Positions 1 through 64,000 of a stretch of DNA of 64,000 bases are shown piece after piece. This DNA is from Streptomyces sp. NBC_00663 (GTDB taxonomy: Bacteria > Actinomycetota > Actinomycetes > Streptomycetales > Streptomycetaceae): NCBI RefSeq assembly GCF_036226885.1, contig NZ_CP109027.1, forward strand, positions 2,852,001 to 2,916,000. The letters run 5' to 3'. A model generated the notes under the pieces. It saw only the letters and a list, made by a program, of their open reading frames with translations. It did not search any database and had not been told where the DNA came from. Position 1 is the first letter of the stretch; each line of letters opens with the position of its first letter. The translations under genes were made by a program, and so were the position numbers.

Positions 1-565
1 CGTTGACCGTGAGCTGGATGGTGAGGTCGCTCGGGTCGAGGTCCGTCTCCACCCAGGGGCCGAGCGGGCAGGAGGTGTCGAAGCCCTTGGCCCGGGCCCA
101 CTGCTTCTCGCGCTTCTGGACGTCACGGGCGGTGATGTCGTTGGCGCAGGTGTAGCCGAGGATGACGTCCTTGACGCGCTCGCGCGGGACCTCGCGGCAC
201 ATGCGGCCGATGACCACGGCCAGCTCGGCCTCGTGGTGGACGTCAGCGGAGAAGGCGGGGTACTGGATCGCGTCGCCGGGGCCGATCACCGAGGTGGACG
301 GCTTGAAGAAGGCGAAGGGGGCGTCGGGGACCTCGTTGCCGAGTTCGCGCGCGTGCTCCGCGTAGTTGCGGCCGTAGGCCACGACCTTGTTGGGGAGCAC
401 CGGCGGCAGCAGCCTGACCTTGCTCAGCGGGACCTTCGTGCCGGAGAGCTCGAAGTCGGCGAACGGGATGCCCTTGATGATGTCGAGGACTAGCTCGTCC
501 GGCTTGTCGCCCTCGACCGCGCCGAAGGCGACGTTCCCGTCGATGGAGAATCTGGCGATGCGCAC
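1..565 (-). CDS. Fumarylacetoacetate hydrolase family protein (partial, 3' end outside window)
   Basis: The reverse strand from a GTG at 565 reads MRIARFSIDGN and runs off the left edge after 188 codons. The family core is visible: a G-R-N-Y-A-E-H-A segment, then HHEAELAVVIG, the acidic metal-ligand motif of FAH/2-hydroxyhepta-2,4-diene-1,7-dioate isomerases, then GYTCANDITARD. Members cleave or isomerise 2-oxo or 1,3-dioxo acids with Mg or Ca in the cytosol. The natural substrate cannot be told from sequence. An AGGAT lies about 4 nt before the GTG. The next gene on this strand, the small peptide at 692-877, ends 126 nt upstream. Confidence 0.88.
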   Translation of the reverse strand, partial: MRIARFSIDGNVAFGAVEGDKPDELVLDIIKGIPFADFELSGTKVPLSKVRLLPPVLPNKVVAYGRNYAEHARELGNEVPDAPFAFFKPSTSVIGPGDAIQYPAFSADVHHEAELAVVIGRMCREVPRERVKDVILGYTCANDITARDVQKREKQWARAKGFDTSCPLGPWVETDLDPSDLTIQLTVN

Positions 566-691
566 GGGATCCTGGCGCCCCTCACTGAGCTGGCTGGAGT
601 CTGACGCTCCAGGCTAACGCGGGGAGGGGCGGCGCCTCGCGCATTACTGCGGGGGGCGCCCCGACGGTCGTACGACTTGTAGCGTCGTGAT

Positions 692-877
692 CTACTCGGC
701 GGCGGCGGTGACCGGGACGTCCATCAGGATCGTGCGGCGCGGGTTGGCCGTCTGGGCCGGGAGGTCGACGGAGTGCTCCGGGAGCTCCTGGGTCAGCAGG
801 TCGTCGGCGTCCTCGAGGTGCGCCAGCGTCGTGCGCCGCGGGTTGGCTATGTTGCGGAACATCATCGTCGTCTTCAC
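692..877 (-). CDS. Small unrecognised peptide with duplicated ANPRRT motif
   Basis: This is a 61-codon frame beginning GTG-AAG-ACG-ACG-ATG-ATG. Nearly every codon ends in G or C (the visible exception is one ATA), as in real Streptomyces genes. The peptide has no cysteine and contains the same box twice: ANPRRTTL at residues 11-18 and ANPRRTIL at 44-51. Between them lies an acidic, leucine-containing linker; the tail is hydrophobic and alanine-rich (VPVTAAAE). There is no convincing Shine-Dalgarno sequence before the GTG or the tandem ATGs. The frame is open upstream to an in-frame TAG at 917-919 that closes a 9-codon mini-ORF with an excellent RBS. It sits between an FAH gene and the first conservon, transcribed away from the conservon. 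I do not recognise the family. A secreted or processed peptide, or a small regulator, are both possible. Confidence 0.6.
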   Translation of the reverse strand: MKTTMMFRNIANPRRTTLAHLEDADDLLTQELPEHSVDLPAQTANPRRTILMDVPVTAAAE

Positions 878-916
878 GGTTGTAGTGGGCCCTGTCGTGA
901 GTGAGTTGGCAGTTTC

Positions 917-946
917 CTACGTGTTGTAAAGCGCCAGGCTAAACAT
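917..946 (-). CDS. Nine-codon mini-ORF ahead of the peptide gene
   Basis: ATG at 946 is preceded by GGAGGGG (953-959 on the reverse strand) at ideal spacing, the best ribosome site in this intergenic region. The frame reads MFSLALYNT then TAG (917-919). It is in the same frame as the 692-877 peptide, 23 codons upstream of that GTG. It could be a leader peptide coupling translation to the downstream gene, the true N-terminus of a gene now split by an amber codon, or a chance RBS. Confidence 0.35.
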   Translation of the reverse strand: MFSLALYNT

Positions 947-987
947 GCAATTCCCCTCCGAAGACGCGAAGACCCCATGATCCGCGT

Positions 988-1001
988 GTGAGTTTGCTCA
1001 C
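988..1001. promoter_or_regulatory. Inverted repeat GTGAG-N4-CTCAC upstream of the peptide gene
   Basis: A perfect 5-bp-arm dyad with spacer TTTG, 42 nt upstream of the mini-ORF start. Further upstream on the reverse strand is a TTGACC (1018-1023) that could be a -35 box, although no clean -10 follows. It is a plausible operator for the peptide transcript. No cognate regulator can be named. Confidence 0.3.
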
Positions 1002-1223
1002 GACCCGAGGGGCAAAGCGGTCAATCCGGGCCCACAACTCACCCCTACGAAACGGACATTGACCCCCTGAAGCCATCATTCCGCTCCTGATCATGGCGAC
1101 TGGGACACCTGCCCCGCGTCAACGTTCCGTAGGCATACGTCCGTTATCGTCCGGATCACTTTCTACGACCGGTAACTCAGCCCTCACGTGCTGTCACGTA
1201 GGTCACGGCCTGACCCACGGCCC

Positions 1224-1252
1224 TTGTTGGAGATCCGGCACTGTGCTGGAAT
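1224..1252 (+). promoter_or_regulatory. Candidate promoter of conservon 1
   Basis: TTGTTG (1224-1229), 17-bp spacer, TGGAAT (1247-1252). The -10 lies in GTGCTGGAAT, a 10-mer that recurs exactly upstream of conservon 2 at 7058-7067, where TTGGAC precedes it by 18 bp. The implied 5' UTR is about 185 nt. Three TCACG repeats lie immediately upstream at 1184-1207. Confidence 0.4.
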
Positions 1253-1443
1253 CTCACGGAACCGCCGCAGGAACGAGCCGGCGCACAGGGGGCGCACCGC
1301 GCGCCTAGTGGCGGCGAGAAGGGGGAACCAGCGCCGGTCACTCACGACCATCGGGGGGCGTAATTCAGGGCGCCCCTCAGTACGCCGACACCGTGCCCTT
1401 CCGTTCACGCGGAGGGGTGCCTGGTCCAGAGGTTGCGACGCTA

Positions 1444-4400
1444 GTGCAGGGACGTTTCAAGAGGGATGGCAGTGCTTCGGCGGAGCCGGAGCCGCACGGC
1501 GGGACTGCCCCCAGCAATGGCAGCTCCTCGCCCCAGCACGCCCAGAACCCGGGCCAGGCGGCGTCCGGCGACGGAGGCACGCGCCCCGGCGCGACGCCCT
1601 CCGGCAGCGCCAAATCCGCCACCCCGGCGGCCAAGCCGTCGAAGAGCCCGACCGGGCCCGGTTCGCGAATAGCGCTGCGCAACTGGCGTATCTCCACGCG
1701 TCTGGTGTCGCTGCTCGCGCTGCCCGTGGTCGCGGCCACCTCGCTGGGCGCGCTGCGCATCAGCGACAACGTGGACGACATCCAGCAGCTCGAGAACATG
1801 AAGCTGCTGACCGACATGACCAAGCAGGCGACGGCCCTGGCCGAGGCGCTGCAGAACGAGCGTGACCAGTCGGCCGGCCCGCTGGCGCACGGCTCCAGCG
1901 CGAGCGACTACACGATCAAGGGTCTGCGGGACAAGACCGACCGCGCGCGCGACGACTTCATCGACTCGTCCGAGGAGATCGACGACCAGGGCAGCGGCCT
2001 CCAGGGCATCCGCGACAACGTGGTGCTCCTGGTCGAGAACCTGCGCTCGGTCGACAAGGTCCGCAACGACGCCTACGAGGCCCAGGGCAACTCCACCCAG
2101 ACCGTGGAGGCCTACCACCGGATCATCACGCAGCTGCTGGACCTCTCGCAGGACATGGCGCAGGCCACCAGCAACCCCGACATGATCCAGCGGACGCGTT
2201 CCCTGGCGGCCTTCTCCGCCGCCAAGGAGTACGCCTCGATCCAGCGCGCCGTCCTCGCCGCGGCCCTGCCCGCGAACAAGACGTCCCTGGGTGACCTCTC
2301 CGAGAACGACCGGCTGTACGCCCAGTCGGCGTTGCAGAGCCAGGACGCCGAACTCCGGAGCTTCCAGTCCATCTACGGCCAGACCGCGGCCGTGGAGCTG
2401 CTGGAGCCCATCAGCGACAACAACACGACCATCCAGTCCTCCGACACCTACGCCAGCCGGGCCCTGGACTCCACCAACGGTCTGGAGAACCTGGACAAGC
2501 GGTCGTACAAGGACTGGCTGGACGACAGCTCGACCAAGATCGACCAGATGGGCAAGATCGAGAGCACGCTGCTCGAGCAGATGGAGCAGAAGGCCCGCGA
2601 GCTGCGCAACGAGTCGGAGAGTGAGGCGATCCTCTCCGGTGCGCTGATCCTGCTCGTGCTCGGTATCTCGCTCGTCGGCGCCTTCGTGGTGGCCCGCTCC
2701 ATGATCCGCTCGCTGCGGCGCCTGGAGGAGACCGCGACCAAGGTCGCCACCGACCGGCTGCCCGAGCTGGTCAAGCAGCTGTCCGAGTCCGACCCGCAGG
2801 ACGTCGACACGTCCGTGGAGTCGGTCGGTGTGCACTCGCGCGACGAGATCGGCAAGGTGGCCGCGGCCTTCGACGACGTGCACCGCGAGGCGGTCCGGCT
2901 CGCCGCCGAGCAGGCCCTGCTGCGGGGCAACGTCAACGCGATGTTCACCAACCTCTCGCGCCGCTCCCAGGGTCTTATCCAGCGCCAGCTGTCGCTGATC
3001 TCCGAGCTCGAGTCCCGTGAGGCCGACCCGGACCAGCTGTCCTCGCTGTTCAAGCTCGACCACCTCGCGACCCGTATGCGCCGTAACGGTGAGAACCTCC
3101 TCGTCCTCGCCGGTGAAGAGCCCGGCCGGCGCTGGACCCGTCCGGTCCCGCTGGTCGACGTGCTCCGCGCCGCCGCCTCCGAGGTGGAGCAGTACGAGCG
3201 CATCGAGCTGGCCTCGGTGCCGACCACCGAAGTCGCCGGCCGTGTGGTCAACGACCTCGTGCACCTCCTCGCCGAGCTGCTCGAGAACGCGACCTCGTTC
3301 TCCTCTCCGCAGACCAAGGTCAAGGTCACCGGTCACGCGCTGCCCGACGGCCGCGTGCTGATCGAGATCCACGACACCGGCATCGGCCTCTCCCCCGAGG
3401 ACCTCGCGGCGATCAACGAGCGGCTGGCCTCGCCGCCCACCGTGGACGTCTCGGTCTCCCGCCGCATGGGTCTGTTCGTGGTCGGTCGTCTGTCGCAGCG
3501 TCACGGCATCCGTATCCAGCTGCGCCCGTCCGACTCCGGTGGTACGACCGCGCTGGTCATGCTGCCCGTCGATGTCGCCCAGGGCGGCAAGAAGCCGCAG
3601 CCCAAGCCCGGTCAGGGTGCGGGTGGCGGTGCGCCGTCCGCCGCGCAGGCGGCCGCCGGGGTGGCCGCGGCCCGTCGGGGCCCGCAGGGCGGCTCTCTCG
3701 GCGCGGGCGCGCCCGCCGGTGGCGGTGCCCTCGGCGCCGGTCCGCAGCCGGGCGGTCTGCTCGGTGCCGGTCAGGGGCCACGGGCCGCGCTGCCCGGCAC
3801 GGGCAACGTCGGTCGTCCGGGTGGTCCGCGTGGTCCCCAGTCCCCGTCCGCTCCTCCGCAGGGCCGGCCCGCTCCGGCCGGTGCGGGTGCCGGCTTCGGT
3901 GGTCAGGCGCCCGGTGCCCCGCAGGGTCTCCAGGCCGCCGGTACCGGTGGTCCGCAGGACGCCTTCGGTGGCGGCCGGCCGCAGCAGTCCGCGCCGTCGG
4001 GTGAGCAGGGCGGCGGTCGTCGTGGCCGTCAGCTTCCTGGCCGCGGTGGTCCGCGGGCCGAGCTGCCGGGCGGCAACCCGCAGCAGTCGCGGCCCAGCTG
4101 GAGCGACGAGAACGCACAGCCGCAGATCTCGCACGCCTCGCTCGACGCCCCGCGCGGCCATGACGAGCAGGACCCGTCGCAGACCTCGCGCATGCCGCGG
4201 ATCGACGACCGGCAGGGCCCGGGCAGCACGTCCGAGTTCCCCCGCCCGGACTTCGACGCCCCCATGCCGGGCACCGGCGGCCCGCAGAACACCGGCCAGT
4301 ACCCCCGCCCGAGCGCGGTGCCCGGTGCACAGGGCTCCGGCCAGTTCGCCCGTCCCGGCACCTCGCAGGACTCCGGCCAGTTCGCGTCGGCGGACTTCGG

Positions 4401-5310
4401 CGGCCCGCAGAGCACCGGCCAGTTCGAGCGGCCTGACTTCGACGCCCCGCAGAACACGGGCCAGTTCGCCCAGCCGGGCGGCAACGCCCAGCAGAGCGGC
4501 ACCGGTTCCTTCGTCCGCCCGGACGTCTTCGGCACCCCGGCCGCGACCGGCCCGTCCGCGACCGGTCAGTTCCCGGTCCCGCAGGGGTACGACAACGGCT
4601 CCACGGGCCAGTTCCCGGCGCCGGGCCACGACAGCAGCTCGACCGGCCAGCACGCGCTGCCGGGCCGCCAGTCCCCCACCGGACCGGCGAACCCGCAGCA
4701 GACCGGCCAGTTCGAGCGGCCGCAGCAGGGTGCCGGACGCAGTCCCGCCGACTTCGGCGCCCCGCAGCGTCCGCAGGCGCAGCGGCCCGTACGCCAGGAG
4801 CCCGAGGCGCTGCCCCCGGCGGCAGGACCCGGTGACGGACGTACGCCGCTGTACGACACCCTGGAGACCAACTGGTTCCACGGTGCACCGGGTCAGCCGG
4901 GCCAGCCGGGCCAGCCGGGTCAGCCCGCGAACGGCAACGGCGCGGCCCCGGCCGCCCCGGCCCAGACCCCCCAGCAGTCGCAGGCTCCGGCCGCTCCCCA
5001 GCGTCCCGCCTCCGCCGCCTGGCGCAGCTCGCCGAACGACGATCTCGTCCGGCAGGCCGAGCGCGTGCGGCAGCCCGCCGCGGGCGGTGTCACCACCTCC
5101 GGCCTGCCGCGCCGGGTGCCCCGGGCGAACCTCGTCCCGGGCACGGCTCAGCAGCAACAGCACCAAGCCGGTCCGGCGGTCTCCCGTGCGCCTGATGACG
5201 TACGCGGCCGTCTGACCAATCTCCGTCGGGGTATCGCACAAGGTCGTCAGGTCGGCGGTAACGGCCAGACGGGCAGCTTCCCGAACCCCACTCACCAGCA
5301 GGAGCGTTAG
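1444..5310 (+). CDS. cvnA: CvnA: membrane sensor-kinase-like protein of conservon 1
   Basis: About 1,288 residues. An acidic and proline-rich N-terminus is followed by a membrane segment (near 85-110), a nitrate-sensor-type (NIT) extracytoplasmic region containing NERDQSAGPLA, a second membrane segment (near 398-420), HAMP, and a GHKL ATPase domain with the N-box LLENATSFSS. There is no clear phospho-accepting H-box, as is usual for CvnA proteins. The last 600 residues are low-complexity Gly/Pro/Gln with about ten TGQ(F/Y/H) units and a GQP tandem repeat, ending in GLPRRVPRANLV and DVRGRLTNLRRG. CvnA is known to assemble with CvnB/C/D in a GPCR-like signalling complex. The frame is open from a GTG at 1393, but AGAGG 11 nt before the GTG at 1444 favours the later start. 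Confidence 0.9.
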   Translation: MQGRFKRDGSASAEPEPHGGTAPSNGSSSPQHAQNPGQAASGDGGTRPGATPSGSAKSATPAAKPSKSPTGPGSRIALRNWRISTRLVSLLALPVVAATSLGALRISDNVDDIQQLENMKLLTDMTKQATALAEALQNERDQSAGPLAHGSSASDYTIKGLRDKTDRARDDFIDSSEEIDDQGSGLQGIRDNVVLLVENLRSVDKVRNDAYEAQGNSTQTVEAYHRIITQLLDLSQDMAQATSNPDMIQRTRSLAAFSAAKEYASIQRAVLAAALPANKTSLGDLSENDRLYAQSALQSQDAELRSFQSIYGQTAAVELLEPISDNNTTIQSSDTYASRALDSTNGLENLDKRSYKDWLDDSSTKIDQMGKIESTLLEQMEQKARELRNESESEAILSGALILLVLGISLVGAFVVARSMIRSLRRLEETATKVATDRLPELVKQLSESDPQDVDTSVESVGVHSRDEIGKVAAAFDDVHREAVRLAAEQALLRGNVNAMFTNLSRRSQGLIQRQLSLISELESREADPDQLSSLFKLDHLATRMRRNGENLLVLAGEEPGRRWTRPVPLVDVLRAAASEVEQYERIELASVPTTEVAGRVVNDLVHLLAELLENATSFSSPQTKVKVTGHALPDGRVLIEIHDTGIGLSPEDLAAINERLASPPTVDVSVSRRMGLFVVGRLSQRHGIRIQLRPSDSGGTTALVMLPVDVAQGGKKPQPKPGQGAGGGAPSAAQAAAGVAAARRGPQGGSLGAGAPAGGGALGAGPQPGGLLGAGQGPRAALPGTGNVGRPGGPRGPQSPSAPPQGRPAPAGAGAGFGGQAPGAPQGLQAAGTGGPQDAFGGGRPQQSAPSGEQGGGRRGRQLPGRGGPRAELPGGNPQQSRPSWSDENAQPQISHASLDAPRGHDEQDPSQTSRMPRIDDRQGPGSTSEFPRPDFDAPMPGTGGPQNTGQYPRPSAVPGAQGSGQFARPGTSQDSGQFASADFGGPQSTGQFERPDFDAPQNTGQFAQPGGNAQQSGTGSFVRPDVFGTPAATGPSATGQFPVPQGYDNGSTGQFPAPGHDSSSTGQHALPGRQSPTGPANPQQTGQFERPQQGAGRSPADFGAPQRPQAQRPVRQEPEALPPAAGPGDGRTPLYDTLETNWFHGAPGQPGQPGQPGQPANGNGAAPAAPAQTPQQSQAPAAPQRPASAAWRSSPNDDLVRQAERVRQPAAGGVTTSGLPRRVPRANLVPGTAQQQQHQAGPAVSRAPDDVRGRLTNLRRGIAQGRQVGGNGQTGSFPNPTHQQER
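4890..4923 (+). repeat. Tandem 9-bp repeats inside cvnA (GQP units)
   Basis: About four units of cagccgggy encode Gly-Gln-Pro repeats in the disordered tail of the first CvnA. This is a likely slippage-prone site whose copy number may vary between strains. Confidence 0.7.
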
Positions 5311-5733
5311 TTGAGCCCGATGAGCCAGGCGGCACAGAACCTCAACTGGTTGATCACCAACTTCGTGGACAACACCCCAGGGGTGTCCCACACCGTCGTC
5401 GTGTCCGCCGACGGTCTTCTGCTGGCGATGTCCGAGGGCTTCCCGCGGGACCGTGCCGACCAGCTGGCGGCCGTCGCGTCGGGCCTGACCTCGCTCACGG
5501 CCGGCGCCTCCCGGATCTTCGAGGGCGGCAACGTGGCACAGACGGTCGTCGAGATGGAACGGGGCTTCCTGTTCCTGATGTCCGTCTCGGACGGCTCGTC
5601 GCTGGCCGTGCTCGCACACCCCGAGTGCGACATCGGCCTCGTCGGCTACGAGATGGCCCTGCTCGTCGACCGCGCGGGTGCGGTGCTCACGCCCGATCTC
5701 CGCGCGGAACTACAAGGCAGTCTGCTTCACTGA
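5311..5733 (+). CDS. cvnB: CvnB: roadblock/LC7 protein of conservon 1
   Basis: 140 residues with one roadblock/LC7 fold (LNWLITNFVDN; VVVSADGLLLAMS; MERGFLFLMSVSDGS). Proteins of this family act as scaffolds or regulators of small Ras-like GTPases, here CvnD. The TTG start at 5311 directly follows the cvnA stop and has GGAG at 6-nt spacing. The paralogue at 10509 begins with GTG at the equivalent codon, which supports this unusual start over the in-frame ATG three codons later. The two CvnB proteins are nearly identical. Confidence 0.92.
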   Translation: MSPMSQAAQNLNWLITNFVDNTPGVSHTVVVSADGLLLAMSEGFPRDRADQLAAVASGLTSLTAGASRIFEGGNVAQTVVEMERGFLFLMSVSDGSSLAVLAHPECDIGLVGYEMALLVDRAGAVLTPDLRAELQGSLLH

Positions 5734-5846
5734 ACCGCCTCGATCCACCCGCCTCACGAAATCACCGTCGGCCGACACAATCCCCCCACCGGCCTCACCA
5801 AGACGGCACGACTGACCGGAAGTTTGCTGTCCCGCCCGGAGGATCA

Positions 5847-6242
5847 ATGACCCCGCCCACCGCCTCTCATGATCCGTACGCGGAGCCGTACGAGGATGAG
5901 GGCGACCAGCCGCTGGTACGTCCGTACGCGATGACCGGCGGCCGGACCCGGCCGCGCTACCAGCTCGCCATAGAGGCCCTGATCAGCACCACGGCCGACC
6001 CGGCGGCACTGATGGGCCTGCTCCCCGAGCATCAGCGCATCTGCCACCTGTGCCGTGAGGTGAAGTCGGTGGCCGAGGTGTCGGCGCTCCTGGCCATGCC
6101 GCTCGGCGTGGCCCGCATCCTCGTCGCGGACCTCGCCGAGGCAGGTCTCGTCGCCATTCACCAGCCGGGCGGCGACGAGAGCACCGGCGCTCCGGACGTG
6201 ACACTGCTCGAAAGGGTGCTCAGTGGACTTCGCAAGCTCTGA
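5847..6242 (+). CDS. cvnC: CvnC: DUF742 protein of conservon 1
   Basis: 131 residues. The DUF742 core runs from RPYAMTGGRTRP through LPEHQRICHLCREVKSVAEVSALL to the winged-helix-like LGVARILVADLAEAGLV, ending VTLLERVLSGLRKL. The ATG at 5847 has a textbook GGAGG five bases upstream, so the longer open frame from 5625 is not used. It lies 113 nt after cvnB and its 3' end overlaps cvnD by 20 nt in another frame, implying translational coupling. The pair of cysteines in ICHLC is conserved in the paralogue. Confidence 0.92.
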   Translation: MTPPTASHDPYAEPYEDEGDQPLVRPYAMTGGRTRPRYQLAIEALISTTADPAALMGLLPEHQRICHLCREVKSVAEVSALLAMPLGVARILVADLAEAGLVAIHQPGGDESTGAPDVTLLERVLSGLRKL

Positions 6243-6798
6243 CGGAGGCCGGGCGACCACCTCCGCGAAGATCGTGGTGGCCGGCGGCTTCGGCGTCGGC
6301 AAGACCACGTTCGTGGGCGCCGTCTCCGAGATCAACCCGCTGCGCACCGAGGCCGTCATGACGTCCGCGTCGGCGGGCATCGACGACCTCACCCACACCG
6401 GGGACAAGACCACCACCACGGTGGCCATGGACTTCGGCCGTATCACCCTGGACCAGGACCTGATCCTGTACCTCTTCGGTACGCCCGGTCAGGACCGCTT
6501 CTGGTTCATGTGGGACGACCTGGTGCGCGGCGCGATCGGCGCGGTGGTCCTGGTGGACACCCGGCGCCTGGCCGACTGCTTCCCCGCGGTCGACTACTTC
6601 GAGAACAGCGGGCTGCCGTTCGTCGTGGCCCTCAACGGTTTCGACGGGCACCAGCCCTACGCACCCGAGGAGGTGCGCGAGGCGCTTCAGATCGGTCCGG
6701 ACACCCCGATCATCACGACGGACGCCCGGCACCGCTCGGATGCGAAGAGTGCCCTGATCACACTGGTTGAGCACGCCCTCATGGCACGTCTGCGATAG
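6223..6798 (+). CDS. cvnD: CvnD: Ras-like small GTPase of conservon 1
   Basis: 191 residues. G1/P-loop GGFGVGKTT near residues 21-29, a G3-like FGTPGQDRF near 86-94 (TPGQ where Ras has DTAGQ), and NGFD near 138 at the G4 position (where Ras has NKxD). These changes are usual for conservon/MglA-like GTPases. It is the GTP-switch output of the CvnA-CvnB-CvnC complex at the membrane. The GTG start lies inside cvnC. Bases 6331-6543 are identical to 11711-11923 of the second cvnD, while the flanking DNA has diverged at silent positions. Confidence 0.92.
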   Translation: MDFASSDGGRATTSAKIVVAGGFGVGKTTFVGAVSEINPLRTEAVMTSASAGIDDLTHTGDKTTTTVAMDFGRITLDQDLILYLFGTPGQDRFWFMWDDLVRGAIGAVVLVDTRRLADCFPAVDYFENSGLPFVVALNGFDGHQPYAPEEVREALQIGPDTPIITTDARHRSDAKSALITLVEHALMARLR

Positions 6799-6840
6799 CA
6801 CTCAAATCGTCCGCGCCATACGGCAGTTGTCGTAGATGCA

Positions 6841-6878
6841 CCGGAGCCGACTGTGTCCTTTGACACGGTCGGCCCCGG
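6841..6878 (+). terminator. Terminator hairpin after conservon 1
   Basis: Long near-perfect inverted repeat: CCGgaGCCGACtGTGTC, loop CTTT, GACACgGTCGGccCCGG. It begins 43 nt after the cvnD stop. No long U-run follows, as is common in Streptomyces. Confidence 0.7.
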
Positions 6879-6956
6879 TGTTCATAACGTTTCGGCAGAG
6901 GAATCGGGTGGTATGGCCACGCGTCGCGGTCAACCGGTGTCGCTGCGTCCACAAAG

Positions 6957-6976
6957 GCCCCGTCTTTTGACGGGGC
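6957..6976 (+). terminator. Second terminator hairpin, conservon 1/2 boundary
   Basis: Perfect 8-bp stem GCCCCGTC / GACGGGGC with TTTT loop, followed by a short T-containing stretch. It insulates conservon 2 from read-through. Confidence 0.65.
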
Positions 6977-7037
6977 TCGCTCTTTATGACCGTTTTATCT
7001 AGGGCTTACATCACTCGGTATCCCCGCACTCCCATGT

Positions 7038-7067
7038 TTGGACGAGCGCAGGACCACGTGCTGGAAT
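7038..7067 (+). promoter_or_regulatory. Candidate promoter of conservon 2
   Basis: TTGGAC (7038-7043), 18-bp spacer, TGGAAT (7062-7067), within the GTGCTGGAAT 10-mer shared with conservon 1. It lies 110 nt upstream of the cvnA start codon. Confidence 0.4.
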
Positions 7068-7177
7068 GCCTGAACTGCCCAATAGTCAAAGACGTACTCA
7101 TCAGTCGAAGGCGAACTGGGCTCTGAGAGACTGCGGCACAACGTAGGTGCCGACCCCTCCGAGAGGTTGTTGGTCGA

Positions 7178-10100
7178 GTGAGGCGAAGCAAGAACGGTCC
7201 CGAGCCGTCGGCCCGGGGCAACTTCACCCCGCCGCCGCGCGGAGCGGCGCCCGCCCCTGTGCCCGGATCCGAACCAACGGCTGCTCCGGCGCCGAGCGGT
7301 GGTCGGCTGTCCCCCCGTAACTGGCGGGTGCCCACCAGGCTGAACGCGATCCTGCTCATACCCGTGCTGGTCGGCCTCGTCATGGGCGGCTTCCAGGTGA
7401 AGAGCTCGATCGACACCTGGACGGAGGCCGAGAACGCCGAGAAGACCGCGCGCCTGGTCCAGGCCGCGCTCACCTACGGCGACGCCCTCTACACCGAGCG
7501 GGACAGCACCGCCGCCCCGCTCCTGGAGGGCAAGGGCGAGGACGACAAGACGGTCGTCGCCGCCCGCAAGGCCACGGACAACGCCGCCGACGCCTTCGAC
7601 GAGGCCGCCCAGAACATGCCGCAGACGGCGGGTCTCCAGCGCCGCCTCCAGCTGTTCCGCGACAGCGAGGCGGGCCTCCAGGCCCTGCGCACGAACGCCT
7701 ACACGAGCCGGCTCAAAGGCGTGCAGACCGAAGAGGGCTATGTAGCGGTCGCGCACCCCCTGATGGAGTTCGCCAACGAGCTCGGTCTGGGCACCGGAAA
7801 CATCACCAGCTACGGCCGTACCGTCTACGCGATCGCGCTCACCAAGGCGTCTCTGTCCCTGGAGCGCGCCATCGGTATGCACCTGCTGATCGCCCCGGGC
7901 CCCAAGCCCGCGGACCTGGCCGCCCAGCGCACCGCGCTCACCTCGTACGCCTACCTCGAGGGCATCGCCATCGAGGAGTACATCGGCGGCGGCACCGAGG
8001 CCGATGCCGCGAAGCTGAAGTCGCTCCAGGCGCAGGCCCTCACCGAGGGCAAGACGATGGCCCAGGACGCCGCGAAGCAGAACCCGAACTATGTGCCGGC
8101 GCCGACGACCGACACGGCCGAGTTCGTCAAGTACGTGGGCAGTATCAGCTCCACGGACGAGACCGAGCGCCAGACGCTCGCCGCCAAGGGCGTCACGGCC
8201 AACAACTGGTGGGCGTTCAACACCCTCAAGTACAAGACCTACCGGACCATCGAGTCCGACATGGCCGACAAGGCGGTGAGCGAGGCCGCGAGCATCGCCG
8301 ACGAGGCCAAGCGTGACGCCTTCATCACCGGTGCCGCCGTGGTCGTCGCCCTGCTCGCCGCGTTCATCCTGGCCGGCATGGTGGCCCGCCAGATGTCCCG
8401 CGCCATGCGCCAGCTGCGCAACGCCGCCTTCGGCATCGCCGAGCAGCGGCTGCCGATGCTGGTCGACCAGCTCTCGCGTACCGACCCCGGCCGCGTCGAC
8501 ACCCGGGTGCAGGCCATCCCGATCAACTCGACCGACGAGATCGGCGAGGTCGCCCGCGCCTTCGACCAGGTCCACCGCGAGGCCGTCCGGCTCGCCGCCG
8601 AGCAGGCGCTGCTGCGGGGCAACATCAACGCGATCTTCACCAACCTGTCGCGCCGCAACCAGTCGCTGATCGAGGGCCAGCTGACCCTGATCACCGAACT
8701 GGAGAACAACGAGGCCGACCCGGACCAGCTGGAGAACCTCTTCCGCCTGGACCACCTCGCGACCCGTATGCGCCGCAACGGCGAGAACCTCCTGGTCCTC
8801 GCCGGCGAGGAGCCCGGCCGCCGCTGGGACCAGCCGGTCCCGCTGGTCGACGTGCTCCGCGCCGCCTCCTCCGAGGTGGAGCAGTACGAGCGCATCGAGC
8901 TCTCCGGCGTCCCGGAGGCCGAGATCCACGGCCGCGCCGTGACCGACCTCGTGCACCTGCTGGCCGAGCTGCTGGAGAACGCCACCACGTTCTCCTCCCC
9001 GCAGACCAAGGTCCGCGTCACCGCGACCCGCCTCCCCGACGGCCGCGTGATGATCGAGATCCACGACAAGGGCATCGGCCTCACCGCCGAGGACTTCGCG
9101 GACATCAACCACAAGCTGGCCAACCCGCCGACCGTGGACGCCGCGATCTCCCAGCGCATGGGCCTGTTCGTGGTCGGCCGACTGTCCGACCGGCACGGCA
9201 TCCGCGTCCAGCTCCGCCCCTCCGGCGAGCAGGCCGGCACCACCTCGCTGGTCATGCTGCCCGACGCGATCACCCACGGTGGCGGTGGCGAGCAGCAGGC
9301 GCCGGTCGACGAGTTCACCGTCTCGCAGATCATCCCGGAGCAGCAGCAGTACCACGGCGAGGACTTCAACAACGGTCTGCCCATGCGGACCGCCGCCGAG
9401 CTGGGCTTCGACGACAGCCGCTACAACCCCGAGATCCCCGACGACATCCGTGAGCTGGACCCGGTGGGCCGCTCCCTGATGCGCGAGGAGCGCCGCGCGG
9501 CCCTGGAGGCCCAGGCGCACCCCACGGAGCCCGGCCAGGAAACGCCCGCGGCCCCGTCGTACGGCAACGAGTTCGACGGCCGTCCGGCCGCGTACGACAA
9601 CGGCCAGAACAGCCAGAGCGGCTACCAGGAGCCCGCCTCGTACGAGGAGCAGCAGCAGTCGGCGTACGCCGACCCGCAGCGCGCCGCGTACGAGGAGCAG
9701 CAGCAGCCGTCGTACGACGGGCAGTACTACGCGCCGAACGGCGGCCTGCCGCAGAACGACACCTTCTCGTCGAACGGCGGCGGCTACCCCGAGCCCTCGT
9801 ATGCGGAACCGGTCCAGGAGGAGTCCCCGGCCGGCCACGCCTCCGCCCCGGAGTCCTTCCCGGCCTTCGAGGAGCGCCGCTACCAGGACGACTGGCCGCA
9901 GCAGGACAGCTACCAGAACGGTTACCAGGACCAGTACGCTCCCGAAGCGGAATCCACGCAGGCCGCTGACGTGAGTGAGCGCGACCACGTAGGCTTCGAC
10001 CGTCCCGGTCCGGGCCCGTCGGCCGCGCACGAGCTGACCGACGCCGGCCTTCCCCGTCGCGGATCAGGCGCCGGCGGAGCGAACGGCACGAGCAGCGCGA

Positions 10101-10507
10101 ACGGCACGGGCGCCGGCACCACCGACATGTTCGGCGCGCGGACCGTGAACCCGCAGCCGACGCCCTCCGCACCGGAGAGCAACGGCAACGGCAGCAGCAA
10201 CGGAACCGGCAACGGTGACTGGCGCTCGGCCAACGACGCGCGCTGGCAGCAGGCTTCGGCGCTCAAGAAGCCCAAGGCGGGCGGGGTCACCTCCTCCGGT
10301 CTGCCGAGGCGGGTACCCAAGGCCAACCTGGTCGAGGGTGCCGCCGAAACCACCCCCCAGGGGGGCCCACAGGTCTCCCGCGCTCCCGAGGACGTCCGGG
10401 GCAGGCTGAGCAACCTGCGCCGCGGGGTCCAGCGGGGTCGAAGCGCAGGAAGTGAAACGAACGGCCAGGGCCTCGGTCCTGACAGCACCTACAACCAGGA
10501 GCGTTAG
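7178..10507 (+). CDS. cvnA: CvnA: membrane sensor-kinase-like protein of conservon 2
   Basis: 1,109 residues with the same plan as its paralogue: basic/proline N-terminus, membrane segment near 50-68, nitrate-sensor-like extracytoplasmic region, second membrane segment near 385-402, HAMP, and a GHKL ATPase domain with LLENATTFSSPQ and GIGL. The tail is low-complexity, but here rich in Tyr/Gln/Glu (YEEQQQ, YQNGYQD) rather than TGQF. The C-terminal boxes GLPRRVPKANLV and DVRGRLSNLRRG are kept, so these are probably a partner-binding or membrane-proximal element. The GTG at 7178 has GAGAGG upstream. It is separated from cvnB by one base. Confidence 0.9.
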   Translation: MRRSKNGPEPSARGNFTPPPRGAAPAPVPGSEPTAAPAPSGGRLSPRNWRVPTRLNAILLIPVLVGLVMGGFQVKSSIDTWTEAENAEKTARLVQAALTYGDALYTERDSTAAPLLEGKGEDDKTVVAARKATDNAADAFDEAAQNMPQTAGLQRRLQLFRDSEAGLQALRTNAYTSRLKGVQTEEGYVAVAHPLMEFANELGLGTGNITSYGRTVYAIALTKASLSLERAIGMHLLIAPGPKPADLAAQRTALTSYAYLEGIAIEEYIGGGTEADAAKLKSLQAQALTEGKTMAQDAAKQNPNYVPAPTTDTAEFVKYVGSISSTDETERQTLAAKGVTANNWWAFNTLKYKTYRTIESDMADKAVSEAASIADEAKRDAFITGAAVVVALLAAFILAGMVARQMSRAMRQLRNAAFGIAEQRLPMLVDQLSRTDPGRVDTRVQAIPINSTDEIGEVARAFDQVHREAVRLAAEQALLRGNINAIFTNLSRRNQSLIEGQLTLITELENNEADPDQLENLFRLDHLATRMRRNGENLLVLAGEEPGRRWDQPVPLVDVLRAASSEVEQYERIELSGVPEAEIHGRAVTDLVHLLAELLENATTFSSPQTKVRVTATRLPDGRVMIEIHDKGIGLTAEDFADINHKLANPPTVDAAISQRMGLFVVGRLSDRHGIRVQLRPSGEQAGTTSLVMLPDAITHGGGGEQQAPVDEFTVSQIIPEQQQYHGEDFNNGLPMRTAAELGFDDSRYNPEIPDDIRELDPVGRSLMREERRAALEAQAHPTEPGQETPAAPSYGNEFDGRPAAYDNGQNSQSGYQEPASYEEQQQSAYADPQRAAYEEQQQPSYDGQYYAPNGGLPQNDTFSSNGGGYPEPSYAEPVQEESPAGHASAPESFPAFEERRYQDDWPQQDSYQNGYQDQYAPEAESTQAADVSERDHVGFDRPGPGPSAAHELTDAGLPRRGSGAGGANGTSSANGTGAGTTDMFGARTVNPQPTPSAPESNGNGSSNGTGNGDWRSANDARWQQASALKKPKAGGVTSSGLPRRVPKANLVEGAAETTPQGGPQVSRAPEDVRGRLSNLRRGVQRGRSAGSETNGQGLGPDSTYNQER

Positions 10508-10508
10508 T

Positions 10509-10931
10509 GTGAGCCCGATGAGCCAGGCGGCACAGAACCTGAACTGGTTGATCACCAACTTCGTGGACAACACCCCCGGGGTGTCTCACACGGTGGTGGT
10601 CTCCGCCGACGGACTCCTTCTGGCGATGTCCGAAGGGTTTCCGCGCGACCGCGCCGACCAGCTTGCGGCCGTCGCGTCCGGTCTGACCTCGTTGACCGCG
10701 GGTGCGTCCCGCATCTTCGAGGGCGGCGCCGTGAACCAGACGGTTGTGGAGATGGAGCGGGGATTCCTCTTCATCATGTCCGTATCCGACGGTTCCTCGC
10801 TCGCGGTCCTGGCCCACCCGGAGGCGGACATCGGCCTCATTGGGTACGAGATGGCCCTTCTGGTGGACCGTGCCGGTACGGTCCTGACGCCCGATCTGCG
10901 TGCGGAGCTCCAAGGGAGCCTGCTCAACTAA
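10509..10931 (+). CDS. cvnB: CvnB: roadblock/LC7 protein of conservon 2
   Basis: 140 residues, differing from the first CvnB at only a handful of positions (for example AV for NV and EAD for ECD). The same roadblock/LC7 fold is expected to bind and regulate CvnD. The true start is the GTG at 10509, one base after the cvnA stop, with AGGAGC upstream. A longer open frame from 10452 lies inside cvnA and is not used. Confidence 0.92.
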   Translation: MSPMSQAAQNLNWLITNFVDNTPGVSHTVVVSADGLLLAMSEGFPRDRADQLAAVASGLTSLTAGASRIFEGGAVNQTVVEMERGFLFIMSVSDGSSLAVLAHPEADIGLIGYEMALLVDRAGTVLTPDLRAELQGSLLN

Positions 10932-11028
10932 CAGACAGACGGTGCGTTTTGGCGTCCCGGGGCCGTAAGGTTTCGGGACGCGGCTCCACAGTGATGCGGT
11001 GCCCGGCACGGTCGGAGGAGGAGAGAAA

Positions 11029-11616
11029 GTGGCAACACCCCCAGGCGGTTCATCGTCGGGCAATTGGTCGTACGGCCCCGGACAGGGTCAGAACGACGGT
11101 GCCCAGAACCCGAACCGTTACAACTTCCCCTCCGCACCCAGCCAGCGGCAGCCGTACGCGCCCCAGCACCCCCAGGGTCCCGGACCGTCGCCGTACGATC
11201 AGCCGCCGGCGCCGCGCATCCAGCCGGTGCAGCCGCAGCGACGCGCCCCTGAGCCCGCGCCCGCAGGGGCGTCGAACAACCCCTTGGTGCGCCCGTACGC
11301 CATGACCGGCGGCCGGACGCGCCCCCGCTACCAGCTCGCCATCGAGGCGCTGGTGCACACCACCGCGCAGCCGCACCAGATGCAGGGCCAGTTGCCCGAG
11401 CATCAGCGGATCTGCAACCTCTGCCGGGAGATCAAGTCGGTAGCCGAGGTCTCGGCTCTGCTGACCATCCCTCTCGGAGTGGCCAGGATCCTCGTCGCCG
11501 ACTTGGCGGAGGCGGGCCTGGTCGCGATCCATCAGCCCGGCGGCGACGAGAACGCCGGCGGCCAGCCAGACGTGACACTGCTCGAAAGGGTGCTCAGTGG
11601 ACTTCGCAAGCTCTAG
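11029..11616 (+). CDS. cvnC: CvnC: DUF742 protein of conservon 2
   Basis: 195 residues. An N-terminal Gly/Pro/Gln-rich extension of about 80 residues, absent in the first CvnC, precedes the same DUF742 core (RPYAMTGGRTRP; EHQRICNLCREIKSVAEVSALL; LGVARILVADLAEAGLV; LLERVLSGLRKL). The GTG at 11029 follows GGAGGAG at good spacing, so the in-frame ATG-like starts further upstream are less likely. The 3' end overlaps cvnD by 20 nt exactly as in conservon 1. Confidence 0.92.
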   Translation: MATPPGGSSSGNWSYGPGQGQNDGAQNPNRYNFPSAPSQRQPYAPQHPQGPGPSPYDQPPAPRIQPVQPQRRAPEPAPAGASNNPLVRPYAMTGGRTRPRYQLAIEALVHTTAQPHQMQGQLPEHQRICNLCREIKSVAEVSALLTIPLGVARILVADLAEAGLVAIHQPGGDENAGGQPDVTLLERVLSGLRKL

Positions 11617-12178
11617 CGGCGGTCCTTCCCGCTCCACCACCTCGGCGAAGATCGTGGTGGCGGGTGGCTTCGGCGTGGGCAAGACCACGTTCGTCGGGGC
11701 CGTTTCGGAGATCAACCCGCTGCGCACCGAGGCCGTCATGACGTCCGCGTCGGCGGGCATCGACGACCTCACCCACACCGGGGACAAGACCACCACCACG
11801 GTGGCCATGGACTTCGGCCGTATCACCCTGGACCAGGACCTGATCCTGTACCTCTTCGGTACGCCCGGTCAGGACCGCTTCTGGTTCATGTGGGACGACC
11901 TGGTGCGCGGCGCGATCGGCGCGATCGTGCTGGTGGACACCCGTCGTCTCGCCGACTGCTTCCCCGCGGTCGACTACTTCGAGAACTCGGGTCTCCCCTT
12001 CGTCATCGCGCTCAACGGCTTCGACGGCAACCAGCCGTACAACCCGGACGAGGTCCGCGAGGCGCTTCAGATCGGCCCCGACACCCCGATCATCACGACG
12101 GACGCCCGCCACCGCGCGGACGCGAAGTCGGCGCTGATCACGCTGGTGGAGCACGCGCTGATGGCGCGCCTGCGGTAG
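11597..12178 (+). CDS. cvnD: CvnD: Ras-like small GTPase of conservon 2
   Basis: 193 residues with the same motifs as its paralogue: GGFGVGKTT, FGTPGQDRFWFMWDDL and NGFD. Apart from the first 18 residues (GGPSRSTTSAK versus GGRATTSAK) the two GTPases differ at few residues, and 213 nt (11711-11923) are identical to conservon 1. The high similarity raises the question of how the two complexes keep their signals apart. It is the last gene of the conservon; no cytochrome P450 gene follows, unlike in some conservons. Confidence 0.92.
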   Translation: MDFASSSGGPSRSTTSAKIVVAGGFGVGKTTFVGAVSEINPLRTEAVMTSASAGIDDLTHTGDKTTTTVAMDFGRITLDQDLILYLFGTPGQDRFWFMWDDLVRGAIGAIVLVDTRRLADCFPAVDYFENSGLPFVIALNGFDGNQPYNPDEVREALQIGPDTPIITTDARHRADAKSALITLVEHALMARLR

Positions 12179-12199
12179 GAACTCCGACGCGTACGACGC

Positions 12200-12243
12200 A
12201 CAACGGCCCCTGAGCCTCTCCAAGGAGGCTCAGGGGCCGTTGT
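12200..12243. terminator. Strong hairpin terminator after conservon 2
   Basis: 19-bp perfect stem: the left arm starts ACAACGGCCCCTGAG and the right arm ends CTCAGGGGCCGTTGT, with a 6-base loop (12219-12224). It lies between convergent genes and can serve both strands. Confidence 0.85.
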
Positions 12244-12255
12244 GTTGGCCGGGAG

Positions 12256-12729
12256 CTACCAGAGCCCGACGGGGTCGTGTTCGGCCGCCCTGAGGAGGAT
12301 GCCGCGGACGGATCCCATCCCGTACTTGTCCTCGGTACTGGAGAGTTCGGCGACCTCCAGCAGGAGCGGGCGGATATCGACGCCTGCCTCGCGGGCCTCC
12401 GCGCAGATGTCGTTGAGCCAGACCATCTCGTCCCGGGTGTCACGGCCTTGGTCCCGCGCGGACAGCAGGAGCAGCTGCCGCCGGAAGGCGTGGGGGGCGC
12501 GGCCTCGTGGCACGCCCGTGGCCCAGGTGAACCTGTCGCAGCGGCTGAGGAGTGCCCGCACCTCGATCCGTGCCTGCTCATCGCGTTCGTAGAGCTTCAA
12601 CAGCTCGCGCAGCGCCCCCTCGGCCTCCACCCGGACATTCGCCCTGTCCAGCGGCTTCGACCCCGGTTCCAGCTTCAAGAGCCCGTCGATCAGCTCGACC
12701 TCGGCCACCAACTCGCCCGGTACGCCCAC
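12256..12729 (-). CDS. Conserved-looking hypothetical protein, 157 aa
   Basis: A soluble, leucine-, glutamate- and arginine-rich protein with no signal peptide or membrane segment. Alternating charged and hydrophobic residues (LLKLYERDEQARIEVRALL; ICAEAREAGVDIRPLLLEVAEL) predict an all-helical fold. Codon usage is typical of the window. It lies 80 nt downstream of accE on the same strand, separated by a hairpin at 12758-12790, and is convergent with conservon 2. I do not recognise the family. Confidence 0.7.
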   Translation of the reverse strand: MGVPGELVAEVELIDGLLKLEPGSKPLDRANVRVEAEGALRELLKLYERDEQARIEVRALLSRCDRFTWATGVPRGRAPHAFRRQLLLLSARDQGRDTRDEMVWLNDICAEAREAGVDIRPLLLEVAELSSTEDKYGMGSVRGILLRAAEHDPVGLW

Positions 12730-12757
12730 CGGTTCCCCCTCCGCGCAGACAACAGAA

Positions 12758-12790
12758 GACCCCGCCCGCCCATGATGGACGGTCGGGGCC
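12758..12790 (-). terminator. Candidate terminator after accE
   Basis: On the reverse strand, arms 12790-12777 and 12771-12758 pair over 14 positions with one mismatch and two G-U pairs. A TCTTCTGTTGT stretch follows. It would end the accB-accE transcript. Confidence 0.5.
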
Positions 12791-12809
12791 CGCTGTGTCG
12801 CTGTGGGGC

Positions 12810-12998
12810 TCAGTGCCAGCTGTGTGGGGCGCGGAAGCCGCCCTCGCGCTCCAGGCGGCGCCAGCCGGCCTTGGGGCGGCGACGGTCCGGGGTCTCGGCG
12901 GGCTGGGCGGCGGCGCGGGCGAGGAGGACGGCCGTGATGGCGGCGACTTCCTCGGGCTCGGCGTGGCCCTTCTCGACGCGGATGTCAGGGGTGCTCAT
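12810..12998 (-). CDS. accE: Acyl-CoA carboxylase epsilon subunit
   Basis: 62 residues: PDIRVEKGHAEPEEVAAITAVL, then a basic linker with RRPKAGWRRLEREG and the terminal RAPHSWH. This is the size and motif pattern of the small epsilon subunits of actinobacterial acetyl/propionyl-CoA carboxylases. These subunits bind the beta hexamer and stimulate alpha-beta activity. The gene starts 46 nt after accB on the same strand, so the two subunits are co-expressed. The biotinylated alpha subunit is encoded outside the window. Confidence 0.9.
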   Translation of the reverse strand: MSTPDIRVEKGHAEPEEVAAITAVLLARAAAQPAETPDRRRPKAGWRRLEREGGFRAPHSWH

Positions 12999-13044
12999 AG
13001 GTCACAGTCTCCGTGAGAGAGGTTTCCGCAGCGGTACCTGTGGG

Positions 13045-14628
13045 TTACTGCGGGGGGTTGCCGTGCTTGCGGGACGGCAGGTCGGCGTGCTTGGTCTGGA
13101 GCATCGCCAGGGACTTGATGAGGACCTCGCGGGTCTGCGCCGGGTCGATGACGTCGTCGACCAGGCCGCGCTCGGCCGCGTAGTACGGGTGCATCAGCTC
13201 GGACTTGTACTCCTTGACCATCTTCTGCCGCATGGCCTCGGGGTCCTCGGCCTCGGCGATCTGACGGCGGAAGATCACGTTGGCCGCGCCCTCGGCGCCC
13301 ATCACGGCGATCTCGTTCGTCGGCCACGCGTAGGTGAGGTCGGCGCCGATGGACTGGCTGTCCATGACGATGTACGCACCGCCGTACGCCTTGCGCAGGA
13401 TCAGCGAGATCCGCGGCACGGTCGCGTTGCAGTAGGCGTAAAGGAGCTTCGCGCCGTGGCGGATGATGCCGCCGTGCTCCTGGTCGACACCCGGAAGGAA
13501 CCCGGGAACGTCCAGGAAGGTGACGATCGGAATGTTAAAAGCGTCACACATCTGGACAAAGCGCGCAGCTTTTTCCGATGCCTCGATGTCCAGGACGCCC
13601 GCGAGGGACTGCGGCTGGTTCGCCACGATGCCGACGACCTGGCCGTCGAGGCGGGCGAGCGCGCAGATGATGTTGCGGGCCCAGCGCTCGTGGACCTCCA
13701 GGTAGTCGCCGTCGTCGACGATCTCCTCGATGACCTTGGCCATGTCGTACGGCCGGTTGCCGTCGGCCGGGACCAGGTCGAGCAGGACGTCGCCGCGGCG
13801 GTCCGGCGCGTCCGTGGCCTCCGCGCGCGGCGGGTTCTCGCGGTTGTTCTGCGGGAGGAGGGAGAGGAGGTAGCGCACCTCCGCGATGCAGGTCTCCTCG
13901 TCGTCGTAGGCGAAGTGGCAGACGCCCGACGTCTCGGCGTGCACATCCGCACCGCCCAGGCCGTTCTGGGTGATCTCCTCGCCCGTCACCGCCTTGACCA
14001 CGTCCGGGCCGGTGATGAACATCTGGGACGTCTCGCGGACCATGAACACGAAGTCCGTCAGCGCCGGGCTGTAGGCCGCGCCACCCGCGCACGGGCCGAG
14101 CATCACGCTGATCTGCGGGATGACACCGGACGCCTTGGTGTTGCGCTGGAAGATGCCGCCGTACCCGGCGAGGGCGGAGACGCCCTCCTGGATACGGGCG
14201 CCGGCGCCGTCGTTCAGCGACACCAGCGGCGCACCGGCCGCGATGGCCATGTCCATGATCTTGTGGATCTTGGTGGCGTGGGCCTCGCCCAGCGCGCCGC
14301 CGAAGATCCGGAAGTCATGGGCGTAGACGAAGACCGTGCGGCCCTCCACCGTGCCCCAGCCGGTGATGACACCGTCGCTGTACGGTTTCTTGGCCTCCAG
14401 ACCGAACCCGACCGCGCGGTGTCGGCGCAGCTGCTCGACCTCCTGGAAGGACCCCGGGTCGAGAAGCAGTTCGATGCGCTCCCGTGCGGTCAGCTTGCCC
14501 TTGGCGTGCTGCGCCTCGGTCGCCTTCTCACTCGGTCCGGCCAGTGCCTGCGCACGGATCTCGTGCAGCTCGGCCACCCGCCCACGTGCGTCCGTCGGCT
14601 CACTCGGCGCGTCATCCAAAACGGTCAT
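13045..14628 (-). CDS. accB: Acyl-CoA (acetyl/propionyl-CoA) carboxylase beta subunit
   Basis: 527 residues, the normal length of actinobacterial carboxyltransferase subunits. The N half has GKLTARERIELLLDPGSF and the oxyanion-forming GGAYSPALTDFVFM; the C half has DVPGFLPGVDQEHGGIIRHGAKLLYAY and GGAYIVMDSQSIGAD. It transfers CO2 from carboxybiotin to acetyl- or propionyl-CoA, giving malonyl/methylmalonyl-CoA for fatty acid and polyketide synthesis. accE follows. Oddity: the codons between about 13528 and 13582 (encoding EASEKAARFVQMCDAFNI) are unusually A/T-ending (GCA, GAA, AAA, GCT, TTT, TGT, GCT, TTT, ATT), unlike the rest of the gene. Confidence 0.93.
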   Translation of the reverse strand: MTVLDDAPSEPTDARGRVAELHEIRAQALAGPSEKATEAQHAKGKLTARERIELLLDPGSFQEVEQLRRHRAVGFGLEAKKPYSDGVITGWGTVEGRTVFVYAHDFRIFGGALGEAHATKIHKIMDMAIAAGAPLVSLNDGAGARIQEGVSALAGYGGIFQRNTKASGVIPQISVMLGPCAGGAAYSPALTDFVFMVRETSQMFITGPDVVKAVTGEEITQNGLGGADVHAETSGVCHFAYDDEETCIAEVRYLLSLLPQNNRENPPRAEATDAPDRRGDVLLDLVPADGNRPYDMAKVIEEIVDDGDYLEVHERWARNIICALARLDGQVVGIVANQPQSLAGVLDIEASEKAARFVQMCDAFNIPIVTFLDVPGFLPGVDQEHGGIIRHGAKLLYAYCNATVPRISLILRKAYGGAYIVMDSQSIGADLTYAWPTNEIAVMGAEGAANVIFRRQIAEAEDPEAMRQKMVKEYKSELMHPYYAAERGLVDDVIDPAQTREVLIKSLAMLQTKHADLPSRKHGNPPQ

Positions 14629-14658
14629 GTAGTGACCTTACGAAGCATCGCAAGGAAA

Positions 14659-14699
14659 CCGGGCCGTCGACTCCGTACAGTCTCCGGCCCGTTTTCCTG
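14659..14699 (-). terminator. Candidate terminator downstream of the PL8 gene
   Basis: On the reverse strand AAAACGGGCCG and CGGCCCGGTTT can form a stem around an 18-base loop, between the PL8 stop (14783) and the accB start (14628). The loop is large, so confidence is modest. The rest of this 154-base gap must carry the accB promoter, which I could not identify. Confidence 0.35.
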
Positions 14700-14782
14700 G
14701 TAGCCCTGAACAGAACCTGAGCGGCATGCAGCCATTCCGACTGCTCAGAGGGCATCGGGCTTGTAGGGGTCAGACAAAGCCG

Positions 14783-17110
14783 TCAGGCGAGAGCCACCTC
14801 ACATTCATGCGTGGCGCATGCCCTCCCTGGGGTGACACGGAGGCGCAGACGGCGGCCCGTGGCGAGGATCTCGACCGAGTCGTCGGCCCTCAGGACGGTG
14901 CGTACCGGGTGGTCCCAGATGATCTCCAGCGGCTCGCCCGTGCGCGGCGGCTCGCTCACACAGAGGGTGGCAGCGCGGCCCCGGCGCCGGACCAGCACGC
15001 TCGCGCCCGCGGAGGCGGTGAGCGGCCCTGCCGTCCCGGCCTGCCAGAAGTTGACGGCTGTCAGGCCGAGGGAGGGGACCCTGACCCCCTGCCGGGTGGC
15101 GTCGTTGGCGAGGACCGACATCCGGTGGCGGTCGACGGCCCGGGCGGCGGTCTCGTGACGGGTGGCGCCGGGCAGCAGGACATAGACGTACGAGGCGTCG
15201 GCCGGGTCGGTGCCGTGGTCGAACCAGAGGGTCTGCCAGCGGCGGGTGGCCCGTTCCGTCGTGCTGGTGGCGTTGATGTCGGACCAGGCACCGGTGCGGT
15301 CCTCGCGGAGGGTGCGGAGTGCGCCGTACGGCACCAGGTAGCCGCCGTGGCCTTCGAGGTGGGCCCAGCCGTGGCCGCGTACGAAGGTCTGGGTGCCGTT
15401 CTCCCCCAGGTTGCGGTTGTCGACCACCGTCTCGACCGGGACGCCGTCGGCGCAGGTGATGCCGGCGCCCAGGCAGATCACCGTGTCGTCGGCGCAGAAC
15501 CATGACTTGCGGGCCTGGAGGGTGGAGCCGAGGCCCTTGAGGTGCTGGCCGATCGCCGCGTACTCGCCGTCGGTCACGCCTCCGACCCACCGCACGTCGG
15601 GCTTGGGCTCGCCCCACTCGCCGCCGGCCTTGTCGGGCAGGCGGCGCGTGGAGACGGTCGTACCGGGGAGGCGGTACCAGTCGACCGTCGGCCAGTACCA
15701 GTCCGTGTACTGATCGCCGTTCCCCTCGGCCCACCAGGAGAGCATTCCGGCGCCGGTGTGCCAGCCTCGCGGGTTCTCGCCGTTGCCGCACTCGTAGTGC
15801 GCGATGCGGTCGCTCGCCATGGCGAGGTTCGCGACGAAGCGGGGGCGTCGGTGGACGGCGCGGTCCATGGCGGCGAAGAGGTGGTGACCGAGCGGGGCGG
15901 GGACCGCGGGTTCCGGTGCTTCGGCCACGGCCTGGAGTCTGGCGAGGTCGGCGACCCCGAACTGACGTGCCGTCAAGATCGGTGTGACCGTGTCCCGTTC
16001 GATCCAGTCCTTGATACGGCCGTACCAGCGCTGTCGCTCCGCCGGGCTCGCGCCGGCCGCGAGGAGGGCGATGGCGGCGATGATGCCCTGGCCGTGGAAG
16101 TGGTCGCTGCGCATGACGTGCCGGTCGTCGCTCTTGAGGTAACCCCGGCTGATGGCACGCCCGTTGACGCTGTCCATCATCAACCCGTCGTGGATCAGGG
16201 GCGCGTAGGCGTGCTCGACGCTGTCGAGGACGATCTGCCGGACGGGGTCGGTGACTTCCCACTCCGATCCCGCGAGGAGGGCGAAGAGGCGGCCCAGGCC
16301 GTCGAGCAGGACCTGGCCGTACGTCCCCGAGTAGGCGACCCAGGTGTGCTGCACGAAGGAGCCGTCGGCGTAGAGGCCGTCGCCCTGGGTGACGTACGGG
16401 AAGACCGGGGAGAGCGCGTCGCGGGCGAGGGCGATGCGGTCGGGTGCACGGCCGAGGATGCCGCGCAGGGCGACGGAGCGGCACAGGTCGACGCGGTTGG
16501 CGCCGGTGGAGGTGCCGAAGTAGTCGGTGAGCATCGTGTCGGGGATGAAGTGGTCGACGGCGGCGCAGGCCTGCTGCCGCTGGGTGTCCGTGAGGTGGTC
16601 GTGGAGGGCGGCCACCAGGTCCATGAGCAGGCGGGGGCTGCCTATCTGCCACTCCCACCAGTTGCCGTAACGGGTGGTGGAGGGGTTGTAGACCGTGGCG
16701 GAGAGGTGGTCGAGGCCGCGCAGTACGTCCGCGAGGAGGGTGTCGTCGCCGGTGGAGCCGGTGCCGGGCTGGACCCAGGCCTGAGCCATGGTCCACAGGC
16801 GGCTGTAGCTCTGGGTGATGCCGGAGGGCGGGTCGTAGGGGCGGTCGGGCCACAGGGAGGCGGGGGCGGGGGACATGGCGGCCCGGAAGGCGCGGGCCAG
16901 TTCGCCGGTCTCGGCGAGGCGGGAGGCGTAGGGCTCGGCGGTGGGGTCGTAGCCGTCACCGAGGGAGAGGCCGAGCCAGCGGTGGCGGAGGTCGGCGTAG
17001 GGGTCGGGGTCGGCGGCTCGACTCACCGAGGTGCTGGTGGCGACGAGGGTCGCCGCGAGTAACAGGGCCCTGCGGGTGAGTCTCAGGGAAGTGCCGTGAC
17101 GTGGGTTCAT
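14783..17110 (-). CDS. Secreted polysaccharide lyase family 8 (hyaluronate/chondroitin/xanthan lyase-like)
   Basis: 775 residues from the ATG at 17110. A twin-arginine-type signal (SLRLTRRALLLAATL) precedes an alpha/alpha barrel and a C-terminal beta-sandwich. The PL8 active site can be traced: Asn in TGANRVD (near 203), His in FVQHTWV (near 254), Tyr in SGTYGQ (near 262) and Arg in NGRAISRG (near 317). Enzymes of this family cut uronic-acid polysaccharides by beta-elimination outside the cell; hyaluronan, chondroitin and xanthan are the usual substrates and cannot be separated here. A GTG at 17128 is an alternative start. It is a single gene divergent from the YceI gene. Confidence 0.85.
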   Translation of the reverse strand: MNPRHGTSLRLTRRALLLAATLVATSTSVSRAADPDPYADLRHRWLGLSLGDGYDPTAEPYASRLAETGELARAFRAAMSPAPASLWPDRPYDPPSGITQSYSRLWTMAQAWVQPGTGSTGDDTLLADVLRGLDHLSATVYNPSTTRYGNWWEWQIGSPRLLMDLVAALHDHLTDTQRQQACAAVDHFIPDTMLTDYFGTSTGANRVDLCRSVALRGILGRAPDRIALARDALSPVFPYVTQGDGLYADGSFVQHTWVAYSGTYGQVLLDGLGRLFALLAGSEWEVTDPVRQIVLDSVEHAYAPLIHDGLMMDSVNGRAISRGYLKSDDRHVMRSDHFHGQGIIAAIALLAAGASPAERQRWYGRIKDWIERDTVTPILTARQFGVADLARLQAVAEAPEPAVPAPLGHHLFAAMDRAVHRRPRFVANLAMASDRIAHYECGNGENPRGWHTGAGMLSWWAEGNGDQYTDWYWPTVDWYRLPGTTVSTRRLPDKAGGEWGEPKPDVRWVGGVTDGEYAAIGQHLKGLGSTLQARKSWFCADDTVICLGAGITCADGVPVETVVDNRNLGENGTQTFVRGHGWAHLEGHGGYLVPYGALRTLREDRTGAWSDINATSTTERATRRWQTLWFDHGTDPADASYVYVLLPGATRHETAARAVDRHRMSVLANDATRQGVRVPSLGLTAVNFWQAGTAGPLTASAGASVLVRRRGRAATLCVSEPPRTGEPLEIIWDHPVRTVLRADDSVEILATGRRLRLRVTPGRACATHECEVALA

Positions 17111-17162
17111 GCCTTGGGCATCTACCACCTCAGGGTATTCGCGCCAACACGTTGCGGATGAT

Positions 17163-17222
17163 GTTGAAACTTGAATGGAATAGGTCTACCGTCGTCCGTG
17201 TTGGATAGTTCAACGTTCAACT
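17163..17222 (+). promoter_or_regulatory. MarR-type operator upstream of the YceI gene
   Basis: A near-perfect 16-bp palindrome AGTTCAACGTTCAACT (17207-17222; only one symmetric pair fails) lies 24 nt before the ATG. A related TTGAAACTTGAA is at 17164-17175. Paired TTCAA/TTGAA half-sites are characteristic of MarR-family sites. No MarR gene is present in the window. Confidence 0.5.
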
Positions 17223-17245
17223 TACTCACTCCGAAGGAGCACACC

Positions 17246-17800
17246 ATGGCGAACACCGACCTGACCGCCCTGACCGGTGACTACACGATCGACACGGCCC
17301 ACTCCACGATCGGCTTCACCGTCCGTCACGCCATGGTCACCAACGTCAAGGGGAAGTTCCTCGACTTCAGCGGCTCGCTGCACCTGGACGGCGGCGACCC
17401 GTCCGCGTCGTCGGCCTCCATCGACGTCAAGATGGAGAGCATCGACACCGGCTCCGCCGACCGCGACGCTCACCTCAAGAGCGCGGACTTCTTCAAGATC
17501 GAGGAGTTCCCGACCATGACCTTCCGCTCCACCAAGGCGGAGTCCCTGGGCGGCGAGGACTACCGGATCACCGGTGACCTGACCATCCTCGGCACCACCA
17601 AGCCGCTCAGCATCGACCTGGAGTTCAACGGCGCCGCGAAGGACCCGTTCGGCAACGAGCGCGTCGGCTTCGAGGGCAAGGCGGAGATCCTGCGCTCGGA
17701 GTGGGGCCTGACGTGGAACGCCGCGCTGGAGACGGGCGGGGTGCTGGTCTCCGACAAGATCAAGCTGAACTTCGACATCTCGGCGATCAAGAACGCGTGA
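17246..17800 (+). CDS. YceI family lipid-binding protein
   Basis: 184 residues covering the full YceI domain: GDYTIDTAHSTIGFTVRHAMVTNVKGKF at the start, then SADFFKIEEFPTMTFRST, GDLTILGTTKPLSIDLEFNG and a final EWGLTWNAALETGGVLVSDKIKL. YceI proteins are lipocalin-like beta-barrels that bind isoprenoid or other lipophilic ligands. No signal peptide is present, so a cytoplasmic form is likely. The ATG at 17246 has GAAGGAG upstream; the longer open frame from 17171 runs through the operator and is not used. Expression is probably repressor-controlled through the palindrome just upstream. Confidence 0.9.
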   Translation: MANTDLTALTGDYTIDTAHSTIGFTVRHAMVTNVKGKFLDFSGSLHLDGGDPSASSASIDVKMESIDTGSADRDAHLKSADFFKIEEFPTMTFRSTKAESLGGEDYRITGDLTILGTTKPLSIDLEFNGAAKDPFGNERVGFEGKAEILRSEWGLTWNAALETGGVLVSDKIKLNFDISAIKNA

Positions 17801-17813
17801 GCCATCGGCGAGG

Positions 17814-17845
17814 GCGCCGGTGAGCTGCTCGTGGCTCACCGGCGC
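17814..17845. terminator. Bidirectional terminator between the YceI gene and a convergent gene
   Basis: 12-bp perfect stem GCGCCGGTGAGC / GCTCACCGGCGC with an 8-base loop. It overlaps the stop codon of the reverse-strand gene. Confidence 0.75.
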
Positions 17846-18912
17846 TTCGGCGCCATGGCGGCACCGTCGGCCCTGCGGACGGTGCAGACGACGTAGTGCG
17901 CTCCGGATTCCCAGGAGAGCTCGCTCACCCAGGAGCCCGCCGAGTAGGCCGACGAGGCGTAGCCGTGCTCGGCCGGCGGCACAGCGATCTCGCAGTAGCG
18001 GCCCGGGTCCCCCTTGATCTGGCCGAACGTCATGTCGGAGCCGAACCGGGCGAACCCGAGCACTTCCTCGTCGTGCGGTTGGGAGCAGGAGGCCAGGCGG
18101 GCGCTCCGGCTCGACACCACGTCGAGGCAGTCGCCCTTCTGCATGTTGGCCGTGCCGAGGAAGCTGTACCCGGGCTTCCGGAAGGCGTCGAGCGGTCCGT
18201 ACACGGGGCCGTGCGCGCCCAGCACCAGGCACGACGTGACGCGGCCCGCGCCCTGGAACGTGGCCCGCGTCGGGACCACGGCGAAGCTGCGGACGTCGGG
18301 GAGCTTCGCACGCGCCTTCCTGGTGCGCTGTTCGCACTTCACGGGCCCCTCCCGGCGCGCCTCGGCAGCACTCTCGGCAGGGACGACCGCGAGCACCTGG
18401 CCGTCGGGGTACGTGGTGCAGGTGGACTCCTCCGTCAGCCGTGGCACCCCGTCGAAGCGAACGCCCCCCGGCCACGCCGCGACGACACAGTCACCGACGG
18501 CGAGTGGTGTGCCGACCTCCACCACCGCCCCCGGGCCGGTCAACTCCGCTTCACCGGACCGCCATTGCATCAGTCCCAGCGCCACCCCGCCGACCGCGGC
18601 GACGCCCACGGCACCCGCCAGCACCGCCCGCACGAGTCCGCCGCCTCGGCGCTTCCGTTCAGGGCCGGCGGACAGAACCAGCGCGGGCAACTCGGCCACC
18701 ATGCACGGCTCGTGCGCGTCGGCCACCTCGGCCGCGGTGAACGGCACCCGCGTACCCGCGGACGGCAGCGGTACCCCCAACAGCCCCGCCACCACCCGCC
18801 GTTGCAGCGGATACTCCCCGAACCGCGGCGCCGGCAGCTCCTCCCGGACCCCGTCCCCCGGCGCTGCCCCGAAGAACATCATCAGCACCCGCCGCCACAG
18901 TGGCGCCCTCAC
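17836..18912 (-). CDS. Membrane-anchored hypothetical protein (extracytoplasmic cysteine-containing domain)
   Basis: 358 residues from a GTG at 18912. A cytoplasmic part of about 105 residues (FTAAEVADAHEPCMVAELPALVL) is followed by one membrane segment near residues 115-135 (LVRAVLAGAVGVAAVGGVALGL). The long outer domain contains regularly spaced cysteines (VGDCVVA, ESTCTTYP, VKCEQRT, TSCLVLG, GDCLDVV, LASCSQPHDEEV, RYCEIA, YVVCTV), suggesting disulphides. The SQPHDEEV pattern resembles septum-formation-type domains of actinobacteria. The start overlaps the stop of the upstream gene (18909) in a GTGA junction, so the two membrane proteins are translationally coupled. Confidence 0.75.
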   Translation of the reverse strand: MRAPLWRRVLMMFFGAAPGDGVREELPAPRFGEYPLQRRVVAGLLGVPLPSAGTRVPFTAAEVADAHEPCMVAELPALVLSAGPERKRRGGGLVRAVLAGAVGVAAVGGVALGLMQWRSGEAELTGPGAVVEVGTPLAVGDCVVAAWPGGVRFDGVPRLTEESTCTTYPDGQVLAVVPAESAAEARREGPVKCEQRTRKARAKLPDVRSFAVVPTRATFQGAGRVTSCLVLGAHGPVYGPLDAFRKPGYSFLGTANMQKGDCLDVVSSRSARLASCSQPHDEEVLGFARFGSDMTFGQIKGDPGRYCEIAVPPAEHGYASSAYSAGSWVSELSWESGAHYVVCTVRRADGAAMAPKRR

Positions 18913-19301
18913 TGACCGCTCCCGGGACCGGCCGTCTCCAGGGAACTCTCGGCCTGGGCCGGCGTCCCCGCGACCAGGCTCGCCACCTGGGGGACCGCCC
19001 CCAGCGTGGCCAGTACCGCGGGGGCGCAGACGCCGAGGGCCACCGCCGCGTACGCCCCGCTGATCTGGCCGCTCGCTCCGAAGAGGAGGGCTGTTGTCGC
19101 GCCGATGGCAGCACGGAGGACGGCGAGGCAGGTGTGGGCGGCCAGGTCCAGGTACTGCCGTAGGGGTGGGGGCTTCGCGCGGCGGCGGCCCGTGGAGGTG
19201 CGGCGCGCGGCCTGCCATTGCGCGCAGCCCCGGAAGACGGCCAGGAGCTCGACGCTCAGGCCTCCCCCGGCGCCCAGCACGCCGAACTGCCACCAGGTCA
19301 T
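18909..19301 (-). CDS. Small hypothetical membrane protein
   Basis: 130 residues from the ATG at 19301 (GGGGA upstream). An N-terminal hydrophobic segment (MTWWQFGVLGAGGGLSVELLAVF), a basic loop (RRTSTGRRRAKPPP), then two hydrophobic stretches (near 55-75 and 80-105) give two or three predicted membrane passes. It is coupled to the following membrane protein by overlapping stop and start codons. The family is not recognised; the pair probably acts together at the membrane. Confidence 0.65.
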   Translation of the reverse strand: MTWWQFGVLGAGGGLSVELLAVFRGCAQWQAARRTSTGRRRAKPPPLRQYLDLAAHTCLAVLRAAIGATTALLFGASGQISGAYAAVALGVCAPAVLATLGAVPQVASLVAGTPAQAESSLETAGPGSGQ

Positions 19302-19625
19302 CGCGTCCCCCGTCGCTGCCAGTGGTCGTCCAGCATTCCGACTCGGCGCGGGGAAGGGGAGCGGACTACGGACGACGCGGGACAAATACGTTACAGAGTG
19401 CGACGGTTGCAGTAGTCGACGTACGGCGTCGTTAATCCCTGCGCGGGACCGGGTCGAACGAGTAGCCTGCCCGCGTGTCCAGCCCCGAGGCGTCCAGACT
19501 CCGGCCACCGGCTCTCCGGTGGCTGCTCGTGACGTCGGGCTGACAGGCCCCGCTCCGCGCTGCCCGGACGGCCGGTACTTCGTGCCGTGTACGACTTCTT
19601 CTGCTTCGGGTTGCGGAGTTCCTTC
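19302..19625. other. Divergent intergenic region
   Basis: 324 bases between the membrane-protein pair (leftward) and the MFS gene (rightward). A short CGACG-N5-CGTCG dyad lies near 19418-19432, just upstream of a GTTAATCC. No gene was seen; both promoters presumably lie here but cannot be placed with confidence. Confidence 0.45.
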
Positions 19626-20801
19626 ATGCCGTTCGCTTTGTTCCTGCTGGGCGTCGCCGTGTTCGCCCAGGGGACGTCCGAGTTCATGCTGTCCGGGCTG
19701 CTGCCGGACATCGCCCGTGAGCTGCGTGTGTCCGTCACGGACGCGGGCTCGCTCACCTCTGCCTTCGCCGTGGGGATGGTGGTCGGCGCGCCCCTGATGG
19801 CCGGGCTCGCCCGGCGCTGGTCACGGCGGGGGGCGCTGCTGGGGTTTCTGGTCGCCTTCCTCTGCGCTCACGTGGTCGGCGCGATGACGGGGAGTTTCGA
19901 AGTGCTGCTCGCCACGCGGGTCGTGGGGGCGCTGGCCAACGCCGGGTTCCTGGCCGTCGCCCTGGTCGCGGCCGTCGAGATGGTGCCGCCGGACGCCAAG
20001 GGGCGGGCGACCTCGACGCTGCTGGGCGGGGTCACGCTGGCCTGTGTCGTAGGGGTGCCCGCCGGGGCGCTGCTGGGCCAACTGTGGGGCTGGCGTGCGG
20101 CGTTCTGGGCGGTGGCGCTCGTGGCCGTGCCGGCCGTGGTGGCCGTGGCCCGGTCCGTACCCCGCAGTCCCGCCGGGCAAGCTCCCGCGCTGGGCGGTGA
20201 GTTGAGGTCGCTCCGCTCTCCCCGGCTGCTCGCTCTGCTCCTGCTCGGCGCGCTCGTGAACGGGGCGACCTTCTGCTCGTTCACCTATCTCGCGCCCCTC
20301 GCCACCGAAGTCACCGGGCTGGGCGACGGATGGGTACCGGTCGTGCTCGCGCTGTTCGGCCTCGGGGCGTTCGTCGGAGTACGGGTCGGCGGTCACCTCG
20401 CCGACCGGCGGCCGGTGACGGTCGTGGGCGGTGGTGGTGTCGCCCTGTGCGTGGGCTGGGTCGCGCTCGCGCTCGGCGCCAACGACCCGGCCGTGGCGCT
20501 CGGGCTCGTGCTCGTGCAGGGGGCGCTCTCCTTCGGCGTCGGGTCCGCGCTGATCTCCCGGGCGCTGTACGCGGCACCGGGCGCCCCGACGCTGGCCGGT
20601 GGCTTCGCCACGGCCGCCTTCAACGTGGGGGCCGCTTGCGGACCTTGGCTCGGCGGTGCGGCGATCGGCGACGGCGCTTATCGGGCGCCGTTGTGGGTGA
20701 GCGCGGGGCTGGTGGCGCTGGCCCTGGTGACGGGAGCCGGCGCCCTGGCCGGCGTACGGCGGAAAGAGGGCGCGGAGCAGGAGCCTCGTCCCGCACCATG
20801 A
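19626..20801 (+). CDS. MFS efflux transporter, Cmx/CmlR chloramphenicol-type
   Basis: 391 residues, 12 predicted membrane segments. The start MPFALFLLGVAVFAQGTSEFMLSGLLPDIA is the signature of the Cmx/CmrA/CmlR drug:H+ antiporters, and the loop 2-3 motif appears as GLARRWSRRG. It probably exports chloramphenicol-like or other hydrophobic drugs. The ATG at 19626 has GCGGAG upstream; a GTG at 19587 in frame has no ribosome site. The stop overlaps (ATGA) the start of the next, broken gene. Confidence 0.85.
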   Translation: MPFALFLLGVAVFAQGTSEFMLSGLLPDIARELRVSVTDAGSLTSAFAVGMVVGAPLMAGLARRWSRRGALLGFLVAFLCAHVVGAMTGSFEVLLATRVVGALANAGFLAVALVAAVEMVPPDAKGRATSTLLGGVTLACVVGVPAGALLGQLWGWRAAFWAVALVAVPAVVAVARSVPRSPAGQAPALGGELRSLRSPRLLALLLLGALVNGATFCSFTYLAPLATEVTGLGDGWVPVVLALFGLGAFVGVRVGGHLADRRPVTVVGGGGVALCVGWVALALGANDPAVALGLVLVQGALSFGVGSALISRALYAAPGAPTLAGGFATAAFNVGAACGPWLGGAAIGDGAYRAPLWVSAGLVALALVTGAGALAGVRRKEGAEQEPRPAP

Positions 20802-21172
20802 GCCGTATGACCGCTGCCGCTCCCGCACCCGCACCGCATGCCACCTGGGTTCTCGTCGCCTCGTACGAGAACGTCGCCGGATGTCCCCGCCCCCTGGCCG
20901 CCGTTCGCGCTTGACTGCGTGAGCGCGGCATCGACTGGATGCCGTTCGTCGGTGAGGAGATCCGGTGGGATCTCGCGTGCGGGCCCGGTGCGGACGGGCG
21001 GTGGCACGGGTGGTTCGCGGTGTATGTCGACGGCGAGGCGTTGCGGCGGCTCGGGCTGCATCCGAGCCAGTCGGCCTCCGTCGTCGACGGGCCCTCGCCG
21101 CCCGCGTGGTGGCATGCCGCCGGGGAGCGGTACGGGCGGCGGTGGCCGGTCTCGCCCCGGCGCCGCGCCTGA
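20798..21172 (+). pseudogene. Small hypothetical gene interrupted by an in-frame TGA
   Basis: The frame starts at an ATG overlapping the MFS stop (ATGA). It reads about 38 codons (…TWVLVASYENVAGCPRPLAAVRA), meets TGA at 20912-20914, and continues in the same frame with normal codon usage (LRERGIDWMPFVGEEIRWDL… through YVDGEALRRLGLHP) to a natural stop at 21172, 125 codons in all. Either the stop is a nonsense mutation or sequencing error, or the 3' part is expressed from the ATG at 20939, or UGA is read through (context UGA-CUG). The protein is not recognised; it has no membrane segment. Confidence 0.6.
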
Positions 21173-21246
21173 ACCGGCCCGGCACATGTGAGGATCCGTC
21201 GATTACGGCCACCGCGCCGGCCGCGGCTCGCTACCTTCCCGGAATC

Positions 21247-22317
21247 ATGGAACGTGAAGTGGCGGACACCGGTGTCCGGGGGCAACGGCAGGTCGGCGCC
21301 GTGGGCTGTGGGGCCCGCGGTACGGGGTGTTTCTTACGCGTCGCCGGGTTCTTCGCGGCGATGGGCGGGGCCGGGCATCTGCGGGCCCCCTCGGTCTACG
21401 ACTACGGCAATCCCGGGAACGCGATCTGGACGGGACTGCTGATGATCGCCGGGGGAATGGCGGCGGTCGTCGCGGGGTCGCGGCTCGCCCGGCACGGGCG
21501 TCGGCACACCGCCCGGGTGCTGGAGCGGCCGGAGGAGTTGCCGGACCGGAGGTTCACGCTGTATCTGCGCCCCTTCGACGTGGACCACGCGTTGAACAGG
21601 GTGATGCAGGCGCCCAGGGCCAGTCTGCGCGAGCGGGTCACCCACACCAGTGGGCGGACGTTCGAGGAGGCGCTGGCGCGCGGACTGCGGCGCCGGTTCG
21701 GGCGGGTCGTGGCGGTCGGGAAGCCGGGCGAGCGGCTGCCGTTGCCCGGCGCCGACCGCTTCTATCTGCCGCTGGCCGAGTGGCAGGCGCCGGTCAGCGC
21801 GCTGATCGGGCGGGCCCGTGTCGTCGCGCTCGTGACCGGTTCGAGCGCCGGCACGCTGTGGGAACTCACCGAGTGCATGCGGCTGTTGCCGCCGGAACGG
21901 CTGCTGCTCCTCGTCTTCTCGGACGAGGTGGAGTACGAGGAGTTCCGCGCGGCCGTTCCCGCGGCCTTCGAGGAGCGGTCGCGGGAGCTGGTCGGCGAGG
22001 GTTCGGTGGGTGAGGGTTCGGTGCCCTTGCGGACGCCCGTCTTCCCGGCGTATCCGCCGCTGCACAATCCTCAATCCCTCGTCCGCGGAACGGGACTTCA
22101 GGGGCTCATTCACTTCGACGCCGCCTGGCAGCCGACGTTCACACGCTGCGACTACACCCGTTTCTGGACGCTCACACTCATGGGGCGGCAGATGAAGATG
22201 GAGCGGCGCATGGTGCGGCCGGTGCTCCGGCGGCTGGCCGAGGCGACGGTCGAGGGGGCGGCCGAGGGAGCGGCCGAGGGAGCGGACGGGCGTGGCCGAA
22301 TCGCGCCCCTTGCCTGA
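21247..22317 (+). CDS. Membrane-anchored TIR-like domain protein
   Basis: 356 residues. A weak hydrophobic stretch near 27-45 and a clear membrane segment near 60-80 precede a cytoplasmic alpha/beta domain of about 230 residues. The domain reads FTLYLRPFDVD, then FEEALARGLRRRFGRVVAVGKPGERLPLPGADRFYLP, then LIGRARVVALVTGSSAGTLWELTECMRLLPPERLLLLVF. The strand-helix order and the SSxGTxWELxE box (Glu206) resemble TIR-type folds, whose catalytic Glu sits in a comparable helix. NAD cleavage or signalling is therefore possible but unproven. The C-terminus carries short AEG repeats. The longer open frame from 20965 is not supported. Confidence 0.7.
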   Translation: MEREVADTGVRGQRQVGAVGCGARGTGCFLRVAGFFAAMGGAGHLRAPSVYDYGNPGNAIWTGLLMIAGGMAAVVAGSRLARHGRRHTARVLERPEELPDRRFTLYLRPFDVDHALNRVMQAPRASLRERVTHTSGRTFEEALARGLRRRFGRVVAVGKPGERLPLPGADRFYLPLAEWQAPVSALIGRARVVALVTGSSAGTLWELTECMRLLPPERLLLLVFSDEVEYEEFRAAVPAAFEERSRELVGEGSVGEGSVPLRTPVFPAYPPLHNPQSLVRGTGLQGLIHFDAAWQPTFTRCDYTRFWTLTLMGRQMKMERRMVRPVLRRLAEATVEGAAEGAAEGADGRGRIAPLA

Positions 22318-22338
22318 GGTCTCACAGCGTTCTCATAA

Positions 22339-23262
<924 letters not shown>

Positions 23263-23335
23263 CGACGGTCGTCACCCGTCCCATCCCTGGGGGCTGCCGC
23301 CCCCAGACCCCCGCTTCGGCCCCGAAAGGGCCTCG

Positions 23336-23386
23336 TCCTCAAACGCCGGACGGGCTGGGTTTCTCAGCCCCTCCGGCGTTTGAGGA
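23336..23386. terminator. Intergenic hairpin with CTCAAACGCCGG arms
   Basis: Arms TCCTCAAACGCCGG (23336-23349) and CCGGCGTTTGAGGA (23373-23386) with an inner GGCTG/CAGCC stem. I know this CTCAAACGCCGG-type hairpin as a recurring intergenic element between Streptomyces genes. GC-rich palindromic sequence surrounds it (23285-23450). It separates two convergent genes and works in both directions. Confidence 0.7.
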
Positions 23387-23516
23387 GCGGGGGTCCAGGG
23401 GGCAGAGCCCCCTGGGAGCGGGGTGGAAGGGGCGGCAGCCCCTGGGGATGGGACGGGTAGGGGCGGCGGGGGCGAAGAGAAGTCTGTGTGAGCCCGGCCC
23501 CTCAGAACCCGCCCCC

Positions 23517-24899
23517 TCAGAACCCGCCCCCGAAGTCCCCTCCCCCACCGAAGTCGCCGCCCCCGTCCCCTCCCCCGAACCCCCCACTGAAGTCGTCCGA
23601 GTCGAAGTCCGCGCCCGAGACGTCGCCGCCCTCGTAGCCTCCGGGACCACCGAAGTCGCCGTAGCCGCTGCCGTAGTCGGACGCGTACGCCGGGGTCGCC
23701 ATCATGCTGCCCAGGACCGTGCCGACGAGGAGGCCGGGGAGGATGCCGCCACCGAAGTAGCCGCCTGCCCAGGGGCCGTAGGCCGGGCCCGCGTCCCAGT
23801 AGGGGCGGCGGCCCGCGTCCGTGTCGACCTCGCGCATGACCGGATCGCGGCCGTCGGCGAGCCGGGTCGCGTCGGCGGCGCAGACCGGGACCTCGCGCGG
23901 GGCGCCGGAGGGGGGTGTCCAGGTGGCGTCGGTGACCGAGGGGCCGTGGCGGGGGTCGAAGAAGCAGGGGGCCCGGCGTTCCGGCAGGGGCCCGCCCTCT
24001 CTACGAGCCGCCAGCTGGGCCAGGGAGAAGCGGCCTTCCTCCAGGGTTTGAGTGACCGCTCGTACCTCTTCCGGCTTCCGTACCTCCGCCATCAGGGTCT
24101 TCGCCTGCTCGTAGGCGTCCAGCGCGCGCTCGTAGTCCGCGCGCATCGCGTCGTCCGCGCCCTGTTCGGCGGGGTGGAAGTCGAGGCGGTCCAGTTCCTC
24201 GCCGAAGGCGGTGATGTCCTCGTCGACCACCACCCGCAGCTTCTCCAGCGCGGCCCGCTGCTCCTCCTCGTGGCGCCGCCGGTTGCGGCGGACCAGGGCG
24301 TAGCCGCCCGCCCCGCCGGCCACCAGCACCGCGCCCACCGTGATCAGCGCGCCCGTCGGGACGCCGCCGCCGTCCGAGGACGAGTTCCAGCTCGCCGGGG
24401 CCGAGCCCCCCATGTTCGTCAGCGCGCTGTTCGTGAAGTCGCTCAGCTGGGCCCGGGTGTCCTCGCCCTCGACCGTGGTGACGAGGTTCCGTACGGCCGC
24501 GCGCGGCAGCACCGCGGCGTCGGCGCGGGCGTCGAACGCGTCGCCCAGGCGGATCGCGTAGAGGCCGGTGACACCGGTCGCCGTGCGCAGCTTGGTGAAC
24601 AGGTTCTGGGTGGGGTAGCCGGCCGGCAGAACCGCGATGAAGAGCGGTTTGTCGGCGTTCTTGATCTGGTCGGCCAGGGTGGTCGCGTCGGAGGCGGACA
24701 GCTGGTCCGATGCTGCCGGGTCCACATAGACGGGGGTGTCGCGGAGCGCCTCGGCGATCGTCGAGACACTCGTGACGGTCGTGACGGTCGTGGCGGCGGC
24801 CGTGGGCGGCGCGGGGGCCACCCACAGCACGGTCAGGGCCGCGAGCGCCAGGGCCGCCGCCAGTCTTGAGAGGCCTCGGGTCCGTGGAGCGGACTTCAT
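23517..24899 (-). CDS. TPM-domain-type membrane protein with Gly-rich tail
   Basis: 460 residues. Signal peptide (LAAALALAALTVLWVAP), then an extracytoplasmic domain of about 130 residues (TIAEALRDTPVYVDPAASDQLSASDATTLADQI…FIAVLP) that resembles TPM/DUF-type domains. A membrane segment near 165-187 (GALITVGAVLVAGGAGGYALV) precedes a helical, charged cytoplasmic region and a tail of GGGDFGGG units as in many TPM proteins. A second hydrophobic stretch near 380-400 (GGILPGLLVGTVLGSMM) may be membrane-associated. A 15-bp duplication (cagaacccgcccct-like) surrounds the stop codon. The function is unknown; envelope quality control is only a guess. Confidence 0.7.
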   Translation of the reverse strand: MKSAPRTRGLSRLAAALALAALTVLWVAPAPPTAAATTVTTVTSVSTIAEALRDTPVYVDPAASDQLSASDATTLADQIKNADKPLFIAVLPAGYPTQNLFTKLRTATGVTGLYAIRLGDAFDARADAAVLPRAAVRNLVTTVEGEDTRAQLSDFTNSALTNMGGSAPASWNSSSDGGGVPTGALITVGAVLVAGGAGGYALVRRNRRRHEEEQRAALEKLRVVVDEDITAFGEELDRLDFHPAEQGADDAMRADYERALDAYEQAKTLMAEVRKPEEVRAVTQTLEEGRFSLAQLAARREGGPLPERRAPCFFDPRHGPSVTDATWTPPSGAPREVPVCAADATRLADGRDPVMREVDTDAGRRPYWDAGPAYGPWAGGYFGGGILPGLLVGTVLGSMMATPAYASDYGSGYGDFGGPGGYEGGDVSGADFDSDDFSGGFGGGDGGGDFGGGGDFGGGF

Positions 24900-24954
24900 A
24901 CTCCGACGCTACCCGAAGCCTCCCAAACCGGACATCGACGCAGGTCAGCCCGAG

Positions 24955-27900
24955 TCAGTCGGCCCGATAGGCCGCCAGCAGGCTCTCCACCGCCTTTCCG
25001 TACCTGCCGGTCAGCAGCAGGTGGTCCGCCTCCGCGAACGGCTTCGCCAGCGCCGCCGCCATCGGACGCTGCTGGACGATCAGCCTCGCCTTGGTCACCA
25101 GGGCGCGGCCCGTCTCGTCCGCCCCGGTCCGCTCGGCCACCGCCGCCGCGACGGCGAGCGCCTTCAGGGTCGTGGCGCCGCCCTCGGGGACCTTGGTCAG
25201 CGTCGCGAGGCCCCAGCCGTACGGGAATTGCGGGTCGTACGTCGGGTCGCCGACGTTGATCGGGAGCTGGGCCTCCGACTTCGGCCAGGTGACGGGGAGT
25301 TGGCCGGTGAAGGGCCGCTTGCCGTAGAGCACGTCGGCGACTCCGGCGCCCTCGGTGCCCGGCAGCCAGGAGGCGACGAGGGAGTCGATCTCGCCCAGTC
25401 GGTCGCCGATCAACTGCGGGCGCCCGGAGACGATCAGCACCGCGCATTTCATGGCCGCGCACACCGTGTCGACGGCTGCCTTGTCGGCCGCGGACAGCTC
25501 CAGGTCGTTGCCATTGCCGACGTCTCCGACGCCCTCGGCGTAGGGGGTCTCCCCGACGACGACCACGCCGACGTCATAGCCGGTCGTGGGCGCGGAGGCG
25601 TCCTTGGAGTACGTCACCTGGGAGGCGTCCTGACGCATGGCCTCCAGGATCGTCGTACCAGGGACGATGTCTCCCGACGCGCCCTGCCAGGTGACCGTCC
25701 AGCCGCCGGTCTGGTTGCCGATGTCATCGGCGTTGGAGCCGGCGACGTACACCTTCTGGGACTTCTTCAGCGGCAGTACGCCGCCCGCGTTCTTCAGCAG
25801 CACCTGCGACTCGGCCGCCGCCTGCCGGGCCACGGCACGGTGTTCCGCGGAACCGATCCTCGCCGCGCCGCTGGTGTCGGCGTACGGCTTCTCGAAGAGC
25901 CCGAGCTTGAACTTCTGCGTGAGGATGCGGGACACGGCGTCGTTGATGCGTGCCTCGCTGACGCGTCCCGCCTCGGCCTCCGCCACCAGGCCGGTGCGGA
26001 AGTCCTTGTAGGCGTACGGGGCCATCACCATGTCCACGCCCGCGTTCACCGACGTACGGATGTCGCTCGGGTAGTCGCCGGGGATCTGGTTGATGCCGTC
26101 CCAGTCGCTGATGACGAAGCCGTCGAAGCCCATCCGGCCCTTCAGGACGCCGTTGATCATGTCGGCGCGGGCGTGCATCTTGACCGGGCCCTGTCCGTCG
26201 CCGATGACGTCCAGGGAGGAGTACGACGGCATGACCGTGCCGACGCCGCGGTCGACGGCCGTCTCGTACGGGGCGAGGTGGACCGCCTCCAGCTGCTGCC
26301 GGGTGACCGTGGTGACGCCCTGGTCGATGGTGTAGGTGCCGGTGGTGGAGGAGCCGTAGGCGGTGCCGCCGTCGCCGACGAAGTGCTTGGCGGTGGCGAG
26401 GACCTTGTCGTCGTCCTTCAGGTCCTTGCCGTTCGCGGCGCCTTGGAGGCCCTGGATGATCGTCTCCATGGACTCGACGAGGGCCGGGTCCTCGCCGAAG
26501 GACTCGTAGGAGCGGCCCCAGCGTTCGTCGCGGGTCACGCAGAGGCAGGGTGCGAAGTCCCAGGGGATGCCGGTGGCACGGACCTCGGCGGCGGTCACCG
26601 CCCCGGTGCGCTGGGCGAGTTGGGGGTCGCGGGTGGCGCCGAGGCCGATGTTGTGGGGCATGACGGTGGCGCCGACCAGGTTGTTGTGGCCGTGGACGGC
26701 GTCGACGCCGTAGATCAGGGGGATCTGGAACCTGGTCGCCTGGGCCCGGAGTTGGAAGGAGTCGATCATCTTCGCCCAGGCTTCGGGGGTGTTGGGCGTG
26801 GGGGTGGAGCCGCCGCCGGAGAGAAGGGAGCCGAGGGCGTACGTGGCGATGTCGCCGCCCGCCCCGACGGCGCCGCGCTCGGCCTGCGTCATCTGACCCG
26901 CCTTCTCCGCGAGGGACATCCGCGAGAGGAGGTCGGCGACGCGCTTCTTCACGGACAACTTGGCGTCCAGATACGGCAGTCCGTGCGCGTCGACGACGAT
27001 CTGCGGGGTCTCGGCGGGGGCCTTGGCGCCGGTGACGGCGAGCTTGAGGGGGATGGTTTCCGCTGCCTCGGCGGACTTGTCCTTCAGGGTCGGGACCTCG
27101 ACGGTCCGCGTGGCGCCGGACGTCGTACCCGCCGGGAAGGTGAGGGTGCCGGAGACGGGCGGGTAGTCCTTTCCGGGCTCGGCGGTGCCGCCCGTGGTCT
27201 CGTAGGTGACCGTCACGGGCTCGTCGAGGGGCGCGGAGCCGGTGGTGGCGACGGTGACGGCGACGGCGGCCGTCGCACCCTCCTTCACCGGGTAGACGGC
27301 GGCGTCGGTGAGGACGTTCACGCGCCGGGATTGATCGGCCTTGCCGTACAACTCGACGCCGTCCATGGCGAATTGCCCGGGTGCGCCGACGGGGAGCGTG
27401 ACCGCGTACCCCCAGGTCTCGGTGAGGCCGAGGACGTGGTCGATGCCGCCGACGGGCTGGTAGTCGGTGCGGTAGGCGAAGTCGGTGAAGGGGATCTCGA
27501 TCTGTCTCCAGCCGCTGAAGTCGTCCGTGAAGGACGTGGTCCACAGCTCGGAGGCCTCGCCGTGGGCGCCACCGTCCTTGAGCTCGAAGGCGATCTTCTT
27601 GGCATTGTTCTGCCCGTCCCACCAGAAGCGGATGCCCTTGTGGGCGGACCAGTCGTGGGCGGGTTCGGTGGCGGCGAAGTCGTGGGTGAAGCCGCCGTAG
27701 CCGCTGATGTCATAGGTCCCGGAGAGGACCTTGGCGCCCTCGGGGGCGTCGGCGCGGTCGGCGAAGGAGAGTTGCGGCGGGTCGTCGTTGTCGCTGCCCC
27801 AGGTGAAGATGCCGTCGGCGGGCTGGGCCGCGAACGGCACCTCACCCTCGAAGCGGTCGACGGGCGTCGGGGCGGGGTCGGCGGCGGCCCGGGAGACGGT

Positions 27901-27957
27901 CGGGGACAGCAGAGCGGTGAGCAAGGCGGCTGAGACGAGCAGAGCGGTTCTTGGCAT
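24955..27957 (-). CDS. Secreted glycoside hydrolase family 3 beta-glucosidase, multidomain
   Basis: 1,000 residues from the ATG at 27957 (GAGGAA upstream). Signal peptide; a CIA30/CBM-like N-terminal beta-sandwich (about 40-200, with SGWRQIEIPFTDFAYRTDY); a Calx-beta-like insert (about 220-310, PGKDYPPVSGTLTFPAGTT); a GH3 TIM barrel (about 330-690) with the nucleophile Asp in GFVISDWDG near 618; and a GH3 C-terminal domain (VVVVGETPYAEGVGD; LPVTWPKSEAQLP). It removes glucose from the non-reducing ends of beta-glucans outside the cell. It is divergent from the GH30 gene, so the two probably serve one substrate. Confidence 0.9.
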   Translation of the reverse strand: MPRTALLVSAALLTALLSPTVSRAAADPAPTPVDRFEGEVPFAAQPADGIFTWGSDNDDPPQLSFADRADAPEGAKVLSGTYDISGYGGFTHDFAATEPAHDWSAHKGIRFWWDGQNNAKKIAFELKDGGAHGEASELWTTSFTDDFSGWRQIEIPFTDFAYRTDYQPVGGIDHVLGLTETWGYAVTLPVGAPGQFAMDGVELYGKADQSRRVNVLTDAAVYPVKEGATAAVAVTVATTGSAPLDEPVTVTYETTGGTAEPGKDYPPVSGTLTFPAGTTSGATRTVEVPTLKDKSAEAAETIPLKLAVTGAKAPAETPQIVVDAHGLPYLDAKLSVKKRVADLLSRMSLAEKAGQMTQAERGAVGAGGDIATYALGSLLSGGGSTPTPNTPEAWAKMIDSFQLRAQATRFQIPLIYGVDAVHGHNNLVGATVMPHNIGLGATRDPQLAQRTGAVTAAEVRATGIPWDFAPCLCVTRDERWGRSYESFGEDPALVESMETIIQGLQGAANGKDLKDDDKVLATAKHFVGDGGTAYGSSTTGTYTIDQGVTTVTRQQLEAVHLAPYETAVDRGVGTVMPSYSSLDVIGDGQGPVKMHARADMINGVLKGRMGFDGFVISDWDGINQIPGDYPSDIRTSVNAGVDMVMAPYAYKDFRTGLVAEAEAGRVSEARINDAVSRILTQKFKLGLFEKPYADTSGAARIGSAEHRAVARQAAAESQVLLKNAGGVLPLKKSQKVYVAGSNADDIGNQTGGWTVTWQGASGDIVPGTTILEAMRQDASQVTYSKDASAPTTGYDVGVVVVGETPYAEGVGDVGNGNDLELSAADKAAVDTVCAAMKCAVLIVSGRPQLIGDRLGEIDSLVASWLPGTEGAGVADVLYGKRPFTGQLPVTWPKSEAQLPINVGDPTYDPQFPYGWGLATLTKVPEGGATTLKALAVAAAVAERTGADETGRALVTKARLIVQQRPMAAALAKPFAEADHLLLTGRYGKAVESLLAAYRAD

Positions 27958-28092
27958 AGACCATTCCTCGACTCTCTGGTTCACTCATGACTTAGATCAC
28001 ACCGTGAGTTAACTAACGGCCCACACGTCCGTCAAGACGCCACGTCAGAGATTCGGGTACCCACATCAGACATTTCAGGAAGGGCGACCAGC
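27958..28092. promoter_or_regulatory. Divergent GH3/GH30 promoter region
   Basis: 135 bases separate the two glycosidase starts. An 8-bp palindrome AGTTAACT lies at 28007-28014, an AT-rich island within otherwise GC-rich DNA, and could be an operator or part of the leftward promoter. AGGAAGG precedes the GH30 ATG. Confidence 0.35.
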
Positions 28093-29958
28093 ATGAGGAG
28101 AACCCCCCGCGCGATCCGGCTGCTGCTGGCCGGACTGCTCTCCACGGCCGGCATCACCGCGGCCACCGTCCCCGCACAGGCCGCGGGTGAGCAGGTCACC
28201 GCCTATCTCACCACCACCGACGACTCCGGCGGCCGCCATGTCACCCGCGGCCTCCAGGCGCAGACACCGTTCGCCTTCCAGTCCGGTTCGGGCGGCAGTG
28301 GCGAGAACATCACCGTCGACGAGAACACCCGCTATCAGACCTTCACCGGCGGCGGCGCGTCCTTCACGGACACCGCGGCCTGGCTGATGAACAGCAGTGG
28401 GGCGCTGTCCGCGGCGACCCGGAACGCGACCATGACCAAGCTGTTCTCACCGACGGACGGCATCGGCCTTTCGTTCCTGCGCAATCCGATGGGCGCCTCC
28501 GACCTGGCGCGGTTCGGCTACTCGTACGACGACGTGCCGGCCGGGCAGACCGACCCGAACCTCAACTCCTTCTCGATCGCGCACGACCTCGCCGACGTCG
28601 TGCCGCTCACCAAGCAGGCGGTCAGCCTCAACCCCTCTCTGACTGTCATGGCCTCGCCATGGACGGCGCCGGCCTGGATGAAGGACAGCGGCTCGCTCAA
28701 CGGCGGCTGGCTCAAGTCCGAGGACTACGGGGCGTACGCCAACTACTTCGTGAAGTACCTCCAGGCGTACAAGGCTCAGGGCGTCAACGTCTCCTACGTG
28801 ACCGCCCAGAACGAGCCGACATGCTGTTCGGGGTACCCCTCGATGAGCTGGAACGGCAGCGGGCTCGCGTACTTCACCAAGAGCGAGCTGCTGCCGAAGC
28901 TCCAGGCGGCGGGGCTGACCACCAAGGTCCTCGCGCACGACTGGAACTGGGACGTCTACGACTCCTACGCGGCGCCGACCGTCGACGACGCGGCGGTCCG
29001 TTCGCACCCCAACTTCGGCGGCATCGCCTGGCACGGGTACGGCGGTGACATCAACAAGCAGACGTCCGTGCACAACCAGTACCCGACGCTGGACGCCTTC
29101 GGGACCGAGCACTCCGGTGGCACCTGGATCGCCAACCAGCAGCGCGAGGACATGAACAACATCATCGACTACACCCGCAACTGGGCGAAGTCGGTGACCA
29201 AGTGGTCGCTGGCCGTGGACCAGAACATGGGCCCGCACAACGGCGGTTGCGGCACCTGCACCGGACTGATCACCGTGCACAACGGTGACGGCGCGAGCGG
29301 GACGGTGGACTACACCGTCGAGTACTACACGATGGGCCACCTGACGAAGTTCGTACGGCCGGGTGCTCAGCGGATCGCTTCGACGGCGTCCACCAATGTC
29401 CCCAATGTGGCCTGGCGCAACCCGGACGGTTCCAAGGCGCTGATCGCCTACAACGACGGGTCCGCCGCCAAGGCCGTCACCATCAACTGGGGAGGTCAGC
29501 ACGCGACTTACTCGCTGCCGGGGAAGACGTCGGCGACCTTCACCTGGACGGGGACGCAGTCGGGTGGGGGCGGCCAGACCGGGGCGTTCGTCGGGCTGGC
29601 GAACAAGTGCCTCGATGTGGCGGGCGGTTCGACCACCAACGGCACCGCCGTGCAGCTCTACGACTGCAACGGGTCTTCCGCGCAGCAGTGGACCGTGGGC
29701 ACGGACGGGTCGGTGCGGTCGCTCGGGAAGTGCCTGGACGTCACGTCGGCGTCCACCGCCGACGGGGCGAAGGTGCAGCTCTACGACTGCAACGGGACCG
29801 GGGCTCAGCAGTGGTCGTACAACGCGACCACTGGTGACGTGGTGAATGCCGCGGCCAACAAGTGCCTTGACGTGACCGGGAATTCCTCGGCCAATGGGGC
29901 TCGGGCGCAGATCTGGACCTGCACCGGGGCCGCCAACCAGAAGTGGCATCTTCAGTAA
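28093..29958 (+). CDS. Secreted glycoside hydrolase family 30 with C-terminal ricin-B lectin (CBM13)
   Basis: 621 residues. Signal peptide (cleaved near 30), a GH30 barrel with acid/base Glu241 (TAQNEPTCC) and nucleophile Glu339 (FGTEHSGGTW), a C-terminal beta-domain, then a ricin-B lectin from about 497 to the end with three QxW repeats (QQWTVG, QQWSYN, QKWHLQ). GH30 enzymes include glucosylceramidases and endo-beta-1,6-glucanases. With a GH3 glucosidase alongside, fungal beta-glucan degradation is a reasonable but unproven role. The stop overlaps the convergent anti-sigma gene by 7 bp. Confidence 0.92.
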   Translation: MRRTPRAIRLLLAGLLSTAGITAATVPAQAAGEQVTAYLTTTDDSGGRHVTRGLQAQTPFAFQSGSGGSGENITVDENTRYQTFTGGGASFTDTAAWLMNSSGALSAATRNATMTKLFSPTDGIGLSFLRNPMGASDLARFGYSYDDVPAGQTDPNLNSFSIAHDLADVVPLTKQAVSLNPSLTVMASPWTAPAWMKDSGSLNGGWLKSEDYGAYANYFVKYLQAYKAQGVNVSYVTAQNEPTCCSGYPSMSWNGSGLAYFTKSELLPKLQAAGLTTKVLAHDWNWDVYDSYAAPTVDDAAVRSHPNFGGIAWHGYGGDINKQTSVHNQYPTLDAFGTEHSGGTWIANQQREDMNNIIDYTRNWAKSVTKWSLAVDQNMGPHNGGCGTCTGLITVHNGDGASGTVDYTVEYYTMGHLTKFVRPGAQRIASTASTNVPNVAWRNPDGSKALIAYNDGSAAKAVTINWGGQHATYSLPGKTSATFTWTGTQSGGGGQTGAFVGLANKCLDVAGGSTTNGTAVQLYDCNGSSAQQWTVGTDGSVRSLGKCLDVTSASTADGAKVQLYDCNGTGAQQWSYNATTGDVVNAAANKCLDVTGNSSANGARAQIWTCTGAANQKWHLQ

Positions 29959-30374
29959 CTCGGAGGAAGCTCGACACCCCTGAACTCGCACCACACGACC
30001 TTGCCCGGATCCCGCTCCCGCACGCCCCAGTCGTCGGAGAGAGCACGGACCAGGCGTAGGCCGCGCCCCCGCTCCGCGTCCAACAGCGGCTCCGGCAATC
30101 GCACTTCGCCGGGGCCGCTGTCGTGCACCTCGACCCGGAGGACCCCGTCGGTGGCGAGGGTGAGCCGGAGCTGGAAGCAGCGGTTCGGGGGGACGCCGTA
30201 CAGGAGGGCGTTGGTGGCGAGTTCGCTCACGCAGAGCAGCACGTCGTCGCTCCGCTCGGTCACGCCCCACTCGGCGAGGGTGACGCGGGTGAGGTCCCGG
30301 GCCACGCCGATCGACCTGCGGTCTCTGGCGTAGAGGGCGATGCGGGCGCGGAGGCGTTCAGCTGAGGTGTTCAC
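29952..30374 (-). CDS. RsbW-like ATP-binding protein (anti-sigma/regulatory kinase type)
   Basis: 140 residues from the GTG at 30374. It has the GHKL/HATPase_c_2 pattern: N-box CVSELATNALLYG, G1 box VEVHDSGPGEV and G2 box GRGLRLVRALSDDWGV. Such single-domain ATPases bind anti-anti-sigma or partner proteins in Streptomyces. It is divergent from the XRE/DUF397 pair, the arrangement seen in WhiJ-like and AbaA-like clusters. A perfect 10-bp-arm dyad lies between them. Confidence 0.85.
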   Translation of the reverse strand: MNTSAERLRARIALYARDRRSIGVARDLTRVTLAEWGVTERSDDVLLCVSELATNALLYGVPPNRCFQLRLTLATDGVLRVEVHDSGPGEVRLPEPLLDAERGRGLRLVRALSDDWGVRERDPGKVVWCEFRGVELPPSY

Positions 30375-30417
30375 GGGGCGACTGTCACAGGGGGTGACTA
30401 TCGTGGGGCAGGGAGTG

Positions 30418-30444
30418 AGGTCGTAGTGCTGATTACTACGACCT
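30418..30444. promoter_or_regulatory. Operator dyad AGGTCGTAGT-N7-ACTACGACCT
   Basis: A perfect inverted repeat with 10-bp arms and spacer GCTGATT, exactly between the divergent ATPase and XRE genes. This is the expected place for autoregulation by the WhiJ-like protein, though WhiJ-family sites are not something I can match from memory. Confidence 0.65.
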
Positions 30445-30486
30445 CGATACGAGGACTTCGGGTGCCCACGGGGGAAGGGAACGGCC

Positions 30487-31311
30487 ATGACTACGGCCAG
30501 GAAGCAGCCCAGGAAAGTCAGTTCGTGGCGAGCTGTGGGGGCGCTCGTGGCGCACTTCCGGAAGCGGGCGCGGCTGACCCAGGAGCAGCTCGCCGAGCGG
30601 GCGAAGATCAGTGTGGACGCGGTGGGGTCCATCGAACAGGGGCGGCTGGCACTTCAGCCGGACCGGGCGGAGCAGCTCGACGAACTGCTGGACACGGGTG
30701 GGGCGTTGGCCGTGATCGTGGCGGAGATGCCGGTTCGGGAGAAGGTGGTGCAGTTCGCGCAGTCGCTGGTGGATCACGAGCAGGAGGCGGTGGCGATCCT
30801 GTCGTACCAGAGCCTCGCGATTCCTGGACTGCTCCAGACTCGGGACTACTGTCGAGCTGTCTTCGACTATCGGTACCCGGCGATCGGCAGTGAAACGGCC
30901 GAGCAGTGGGTGACTGCCCGTATGGAGCGGCAGTTGGTCTTCCAGCGGGAGCGGCCTCCCGTGTGCAACTTCATCATCGAGGAGAGTGTCCTGCGTAGGC
31001 AGGTTGGCGGCTCGGAAGTGATGCGGGAGCAGTTCGGGCAGATCCTGGAGTACACCGAACCCGTCCACATGAGCTTTCAGATCATGCCAATGGATCGGAC
31101 GCCTCACGCCGGTCTCGACGGCCCCATGGTGTTGCTGGAGACACCCGAATACGAGCGCCTGGCCTATCTGGAAGTCCAGCGTGTCAGCTTCCTCATCGAG
31201 GATCCCGACGAGGTCAGCGACTATCACCACAAGTATGGAATGCTGCGGTCACAGGCCCTCTCACCGGATGAGAGCGTGCGCTACGTGCACGGATTGCTAG
31301 GAGACCGATGA
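30487..31311 (+). CDS. WhiJ-like XRE-family regulator (HTH + DUF5753)
   Basis: 274 residues. N-terminal XRE helix-turn-helix (AHFRKRARLTQEQLAERAKISVDAVGSIEQGRLALQP, about 20-60), then the DUF5753 sensor-like domain (FAQSLVDHEQEAVAILSYQSLAIPGLLQTRDYCRAVFDY; MSFQIMPMDR; EDPDEVSDYHHKYGMLRSQALS). The family controls development or antibiotic production in Streptomyces and is also described as the antitoxin-like partner of DUF397 proteins. The stop overlaps the DUF397 start (ATGA). Codon bias is weaker than in neighbouring genes (for example CCA, AGC, CTA), hinting at horizontal spread. Confidence 0.9.
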   Translation: MTTARKQPRKVSSWRAVGALVAHFRKRARLTQEQLAERAKISVDAVGSIEQGRLALQPDRAEQLDELLDTGGALAVIVAEMPVREKVVQFAQSLVDHEQEAVAILSYQSLAIPGLLQTRDYCRAVFDYRYPAIGSETAEQWVTARMERQLVFQRERPPVCNFIIEESVLRRQVGGSEVMREQFGQILEYTEPVHMSFQIMPMDRTPHAGLDGPMVLLETPEYERLAYLEVQRVSFLIEDPDEVSDYHHKYGMLRSQALSPDESVRYVHGLLGDR

Positions 31312-31514
31312 GCACCGCACTTCAGTGGTTCAAGTCCAGCTACAGCGGCAGCGAGGGCGGCGACTGCATCGAAGTCTCCGCCCACCCCGCCGCGATCCAC
31401 ATCCGCGACTCCAAGAACACCGACCCCATCGTCACTGTCACGCCGGGTACTTGGGCCGCCTTCGTCGCCTACTCCGCCGGCTCCACCCCGGCCCGCAACA
31501 GCCCGTACGTGTAG
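31308..31514 (+). CDS. DUF397 small protein
   Basis: 68 residues with the complete DUF397 signature: ALQWFKSSYSGSEGGDCIEV, then IHIRDSKN and TPGTWAAFVAY. DUF397 proteins are partners of the preceding DUF5753/XRE regulators, proposed to act as toxin-like or regulatory ligands. Translation is coupled to the regulator by a 4-nt overlap. The 3' end overlaps the convergent citramalate synthase gene by 46 nt. Confidence 0.92.
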   Translation: MSTALQWFKSSYSGSEGGDCIEVSAHPAAIHIRDSKNTDPIVTVTPGTWAAFVAYSAGSTPARNSPYV

Positions 31515-33073
31515 GCGTCCTCAAGTGCCTGCCAGGACGCGGCGATCACGTTCTCCGCTACGCCCACCGTCGACCACTCCCCCGTGCCGTCCGACGTGGA
31601 GATGAGGACTCGGGTGGTGGAGGACGTGCCGTGGACGCCTTCCAGGATGCGGACCTTGTAGTCGACCAGGTCCAGCTTGGCGAGTTGCGGGTAGAGCTTT
31701 TCGAGGGCTACCCGGAGGGCACGGTCGAGGGCGTTGACCGGGCCGTTGCCCTCGGCGGTGGCGACGATGCGCTCGCCCTTGGCGTAGAGCTTGACGGTGG
31801 CCTCGTTGGCGTGGGAGCCGTCGGGGCGGTCCTCGACGATGGCTCGCCAGGACTCGACCTCGAAGTACTTCAGCGGGCGGCCCTCGACCTCGCCGCGCAG
31901 CAGGAGTTCGAAGGAGGCGTCCGCCGCCTCGTACGTGTAGCCCTTGAGCTCGCGCTCCTTGACCCGTTCCACGACCCGGCCGACCAGCTCGCGGTCGCCG
32001 CCGAGGTCGACGCCGAGCTCCTTGCCCTTCAGCTCGATCGAGGCACGGCCCGCCATGTCGGAGACCAGCATGCGCATGGTGTTGCCGACCAGCTCGGGGT
32101 CGATGTGCTGGTACAGGTCCGGGTCGACCTTGATCGCGGAGGCGTGCAGGCCGGCCTTGTGGGCGAAGGCCGAGACGCCGACGTAGGGCTGGTGGGTGGA
32201 GGGGGTGAGGTTGACGACCTCGGCGATGGCGTGCGAGATCCTGGTCATCTCGCGCAGCTTGCCCTCGGGCAGCACCTTCTTGCCGTACTTCAGCTCCAGC
32301 GCCGCGACCACCGGGAACAGGTTGGCGTTGCCGACCCGCTCGCCGTAGCCGTTGGCCGTGCACTGGACGTGGGTCGCGCCCGCGTCGACGGCGGCCAGCG
32401 TGTTCGCGACCGCGCACCCCGTGTCGTCCTGGGTGTGGATGCCGAGGCGGGCGCCGGTGTCGGCGAGAACCGTGGAGACCACGGCCTGGACCTGGGCCGG
32501 GAGCATGCCGCCGTTGGTGTCGCAGAGGATGACCACGGAGGCGCCGGCCTCCGAGGCCGTCCGTACGACCGCCTTCGCGTACTCCGGGTTGGCGCGGTAG
32601 CCGTCGAAGAAGTGCTCGCAGTCGACGAAGACCCGGCGGCCCTGTGCCGTCAGGTACGACACCGTGTCGCGGACCATCTCCAGGTTCTCGTCCAGCGTGG
32701 TGCGCAGGGCGAGTTCGACATGGCGGTCGTGGGACTTGGCGACCAGCGTGATCACCGGAGCGCCCGACTCCAGCAGTGCCTTGACCTGGGGGTCTTCGGA
32801 TGCCTTGGCGCCCGCCCGGCGGGTCGCGCCGAAGGCGACCAGCTGGGCGTGCTTGAACTCGATCTCCGCCTGGGCGCGGGCGAAGAACTCGGTGTCCCGC
32901 GGGTTGGCGCCGGGCCAGCCGCCCTCGATGAAGCCCACGCCGAAGTCGTCCAGGTGCCGTGCGATGGCCAGCTTGTCCGCGACGGTGAGGTTGATGCCCT
33001 CGCGCTGGGCGCCGTCGCGCAGGGTGGTGTCGAAGACGTGGAACTGATCGTCGAGTTCGCTGGTTTCGGTCAT
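31469..33073 (-). CDS. cimA: Citramalate synthase (CimA/LeuA2 type)
   Basis: 534 residues from the ATG at 33073 (AGGAG upstream). A DRE-TIM metallolyase barrel opens with FHVFDTTLRDGAQREGINL and has ILCDTNGG and HTQDDTGCAVANT. It then has the AFAHKAGLHASAI motif of the accessory domain and a C-terminal regulatory LeuA-dimer domain (VRILEGVHGTSSTTRVLI). It condenses pyruvate with acetyl-CoA to (R)-citramalate, the threonine-independent route to 2-ketobutyrate and isoleucine. A leader with an Ile-Ile peptide and a U-tailed hairpin lies upstream. The 3' end overlaps DUF397. Confidence 0.88.
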   Translation of the reverse strand: MTETSELDDQFHVFDTTLRDGAQREGINLTVADKLAIARHLDDFGVGFIEGGWPGANPRDTEFFARAQAEIEFKHAQLVAFGATRRAGAKASEDPQVKALLESGAPVITLVAKSHDRHVELALRTTLDENLEMVRDTVSYLTAQGRRVFVDCEHFFDGYRANPEYAKAVVRTASEAGASVVILCDTNGGMLPAQVQAVVSTVLADTGARLGIHTQDDTGCAVANTLAAVDAGATHVQCTANGYGERVGNANLFPVVAALELKYGKKVLPEGKLREMTRISHAIAEVVNLTPSTHQPYVGVSAFAHKAGLHASAIKVDPDLYQHIDPELVGNTMRMLVSDMAGRASIELKGKELGVDLGGDRELVGRVVERVKERELKGYTYEAADASFELLLRGEVEGRPLKYFEVESWRAIVEDRPDGSHANEATVKLYAKGERIVATAEGNGPVNALDRALRVALEKLYPQLAKLDLVDYKVRILEGVHGTSSTTRVLISTSDGTGEWSTVGVAENVIAASWQALEDAYTYGLLRAGVEPAE

Positions 33074-33184
33074 GGTCTCAAGGCTCCTGAGGATTGGATC
33101 TCGGTCGTACCGGAATGACCGGCTCCACCGCCCCCACATACTCCCTCGCGCTCTCGCTTCCGGCTGCGGGTGGGCCAGAAAAGC

Positions 33185-33211
33185 GAAAAACCCCTCGCGG
33201 GTGCGAGAGGT
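33185..33211 (-). terminator. Attenuator terminator in the cimA leader
   Basis: Reverse-strand RNA forms a 9-bp stem with one mismatch (ACCUCUCGC / GCGAGGGGU) and an ACCC loop. UUUUU and further U-rich sequence follow, unusual for this genome. The 3' end CGAGGGGUUUUU is the same as that of the ilvB leader terminator at the right edge of the window. Confidence 0.7.
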
Positions 33212-33265
33212 CTGCGCGCGGGTCGAGGACGACGGTGTCCGCCCGTACCTGGTCGTACGAGACGG

Positions 33266-33301
33266 TCACTGCGGACCGGCGCGCCTGCTGCCAATAATCA
33301 T
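33266..33301 (-). CDS. Candidate leader peptide MIIGSRRAGPQ of cimA
   Basis: The reverse strand reads ATG-ATT-ATT-GGC-AGC-AGG-CGC-GCC-GGT-CCG-CAG-TGA. Two consecutive isoleucine codons, both the rare ATT, sit immediately after the start, upstream of an isoleucine-pathway gene and a terminator. No good Shine-Dalgarno is visible, so the transcript may be leaderless or the ORF fortuitous. Confidence 0.45.
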   Translation of the reverse strand: MIIGSRRAGPQ

Positions 33302-33382
33302 GGCGAACGAGAGCACGGGGGCAGTCTGGCACAAGTCACCCCCGTGCTCACCGTCCGTCTCAGGATGCGAACCGTGTGCTGG

Positions 33383-34675
33383 TCAGCGCAGGTGGCGGAC
33401 GAAGCCGTCGGTGACCCCGTTGGTGTCGTCCGGCACCAGTTGGGTGGAGCCGGACGAGAGGCCGACCTCCTTGCCGCCGCGGCTCACGGAGTAGAGGGTG
33501 ACCGCCTCGTCCTCCACGGTGCCTCCGGCGACCGACTCGCTGACGAGGCGGACCGAACCGGTACGCAGATCGCGCAGATAGACGTTCTGGACGCCGAAGT
33601 AACCCGTCTCCCGGTTCCGCGGGGTCGCCTCGTAGGCCAGGTACCGGCCGTCGGAGCTGATCTCGGAGCTCTGGATGCCGAACGCGGTCTCCGCGTTGTG
33701 GGAGATCCTGCGGATCTTGCCGGTCACCAGGTCGCGCACGAAGACGTCCGGATCGGTGCCGTTGGTGTCGTCCGGGACCAGGTCCGGGGCGCCCGAGCTG
33801 AAGGCGACCAGCCGGCCGTTCGCGGTGAGCGAGCCGTCGAGGGCCGCGTTGGTCGGGGTGCCGTCGGGGGTGACGTTGAGCTGCTGCTGGGTGCCTTCGC
33901 GGATGTCGTACGCCCACAGCGCGGAGCCCGGGCCGCGGTACTGGAACTGGTTGTAGAGGATGCGGCTGCCGTCCTCGCTGACGTCGTACACGACCGATGT
34001 CCACTCCGGGCGGGCACGCTCGCTGACCCGCTTCACCGTCCCGGTCTCGCGGTCGAGGAGGTAGAGCATCCGGTAGCCGTTGGGGTCGTCGGCCTCCATC
34101 CGGTTGGGCCGGGCGGTGAAGGCGATGTAGCGGGCGTCGGCCGACATCGCGGCGCCGCCCGTGTCGACGGAGCGGCCGTCGATTCCGAAGCTGAGCCGTT
34201 CGGTGGTGCCGGTGCGGCGGTCGTGCAGATAGACGTCGTCGACCCATTCGTCGGCGGGCGGCGGGGTGTCCCAGTGGACGAGGTTGCGGGCCCGGGAGGT
34301 GAACAGGACGTACCGGCCGTCGGGGCTGATCTCGAACGAGCTGGACGTGTCGTCGGCCTGGACGCCTGCGGAGCTGACGTTCACCCGCTCGACGGTGCCC
34401 TTGCGCAGGTCGCGGACGAAGACGTCCCGGAGCCCGTTGGTGTCCCCGGGCACCAGGTTGGAGGCGTCCGACGAGAAGACCGCGAAGCGGCCGTTGCCGC
34501 TGAACTCGGGGCCGTAGGTGGCGCTGTCGCCCTGCTCCCCCGTGGCCGAGACGCCGAGACGCTCGGTGCGCGGGGCCGGGGCCGGGGCCGGGGCAGCCGA
34601 CGCCGTGGTGGCGGAGAGGGTGAGCAGGCCGGCGACGAGCGCGACGGCCAGTGCGGTGCGTGTGCTGGCGTACAA
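33383..34675 (-). CDS. Secreted TolB/PD40 beta-propeller protein, copy 1
   Basis: 430 residues. Signal peptide ending in ASA-APAPAP; then 6-7 propeller blades recognised by repeated S-x-D-G-R-Y-x-A/L-F units (SPDGRYVLFTS, SADARYIAFTA, SSDGRYLAYEA) alternating with VPGDTNGxxDVFVRDLxTG units. The DTNGxxD core matches short Ca-loop motifs. The protein ends DDTNGVTDGFVRHLR. The function is unknown; secreted propellers may bind wall polymers or proteins. It is the last of three tandem paralogues on this strand, 48 nt after copy 2. Confidence 0.82.
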   Translation of the reverse strand: MYASTRTALAVALVAGLLTLSATTASAAPAPAPAPRTERLGVSATGEQGDSATYGPEFSGNGRFAVFSSDASNLVPGDTNGLRDVFVRDLRKGTVERVNVSSAGVQADDTSSSFEISPDGRYVLFTSRARNLVHWDTPPPADEWVDDVYLHDRRTGTTERLSFGIDGRSVDTGGAAMSADARYIAFTARPNRMEADDPNGYRMLYLLDRETGTVKRVSERARPEWTSVVYDVSEDGSRILYNQFQYRGPGSALWAYDIREGTQQQLNVTPDGTPTNAALDGSLTANGRLVAFSSGAPDLVPDDTNGTDPDVFVRDLVTGKIRRISHNAETAFGIQSSEISSDGRYLAYEATPRNRETGYFGVQNVYLRDLRTGSVRLVSESVAGGTVEDEAVTLYSVSRGGKEVGLSSGSTQLVPDDTNGVTDGFVRHLR

Positions 34676-34723
34676 GAGCGTTTCCCCCTGTGATGGTTCG
34701 GTGGTTCGGTCGTCCTGGGCTGG

Positions 34724-36028
34724 TCAGTGCAGGCGGCGGGCGAAGATGTCCGTCACCCCGTTGGTGTCGTCCGGTACGAGGTTCGTGGCGTCCGACGCGT
34801 AGGCGACCCGGTGGCCGCTCAGCGCCGTGCCGCCTGTCGCCGGGCCGTCCGGCTGGGTGCCGTCGGCGGCCGTGCCGACCCGCTGGATCGCGCCGGTCCG
34901 CAGGTCCTTGACGAAGACGTCGGCGACGCCGTTGGTGTCCCCGGGCACCAGGTTCGTCGCCGTCGACACGAAGGCGACCCGGCGACCGTCACCGCTCAGG
35001 TACGCCCCGGCGCTGGCGCCGTCGCCCTGCGTGCCGTCGGCCGCGGTGCTGACGCGCACGGTGGTCTGTGACGCGCGGTCGAAGGCGAAGACGTCGGTGA
35101 CCTTGTTGGTGTCGTCGGGCACCAGGGAGCGGACGTTGGAGGCGAAGGCGAACACGCGGGCGTCGGCGCTGAGCGACGAGTCGAACGACCCTTCCTTGTA
35201 GACGTACTTGGCGGGCCGGCTGATCTGTTCCGTCGTCTGCTCGACCCGGTCGCGCACATAGACGTTGCGGGCGTGGGTGTAGTCGTGGGCCGGGTCCAGC
35301 TGGTCGGCCGACTCGAAGGCCACGTACCGGCCGTCGGCGCTGAGGGCCGCCCCGAGGGAGTCGGCCTCGCCGAGCGTGCCGTCGGTGCGGTACTGGACCA
35401 GCTCGTCCCTGCCCGTGCGCAGGTCGTGGACGATCACGTCGTCCCGTCCGTTGGTGTCGCCGGGCGCGGCGTCCGGGGTCGATGTGGTGTACGCGACGAC
35501 CCGGCCGTCCGCGCTGATGGCGGGCGAGTGGTTGAGCAGATAGCGCGGTGGCACGTCCGGGTGGCCGTGGCTGACGCGCTCGGTGCGGTGGGTGCGGCGG
35601 TCGACGAGGTAGATGTCGTCGAGGCCGTTGTCGTCGTCCTTGGTGAGCGCGGCGGCGGTGGCGACGACGACGCGCCGGCCGTCGCCGCTGAGCGCCACGC
35701 CCGTCGCCGGGCCCTGGCCCACCCGCTCGGTGCGGCCGGTGCGCAGGTCGTGGACGAAGGCGTCGGCGACGCCGTTGGTGTCCCCCGGGACCAGGTCGGT
35801 GGCGGTCGAGACGAAGGCGACGTACCGGCCGTCCGCGCTGAGCACCGGGCGGCCCGAGGGACCGTCGGCCTGCCGGCCGTGGGTGCTCACGCTGGCCCGT
35901 TCGGTGCGCTGCGTGGTGTTCGGGCCGGCCTCGGCCGGTAGGGCGGCCACGGCGAGCGCGGCCACGACGGCGGCGCTCAGAGTCGTACGGCGGGCGGCGC
36001 TCAGAGTCGTACGGTGTGCGAGTCTCAT
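34724..36028 (-). CDS. Secreted TolB/PD40 beta-propeller protein, copy 2
   Basis: 434 residues. The N-terminus contains a duplicated octapeptide (RTTLSAAR, RTTLSAAV) from a 24-bp DNA duplication, extending the signal peptide before PAEA. The same blade pattern follows (SADGRYVAFVSTATDLVPGD; SGDGRRVAFVSTATNLVPGD), with 6-7 DTNGxxD/DDTNxxxD units. It ends DDTNGVTDIFARRLH. It lies 38 nt downstream of copy 3 and probably belongs to the same transcript. Paralogues of this kind usually arise by local duplication. Confidence 0.82.
   Translation of the reverse strand: MRLAHRTTLSAARRTTLSAAVVAALAVAALPAEAGPNTTQRTERASVSTHGRQADGPSGRPVLSADGRYVAFVSTATDLVPGDTNGVADAFVHDLRTGRTERVGQGPATGVALSGDGRRVVVATAAALTKDDDNGLDDIYLVDRRTHRTERVSHGHPDVPPRYLLNHSPAISADGRVVAYTTSTPDAAPGDTNGRDDVIVHDLRTGRDELVQYRTDGTLGEADSLGAALSADGRYVAFESADQLDPAHDYTHARNVYVRDRVEQTTEQISRPAKYVYKEGSFDSSLSADARVFAFASNVRSLVPDDTNKVTDVFAFDRASQTTVRVSTAADGTQGDGASAGAYLSGDGRRVAFVSTATNLVPGDTNGVADVFVKDLRTGAIQRVGTAADGTQPDGPATGGTALSGHRVAYASDATNLVPDDTNGVTDIFARRLH
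35969..36014 (-). repeat. 24-bp tandem duplication in the signal peptide of copy 2
   Basis: A 22-base sequence ending CAGAGTCGTACGG occurs at 35969-35990 and again at 35993-36014 (24-bp period). It is in frame and adds eight residues to the signal peptide N-region. Confidence 0.85.
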
Positions 36029-36066
36029 GGAAGATCCCCCCAGATTTCCCTTGCCTGCAACGGAGT

Positions 36067-37338
36067 TCAGTGCAGCCGACGGACGAACACGTCACGGTTG
36101 TCGTTCGTGTCGCCCGGCACGAGGTTCGAGGCCCAGGAGTCGAAGGCCACGGCCTTGCCGTTCCGGCTGACCGCGGTGGACGGCCAGCCCTGGTGATCGC
36201 TCTCCCCGCCGCCCTCGGCGACCGTCACCCGCTGGGTGCGGCCGGTGCGCAGGTCGCGGGAGAAGAGCGGGCCGTGGGCGGTGTCGCCCGCGACGAGGTT
36301 CGTGGCGCCGGAGACGAAGGCGACGCGGCGGCCGTCCTCGCTGATCACCGGCTGGTACGAGCGGGCGTCGAGCTGCTCGCCGGTGGCGCCGACGGAGATC
36401 CGCTCGACGGTGCCCTTCTTCATGTCCCGGACGAAGATGTCCTCCAGTCCGTTGGTGTCCCCGGGCACGAGGTCGGGTGCCGCCGAGGAGAAGACCGCGT
36501 ACCTGCCGTCGCCGCTGAAGGTGGGGCGGCCGGTGCGCTGGTCGGGGCGGTCGAAGCGTTCCTTGACGCCGGTGCGCCGGTCCCAGGTGTAGGCGGCGCC
36601 GTGCGGTCCGGGCCTGGCCTGGCTCATGGTGTAGGCGACACGGCCGCCGTCGGCGCTCAGGGTGGGGGCGCCGATGATCCAGGTGTGCGCGTCGTCGGTG
36701 GGCGGCGGTTCGGTGACGCTGACCAGGCGGGTGGTGCCGGCCTCGCGGTCGCGGACATAGACGCCGGCCCACATGCGGGTGCCGGTGTCGCCGTGGTCGG
36801 CGAGCGACGAGACGAAGGCGATGTACCGTCCGTCGCGGCTGATCACGGGGTCGGTGGAGTAGGCCGGTTTCCCGTCGTCGGTGAGGCTGACGACCTCGGT
36901 GCGGTCCTTCACCCGGTCCCAGAGGAAGACGCCCGAGAACCAGTCGCCTGCCTCGGCCGACCCGGTGCCGCCCTGGAAGACGACGTACCGTCCGTCGGCG
37001 CTGATCTTCGCGTCGTGGGCGAGCGTGTAGGGCCCGCCGTCGTCGCGCACGCTGACCTGCCGGAGGGTGCCCTTGCGCAGGTCGCGCAGGAACACGTCGG
37101 TGGACTGGTCGGTGTCCCCGGGCACCAGTCCGTCGGCGTCGGACTCGAAGACGACGAACCGCCCGTCACCGCTGATCGACGGGGTCCGCGAGTCCCCGGC
37201 CACCTGGTCACCGGTACCGGTCACGCTGACCCGCCGGGTCCCCTCTCCGGCGGGCGCCGCACCGGCCCCTTGCACCGCCGGCAGCACCATCGCCCCCGCG
37301 AGCAGCGCTACAGACGTCCCCCGTAAGACAACTGACAT
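36067..37338 (-). CDS. Secreted TolB/PD40 beta-propeller protein, copy 3 (promoter-proximal)
   Basis: 423 residues. Signal peptide (LLAGAMVLPAVQGAGA), then propeller blades (SGDGRFVVFESDADGLVPGD; SADGRYVVFQGGTGS; SEDGRRVAFVSGATNLVAGD) and a final GDTNDNRDVFVRRLH. A GGGGGAA precedes the start, as upstream of copy 1. It is the first gene of the three-gene array, with a 114-base upstream gap after the TetR gene. Residues at the DTNGxxD loops are less regular than in copies 1 and 2. Confidence 0.82.
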   Translation of the reverse strand: MSVVLRGTSVALLAGAMVLPAVQGAGAAPAGEGTRRVSVTGTGDQVAGDSRTPSISGDGRFVVFESDADGLVPGDTDQSTDVFLRDLRKGTLRQVSVRDDGGPYTLAHDAKISADGRYVVFQGGTGSAEAGDWFSGVFLWDRVKDRTEVVSLTDDGKPAYSTDPVISRDGRYIAFVSSLADHGDTGTRMWAGVYVRDREAGTTRLVSVTEPPPTDDAHTWIIGAPTLSADGGRVAYTMSQARPGPHGAAYTWDRRTGVKERFDRPDQRTGRPTFSGDGRYAVFSSAAPDLVPGDTNGLEDIFVRDMKKGTVERISVGATGEQLDARSYQPVISEDGRRVAFVSGATNLVAGDTAHGPLFSRDLRTGRTQRVTVAEGGGESDHQGWPSTAVSRNGKAVAFDSWASNLVPGDTNDNRDVFVRRLH

Positions 37339-37452
37339 CGTTTCCCCCGATGACGCTGATTCCCCCGGCCCTGCGCCAAGGGCTCTCCACGAGGCAAGCG
37401 CATCAACAAGGCCACGGCAATCCCCCGAATTGAGTACAACCCGGGCGTCGGC

Positions 37453-38055
37453 TCAGGCGTCCGCGAGGAGACCCTCGTCCAGGAACTCCCGTACGTGGCC
37501 GAGAATCTGCGTCCGGTCGGTGCCGCGGAGGCCGATCGCCACATGGATGGAGAAGCCGTCCAGCAGCGCGCGCAGCCGGGCCGCGAAGCGGTCCGGGTCC
37601 ACCGGCCGGAACTCCCCCCGCGACACCCCCTCGGCCAGCAGGGCCACCAGGTCACGGTGCCAGGCGCCCTCGATGGCGGCCTGCCGGTCGCGGGCGTCGT
37701 CGGCGGCGTTCTGCGAGCGGTTCCAGACCTCCAGCCACAGGGTCCAGTGGGGGTCACGGTGACCGTCGGGGACGTACAGGTCGACATACGCATCGAGCCG
37801 TTCCCGCGCGGGCCCGACCCGGGCCAGCAGCCGCCCGCGCTCGGCGCCGAGCCGTCCCTCGCTCCACTCCAGGGTCTGGAGCAGCAGTTCGTCCTTGGAG
37901 CGGAAGTAGTACAGAAGATGACCACTGCTCATGCCGACCTCACGCCCGAGGGCGGCCATGGTGAGCTTCTCCAGACCGCGGTCGGCGATCATCTCCATGG
38001 CGGCCGTGAGGATGCGCTCGCGCGGCGGGGCGGGGGTGCGGCGGGGGGTGCTCAT
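37453..38055 (-). CDS. TetR-family regulator of the urease/agmatine deiminase operon
   Basis: 200 residues. N-terminal TetR helix-turn-helix (RERILTAAMEMIADRGLEKLTMAALGREVGMSSGHLLYYFRSKDELL, about 12-58) and a ligand-binding helical domain (LWLEVWNRSQNAADDARDRQ). It is the last gene of a five-gene run. Its start overlaps the stop of the zinc-ribbon gene (ATGA). It is the natural candidate to bind the perfect dyad at 42022-42040 at the head of the operon and to regulate the operon and the divergent permease. Confidence 0.9.
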   Translation of the reverse strand: MSTPRRTPAPPRERILTAAMEMIADRGLEKLTMAALGREVGMSSGHLLYYFRSKDELLLQTLEWSEGRLGAERGRLLARVGPARERLDAYVDLYVPDGHRDPHWTLWLEVWNRSQNAADDARDRQAAIEGAWHRDLVALLAEGVSRGEFRPVDPDRFAARLRALLDGFSIHVAIGLRGTDRTQILGHVREFLDEGLLADA

Positions 38056-38549
38056 ACGGCGGTCACCCGGACCGCGTCGGGCAGGAAGTGTGTCTCGTAC
38101 GGCCCGGTGCAGTCGGCGAAGAAGGTCGCCACCACCGCCCCGCACGCGCCGCACACCTCGTTGGGCCCCTCGCGCCCGGGCGGCCCGCAGCAGCCGATCT
38201 CCAGGAACGCGGGATTCTGCGCGAGCTGCGCGCGGGCGTCCTCCGGGTGGACGACCAGGGTGTCGCGCGGCCCGGCGGAGATCAGGAACCCGGGACCGTC
38301 GGGGTCCCCCATCAAGGAGTTGCCCGGGTGGGCGACGCCGGTCCACTCCGGGTCGGGGTGCGGAACGTACGGCGCCCCGCACGCCTCCGGGTCCACGGCG
38401 TACGTGCCGCGCGGCATCGTCGCCGGGGCGCGGCGGGCGCCGTCGGCGCCCTTGCTGCCGTCGTACTCCGGGCGGGCGGGTACCTCGGCCAGCAGACGCA
38501 GTGGCTCGGTCAGCCGTGCGCCGCAGGCGGCACAGTTCAGCACATTCAC
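38052..38549 (-). CDS. Zinc-ribbon-like hypothetical protein
   Basis: 165 residues from a GTG at 38549. A CxxC pair at each end (NCAACGARL near residues 5-10; EVCGACGAVVATFFADC near 131-146) could build a zinc site. The middle contains ISAGPRDTLVVHPEDARAQL. There is no signal peptide or membrane segment. It lies 9 nt after the agmatine deiminase stop and overlaps the TetR start, so it belongs to the operon. The family is not recognised; a metal-delivery or structural role for the urease-like enzyme is speculation. Confidence 0.7.
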   Translation of the reverse strand: MNVLNCAACGARLTEPLRLLAEVPARPEYDGSKGADGARRAPATMPRGTYAVDPEACGAPYVPHPDPEWTGVAHPGNSLMGDPDGPGFLISAGPRDTLVVHPEDARAQLAQNPAFLEIGCCGPPGREGPNEVCGACGAVVATFFADCTGPYETHFLPDAVRVTAV

Positions 38550-38558
38550 CCGTACGTT

Positions 38559-39590
38559 CTACCTGACGCCCGCCCTCGGCTGCTGCTGGGTGATGCAGTG
38601 GATGCCGCCGCCGCCCGCGAAGATCGTGCGGGCGTCGACGAGGGTGACCGTCCGCTCGGGGAAGAGGCGGCGGAAGATCCCGGCCGCGAGTTCGTCGTTC
38701 GGGTCGTCGAAGCCGCAGAGGACCACACCGCCGTTGCAGAGGTAGTGGTTGATGTAGGAGTAATCGACCCAGTCGCCGTCCTCGTCGGTCAGGACCGTGG
38801 GGGCGGGGATCTCGACGACCTCCAGACGACGCCCCCGCGCGTCGGTCTGACCGCGCAGGATCTCGACGTACTCCAGGGAGCGGGCGTGGTCGGGGTGGGC
38901 CGGGTCGCGCTGGCTGTGGACGACCACGACGCCCGGCCGCGCGAAGGCCGCGACGATGTCGACGTGGCCCTGGGTGCCGTACGTGCCGTAGTCGCCGGCG
39001 AGGCCGTGCGGGAGCCAGATGGCCTTGGTGGTGCCGAGCCGGGCGTGGATCTCCGCCTCGACCTGCTCGCGGGTCCAGCCGGGGTTGCGGCCCGCGCCGA
39101 GCTGGACGGTGTCGGTGAGCAGGACCGTGCCCTCGCCGTCCACGTGGATCGCGCCGCCCTCGTTGACGAGCGTCGAGGCGTACGACGGGACGCCCACGAG
39201 GTCGGCGACCTGCCCGGCGATCTTCGCGTCGTGCTCCCAGCGGGCCCAGTCCTGTCCGCCCCAGCCGTTGAACACCCAGTCCACGGCGGCGAGTTGCCCC
39301 GCCCGGTCCTTCACGAAGGTCGGGCCGATGTCCCGCATCCACGCGTCGTCCAGCTCACGCTCCACCAACTCGACGTCCGGTCCGAGCAGTTCACGGGCGG
39401 AGTCACCCTGCCCCGGCGCGTGCACCATGGTCACCGGCTCGAAGCAGCGCACCGCACGGGCCACCGCCGCCCAGGCGGCGCGGGCCTCGGCCAGCTCCTC
39501 GTCGTCGGTGAACGTCGGATTGGGTCCGGGCCAGGCCATCCAGGTGCGCTCGTGCGGTTCCCATTCGGCGGGCATACGGAAGTCGGTCAT
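38559..39590 (-). CDS. aguA: Agmatine deiminase (peptidyl-arginine deiminase-like)
   Basis: 343 residues. The guanidino-group-modifying fold is shown by MPAEWEPHERTWMAWPG at the start, DDAWMRDIGPTFV, AIHVDGEGTVLL, HVDIVAAFARPG and the nucleophile Cys332 in GGGIHCITQQQP. It converts agmatine to N-carbamoylputrescine and ammonia. It lies 9 nt after urease alpha. No N-carbamoylputrescine amidase (AguB) is encoded in the window. That leaves open whether the urease-like enzyme, which also acts on a ureido group, takes over the next step. Confidence 0.92.
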   Translation of the reverse strand: MTDFRMPAEWEPHERTWMAWPGPNPTFTDDEELAEARAAWAAVARAVRCFEPVTMVHAPGQGDSARELLGPDVELVERELDDAWMRDIGPTFVKDRAGQLAAVDWVFNGWGGQDWARWEHDAKIAGQVADLVGVPSYASTLVNEGGAIHVDGEGTVLLTDTVQLGAGRNPGWTREQVEAEIHARLGTTKAIWLPHGLAGDYGTYGTQGHVDIVAAFARPGVVVVHSQRDPAHPDHARSLEYVEILRGQTDARGRRLEVVEIPAPTVLTDEDGDWVDYSYINHYLCNGGVVLCGFDDPNDELAAGIFRRLFPERTVTLVDARTIFAGGGGIHCITQQQPRAGVR

Positions 39591-39599
39591 GAGCGAGTC

Positions 39600-41312
39600 C
39601 TAGAGGAAGTAAAGGCGGTTGAGGGAGACGGAGTCGGCCGCGTCCGAGCGCAGCGGCTCACCGTCGAGGGTGACCAGCCCGGTGCGCTGGTCCACCTCCA
39701 CCTGTCCGGTACGGGAGTTGAGGCGCAGGTCGGCCGGTCCGATGCCGCGGGTGCCGCGGACGGCGACCCTGCGGCGGCGGGTCGGCATCGAGTCGTTGCC
39801 CTGGTCGACGGCGGCCTGCGCGACGAACGCGACGGAGAGGTCGGCGGGGGTGGCGCCGTACGACCCGAACTGCGGTCCCAGGACGAGGGGTTCGCAGGTG
39901 TCGGTGGCCGCGTTGGGGTCGCCGACCACGCCGTACGCCGGGAACCCGGACTTCAGCACCAGCTGCGGCTTGGCCCCGAAGTACTCCGGGCGCCACAGCA
40001 CGATGTCCGCCAGCTTGCCGACCTCGATGGACCCGACCTCGTGCGAGAGCCCGTGGGCGATGGCCGGGTTGATGGTCAGCTTGGCCAGGTAGCGCAGGAC
40101 GCGCTCGTTGTCGTGGTCGTCGTTCCCGGCGCCGAGTTCGGCCTTCATCTTCCCGGCCATGGCGAAGGTACGGCGGACGGTCTCGCCGGCCCGCCCCATG
40201 CCCTGCGCGTCGGAGGAGGTGATGCCGATCGCGCCCAGGTCGTGCAGCACGTCCTCGGCGCCCATGGTCCCGGCGCGGATGCGGTCGCGGGCCATGGCGG
40301 CGTCGCCGGGCAGGTCGGTCTTCAGGTCGTGGACGGAGACGATCATGCCGTAGTGCTCGGCGACCGCGTCCCGGCCGAAGGGCAGGGTGGGGTTGGTGGA
40401 GGAGCCGATGACGTTCGGCACGCCCGCCATCTTCAAAACGTTCGGGACGTGTCCGCCGCCGCAGCCCTCGATGTGGAAGGCGTGGATGGTGCGGCCGTCC
40501 AGCACCTTCAGGGTGTCCTCCACCGACAGGCACTCGTTCAACCCATCGCTGTGCAGGGCGACTTGGACGTCATGCTCCTCGGCCACGCGCAGCGCCGTGT
40601 CCAACGCCCGGGTATGGGCGCCCATGTCCTCGTGCACCTTGAAGCCGCTCGCCCCGCCCTCGGCCAGCGCCTCGACGAGGGGCGCGTCATGGGACGACGA
40701 ACCCCGGCCCAGGAAGCCGATGTTGACGGGCCAGGCGTCGAAGGCGTTGAACGCGTGCCGCAGCGCCCAGGGCGAGTTCACCCCGACGCCCCACACCGGC
40801 CCGAACTCCTGCCCGATGACCGTGGTCACCCCGGAGGCCAGCGAGGCCTCCATGATCCGCGGCGACAGCAGATGCACATGGGTGTCGACGGCCCCGGCGG
40901 TGGCGATGAGCCCCTCGCCGGACACGATGGACGTGCCGGTGCCGACGACGACGTCCACGCCGTCGAGGGTGTCGGGGTTCCCGGCCCGCCCGATGGCGCA
41001 GATCCGTCCCTCGCGGATGCCGATGGACACCTTGCGGATCCCGAGCACCGCGTCGATCACGACGACGTTGCTGATCACCACGTCACAGGTCTCGCGGACG
41101 GCGGCGGCCTTGAGGTGCAGTCCGTCACGGGCGGTCTTGCCGAAGCCGGCGAGGAACTCGTCGCCGTACCGCTGGGAGTCGGCCGCGACGCGGATCGTCA
41201 GCCCGGAGTCACCGAGGCGGACGCAGTCGCCGGCGCGCGGGCCGTGGGTGGCGGCGTACTCGTACGGGGTGAGGCGCCGGGCCTCGGCGGGATGCCCTCC
41301 GGGGCGGCTCAT
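39600..41312 (-). CDS. ureC: Urease alpha subunit-like amidohydrolase (divergent)
   Basis: 570 residues, full urease-alpha length. Nickel ligands are kept: His145/His147 (DTHVHLL), carbamylated Lys225 and His227 (GFKVHED), His254 (VALHSD), His280 (AFHIEG) and Asp368 (SSDAQG). Catalytic His328 is kept (SVHDL), but the conserved flap Cys of canonical ureases (MVCHH) is Val327 and the next His is Asp329. It starts inside the end of the gamma/beta fusion (ATGA). No ureD/E/F/G maturation genes are nearby, so assembly depends on distant genes or differs. The substrate may be urea or another ureido compound. Confidence 0.9.
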   Translation of the reverse strand: MSRPGGHPAEARRLTPYEYAATHGPRAGDCVRLGDSGLTIRVAADSQRYGDEFLAGFGKTARDGLHLKAAAVRETCDVVISNVVVIDAVLGIRKVSIGIREGRICAIGRAGNPDTLDGVDVVVGTGTSIVSGEGLIATAGAVDTHVHLLSPRIMEASLASGVTTVIGQEFGPVWGVGVNSPWALRHAFNAFDAWPVNIGFLGRGSSSHDAPLVEALAEGGASGFKVHEDMGAHTRALDTALRVAEEHDVQVALHSDGLNECLSVEDTLKVLDGRTIHAFHIEGCGGGHVPNVLKMAGVPNVIGSSTNPTLPFGRDAVAEHYGMIVSVHDLKTDLPGDAAMARDRIRAGTMGAEDVLHDLGAIGITSSDAQGMGRAGETVRRTFAMAGKMKAELGAGNDDHDNERVLRYLAKLTINPAIAHGLSHEVGSIEVGKLADIVLWRPEYFGAKPQLVLKSGFPAYGVVGDPNAATDTCEPLVLGPQFGSYGATPADLSVAFVAQAAVDQGNDSMPTRRRRVAVRGTRGIGPADLRLNSRTGQVEVDQRTGLVTLDGEPLRSDAADSVSLNRLYFL

Positions 41313-42007
41313 CGTGCGGCCTCCTCATCACGTATGCCCAGATAGCCGCAGGCGGCGGCCCTCCGCAGCGCCTCCTCGCGGGCGCCGGGCGCGTCCAGCG
41401 CCCCGTCCACGAGCCCGGCGAAGCCGATCGCGATCCGCGCGCCGCCGATCGGCACGAGTCCGACCTCCAGCGTCTCCCCCGGCCCGAACCGCACCGACGA
41501 CCCGGCGGGCACGGCGAGTCGCATGCCGTAGGCGTCGGCGCGGGCGAAGTCGAGGCGTGGGTTGGCCTCGAAGAAGTGGAAGTGGGAGGTGACGGAGACG
41601 GGGACGGTGGCGGTGTTGGTCACCGTCAGCCGTACGACCGCCTCCGGCTCGGCGTGCGCGGGCCCCGGCAGCAGCGCGCCCGGCGCCTGGTCGGCGAGTC
41701 CGCCGCCCCCGATGGGGTCGGAGACGACCGCGAGCCGCGAACCGTCGTCGAAGACGGCCTCGACATGCACCTCGGTCACGACGTCCGCGACGCCGGGCAG
41801 CACATCGTCCGGGCCGAGGACGGCGCGGGCGCGCTCAATGGCCTCGGCGAGCCGGGCGCCGTCGCGGGCGGCCTCGCACACGGTGTCCGCGATGAGCGCG
41901 GTGGCCTCCGGCACGTTCAGCCGGAGTCCGCGGGCCCTGCGCGCCCGGGCCAGTTCGGCGGCGCCGAAGAGCAGCAGGCGGTCGCGTTCGGTGGGGGTGA
42001 GCCGCAT
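41309..42007 (-). CDS. ureAB: Fused urease gamma/beta subunit
   Basis: 232 residues. The gamma part (1-100: MRLTPTERDRLLLFGAAELARARRARG; NVPEATALIADTVCEAARDG; VLPGVADVV) is joined to a beta part (TVTNTATVPVSVTSHFHFFEANPRLDF; GMRLAVPAGSSVRFGPGE). Gamma-beta fusions occur in some ureases. The ATG at 42007 has GAAGGGA upstream. It is the first gene of the operon, followed by overlapping ureC, and directly downstream of the dyad at 42022-42040. Confidence 0.9.
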   Translation of the reverse strand: MRLTPTERDRLLLFGAAELARARRARGLRLNVPEATALIADTVCEAARDGARLAEAIERARAVLGPDDVLPGVADVVTEVHVEAVFDDGSRLAVVSDPIGGGGLADQAPGALLPGPAHAEPEAVVRLTVTNTATVPVSVTSHFHFFEANPRLDFARADAYGMRLAVPAGSSVRFGPGETLEVGLVPIGGARIAIGFAGLVDGALDAPGAREEALRRAAACGYLGIRDEEAAR

Positions 42008-42021
42008 GTCGTTCCCTTCGC

Positions 42022-42040
42022 TTTAGAGCAACACTCTAAA
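42022..42040. promoter_or_regulatory. TetR-type operator TTTAGAG-N5-CTCTAAA
   Basis: A perfect dyad with 7-bp arms and spacer CAACA, 15 nt upstream of the ureAB start and 92 nt upstream of the permease start. Length, symmetry and AT content are typical of TetR-family sites; the TetR at the end of the operon is the obvious ligand. Confidence 0.7.
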
Positions 42041-42132
42041 CGGGAGATGTCCACAAACCAAGGCTTGACGTCGGAGCAGCGAACAGCCCACATTGAACGT
42101 CACTCAAACCGAGGGACCGAGGGAGACACAGC

Positions 42133-43572
42133 ATGCCGATGGAACAGCGCGGGGTCGACACCATCCCCGACGAGGAACGCACCAGCGGGCCCCGTGACCT
42201 CGTCTCGATCCTGCTCGGCTCGAACCTGTGCCTCGGTGTGATCGTCTTCGGCTGGCTGCCGCCGTCCTTCGGTCTCGACTGGTGGGGCTCGGTGAGCTCG
42301 ATCGTGGCCGGCACGGTCGTCGGCACCCTGCTGACGGCCCCGCTCGCCCTGATCTCCCTGCGCACCGCCACCAACCTCTCCACCTCCTCCGGCGCCCAGT
42401 TCGGCGTCCGCGGCCGGCTGGTCGGCTCGGTGGTGGGCCTGCTCCTCGCCCTCGGCTACACCGCGCTGACCGTGTGGATCGGCGGGGATGTGATGGTGGG
42501 CGTGCTGGGCCGGCTGGTCGGACTGCCGGCGAGCGGATGGTCGTACGGCGTGATCTACGGGCTGCTCGCGGCGGCGACCGTGGCGGGCGCGGTGTACGGC
42601 TACCGGGTGCTGCTCACGATGTCGCGGATGCTGGCGATCGGCATGACGGCCCTGCTGGCCCTCGGCGTCGTGGCCTACGCCCCCGACTTCACGACCGACG
42701 CGCTGCCCGAGGCGGGCGGCTATCTGCTGGGCGGCTTCTGGCCCACCTGGCTGCTGGCGGCGGTGGCCGCGGGCCTGTCCGGGCCGATCGCCTTCATCAC
42801 CCTCCTCGGCGACTACACCCGCTACATCTCCCCGGCCCGCCACTGCGACCGCCGGGTCCTGCACGCCACCTGGCTCGGGCTGCTGCTGGGTCTGCTGGTG
42901 CCGCAGCTGTTCGGCACGTTCACGGCGTACGGGGCACGCGCGGCCCTGGACTACGCCGGGCCGCTGGTCTCCGCGTCCCCCGGCTGGTACCTGATCCCGC
43001 TGCTGCTGGCCGCCTCCGCGGGCTCGGTGGGCAACGCGGGTCTGATGCTGTACTCCATGGGCCTCGACCTGGACGCGATCCTGCCGCGCGCCTCCCGGGC
43101 CACCGCGACCTACACCGTCGCCGTCGTCGCCACGGCCTGTGTCTTCGTCGGCCACTACGCCTCGTCCGCGCAGGACGCGATGACGTCCTTCGTCCTCCTG
43201 CTGACGGCGATCGGCACCCCGTGGGCGGTCATCACCCTCGTCGGCTTCGTGCGCGACCGTGGCGTGTACGACGCGGACGCCCTCCAGGTCTTCAACCGCC
43301 GGGCGCGGGGCGGGATCTACTGGTTCCGGAGCGGCTGGAACATCCCGGCCACGGTGTCGTGGGCGCTGGGCGCGGCGGTCGGCCTGCTGGCGGTGTCGCT
43401 GCCGTCGTACGAGGGGCCGCTGCTGTCCCTGACGGGCGGGGTGGACTGTAGCTTCCTGCTGTCGGGGCTCGTGGGCGGAGCCGCGTACGTCCTGCTGACA
43501 CCCCGGCGCGACAGCACCAGGGCCGCCACGGAGGTGACCTCCGGGACGGCCCTGGCGAACAACAACCGCTAG
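42133..43572 (+). CDS. NCS1 nucleobase:cation symporter-type permease
   Basis: 479 residues, about 12 membrane segments. It has the NCS1/purine-cytosine permease pattern: [33 protein letters not shown] near the start, [13 protein letters not shown] (segment 3 region) and [18 protein letters not shown] in the middle. It probably imports a nitrogen-rich solute (cytosine, purine, allantoin, hydantoin or a relative). It is divergent from the urease-like operon and shares its dyad, so the imported compound may feed that operon. It ends in a CTAG overlap with ilvE. Confidence 0.88.
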
Positions 43573-44657
43573 CCCAGCTTGTGCATCCAGCCGTGCTGAT
43601 CGGCGGCCGTGCCGCGCTGGATGTCCAGCAGCGCCTGGCGGAGCTTCACCGTCACCTCGCCGGGCTCACCGGTGCCCTGCTGCCACTCGGCGCCGGTGCG
43701 CTTGACCGTGCCGACCGGGGTGATGACGGCGGCGGTGCCGCAGGCGAAGACCTCGGTCAGGGTGCCGTTCGCGGAGTCGGCCTGCCACTGGTCGACGGAG
43801 ACGCGGCCCTCCTCGGCCTCGTAGCCGAGGTCACGGGCGACGGCGAGGAGGGAGTCGCGCGTGACGCCCTCCAGGATGGAGCCGGTCAGCGTCGGCGTGA
43901 TGATCTTGTTGCCGTACACGAAGTACAGGTTCATGCCGCCGAGTTCCTCGACCCACTTGCGCTCGACCGCGTCGAGGTAGCAGACCTGGGCGCAGCCCTG
44001 CTCGGCGGCCTCGGCCTGGGCGAGCAGGGAGGCGGCGTAGTTGCCGCCGGTCTTGGCGTCGCCCATGCCGCCGGGGACGGCACGGACGTGGTCCTCGGAG
44101 ACCCAGATCGACACCGGCTTGACGCCCCCCGGGAAGTACGCGCCGGCGGGGGACGCGATGACCAGGAACAGGTACTCGTTGGCGGGCTTGACGCCCAGGC
44201 CGACCTCGGTCGCGATCATGAACGGGCGGAGGTAGAGGGACTCCTCGCCGCCGTGCGCCGGGACCCACGCCTCGTCCTGCTTCACCAGCGCGTCGCACGC
44301 CTCGATGAACGTCTCGACCGGCAGCTCGGGCATGCCGAGGCGGCGGGCGGAGGCCTGGAAGCGCTGGGCGTTCTTCTCCGGGCGGAAGGTCGCCACCGTG
44401 CCGTCGGGCTGGCGGTAGGCCTTCAGGCCCTCGAAGATCTCCTGCGCGTAGTGCAGGACCATCGTCGCCGGGTCGAGGGAGAGCGGCGCGTACGGCACGA
44501 GCTGGCCGTCGTGCCAGCCGCGGCCCTCGGTCCACTTGATGACGACCATGTGGTCGGTGAAGTGGCGGCCGAACCCGGGGCTGGCCAGGATCGCGGCGCG
44601 TTCCGCGTCGGAAAGTGGCGAGGCCGAGGGCTTGAGCTCGATCGTGGGCGTCGTCAT
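43569..44657 (-). CDS. ilvE: Branched-chain amino acid aminotransferase
   Basis: 362 residues, fold-type IV PLP enzyme of the BCAT family. Recognisable blocks: [50 protein letters not shown] with the PLP-accepting Lys region, [13 protein letters not shown], and the C-terminal [15 protein letters not shown]. It makes Val, Leu and Ile from their 2-oxo acids with glutamate, or starts their breakdown. The ATG at 44657 has GAAGG upstream. The stop codon overlaps that of the convergent permease within CTAG. Confidence 0.95.
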
Positions 44658-44835
44658 GAGTGGTTGTCCTTCACCGGTTGTGTAGTGACACGGGCCGCGC
44701 TCACGCCCTTTTACTGTCAGTGACCAGTGCTAGGACGTCCGAGCATTCCCTCAATCCGCGGCTCCGCGTTCGATTATCGCGCGCGGGGGTCCGTGGACGA
44801 AAACGGCGTGAATGCGACCCAGGGGTTGATGGTGT

Positions 44836-44889
44836 CACCCGGCGGGGGACATACGGAAGCCGCCGGGTGCGTCTGCGACCCGGCGGCTT
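44836..44889 (-). terminator. leuB terminator with alternative hairpins
   Basis: On the reverse strand three segments are mutually complementary. C (44889-44878, AAGCCGCCGGGT) pairs with B (44868-44857, ACCCGGCGGCTT) over 12 bp. B (44869-44860) can instead pair with A (44845-44836) over 10 bp. C:B lies 26 nt after the leuB stop and would end the transcript; B:A would replace it. The sequence lies upstream of ilvE on the same strand. Confidence 0.6.
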
Positions 44890-44914
44890 CGAGGTGTTAC
44901 TGGGCAGCCGCGGG

Positions 44915-45958
44915 TCAGCCGGCTACTCGTACGGCCAGCGCGTCGCCGATCTCCGAGGTGGAGCGGGCGGGCTTGCCGGCGCGCTCGCCGAGGTCGGCCG
45001 AGACGGCCTCCTCGATGCGGGCGGCCTCGGTCTCGTAGCCGAGGTGGCGCAGGAGCAGCGCGACGGACAGGACCGTGGCGGTGGGGTCGGCCTTGCCCTG
45101 GCCGGCGATGTCGGGCGCGGAGCCGTGGACCGGCTCGAACATCGACGGGAACTCGCGGGAGGGGTTGATGTTGCCGCTCGCCGCGACGCCGATGCCGCCG
45201 GAGACGGCCGCGGCGAGGTCGGTGATGATGTCGCCGAAGAGGTTGTCGGTGACGATCACGTCGAACCGCGCCGGGTCGGTGACCAGGTAGATGGTCGCCG
45301 CGTCGACGTGGATGTAGTCGGTGGTGACCTCGGGGAACTCCTCGGCCACCTGGTTGAAGATGTTCGTCCACAGGTGGCCCGCGAAGGACAGCACGTTGTT
45401 CTTGTGGACCAGCGTGAGCTTCTTGCGGGGACGGGCCTGGGCACGGGCGAAGGCGTCACGCACGACACGCTCGACGCCGAAGGCCGTGTTCACGGAGACC
45501 TCGGTGGCGACCTCGTGCGGGGTGCCCTTGCGGATGGTGCCGCCGTTGCCGGTGTAGGGGCCCTCGGTGCCCTCGCGGACGACCACGAAGTCGATGGCGG
45601 GCTCACCCTTGAGGGGAGTCTCGACACCCGGCAGCAGCTTGCTCGGCCGCAGGTTGACGTGGTGGTCGAAGAGGAAGCGGAGCTTCAGCAGGAAGCCGCG
45701 CTCCAGGACACCGGAGGGGACCGACGGGTCGCCGATGGCACCGAGGAGGATCGCGTCGTGCTGCTTGAGCGCGTCCGCGTCGGCGTCGGTGAGGGTCTCA
45801 CCGGTGGCGTGGTAGCGCCGGGCGCCGAAGTCGTACTCCTTCGTCTCCAGCTTCACATCCTGCGGAAGGACGGCGGAGAGGACCTTCAGACCTTCGGCCA
45901 CGACCTCCTGGCCGATGCCGTCACCGGGAATCACTGCGAGATTGATGCTGCGAGACAT
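44915..45958 (-). CDS. leuB: 3-isopropylmalate dehydrogenase
   Basis: 347 residues from the ATG at 45958 (the longer open frame to 46168 is not needed). It opens [19 protein letters not shown] and has the short actinobacterial form with [68 protein letters not shown] and [17 protein letters not shown]. It oxidatively decarboxylates 3-isopropylmalate with NAD in leucine synthesis. It lies upstream of ilvE on the same strand but is separated by 257 bases with a hairpin. Confidence 0.95.
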
Positions 45959-46102
45959 GTAGGGCACCCTACTCCCGCGTCCCATGGGATGACACGACAT
46001 GTCCGCGATACGGACACTGTGGTTCTGCTGGGCGTCAGCCCTTCGACCGGCGTTCACCCGTATGTATGGCGGCTGTTGGCATGCGCTGGGAACTTCACCG
46101 TC

Positions 46103-47662
46103 ATGGACCTTCCCGACGTAGGCATCCCGCCGCAGCTCGCACGCCGGATGAGCATGGCCGAACAGCACGAGTACCTGCGCACCAGGCTGACCCGGCGGCG
46201 CACGCTGGTGACGGCGGGCGCGGTGGCGGGCGGCCTGCTGACCGGCTGCGCGTCCGACGGAAACGGTTCATCGCCCCGTACGGCCGCCTCCGCCACCCCC
46301 GCCGCCAAGGTGCCCGGCTCCGCCGTCGCCCCCTTCGGCCGCCACCTCGCCTTCGGCGCCGACCCGCGGACACAGATGCGGATCTCGTGGCAGGTACCGG
46401 CCGCCGTCCGCAAGCCGTACGTCCGGATCGGCGCCCGCCCCGACGAGCTCGGCCGGAGGATCGAGGCCGAGATCCGCGACCTGCACACCCCCGGCGTCAC
46501 CGGCGTGCGCCCCGCCCTCGACCAGTACTACGTGCACGCGGCCCTGGACGACCTGCTCCCCGGCACGACGTACTACTACGGCGTCGGCCACGACGGACTC
46601 GACCCGGCCGCCCCGGAACACCGCTCGACGATCACGTCCTTGCGCACCGCGCCCACCCGCCCGGAGAAGTTCGTGTTCACGGCCTTCGGCGACCAGGGCG
46701 TGAGCAAGGCCGCGGCGGCAGGCGACGACCTCCTGCTGAAGCAGGATCCGGCCTTCCATCTCCACGCGGGCGACATCTGCTACGCCGACGTCAACGGCCG
46801 CGGCGAGAAGACGGACGGCTACGACCCGGCGTACTGGGATCTGTTCCTGAAGCAGAACGAGCAGGTCGCGCGGTCGGTGCCGTGGATGGTGACGACCGGG
46901 AACCACGACATGGAGGCCTGGTACTCCCCCGACGGCTACGGCGGCCAGCTCGCCCGCTGGTCCCTCCCGGACAGCGGCTTCGACTCCCGCACCGCGCCGG
47001 GGGTGTACGCGTTCACGTACGGCAACGTCGGCTTCGTGGCGCTGGACGCCAACGACGTGTCGTACGAGATCCCCGCCAACCTCGGCCACACGGGCGGCAA
47101 GCAGACGGCGTGGCTGGACGAGAAGCTCGGGGAACTGCGCAAGGCGGTGGACTTCGTCGTCGTCTTCTTCCACCACTGCGCCTACTCGACCTCGTCGCAC
47201 GCCTCGGACGGCGGGGTGCGTGCGGAGTGGCTGCCGCTGTTCGCGAAGCACCAGGTGGACCTGGTGATCAACGGGCACAACCACGTCTATGAGCGGACCG
47301 ACGCGATCAAGGGCGGCGAGGTGGGCCGGCGGGTGCCGGTCGGCGCCTCGACCGACCCGACGCGGGACGGGATCGTGTACGTCACCGCGGGCGGGGGCGG
47401 CAAGGATCTGTACGGCTTCCCGGCGGGCGTGAAGGAGAGCTACGAGGGTCAGGTGCGCGACCTCGACTCCGTGGACACCTTCCAGTGGACGAAGTCACGC
47501 GCCACCAAGGCGGAGACGGTGGAGTGGTCGCGGGTGCGCTACCGCGGCTTCTCCCTGCTCAAGGTGGAGGCGGAGAGCGGCGGCACGCCACGGCTCAGGG
47601 TTTCGGCGCTCGCGCAGAACGGCGACCGGATCGACCATTTCGAGGTGCGGCGCGGAGCTTGA
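46103..47662 (+). CDS. Purple-acid-phosphatase-like metallophosphoesterase, Tat lipoprotein
   Basis: 519 residues. The signal [21 protein letters not shown] combines a twin-arginine motif with a lipobox, predicting a Tat-exported, lipid-anchored protein. Then comes an FN3-like N-terminal domain ([16 protein letters not shown]…[14 protein letters not shown]) and a metallophosphoesterase domain with [27 protein letters not shown] and NGHNHVYER, the dimetal ligands of purple acid phosphatases. It probably releases phosphate from organic esters at the cell surface. The ATG at 46103 is chosen because it precedes the signal sequence; the RBS is weak. Confidence 0.9.
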
Positions 47663-47675
47663 GTCCGCGCCGCAC
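47645..47675 (+). terminator. Hairpin spanning the phosphatase stop codon
   Basis: 12-bp perfect stem GTGCGGCGCGGA / TCCGCGCCGCAC, with a 7-base loop containing most of the TGA stop codon. It is unusually placed for a terminator because its left arm is coding. Confidence 0.65.
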
Positions 47676-47720
47676 CCCGGCGGGTGCGGCTCCCGGCTTC
47701 TTCAGATGCCTTGCGGCTGC

Positions 47721-47852
47721 TCAGTGGCCGGTCGAGCCGCCGTTGTCACGGCGGTCGAGGGCGCGCTGGAGGGCGGCCGCGGCGTTCTTGCGGTCGGACT
47801 CGCTCGTGCGGGACGTGTGACGGACTCGACGGCGGGCGGTCGTCTCGGCCAT
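47721..47852 (-). CDS. Small basic protein, 43 aa
   Basis: The reverse strand from the ATG at 47852 reads MAETTARRRVRHTSRTSES, then DRKNAAAALQRALDRRDNGG and STGH, stop. AAGGAG lies about 10 nt upstream and codon usage is normal. The protein is strongly basic with one probable amphipathic helix (RKNAAAALQRALDRR). I do not recognise a family; size and charge suit a nucleic-acid- or ribosome-associated small protein. It stands alone between convergent phosphatase and co-directional LysR genes. Confidence 0.65.
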   Translation of the reverse strand: MAETTARRRVRHTSRTSESDRKNAAAALQRALDRRDNGGSTGH

Positions 47853-48081
47853 GAGAAATCGACTCCTTCGAATGCATGACTGCATGGAGGCAACGGGGGG
47901 TTGCGAGACGCCGGAAGGGGCGGGGAGCGGGGGGCCGCAGGGGTTGCCTGCACGGGGCCCGGCTCACGACCGCCATTCGCTTGATCGAGCGAGACGTTCG
48001 GCTCCTACAAAGCTAAGGGAGGCGGCCGTGTCTGTCTCCACAATTACTCGGACTTCCTACTATCTGAGACGGTGGATTGGG

Positions 48082-48996
48082 TCACACCGCCCTGAGCTGG
48101 GCCTTTACCAAAGCGGCGGCAGGATTGGCATGTGCCCGCAGCTCGCGGACCAGGGCCCGGACGGCGGCCGTGGCGGCGAGCTCGGGGGTGGTGACATAGC
48201 CGACCTGGCGGGTGGGCCGGTCGGGACCGAGATCGGTGATCTGTGTCGAGAGCGGTGCTCCGGTGAGGGAGAGCGCGGGCATGATCGCCATACCGAGACC
48301 ACTGCTCACCATCGAGAGCACCGCTCCGTCGTCCTCGGCCCGGACGGTCGCGGTGGGGATCCAGTCCTGGGCGGCCCACCAGGTGCGGGTGTAGGAGGAG
48401 CAGTTCTCCCGCCAGTCGACGAGGGGCAGCGCACGCGGGTCGGGGTGACCGGCCGGGTGCACCAGGGAGTACGGCTCCTCCAGGAGTACGTCACCCACGA
48501 GTTCCGGCGGGACCGGCGTGCTGGTGCCGAAGGTGGCGATGCCCAGGTCGGCCCGCCCCTCAGCCACCGCCCCGGCGGTCCCCGGCCCGACCTCCCGGAC
48601 GACGGTGACGGTCGGCTCCAGCGCCGGATGCCGTGCGGTGAGGCGTTCGAGCACGGGCGGGAGCAGATACAGGGCCGCGCTGCGGAAGGCGGCGATGCGC
48701 AGGGGCCCGGCGACCTCACCCGGCGTGCCGCCCCGGGTCTCGGCGACCAGCACATCGAGCATCCGCAGCACCCGTCGCCCATGGGCGACGGCCCGCGCAC
48801 CGGCCGGGGTCGGCCGGGCCCCGAACCGTCCCCGCTCGAAGAGCACGACGCCCAGCTTGCGTTCGATGCCGCGCACGGCGTGCGAGACGGCGGACTGGGT
48901 GGTGCCGAGCCGGACGGCCGCGACCGAGAACCCGCCCTCCTCGGCGACGGCGACGAGGGTGCGCAGTTCCTGCGGCGCGAGATCGACGGTGCTCAC
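48082..48996 (-). CDS. LysR-family transcriptional regulator
   Basis: 304 residues from a GTG at 48996 (GGGGAG upstream). The N-terminal winged HTH reads LAPQELRTLVAVAEEGGFSVAAVRLGTTQSAVSHAVRGIERKLGVVLFERG, followed by a periplasmic-binding-like effector domain (GPLRIAAFRSAALYLLPPVLERL; SGLGMAIMPALSL). It is divergent from the MDR reductase gene, with a perfect LysR-type dyad between them, so it probably controls that gene and itself. Confidence 0.92.
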   Translation of the reverse strand: MSTVDLAPQELRTLVAVAEEGGFSVAAVRLGTTQSAVSHAVRGIERKLGVVLFERGRFGARPTPAGARAVAHGRRVLRMLDVLVAETRGGTPGEVAGPLRIAAFRSAALYLLPPVLERLTARHPALEPTVTVVREVGPGTAGAVAEGRADLGIATFGTSTPVPPELVGDVLLEEPYSLVHPAGHPDPRALPLVDWRENCSSYTRTWWAAQDWIPTATVRAEDDGAVLSMVSSGLGMAIMPALSLTGAPLSTQITDLGPDRPTRQVGYVTTPELAATAAVRALVRELRAHANPAAALVKAQLRAV

Positions 48997-49017
48997 TTCC
49001 GGGCTCCCCACCTGCGG

Positions 49018-49036
49018 CCATGAGAGCGGCTCATGG
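49018..49036. promoter_or_regulatory. LysR box CCATGAG-N5-CTCATGG
   Basis: A perfect dyad with 7-bp arms that fits the T-N11-A rule of LysR sites (ATGAG-N5-CTCAT). It is 21 nt upstream of the lysR start and 65 nt upstream of the reductase start. An extra half-site GCATGAGC lies near 49049. Confidence 0.65.
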
Positions 49037-49101
49037 ATCCGCCCGTTGCATGAGCCCAACCCTCTGCCCGGTCGGGACATTCCTCCGTACGTTCCTCGGT
49101 C

Positions 49102-50100
49102 ATGACCGACATCGCGCTCACCGTCCAGCAGACCGCCCGCCCGACGGGCTTCCCGACCCCGGACCACTTCCGCTTCGCGGAGTCACCGGTGCCCGAGCCC
49201 GCCCCCGGCACGGCACTGGTGGAGAACCTCTACTGGTCCGTCGACCCCTATCACCGCGAAATGATGGACGGCGACTTCGAGTTGAACGCCCCGCTGGAGG
49301 GCCGCGCGCTGGGCCGCGTCATCGCGTCCCGGACGCCCGGGCTGCCGGAGGGCGCGATCGTCTTCCACCGCCGGGGCTGGCGCACGCATGCCGTGGTCGG
49401 CCCCGAGGAAGCAAGACGCGTCCGCGAGCACCGAGGCGTCCCGTTGTCGGCGCACTTGAGCGTGCTCGGCGGCACGGGTCTGACGGCGTACGTGGGGCTG
49501 ACCCGGATCGCGGGGCTGCGCGAGGGCGACGACGTCTTCGTCTCGGCGGCGGCCGGCGGCGTCGGTACGGCGACGGGCCGCTTCGCCCGCCTCCTGGGCG
49601 CGGGCCGTCTGATCGGCAGCGCGGGCTCACCCGCCAAGGTCCGCCATCTGACGGAACAGGTCGGTTACGACACGGCTTTCGACTACCACGAGGGCCCGGT
49701 GCGGGACCTGTTGGCGAAGGCGGCCCCGGACGGCATCGACGTCTTCGTGGACAGCGTGGGCGGAGATCAGCTGGCCGCGGCGATCGGCGCGCTCCGGGAG
49801 CACGGCCGGGTGGTCCGGGTAGGCACGGTCGGCCAGTACAACACCCCGGGCTCCACCCAGGCCCACTTCAACCACGCGGACGTCGTCGAGAAGAGTCTGC
49901 GGATCCAGGGCTTCCTGGTGAGCAACTACCGGGAGATGCAGGAGGAGTTGGACGAGTTCGCCGTCCCGCACCTCCAGCGCGGCACGCTCGCCCTGGACGA
50001 GACGGTGGTGGACGGCTTCGAACGGATCGTGGAGGCGTTCCTGCTGATGCTGCGGGGCGGGAACACCGGGAAGATCCTGGTGCGAGCGACGACCGACTAA
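49102..50100 (+). CDS. Medium-chain NADP-dependent oxidoreductase (CurA/leukotriene-B4-dehydrogenase-like)
   Basis: 332 residues. GroES-like N-domain with ENLYWSVDPYHREMMDG, then a Rossmann domain with SAAAGGVGTATGRFARLLGA and FVDSVGGDQLAAAI, and a C-terminal RIQGFLVSNYREMQEELDEF. These features match zinc-independent MDR reductases that reduce the C=C bond of enones using NADPH. The substrate is unknown. It is likely regulated by the divergent LysR; the alpha/beta hydrolase gene follows after its own promoter/operator. Confidence 0.88.
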   Translation: MTDIALTVQQTARPTGFPTPDHFRFAESPVPEPAPGTALVENLYWSVDPYHREMMDGDFELNAPLEGRALGRVIASRTPGLPEGAIVFHRRGWRTHAVVGPEEARRVREHRGVPLSAHLSVLGGTGLTAYVGLTRIAGLREGDDVFVSAAAGGVGTATGRFARLLGAGRLIGSAGSPAKVRHLTEQVGYDTAFDYHEGPVRDLLAKAAPDGIDVFVDSVGGDQLAAAIGALREHGRVVRVGTVGQYNTPGSTQAHFNHADVVEKSLRIQGFLVSNYREMQEELDEFAVPHLQRGTLALDETVVDGFERIVEAFLLMLRGGNTGKILVRATTD

Positions 50101-50114
50101 CCACTCAACGCCAC

Positions 50115-50154
50115 TTGACCAGTTAGGCGGCACGTGATGGACTGACCTAACTGG
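50115..50154 (+). promoter_or_regulatory. Promoter with overlapping operator for the alpha/beta hydrolase
   Basis: TTGACC (50115-50120), 17-bp spacer, TGGACT (50138-50143). A perfect inverted repeat CCAGTTAGG (50119-50127) / CCTAACTGG (50146-50154) brackets the -35 to -10 region, so a bound regulator would block the polymerase. The dyad is not like the LysR box upstream. Confidence 0.55.
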
Positions 50155-50181
50155 CAAACATCTATTAAGGGGTTAGGGAGA

Positions 50182-51060
50182 ATGGCCACCGCCCACCGCA
50201 CCACCACCGTCCGCGGCCTGGAGATCCACTACCGCGAGGCCGGCCCCGCCGACGCCCCGGTCCTCCTGCTGCTGCACGGCTTCCCCACCAGCTCGCACAT
50301 GTTCCGCGAGCTGATCCCCCTCCTCGCCGGCAGCTACCGCCTCATCGCCCCCGACCACATCGGCTTCGGCCGCTCGGCGGCCCCGGCCGCCTCCGACTTC
50401 CCGTACACCTTCGCCGAACTCGCCGCCGTCACGGACGAGTTCACCGAACAGCTCGGCCTCGACCGGTACGCCCTCTACATCCAGGACTACGGCGCCCCGA
50501 TCGGTCTGCGGCTCGCCCTCGCCCACCCCGAGCGCGTCACGGCGATCATCACCCAGAACGGCAACGCCTACGAGGAGGGGCTGGGGAAGGAGGCCTGGGC
50601 GCCGGTGCTCGCGCTCATCGCGGAGCGGACGCCAAAGACGGAGGCGCCGGTACGGGAGATCAGCTCACCGGACGGCATCAAGTGGCAGTACCTGCACGGC
50701 GTACCGGAGGAGTACCGGGACCTCGTCGCGCCGGAGGCCTACGAGCACGACGCGGCCCTGATGACCCGCCCCGGCCAGCCGGAGATCCAGCTCGACCTGA
50801 TCTCCGACTACGGCTCCAACCTCGCGCTCTACCCGGCGTTCCAGGAGTACTTCCGTGCCGCCCAGGTCCCGCTCCTCGCCACCTGGGGCGCCCACGACGA
50901 GATCTTCGTCCCGGCCGGAGCGCTCGCCTACCAACGCGATCTCCCCAAGGCCGAGATCCACCTGCTCCCCACGGGCCACTTCGCCCTGGAGACCCACGCG
51001 GCTCAGATCGCCGACCTCATGCGGGACTTCCTCGCCCGGCACCTGCCGCCCACCGCCTGA
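50182..51060 (+). CDS. Alpha/beta hydrolase, dehalogenase/epoxide-hydrolase-like
   Basis: 292 residues. HGFPTSSHMFR (oxyanion loop), IAPDHIGFGRS, and an Asp nucleophile at residue 102 (YIQDYGAPIG) instead of the Ser of esterases, with the catalytic His in LPTGHFALETH near the end. This is the pattern of haloalkane dehalogenases and epoxide hydrolases; the substrate cannot be predicted. AGGGAGA precedes the ATG. The gene has its own promoter/operator just upstream. Confidence 0.88.
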   Translation: MATAHRTTTVRGLEIHYREAGPADAPVLLLLHGFPTSSHMFRELIPLLAGSYRLIAPDHIGFGRSAAPAASDFPYTFAELAAVTDEFTEQLGLDRYALYIQDYGAPIGLRLALAHPERVTAIITQNGNAYEEGLGKEAWAPVLALIAERTPKTEAPVREISSPDGIKWQYLHGVPEEYRDLVAPEAYEHDAALMTRPGQPEIQLDLISDYGSNLALYPAFQEYFRAAQVPLLATWGAHDEIFVPAGALAYQRDLPKAEIHLLPTGHFALETHAAQIADLMRDFLARHLPPTA

Positions 51061-51072
51061 CGCGACACACGA

Positions 51073-51098
51073 AGGGGCCGGGCGACAGCCCGGCCCCT
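51073..51098. terminator. Bidirectional terminator between the hydrolase and pruA
   Basis: 11-bp perfect stem AGGGGCCGGGC / GCCCGGCCCCT with GACA loop, between convergent genes. Confidence 0.85.
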
Positions 51099-51117
51099 CA
51101 GGTCATGTGACGTGGCG

Positions 51118-52749
51118 TCAGCCCATGTGCGGGTACGTGTAGTCGGTCGGCGGGACCAAGGTCTCCTTGATGGCGCGGGTCAGCGTCCAGCGCATCAGGT
51201 TCTGCGGGGCACCCGCCTTGTCGTTGGTGCCGGAGGCACGGCCGCCGCCGAAGGGCTGCTGGCCGACGACCGCACCGGTCGACTTGTCGTTGATGTAGAA
51301 GTTGCCGGCCGCGTAGCGGAGCTTGTCCATGGTGTACGCCGCCGCCGCGCGGTCGGAGGAGATCACCGAGCCCGTCAGGGCGTAGTCGGACGCCGACTCC
51401 ATCTGGGTCAGCATCTCCTCGTACCGGTCGTCCTCGTAGACGTGCACCGCGAGGAACGGGCCGAAGTACTCGGTCGTGAAGACCTCGTTCTCCGGGTCGC
51501 TGCACTCCACGACGGTCGGGCGGACGAAGTAGCCGACCGAGTCGTCGTACGAACCGCCCGCGACGATCGTGCAGGTGGGGTCGGCCTTGGCGCGGTCGAT
51601 GGCGGCCTTGTTCTTGGCGAACGCGCGCTCGTCGATGACCGCGCCGATGAAGTTCGCCAGGTCGGTGACGTCACCCATGGTCAGGTAGTCGACCTCGGCC
51701 GCGAACTCCTCCTTGAAGCCGGAGTTCCAGATCGACGCCGGGATGTAGGCGCGGGAGGTGGCGCTGCACTTCTGGCCCTGGTACTCGAAGGCACCACGGG
51801 TCAGGGCGGTCTTCAGGATGGCCTTGTCGGCGCTCGGGTGGGCGACGACGAAGTCCTTGCCGCCGGTCTCGCCGACCAGACGCGGGTAGGAGCGGTACTT
51901 CTCGATGTTGGCGCCGACCGTCTTCCACAGGTACTGGAAGGTCTTGGTGGAGCCGGTGAAGTGGATGCCGGCGAGGTCGCGGTGGACCAGGGCGACCTTG
52001 GAGACCTCGATGCCGTCACCGGTGACGAGGTTGATGACGCCCTTCGGCAGGCCCGCCTCCTCCAGGAGCTGCATCAGCAGCACGGCGGCGTGGGTCTGCG
52101 TCGGGGACGGCTTCCAGACGACGACGTTGCCCATGAGAGCCGGGGCCGTCGGCAGGTTGCCGGCGATCGCCGTGAAGTTGAACGGCGTGATCGCGTAGAC
52201 GAAGCCTTCGAGCGGGCGGTGGTCGAGACGGTTCCAGACACCCGGGGAGTTGGCCGGGGGCTGCTCGGCGAGCAGGTCGCGGGCGTACTTGACGTTGAAG
52301 CGCCAGAAGTCGACCAGCTCACAGGGGGTGTCGATCTCGGCCTGCTGGGCGGTCTTCGACTGCCCGAGCATGGTGGAGGCGGCCAGCGTCTCGCGCCAGG
52401 GACCGGCGAGGAGTTCGGCGGCGCGCAGGATGATCGCGGCACGGTCGTCGAAGGACATCGCGCGCCAGGCGGGCGCGGCGGCGAGGGCCGCGTCGATCGC
52501 GTCCTGGGCGTCCTGCTGGGTGGCGTTGCCGTAGGTGCCGATCCGGGCCTTGTGGTTGTGCGGCTGCACTACGTCGAAACGGTCGCCGCCACCCATCCGC
52601 TTCTCGCCGCCGATGGTCATCGGCAGGTCGATCGGGTTCTCGGCCAGCTCCTTGAGCTTGACCTCCAGCCGGGCACGCTCGGGCGAGCCGGGGGCGTAGC
52701 CGTGCACCGGCTCGTTGACGGGGGTGGGGACCTGGGTCACAGCGTCCAT
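51118..52749 (-). CDS. pruA: L-glutamate gamma-semialdehyde (1-pyrroline-5-carboxylate) dehydrogenase
   Basis: 543 residues, the length of monofunctional P5C dehydrogenases. Aldehyde-dehydrogenase motifs: TPFNFTAIAGNLP, VWKPSPTQTHAA, FTGSTKTF, the general base Glu294 (LVGETGGKD) and the nucleophile Cys328 (YQGQKCSA). It oxidises glutamate semialdehyde to glutamate with NAD, the second step of proline breakdown. It lies 38 nt downstream of the proline dehydrogenase gene; AAGGAG precedes the ATG. Confidence 0.94.
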   Translation of the reverse strand: MDAVTQVPTPVNEPVHGYAPGSPERARLEVKLKELAENPIDLPMTIGGEKRMGGGDRFDVVQPHNHKARIGTYGNATQQDAQDAIDAALAAAPAWRAMSFDDRAAIILRAAELLAGPWRETLAASTMLGQSKTAQQAEIDTPCELVDFWRFNVKYARDLLAEQPPANSPGVWNRLDHRPLEGFVYAITPFNFTAIAGNLPTAPALMGNVVVWKPSPTQTHAAVLLMQLLEEAGLPKGVINLVTGDGIEVSKVALVHRDLAGIHFTGSTKTFQYLWKTVGANIEKYRSYPRLVGETGGKDFVVAHPSADKAILKTALTRGAFEYQGQKCSATSRAYIPASIWNSGFKEEFAAEVDYLTMGDVTDLANFIGAVIDERAFAKNKAAIDRAKADPTCTIVAGGSYDDSVGYFVRPTVVECSDPENEVFTTEYFGPFLAVHVYEDDRYEEMLTQMESASDYALTGSVISSDRAAAAYTMDKLRYAAGNFYINDKSTGAVVGQQPFGGGRASGTNDKAGAPQNLMRWTLTRAIKETLVPPTDYTYPHMG

Positions 52750-52787
52750 GAGATCCGTAACTCCTTGTACGTGAGCGGGTGTTCGGG

Positions 52788-53714
52788 TCAGCCCTTGGTG
52801 AGGGTCGAGCGGACGAAGAAGAGGAGGTTCGCCGGCTTCTCCGCCAGGCGGCGCATGAAGTAGCCGTACCAGTCGGTGCCGTAGGCGGTGTAGACGCGCA
52901 TGCGGTGGCCTTCGGCGGCGAGCCGCAGGTGCTCGTCGCTGCGGATGCCGTACAGCATCTGGAACTCGTACTCGTCGAGCTTGCGCCCGGCCTTGCGGGC
53001 GAGTTCCTGGGCGATGGAGATCAGGCGCGGGTCGTGGGAGCCGATCATCGGGTACCCCTCGCCCTCCATCAGCGTCTTGAGGACGCGGACATACGCCTTG
53101 TCGATCTCGTGCTTCTGCTGGTACGCGACCTCGGCGGGCTCCTTGTAGGCGCCCTTCACGAGCCGGACGCGGCTGCCGGCCTCGGCGAGGCGGCGGGCGT
53201 CGGCCTCGGTGCGGAAGAGGTAGGCCTGGATGACACAGCCGGTCTGCGGGAAGTCCTTCCGCAGCTCCTCGTGGATGGCGAACATCGAGTCGAGGGTGGT
53301 GTGGTCCTCGGCGTCCAGCGTCACGGTCGTCCCGATGGCGGCGGCGGCCTCCACGACGGGGCGGACGTTGGCGAGCGCGAGCTCGTGCCCGCCGTCCAGG
53401 GCTTGCCCGAACATCGACAGCTTCACCGACATCTCGACCCGCTCGCCGAGGCCGAGGTCGCTCAGCCGGTCGATCAGCGCGAGGTAGGCGTCGCGGGCGG
53501 CGGAGGCCTGCTCGGGGGTGGTGATGTCCTCGCCGACGACGTCCATCGTCAGCTCCAGGCCCCGGTCGGTGAGGCTCTCGATGATCGGTACGACGTCGTC
53601 GACGGTCTCACCGGGGATGAAGCGGTCGACGACCTGCTTGGTCACCGGGGCCGCCGAGATCAGGCGTCGCATCCGGTCGCTTCGCGACGCGGCAAGAATC
53701 ACGGGACCCAGCAC
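52788..53714 (-). CDS. Proline dehydrogenase (monofunctional, FAD)
   Basis: 308 residues from a GTG at 53714 (GGAGG, 6-nt spacing). Core ProDH barrel motifs: KLSMFGQALD, TVTLDAEDHT, YLFRTEADARRLAEAG, RLVKGAYKEP, SHDPRLISIAQELARKAG and the C-terminal FMRRLAEKPANLLFFVRST. It oxidises L-proline to pyrroline-5-carboxylate with FAD and probably binds the membrane peripherally. First gene of the proline-catabolism operon with pruA, divergent from the PucR-type regulator. Confidence 0.94.
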   Translation of the reverse strand: MLGPVILAASRSDRMRRLISAAPVTKQVVDRFIPGETVDDVVPIIESLTDRGLELTMDVVGEDITTPEQASAARDAYLALIDRLSDLGLGERVEMSVKLSMFGQALDGGHELALANVRPVVEAAAAIGTTVTLDAEDHTTLDSMFAIHEELRKDFPQTGCVIQAYLFRTEADARRLAEAGSRVRLVKGAYKEPAEVAYQQKHEIDKAYVRVLKTLMEGEGYPMIGSHDPRLISIAQELARKAGRKLDEYEFQMLYGIRSDEHLRLAAEGHRMRVYTAYGTDWYGYFMRRLAEKPANLLFFVRSTLTKG

Positions 53715-53768
53715 GGGGCACCTCCACAAACCAGCAGATAGAACCACCGTGAAACCTAAGGATCCCTC

Positions 53769-53784
53769 CGATCGTCGACCATCG
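53769..53784. promoter_or_regulatory. Candidate operator between proline dehydrogenase and PucR genes
   Basis: CGATCGTCGACCATCG is a 16-bp palindrome with a single failing symmetric pair, centred on GTCGAC, in the divergent intergenic region. Confidence 0.35.
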
Positions 53785-53860
53785 ACAGCTGTCACGCATC
53801 CGTGCCACAGATCTCAGACAGATGTATGAAGGGGCTGCGCCGGTGCGGGAGAATGCAGGG

Positions 53861-55051
53861 GTGACCGCGGATGCTGCCTCTTCGAAACGCGCAGGCGACT
53901 ACCAGGAGCTGGTCGACGAGATCTCGGAGCTCCTCGGCGTCCCGGCGACCCTGGAGAACCGCGACTTCGAGCTGATCGCCTTCGGGGCGTACGACAGTGA
54001 GGGCGACCTCGATCCGTCGGCCCTCGACCCCGTCCGTACCCGCTCGATCCTGACCCGCCGCTCGACGACGGCGGTCCGCACCTGGTTCGAGGGCTTCGGC
54101 ATCACCCGCGCGACCGGCCCGGTCCGCATCCCGCCGACCCCGGAGGCGGGCGTCTACCGCGGGCGGATCTGTCTCCCCGTACGCCATCGGGGCGTCGTCC
54201 TCGGCTATGTGTGGCTCCTGGAGTGCGAACCCGGCCCCACCGACGCCCAGTTGGCCGCCGCCATGGACGTGACCGTCCGGATCGGGGCGCTGCTCGCGGA
54301 CGAGGCGCAGCACGGGGCGGATCTCAGCCGGGAGCTGCGGGCGGTGCTGACCGCCGAGCGCGGCTGGCAGGGGGACATGGCGGTGGCGGCGCTGCGCACG
54401 GCCCTCGGCCCGCGCGGCGACGGCCCGCACGCGGTGGTGTGCGTCGCCCCGTGGCCGTCCGCCGACCCGGACGACGCCCCCTCGGCCCGTACGGTCCCGC
54501 ACGCGACGGCGCTGTGCACGGTCCCGTGGGGCACGGCCGCCCAGAGCCTCGCGGTCCTGGTCAGACTGCGGTCGCCGGAGGTGCTGACCCCGGCGCTGAC
54601 GGCGACCCAGCGCCTGCTCGGCGACAGCGACACCGGCACCACGCGGGCCGCCGGCGTCGGCGAACCCCGCACCAGCCTGGCCGACCTGCCGACGGCGTGG
54701 CACGAGGCCTCGGCCGCGGCCCGCGCCGCCCTCGCGGCACCGGCGCTGGGCCCGATCGCGCACTGGTCCGGCATCGGCCCGTACCGTCTGCTGACGTCCC
54801 TCCCGCCGGACTCGGCCCACGACCCCGCCGTACGTCCCCTGCTCTCCCCCGCGAACCGCGACCTCGCCCGCACCGCCGAGACCTACCTCGACTGCGCGGG
54901 CCAGGCCGGCCGTACGGCGGCGGCACTCGGCATCCACCGGCAGACCCTCTACTACCGCCTCTCCCGGGTCGAGCAGCTGACCGGCCTCGACCTGGACGAC
55001 GGGGAGGACCGGCTGCTGCTGCACATGGCGTTGAAGGGCACGCGACTGTAG
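53861..55051 (+). CDS. PucR/CdaR-family regulator of proline catabolism
   Basis: 396 residues. An N-terminal sensor-like region with [29 protein letters not shown], a GGDEF-like middle domain, and the C-terminal PucR HTH ([50 protein letters not shown]). Divergence from proline dehydrogenase strongly suggests that it activates the proline operon, as PutR/PrnR-type PucR proteins do in actinomycetes. GGGAG lies upstream of the GTG at 53861; an ATG at 53822 in the same frame is an alternative. Confidence 0.88.
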
Positions 55052-55061
55052 GCGGCGCCCG

Positions 55062-55763
55062 CTACGACGACTCGGGCTCCAGGCGGACGCAGCAGCGGCC
55101 GGGCGCGGGCGCCAGACACGCCTCGAAGCCGCCTTCACCGAGACCTTGCAGCACCCCCCGCAGGAGATGCAGGTTCATCCCGCACACCGTCTGCGTGTGC
55201 TCGCGCGCCAGGGCGTGGAAGGGGCAGTTGCCGAGCACGACGGCCGCGCCGTCGGGGCGGGGTTCAAAGCCGTACCGCTCCAGCAGGACCGACACGCCGT
55301 CGCCGGCGCCCTCTTCGGCCAGCCAGGTGCCCAGCTCGTGGGCCTTGCGGTGCAGGACGGTCCGGGTCGGCTCGCCGGTGGCCTCGGACTCCTCCAGGGC
55401 CTGGGCGAGCAGCCGGCCGGCGAGTTCGTAGCGCCGTTCGGGCAGGTTGACGGTGATCTGCCGGGCGGAGCGCTTGTAGAGCTTGGCGGGGCGGCCCGCG
55501 CCGGGGCCGGAGCGTCCGGTGCGTCGCTCGTGGACGACGTCGAGCAGTGACTCGTCGGCCAGCCGGTCGAGGTGGAAGGCCGCGGTCTGCCGGGCCAGCC
55601 CGAGAGCGGCGGCGGCCTCGTCACGGCCGACCGGCCCGGGGGCGCGCACCACGTGCTCGTACAGCCTCCGGCGGGTCGGCTCGTCCAGGGCGGCGACGGC
55701 GGAGACATCGGGATCGGGGGCTGCTGCCTGAGGGGCGTTCACGAACACCAGTGTAAAACCCAC
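55062..55763 (-). CDS. HTH regulator with C-terminal cysteine domain (metal/redox-sensing type)
   Basis: 233 residues. Winged HTH (LDEPTRRRLYEHVVRAPGPVGRDEAAAALGLARQTAAFHLDRLADESLL), then a domain ending in a conserved cysteine pattern: NCPFHALAREHTQTVCGMN … CLAPAPGRCCVRL. The same layout occurs in SufR-like and related iron-sulfur or metal-responsive regulators. The GTG at 55763 has no RBS but a TATAGT -10 lies just upstream on this strand, fitting a leaderless mRNA; GTGs at 55748 and 55742 are alternatives. It is divergent from the DoxX gene, which it probably controls. Confidence 0.8.
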   Translation of the reverse strand: MGFTLVFVNAPQAAAPDPDVSAVAALDEPTRRRLYEHVVRAPGPVGRDEAAAALGLARQTAAFHLDRLADESLLDVVHERRTGRSGPGAGRPAKLYKRSARQITVNLPERRYELAGRLLAQALEESEATGEPTRTVLHRKAHELGTWLAEEGAGDGVSVLLERYGFEPRPDGAAVVLGNCPFHALAREHTQTVCGMNLHLLRGVLQGLGEGGFEACLAPAPGRCCVRLEPESS

Positions 55764-55768
55764 GACGG

Positions 55769-55798
55769 TTGACTATAGAGAACCGGAGCGCTTCTATA
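55769..55798. promoter_or_regulatory. Overlapping divergent promoters with TATAGA/TCTATA dyad
   Basis: Rightward: TTGACT (55769-55774), 17-bp spacer, TTCTAT (55792-55797). Leftward: TATAGT as the reverse of 55772-55777 with GTTATA 17 bp behind. The dyad TATAGA (55774-55779) / TCTATA (55793-55798) covers both -10 elements, so one bound dimer would switch both genes. Confidence 0.55.
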
Positions 55799-55845
55799 AC
55801 TAATGAGAGTTGTTGATAGAAGGCTGCCGACAGAAGGAGGTCGCC

Positions 55846-56274
55846 ATGACCGCGGCACCCACAACCACCTCACGGGACTCGCTCACCGACCCCGGCTACC
55901 AGGCGTTCGTCATCCTGCGCGTCGGGTTCACGGTGGCGCCGATCCTGTTCGGCCTGGACAAGTTCGCCAACCTGCTCGTCGACTGGCCCGGTTACCTCGC
56001 GCCGTGGATCGACGACATCGTTCCGGGCAGCGCCCAGCAGGCCATGTACGCGGTGGGCGTCATCGAGATCGTCGCGGGCCTCGCCGTCGCCGTCGCACCC
56101 CGGTTCGGCGGCTGGCTGGTCGCCGGATGGCTGGCCGGGATCATCGTCAACCTGCTCACCATCCCCGACTACTACGACATCGCCCTGCGCGACTTCGGCC
56201 TGCTGCTCGCCGCGGTCGCCCTGGCCCGGCTGGCTCAGCGGTACCACCGCGCCCCCACGGAAGGCGACCGCTGA
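55846..56274 (+). CDS. DoxX-family membrane protein
   Basis: 142 residues, four predicted membrane segments: FVILRVGFTVAPILFGLDKFANLLVDWPGYL, AMYAVGVIEIVAGLAVAV, GGWLVAGWLAGIIVNLLTI and DFGLLLAAVALARLAQ. The DKFxNxLxDW box is typical of the DoxX family, linked to redox and oxidative-stress protection at the membrane. The ATG at 55846 has AAGGAGG upstream; the open frame from 55810 includes the untranslated leader. Confidence 0.88.
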   Translation: MTAAPTTTSRDSLTDPGYQAFVILRVGFTVAPILFGLDKFANLLVDWPGYLAPWIDDIVPGSAQQAMYAVGVIEIVAGLAVAVAPRFGGWLVAGWLAGIIVNLLTIPDYYDIALRDFGLLLAAVALARLAQRYHRAPTEGDR

Positions 56275-56319
56275 GCACGATCGCCGTCATGCCGCGGCCG
56301 GCACCGGCTGGAGCGGGTT

Positions 56320-56898
56320 TCACTTCCCGGTGGCGGCCGCGATCACCTGGCGCAGCCCCTCGGTGAGCTGCTCGGCGCTCGGCGCGGTCTTCGGGTCGAA
56401 GCTCCACTGGGCGATGAGGCCCGTCATCAGGGTGACGTAGAACATGCCGAGGGTGTCGGCGGTCTCGTCGGAGACGTCCTCCTCGCGCCCGCCCATGAGC
56501 ATGGGCACGAAGCCCCGCCCGGCCTCCCGCTGGGCGCGCGCCAACTGGTCACGCAGCTCGGGCAGTTGGTCGCCCATCACGGTGATCTCCATGCTGAGGC
56601 GCCAGATCGATCCCGGACCCATGGTGCCGATGACGTTTCCCCACACCTCCTGGAACCGTTCGAGCGAACCGGGCTCGGCGCTCATCGCCGCCCCGTCCCC
56701 TTCGAAGGCGTCGCCCATCCCCTCGACCAAGGACACGTACGCCTGCGCGAGCAGCGCGTCCTTCGAGCCGTAGTGATAGCCGATCGAGGCGAGGTTGGTC
56801 CCCGACTCCTTGACGATGTCGCGCGCCGTCGTGCGCACGAAGCCCTTGGCCAGCAGGCAGCGCTTGGCGCCTTCGAGCAGATCCTCACGGTGTCCCAT
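56320..56898 (-). CDS. TetR-family repressor of the adjacent MFS exporter
   Basis: 192 residues. HTH region LLEGAKRCLLAKGFVRTTARDIVKESGTNLASIGYHYGSKDALLAQAY (about 8-58) and a helical ligand domain (SIWRLSMEITVMGDQLPELRDQLARAQREAG; a YdgH/TetR_C-like tail). AAGGTGG precedes the ATG. It is divergent from a 14-segment MFS transporter, the standard arrangement for a drug-responsive repressor. The intergenic DNA contains AGACG-AA-CGTCT and CGTCTTA…TAAGACG dyads. Confidence 0.9.
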   Translation of the reverse strand: MGHREDLLEGAKRCLLAKGFVRTTARDIVKESGTNLASIGYHYGSKDALLAQAYVSLVEGMGDAFEGDGAAMSAEPGSLERFQEVWGNVIGTMGPGSIWRLSMEITVMGDQLPELRDQLARAQREAGRGFVPMLMGGREEDVSDETADTLGMFYVTLMTGLIAQWSFDPKTAPSAEQLTEGLRQVIAAATGK

Positions 56899-56933
56899 GT
56901 CGCCACCTTACCCCGCATCCATACGCGCGTCCC

Positions 56934-56987
56934 AGACGAACGTCTTATACATCCGTTCTAGACAAGCGTTTAAGACGCGCGTACATT
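56934..56987 (+). promoter_or_regulatory. Operator dyads and leaderless promoter of the MFS gene
   Basis: AGACGaaCGTCT (56934-56945) and a wider dyad CGTCTTA (56941-56947) / TAAGACG (56971-56977) overlap a promoter TAGACA (56959-56964), 17 bp, TACATT (56982-56987). The -10 ends seven bases before the ATG at 56995 and no Shine-Dalgarno is present, so transcription probably starts at or next to the A of the ATG. Confidence 0.5.
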
Positions 56988-56994
56988 CCTCGGC

Positions 56995-58509
56995 ATGACA
57001 ACGAACCCGACTCGCGCCGGACGCCGTGAATGGACCGCCCTCGGCGTGCTGATGCTTCCGCTGCTGCTGGTCTCGATGGACGTCTCCGTCCTCTACTTCG
57101 CGATCCCCTCGATCAGCGCGGACCTGGAGCCGTCCGGCACCCAGCAGCTGTGGATCTTCGACATCTACGCGTTCGTGCTGGCCGGCCTGCTGATGACGAT
57201 GGGCTCGCTGGGCGACCGCACCGGCCACCGCCGGCTCCTGCTGATCGGCGCCACCGCCTTCGGCGCCGCCTCCCTGCTCGCGGCGTACGCCGACAGCGCC
57301 GAGACCCTGATCGCGGCCCGCGCGGTCCTCGGCATCGGCGGCGCGACCCTGATGCCGTCGACGATGGCCCTGCTCCGCACGATGTTCACCGACCCCGGCC
57401 AGCGCGCGAAGGCGATCGGCCTGTGGTCGGGCGTGATGACGGCCGGCATCGCGCTCGGCTCGGTGATGAGCGGGGTGCTGGTCGAGTACTTCTGGTGGGG
57501 CTCGGTCTTCCTGGTCAACCTGCCCGCGATGGCGCTGCTGCTGGTCCTCGGTCCGATCCTGCTCCCCGAGTCCCGCAACCCCTCCTCCGGCCGCTTCGAC
57601 TGGCTGAGCGTGCCCCTGTCCATGGCGGCCGTGCTCCCCGTCATCTACGGCCTGAAGGAGATCCCCTCCGAGGGCTGGAACGTCCGCTACGTCGTCTCGA
57701 TCACCGTCGGCCTGCTCTTCGCGGCCCTGTTCGTCCGCCGCCAGCGCACCACGGCCTCACCGATGATCGACCCGGCCCTGTTCCGCAACCGCGGCTTCGC
57801 CCCCGCTGTCGGCCTGAACCTCGTCTCGGCGTTCGGGATCATGGGGTCGGCGTACTTCACCACCCAGTACCTTCAGTCGGTGCTCGACAAGAGCGCCCTG
57901 GAGGCGGCCCTGTGGGCGCTGCTGCCGTCGGTGCCGATCGGGGCGGCGGCGCCGGTCGCGACGAGCCTCGTCCAGAAGGGCGTCGACCGCGCCCGGGTCG
58001 TCACCGCGGGCTTCGTGATCGCCGCGGCCGGGTTCGTCGTCCTGGCCTTCGCCGGTACGGACTCGCTGTGGCTGGTGCTGACCGCGTGCGCGGTCCTCGC
58101 CGTCGGCGGTGTCATCGTGATGTCCCAGATCATGGACCTGGCGATGGGCGCCGCCCCGGCCGAGCGGGCGGGCACCGCGTCCTCGCTGATGGAGACCGGC
58201 TCGGAGTTCGGCGGCGCGCTGGGAATGGCGCTGCTCGGCTCCATCGGTACGGCGGTCTACCGCCACGAGATGCCGGCCTCGGCCCCGGACGCGGCCCGCG
58301 AGACGCTGGGCGGAGCGCTGGCGATGGCCGACCAGGTGCCCGGTCTCGCGACGGTGGCCCGGGAGGCGTTCACCAGCGGGATGCAGGGAGCGGCGATCGG
58401 CGGAGCCGTGTTCCTGGCGGGAGCCGCGGTGGTGGCGGCGGTGGCGCTGCGGGGCGTGGAGGTACGGGAGCCGGTGAAGGAAGCAGAGCCGGAGCAGGCG
58501 TCCGCCTGA
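56995..58509 (+). CDS. MFS drug:H+ antiporter, DHA2 (14-segment) family
   Basis: 504 residues, 14 predicted membrane segments. It opens WTALGVLMLPLLLVSMDVSVLYFAIPSISADL, with motif A-like GSLGDRTGHRRLLL after segment 2, the drug-antiporter GVMTAGIALGSVMSGVL (motif C region), and an acidic tail. It is most similar to SmvA/EmrB/QacA-type exporters of cationic or hydrophobic compounds. It is probably controlled by the divergent TetR. A strong bidirectional terminator follows. Confidence 0.9.
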   Translation: MTTNPTRAGRREWTALGVLMLPLLLVSMDVSVLYFAIPSISADLEPSGTQQLWIFDIYAFVLAGLLMTMGSLGDRTGHRRLLLIGATAFGAASLLAAYADSAETLIAARAVLGIGGATLMPSTMALLRTMFTDPGQRAKAIGLWSGVMTAGIALGSVMSGVLVEYFWWGSVFLVNLPAMALLLVLGPILLPESRNPSSGRFDWLSVPLSMAAVLPVIYGLKEIPSEGWNVRYVVSITVGLLFAALFVRRQRTTASPMIDPALFRNRGFAPAVGLNLVSAFGIMGSAYFTTQYLQSVLDKSALEAALWALLPSVPIGAAAPVATSLVQKGVDRARVVTAGFVIAAAGFVVLAFAGTDSLWLVLTACAVLAVGGVIVMSQIMDLAMGAAPAERAGTASSLMETGSEFGGALGMALLGSIGTAVYRHEMPASAPDAARETLGGALAMADQVPGLATVAREAFTSGMQGAAIGGAVFLAGAAVVAAVALRGVEVREPVKEAEPEQASA

Positions 58510-58513
58510 CAGA

Positions 58514-58560
58514 AAAAGGCGGGGCGTACCGAGGATCGACCTCGGCGCGCCCCGCCTTTT
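58514..58560. terminator. Bidirectional terminator between the MFS gene and serA
   Basis: Long interrupted stem: AAAAGGCGGGGCG and CCGAGG pair with CCTCGG and CGCCCCGCCTTTT around a 5-base loop. A-run on the left and T-run on the right serve both directions. Confidence 0.9.
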
Positions 58561-58571
58561 CGCGTGGTACG

Positions 58572-60161
58572 TCAGACCAGGTTCACGGCACGCGCCGACG
58601 TCGCGCCGATCTCCGCCTCGACCTCGGCCAGCACGCCGGCGGGCACGGTGTCGTCGACGGTCAGGACGGCCAGCGCCTCGCCGCCGACCGCCGCGCGGGC
58701 GACCTGCATACCGGCGATGTTGATGCCGGCCTCGCCGAAGATCCGGCCCACGGTGCCGACGACACCGGGACGGTCCTCGTAGCGCAGGACGACCATGTGG
58801 TCGGCGAGGGCCAGGTCCACGTCGTACTCGCCCACGGCCACGATCTTCTGGAGGTGCTTCGGACCGGCCAGCGTGCCGGAGACCGACACCTCCTCGCCGC
58901 TGCTGAGCGTGCCGCGCACGGTGACCACGTTGCGGTGGTCCGACGACTCCGAGCTGGTCGTCAGCCGCACCTCGACGCCGCGCTCCTGCGCGAACAGCGG
59001 GGCGTTGACGTAGGAGACCGTCTCGTCGACGACGTCCTCGAAGACACCCTTGAGGGCGGACAGCTCCAGCACCTTCACGTCGTGCTGGGTGATCTCGCCG
59101 TACACCTCGACGTCGAGGCGGACCGCGACCTCGCCGGCGAGCGCGGTGAAGATCCGGCCGAGGCGCTCGGCGAGCGGCAGACCCGGCTTGACGTCCTCGG
59201 CGATGACACCGCCCTGGACGTTCACCGCGTCCGGGACCAGCTCACCGGCGAGCGCGAGACGGACGGACCGCGCCACCGCGATACCGGCCTTCTCCTGGGC
59301 CTCGTCGGTGGAGGCGCCGAGGTGCGGGGTGCAGACGACCTGGTCGAGCTCGAAGAGCGGGGAGTCCGTGCAGGGCTCCTTCGCGTACACGTCGAGACCG
59401 GCGCCGGCGACCCGGCCCTCCTTGAGGGCGGAGAACAGCGCCGCCTCGTCGACGATGCCACCGCGCGCGGCGTTGACGATCCGCACGCTCGGCTTGACCT
59501 TGTGCAGGGCCTCGTCGCCGATCAGACCGACCGTCTCGGGGGTCTTGGGCAGGTGGACGGTGATGAAGTCGGAGACCTCGAGGAGCTCGTCCAGGGACAG
59601 CACCTTGACGCCCATCTGCGCGGCGCGCGCGGGCTGGATGTAGGGGTCGTAGGCGACGACCTTCATCCCGAAGGCGGACATGCGCTGCGCGACGAGCGCG
59701 CCGATGCGCCCGAGGCCCACGACACCGAGGGTCTTCTCGGCGAGCTCGACGCCCGTGTACTTGCTCCGCTTCCACTCGCCGTTCTTCAGCGCCGAGTTGG
59801 CCTGCGGGATGTGCCGCGCGGTGGCCAGGAGCAGACCACAGGCCAGCTCGGCGGCGGTCACGATGTTGGAGGTCGGGGCGTTGACGACCATCACGCCGGC
59901 CTTGGTGGCGGCGGAGACGTCCACGTTGTCCAGGCCGACGCCGGCTCGTGCGACGACCTTCAGCTTGTTCGCGGCGGCGATCGCCTCTGCGTCCACCTTG
60001 GTGGCGGAGCGGATCAGGATCGCGTCGACATCGGCGATGGCCGGCAGCAGCTCGGCGCGGTCCGCGCCGTTGCACTGCCGGATCTCGAAGTCGGGGCCAA
60101 GCGCGTCGACGGTCGCGGGCGACAGCTCTTCAGCGATGAGTACGACAGGTTTCGAGCTCAC
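58572..60161 (-). CDS. serA: D-3-phosphoglycerate dehydrogenase
   Basis: 529 residues from a GTG at 60161 (GAGGA upstream), the long actinobacterial type. The NAD-binding domain has GLGRIGALVAQRMSAFGMKVVAYDPY; the catalytic Arg and His/Glu areas are NAARGGIVDEAAL and TPHLGASTDEAQEKAG. Then comes the extra ASB domain typical of long SerA proteins (ALKGVFEDVVDETVSYVNAPLFAQERG) and a C-terminal ACT domain (HMVVLRYEDRPGVVGTVGRIFGEAGINIAGMQ) for serine feedback. First committed step of serine synthesis. It lies downstream of ilvC but behind a terminator. Confidence 0.95.
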   Translation of the reverse strand: MSSKPVVLIAEELSPATVDALGPDFEIRQCNGADRAELLPAIADVDAILIRSATKVDAEAIAAANKLKVVARAGVGLDNVDVSAATKAGVMVVNAPTSNIVTAAELACGLLLATARHIPQANSALKNGEWKRSKYTGVELAEKTLGVVGLGRIGALVAQRMSAFGMKVVAYDPYIQPARAAQMGVKVLSLDELLEVSDFITVHLPKTPETVGLIGDEALHKVKPSVRIVNAARGGIVDEAALFSALKEGRVAGAGLDVYAKEPCTDSPLFELDQVVCTPHLGASTDEAQEKAGIAVARSVRLALAGELVPDAVNVQGGVIAEDVKPGLPLAERLGRIFTALAGEVAVRLDVEVYGEITQHDVKVLELSALKGVFEDVVDETVSYVNAPLFAQERGVEVRLTTSSESSDHRNVVTVRGTLSSGEEVSVSGTLAGPKHLQKIVAVGEYDVDLALADHMVVLRYEDRPGVVGTVGRIFGEAGINIAGMQVARAAVGGEALAVLTVDDTVPAGVLAEVEAEIGATSARAVNLV

Positions 60162-60350
60162 GTGAGTCCTCACATGTCCAATGCGGACGGCCGTCCCGAC
60201 GGCCGCAGGCGGTGGAGGTTACTGGCCGCGTGGAAGACGCACGACGCTGTGGGCCTGACGCGTATGTAGTGCAGCAGTGTAGTGGCGTGGCCACTGGGCA
60301 TTTACGCCGCTGCGGAAGGATCACCCGTCCGTGGTCGGACAGGTTGGACA

Positions 60351-60381
60351 ACGGGGCCGGAGCATGCCGCTCCGGCCCCGT
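60351..60381 (-). terminator. Terminator after ilvC
   Basis: 13-bp perfect stem ACGGGGCCGGAGC / GCTCCGGCCCCGT with a 5-base loop, 12 nt beyond the ilvC stop on the reverse strand. The remaining sequence up to serA (60162-60350) shows a short GGCCGTC/GACGGCC dyad and nothing else I can assign. Confidence 0.85.
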
Positions 60382-60392
60382 CGTTCGAGGAC

Positions 60393-62032
<1,640 letters not shown>

Positions 62033-62052
62033 GATCTTTACGTCTCTCTCGC

Positions 62053-63906
62053 TCAGTCGTCTTCGTTGTCGCCGAAGTCGGGGCGGACGTCCCGGGCGGC
62101 CATGATCTCGTCGTTGGAGGTGCCGGCGGCGACCATCGGCCACACCATGGCGTCCTCGTGGACGATGAAGTCGACGACGACCGGGCGGTCGTTGATGGAG
62201 TTCGCCTCTTCGATGACCTTGTCGAGGTCGGCCGGGTCCTCGCAGCGGATCGCGTAGCAGCCCATGGCCTCCGACAGCTTCACGAAGTCGGGGACGCGGG
62301 TGCCGCGGGCGTCCGGGTTGACGTCCTCGGGGCCGCTGTGGAGCACGGTGTTGGAGTACCGCTGGTTGTAGAAGAGGGTCTGCCACTGGCGGACCATCCC
62401 GAGGGCGCCGTTGTTGATGATGGCGACCTTGATCGGGATGTTGTTCAGGGCGCAGGTGGTGAGTTCCTGGTTGGTCATCTGGAAGCAGCCGTCGCCGTCG
62501 ATCGCCCAGACCGTCTGGTCCGGCGCGCCGGCCTTGGCGCCCATCGCGGCCGGGACCGCGTAGCCCATGGTTCCGGCGCCGCCGGAGTTCAGCCAGGTGG
62601 CGGGCTTCTCGTACTGGACGTAGTGCGCGGCCCACATCTGGTGCTGGCCGACGCCCGCGGCGAAGATCGTGCCCTCGGGCGCGAGCTGCCCGATGCGCTC
62701 GATGACCTGCTGCGGGGAGAGCGTGCCGTCGCTCGGGTGGTCGTAGCCCAGCGGGTAGGTCTCGCGCCAGCGGTTGAGGTCCTTCCACCAGGCGGTGTAA
62801 TCGCCCTGGTGGCCCTCGCTGTGCTCCTTCTGCACGGCCTGGACCAGGTCGGCGATGACCTCACGGGCGTCACCGACGATCGGCACGTCCGCGGTGCGGT
62901 TCTTGCCGATCTCCGCGGGGTCGATGTCGGCGTGGACGATCTTGGCGTACGGGGCGAAGCTGTCCAGCTTGCCGGTGACGCGGTCGTCGAAGCGGGCTCC
63001 GAGGGCGACGATCAGGTCGGCCTTCTGCAACGCGGTGACGGCGGTGACCGCACCGTGCATGCCCGGCATTCCCACGTGCAGCGGGTGGCTGTCGGGGAAT
63101 GCGCCGAGCGCCATCAGGGTGGTGGTGACGGGCGCTCCGGTGAGTTCTGCGAGGACCTTCAGCTCGGCGGTGGCCTGGGCCTTGATGACGCCGCCGCCGA
63201 CGTAGAGGACGGGCCGCTTGGCGGCCGTGATGAGCTTCGCGGCCTCGCGGATCTGCTTGGCGTGCGGCTTGATCACCGGGCGGTAGCCGGGCAGGTCCAT
63301 GACCGGCGGCCAGGAGAACGTGGTCTGCGCCTGGAGGATGTCCTTGGGGATGTCCACCAGCACCGGGCCGGGGCGGCCGGTGGAGGCGATGTGGAACGCC
63401 TGCGCGATGGTCCGCGGGATGTCCTCGGCCTTGGTGACCAGGAAGCTGTGCTTGGTGATCGGCATCGTGATGCCGACGATGTCCGCCTCCTGGAAGGCGT
63501 CCGTGCCGATCGCCTTCGAGACCACCTGGCCGGTGATCGCCACGAGCGGCACCGAGTCCATGTTCGCGTCCGCGATCGGGGTCACCAGGTTGGTCGCGCC
63601 CGGCCCCGAGGTCGCCATGCAGACACCGACCTTGCCGGTGGCCTGCGCGTAACCCGTGGCCGCGTGACCGGCGCCCTGCTCGTGGCGGACCAGGACGTGA
63701 CGCACCCGGGTGGAGTCCATCATCGGGTCGTACGCCGGCAGGATCGTGCCGCCGGGGATACCGAATACCGTGTCGACGCCGACCTCTTCAAGCGAACGGA
63801 TGAGCGACTTCGCGCCCGTGACGCTCTCGGGAGGGGACTGCTGTCCTCCGGATCGGGGCCGCGGCTGCGGATGGTGGGCCCCGGTGGCCTGCTCGGTCAT
63901 CGTCAT
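62053..63906 (-). CDS. ilvB: Acetolactate synthase catalytic (large) subunit
   Basis: 617 residues. ThDP-enzyme with the catalytic Glu in [30 protein letters not shown], the FAD-binding central domain and the ThDP site [29 protein letters not shown]. It makes acetolactate or acetohydroxybutyrate from pyruvate (plus 2-ketobutyrate). GAGAAGAGA precedes the ATG at 63906; an in-frame ATG two codons later is equally possible. The leader upstream ends in an attenuator hairpin at the window edge. Confidence 0.96.
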
Positions 63907-63979
63907 TCTCTTCTCGATGCTGAGGGTTTTTGCGAGGTTCGTACGTTTTAAGCGGTTTTACGCTCAGTGCCTGTGCAAC

Positions 63980-64000
63980 AAAAAACCCCTCGTGCCGTAA
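63980..64000 (-). terminator. 3' half of the ilvB leader attenuator (cut by the window edge)
   Basis: The reverse strand reads GGCACGAGGGGTTTTTT, the right arm and U-run of an intrinsic terminator 74 nt before the ilvB start. The left arm and any leader peptide lie outside. CGAGGGGUUUUU is identical to the end of the cimA leader terminator. The 63907-63979 stretch is unusually AT-rich for this genome. Confidence 0.65.

Follow-up and report, generated by a model that had tools for sequence, protein, structure and literature searches.

Positions 692-877 of the window, by which we mean the whole stretch of 64,000 nucleotides of Streptomyces sp. NBC_00663 that was analysed, encode a real, conserved protein in which two short, nearly identical boxes flank an acidic linker. 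The overall reading that we favour, tentatively, is that this small protein is a disordered, bivalent linear-motif ligand, perhaps set in Cvn1 developmental signalling. Its gene is a near-universal, single-copy gene of a model bacterial family, for which no family match was obtained in the libraries searched and no function was found in the literature, and its control region is reported to be bound by several developmental master regulators. Conservon signalling is poorly understood, and the invariant double box provides a ready handle.

A conserved 61-codon gene with two boxes

The gene and its parts were read as follows.

692..877, minus strand: gene of the small two-box protein; 61 codons, beginning with GTG at 877 and closed by TAG (open-frame reading and profile matches)
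824..847, minus strand: box 1, ANPRRTTL, residues 11-18
749..823, minus strand: acidic linker, whose sequence and length vary among genera
725..748, minus strand: box 2, ANPRRTIL, residues 44-51

The encoded protein reads VKTTMMFRNI-ANPRRTTL-AHLEDADDLLTQELPEHSVDLPAQT-ANPRRTIL-MDVPVTAAAE (61 residues, window minus strand), and the box-to-box distance in it is 33 residues. A 61-codon frame with two copies of ANPRRT(T/I)L at this distance, separated by an acidic linker, had been described in an earlier, sequence-only reading, and all of these elements were confirmed from the sequence. The Streptomyces-like codon bias claimed there is borne out by third positions that are 98% G+C; the full pattern, 69/44/98% G+C on codon positions 1/2/3, is typical of Streptomyces coding DNA. 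The repeat had also been considered unlikely by chance; shuffling the peptide 200,000 times gave an exact 6-residue repeat in 26 cases. Conservation is stronger evidence for a gene than these shuffle odds; the sequence-only reading had proposed looking for loss of the frame in close relatives, and when this was done the frame was found to be kept, so the claim stands. The GTG start is supported by the presence of an ATG there in 18 of 81 relatives, in one of these three codons upstream. The possibility that a conserved ATG-TTTAGCC block provides a start further upstream was dismissed, since in the window the frame from it reaches a TAG after nine codons (by eye). In its own genome the gene is single-copy, the other two matches having E values of 0.395 and 2.2, and an ungapped search of that genome for DNA encoding N-P-R-R-T-x-[L-like] returned the two boxes and two other places.

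Relatives of the gene were collected by a contig scan that yielded at least 405 encoding stretches, of which 80 were kept (79 titled Streptomyces and 1 Kitasatospora). In the 81 aligned frames (own genome plus relatives) the ANPRRT boxes are invariant save for one K in box 2, an invariance that owes partly to the pattern-based finding of these loci. Substitutions in codons 2-28 amounted to 2.6/8.0/16.0% on codon positions 1/2/3 across 79 close-relative comparisons, the median dN/dS of the gene was 0.35 (3,240 pairs), and the box codons differ synonymously among relatives, with a codon mix in box 1 unlike that in box 2. Openness of the frame alone is little proof, because high G+C leaves other frames open almost as frequently in the 81 loci (antisense 80 and 76 of 81, sense +2 78 of 81), and the 81 small-gene frames were themselves selected for being open.

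A broader alignment, A2, comprises 25 rows from across genera, 21 of them hand-picked from frames having AN..RT in both boxes, and has a mean column identity of 33%. Invariant in it are the A, N, P, second R and T of box 1 and, at box 2, T, A, N, the second R and T; the order, spacing and two-box tests demanded AN..RT in both boxes, so in the frames of those tests these four positions are invariant by construction. Exactly two boxes were present in 137 of 138 unique frames, and the frame with a third box, L125, has it upstream of the conserved start. The boxes are spaced by 33 residues in 105 of the 138, with a range of 30-54 residues, which argues against a rigid fold between them. The linker has a median net charge of -5 (138 unique frames) and is rich in A, L, E, P and D. 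Box 1 stands mostly in the context IANPRRTTLAH and box 2 mostly in TANPRRT[IV]LM[ED]. The earlier suggestion of two equivalent sites therefore holds in part: two recognition-type boxes are conserved, but their flanks consistently differ.

AlphaFold2, run with 25 close relatives, gave no confident fold (mean pLDDT 59.1, pTM 0.17, one four-residue helix), although such a run may miss a fold formed on binding or given a deeper alignment. According to this model the small protein is probably intrinsically disordered, and a loose chain that bears two short conserved boxes and yields no confident fold would have the build of a bivalent linear-motif protein.

That no described family with this layout is known, as had been remarked from the letters of the DNA, agrees with Pfam, NCBIfam and the PDB, which gave no useful match. 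For the window protein there were 0 matches in Pfam at E <= 10 and 0 in NCBIfam; a search of 25 members against NCBIfam gave one weak TonB match (E 0.063), and the A2 profile gave 0 matches in the PDB at E <= 10. Rfam had no match, and plasmid and phage collections had none at E <= 1. The string 'ANPRRT' was not found in the openly licensed literature (supplements excluded), and neither were SCO5545, vnz_25885 or SVEN_5240 as single names, of which the latter two are guesses based on gene numbering; the pair entry sco5544-5545 does stand in PMC4595836.

The cvn1 locus and its shared control region

The neighbours of the small gene in the window are the following.

2..565, minus strand: FAH-family gene (Rv2993c-like) downstream of the small gene, incomplete at the window edge; not always adjacent
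1393..5310, plus strand: cvnA1-type sensor (NIT, HAMP, HATPase_c; domain matches), divergent neighbour, start uncertain
5311..5733, plus strand: cvnB1 (roadblock/LC7; domain match)
5844..6242, plus strand: cvnC1 (DUF742; domain match), start uncertain
6223..6798, plus strand: cvnD1 (ATP_bind_1 domain match; small GTPase-type by conservon definition)

Upstream of the small gene lie two tandem conservons, each with a NIT-HAMP-HATPase CvnA, a roadblock CvnB, a DUF742 CvnC and an ATP/GTP-binding CvnD; the HAMP match is slightly under the cut-off in both CvnA proteins, and the NIT sensory domain of CvnA1 matches with E 2.7e-44. The earlier description of the gene as lying beside the conservons can be refined, in that it is divergent from cvnA1. 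In 146 of 147 loci (141 by an automated order test and 5 read from its table) cvnA1 divergently adjoins the two-box frame, the sole exception being a chance match, L151; the FAH gene also lies on the other side, on the same strand as the small gene, in 141 of the 147. Some of these loci are near-duplicates, since only 127 distinct box-to-box strings occur among them, and loci of this set with cvnA1, the small gene and FAH show no order other than the usual one. In L208 (genome G044) and L209 (genome G269) the tandem conservons and the small gene are together inverted relative to FAH, and in G322 and G083 the small gene and FAH stand about 1.8 kb apart, with cvnA1 still adjacent to the small gene; thus the small gene stays with cvnA1 in four of the four genomes in which it is parted from FAH. 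L063, a fifth locus without FAH, is at a contig end. Between the small gene and FAH the scan gave no consensus terminator; a hairpin there has a z of -1.94, with 10 of 200 shuffles folding as well, and the region is poorly conserved.

The low-complexity C-terminal tail of CvnA1 (window 5068-5157) contains a strongly conserved segment, GGVTTSGLPRRVPRANLVPGTAQ, with SGLPRR in 71 of 84 CvnA1 frames, and CvnA2 (window 7178-10507) has a segment similar to it. Judging by its letters, the conserved tail segment looks like another docking motif. The LPRR of this tail was considered as the thing that the boxes mimic and was set aside: G015, a genome without the peptide, keeps LPRR, and tail and boxes share only PRR.

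Between the small gene and cvnA1 the following conserved or candidate elements were located.

936..943, minus strand: conserved TTTAGCCT, possible -10 element (TAGCCT) of the small gene (in 76/81 loci)
988..1001, no strand assigned: palindrome GTGAGCAAACTCAC, CRP/GlxR-like GTG(N)8CAC (GTGA-N6-TCAC in 81/81 loci)
1059..1082, minus strand: counterpart, by alignment, of the possible ScbR2 site listed for S. coelicolor sco5544-5545
1083..1110, minus strand: conserved block AGGTGTCCCAGTCGCCATGATCAGGAGC, which holds GTGTC (reverse of the WhiA motif GACAC); candidate only
1184..1196, minus strand: BldD box TGACAGCACGTGA, fits TNAC(N)5GTNA (aligned in 78/81 loci, somewhere upstream in 81/81)
1222..1251, plus strand: conserved 30-base block on the cvnA1 side with CCAGCACAG core (80/81 loci, also G015)

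The conserved TTTAGCCT may be a promoter element of the small gene, and a sigma-70 consensus scan of the region gave no match; the block at 1222..1251 may be where the cvnA1 promoter lies. The palindrome conforms to GTG(N)8CAC, the form known for GlxR, and is without the G of the S. coelicolor Crp motif GTG(N)6GNCAC (both forms as given in PMC10033298). Its GTGA-N6-TCAC pattern recurs in 21 of 29 further Streptomycetaceae loci, mostly of other genera, and both it and the CCAGCACAG block are absent from the most diverged gene-bearing loci of the family (L145-L150, L152). The palindrome is not specific to the small gene, because GTGA-N6-TCAC is kept in G015 and absent from the most diverged gene-bearing loci. 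The WhiA motif and the BldD consensus used here are those of PMC3781837 (GACAC) and PMC4151990 (TNAC(N)5GTNA), respectively. Shuffling the window stretch base by base gave a BldD box in 6% of cases and the palindrome in 0.35%, so the BldD evidence is conservation of position, not presence. At the predicted ScbR2 site the window has GGAATGATGGCTTCAGGGGGTCAA (1082-1059) against the published GGAATGATGCCTTCAGGTGTGCAA, and some relatives have GGAATGATGGCTTCAGGTGTGCAA. The sco5544-5545 promoter is listed among the EMSA-confirmed ScbR2 targets, with GGAATGATGCCTTCAGGTGTGCAA as the authors' prediction within it, and in the scbR2 mutant expression of sco5544 and sco5545 hardly changed (fold 1.024 and 0.952, PMC4595836).

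Published work on cvn1 bears on the same region. cvnA1 is reported as a BldC and BldD target and WhiAB as binding the cvn1 promoter (PMC6428758), and a figure legend names cvnA1/sven5239 among the WhiB targets (PMC4850268). Aerial mycelium is reported to be impaired in a cvn1 mutant (Takano 2011, as cited in PMC6428758), and CvnA1 is described as acting via SigU, positively, on antibiotic production and aerial mycelium (PMC9739842). The cvn1 genes are reported to be repressed by ppGpp synthesis (PMC2374992) and by cell-wall antibiotics (PMC3123327). Together with the conserved sites, these reports suggest that the small gene itself may be controlled by BldD, BldC, WhiA/WhiB and ScbR2-type regulators.

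Distribution within and outside Streptomycetaceae

Profile A1, whose rows came from the contig scan (the patterns of which included ANPRRTTL and AQTANPRR), matched 291 of 297 Streptomycetaceae genomes at E <= 0.01, at one place each save for a few split matches; these are genomes counted by profile match, not by reading each locus. Four genomes without an A1 match (G001, G018, G020 and G029) carry a diverged two-box frame at the same position in the locus, and a profile match or a two-box frame was found in 295 of the 297. The assembly of G138, also without an A1 match, is 71% complete, and in G015 cvnA1 and FAH lie side by side with no two-box frame between them, the gene being absent. Both boxes were held by 29 of 30 best-per-genome loci from a profile search that did not demand boxes; L151, the 30th, does not have both boxes and was set aside as the chance match mentioned above.

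Several loci stand out in their own right. In L130 (G258) and L132 (G110), both of the window's genus, both boxes are altered, to ANPQRT with ANARRT or ANVRRT, and the reader has perhaps changed alongside. The two-box frame of L142 (G057) stops just past box 2 (TANPRRTVR, then a stop), and is perhaps a truncated copy or a sequencing error. The G015 locus (L198), with cvnA1 and FAH adjacent and no small gene, is a natural knockout for comparison.

Among 354 genomes of the same class outside Streptomycetaceae, the best E obtained with profile A1 was only 0.0054; the broader A2 gave weak matches in 35 of these 354 (E 9.9e-4 to 0.05) and, on the positive side, matched 40 of 40 Streptomycetaceae genomes. 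Matches at E <= 10 turned up in 12 of 15 genomes from other families of the order (best E 0.077), and the two-box test found no two-box frame at 15 loci of those matches. The same test found none at 19 loci round outgroup FAH genes (10 plus 9 wider ones, partly the same genes) and none at 28 loci round cvnA relatives of 16 non-family genomes, cvnA relatives being present in 16 of the 16 searched. Nine non-family FAH regions of 7-9 kb contained neither a cvnA1 match nor a two-box frame. On its positive controls (Streptomycetaceae locus sets) the two-box test recovered 80/80, 66/67, 5/5 and 8/8; because these controls were partly chosen by the same boxes, the test is blind to a partner whose boxes differ. 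Outside Streptomycetaceae the genomes searched yielded no convincing relative.

Proposed bivalent docking, rival readings and known systems

In the mechanism that we propose, both ANPRRT-x-L boxes would fit pockets of one kind, and the acidic linker, tolerant of changes in length, would allow simultaneous contact with two subunits of a partner, dimeric or oligomeric, which the small protein would bridge or block. Its expression would be driven from the control region common to cvnABCD1, with BldD, BldC, WhiA/WhiB and ScbR2-type regulators in charge, and it would modulate the Cvn1 proteins or what they put out. That the boxes dock bivalently on some protein seems to us somewhat probable; that the docking partner is a Cvn1 component is the weakest step, and doubtful. 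A Cvn1 protein would be the first partner candidate because the small gene remains next to cvn1 and the two have one control region, and CvnA-type kinases and roadblock proteins are usually dimers. The putative role as an adaptor for conservon complexes, raised earlier as one of several options, gains from the linkage to cvnA1. Against a Cvn1 partnership, conservons exist without a two-box peptide (16/16 non-family genomes; 28 loci), and the small protein is dispensable in G015, since cvnA1 is kept there without the gene. Against a joint role, the gene named in published ChIP data is cvnA1 and not the small one, and neighbours that diverge from one another can act separately. It is rather unlikely, though worth stating, that the peptide represents a new class of conservon regulator, arising at the Streptomycetaceae stem, clamping or competing in a dimeric Cvn1 G-protein-type complex and linking BldD/c-di-GMP and gamma-butyrolactone-type signals to Cvn1 output by way of its ANPRRT-x-L motif. 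Were Cvn1 its target, the small protein would join CvnE and CvnF as a conservon partner of a third kind; if Cvn1 is not the target, the box reader is worth finding for itself.

Other readings of the boxes were weighed against docking on a protein. The S/T-P-K/R-K/R turn enters the DNA minor groove, and if the N-P-R-R turns, which can be likened to it, did the same, the peptide would bind nucleic acid as a two-pronged nucleoid- or operator-associated protein. Both boxes are basic, their Asn-Pro start could form a capped turn, and a flexible linker with two prongs would suit DNA; nevertheless, we regard this as unlikely, as the linker is acidic, no match to a known DNA-binding family was found (Pfam, NCBIfam), and conservation also covers the A ahead of N-P-R-R, the T behind it and the leucine two positions past that T. 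Such conservation past N-P-R-R makes the box look more like a protein-pocket ligand. A phospho-switch, in which the box Thr after R-R would be phosphorylated by a basophilic Ser/Thr kinase and bound by an FHA-type or other reader, draws on the resemblance of R-R-T-[TIV]-L to basophilic kinase sites and on the invariance of that Thr in the cross-genus A2 alignment, but A and N are equally invariant, beyond what a kinase site needs, and we judge it quite improbable.

The remaining alternatives concern what the gene is for, or whether it is one. A RiPP precursor or processed extracellular signal, with the box as core or cleavage site, had been put forward in the sequence-only reading, and the small size, the duplicated octapeptide and a control region that is an ScbR2 target in S. 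coelicolor (PMC4595836) would fit it. However, box 1 begins at residue 11, leaving almost no leader, the sequence lacks Cys and, by eye, shows no clear hydrophobic signal stretch, NCBIfam gave no match, and cvn1 and the FAH-family gene are the immediate neighbours in 141 of 147 loci, with no adjacent maturation enzyme. The gene is moreover present in nearly every Streptomycetaceae genome sampled, whereas typical RiPP clusters are not near-universal in a family; given these neighbours, this carriage and the lack of a signal stretch, the proposal is very unlikely and we do not retain it. Service to the downstream FAH-family gene instead of cvn1 would accord with FAH following on the same strand in those 141 loci and with a scan that gave no consensus terminator between the two genes, yet in L208 and L209 the small gene is with cvn1, inverted away from FAH, two other genomes have the gap of about 1.8 kb, and outside Streptomycetaceae nine of nine FAH regions lack cvnA1 and the two-box frame, which together render it highly improbable. 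The idea that the stretch is conserved regulatory or antisense DNA that reads as a peptide by chance draws on the several frames that high G+C keeps open; the codon-position bias of changes, the synonymous drift in the boxes, a protein sequence that is conserved among genera despite a mean column identity of 33%, and Rfam's lack of a match leave it scarcely credible.

The docking reading can be set beside systems already described. In S. coelicolor, SCO5545 is, like the small gene, the divergent neighbour of cvnA1, and the possible ScbR2 site of that pair aligns with window 1082-1059; Table 2 of PMC4595836 lists it with cvnA1 as 'Putative uncharacterized protein'. From position and regulatory DNA, rather than from protein sequence, SCO5545 is probably the orthologue of the small gene, and SCO5546, probably the FAH gene, is listed as an orphan in PMC3224560. 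CvnE and CvnF resemble the small protein in being a small extra component genetically tied to a conservon, and it might likewise tune its CvnA. PMC13343842 describes CvnE as a cytochrome P450 and CvnF as a GAF protein, whereas the small protein has no Pfam domain; the same source has CvnE and CvnF going with a CvnA without a sensory domain, whereas CvnA1 here has NIT. Synteny with a cvnA is seen here too (146/147 loci), yet the small gene is divergent and outside the operon. As far as its sequence tells, the small protein is not a CvnE or CvnF. We know of no docking motif that ANPRRT matches, and a description of the family was found nowhere in the literature and libraries searched. The nearest likeness is to the class of bivalent short-linear-motif proteins, in which a short motif likewise occurs twice on a loose linker of variable length, and we infer that the small protein is of this linear-motif type.
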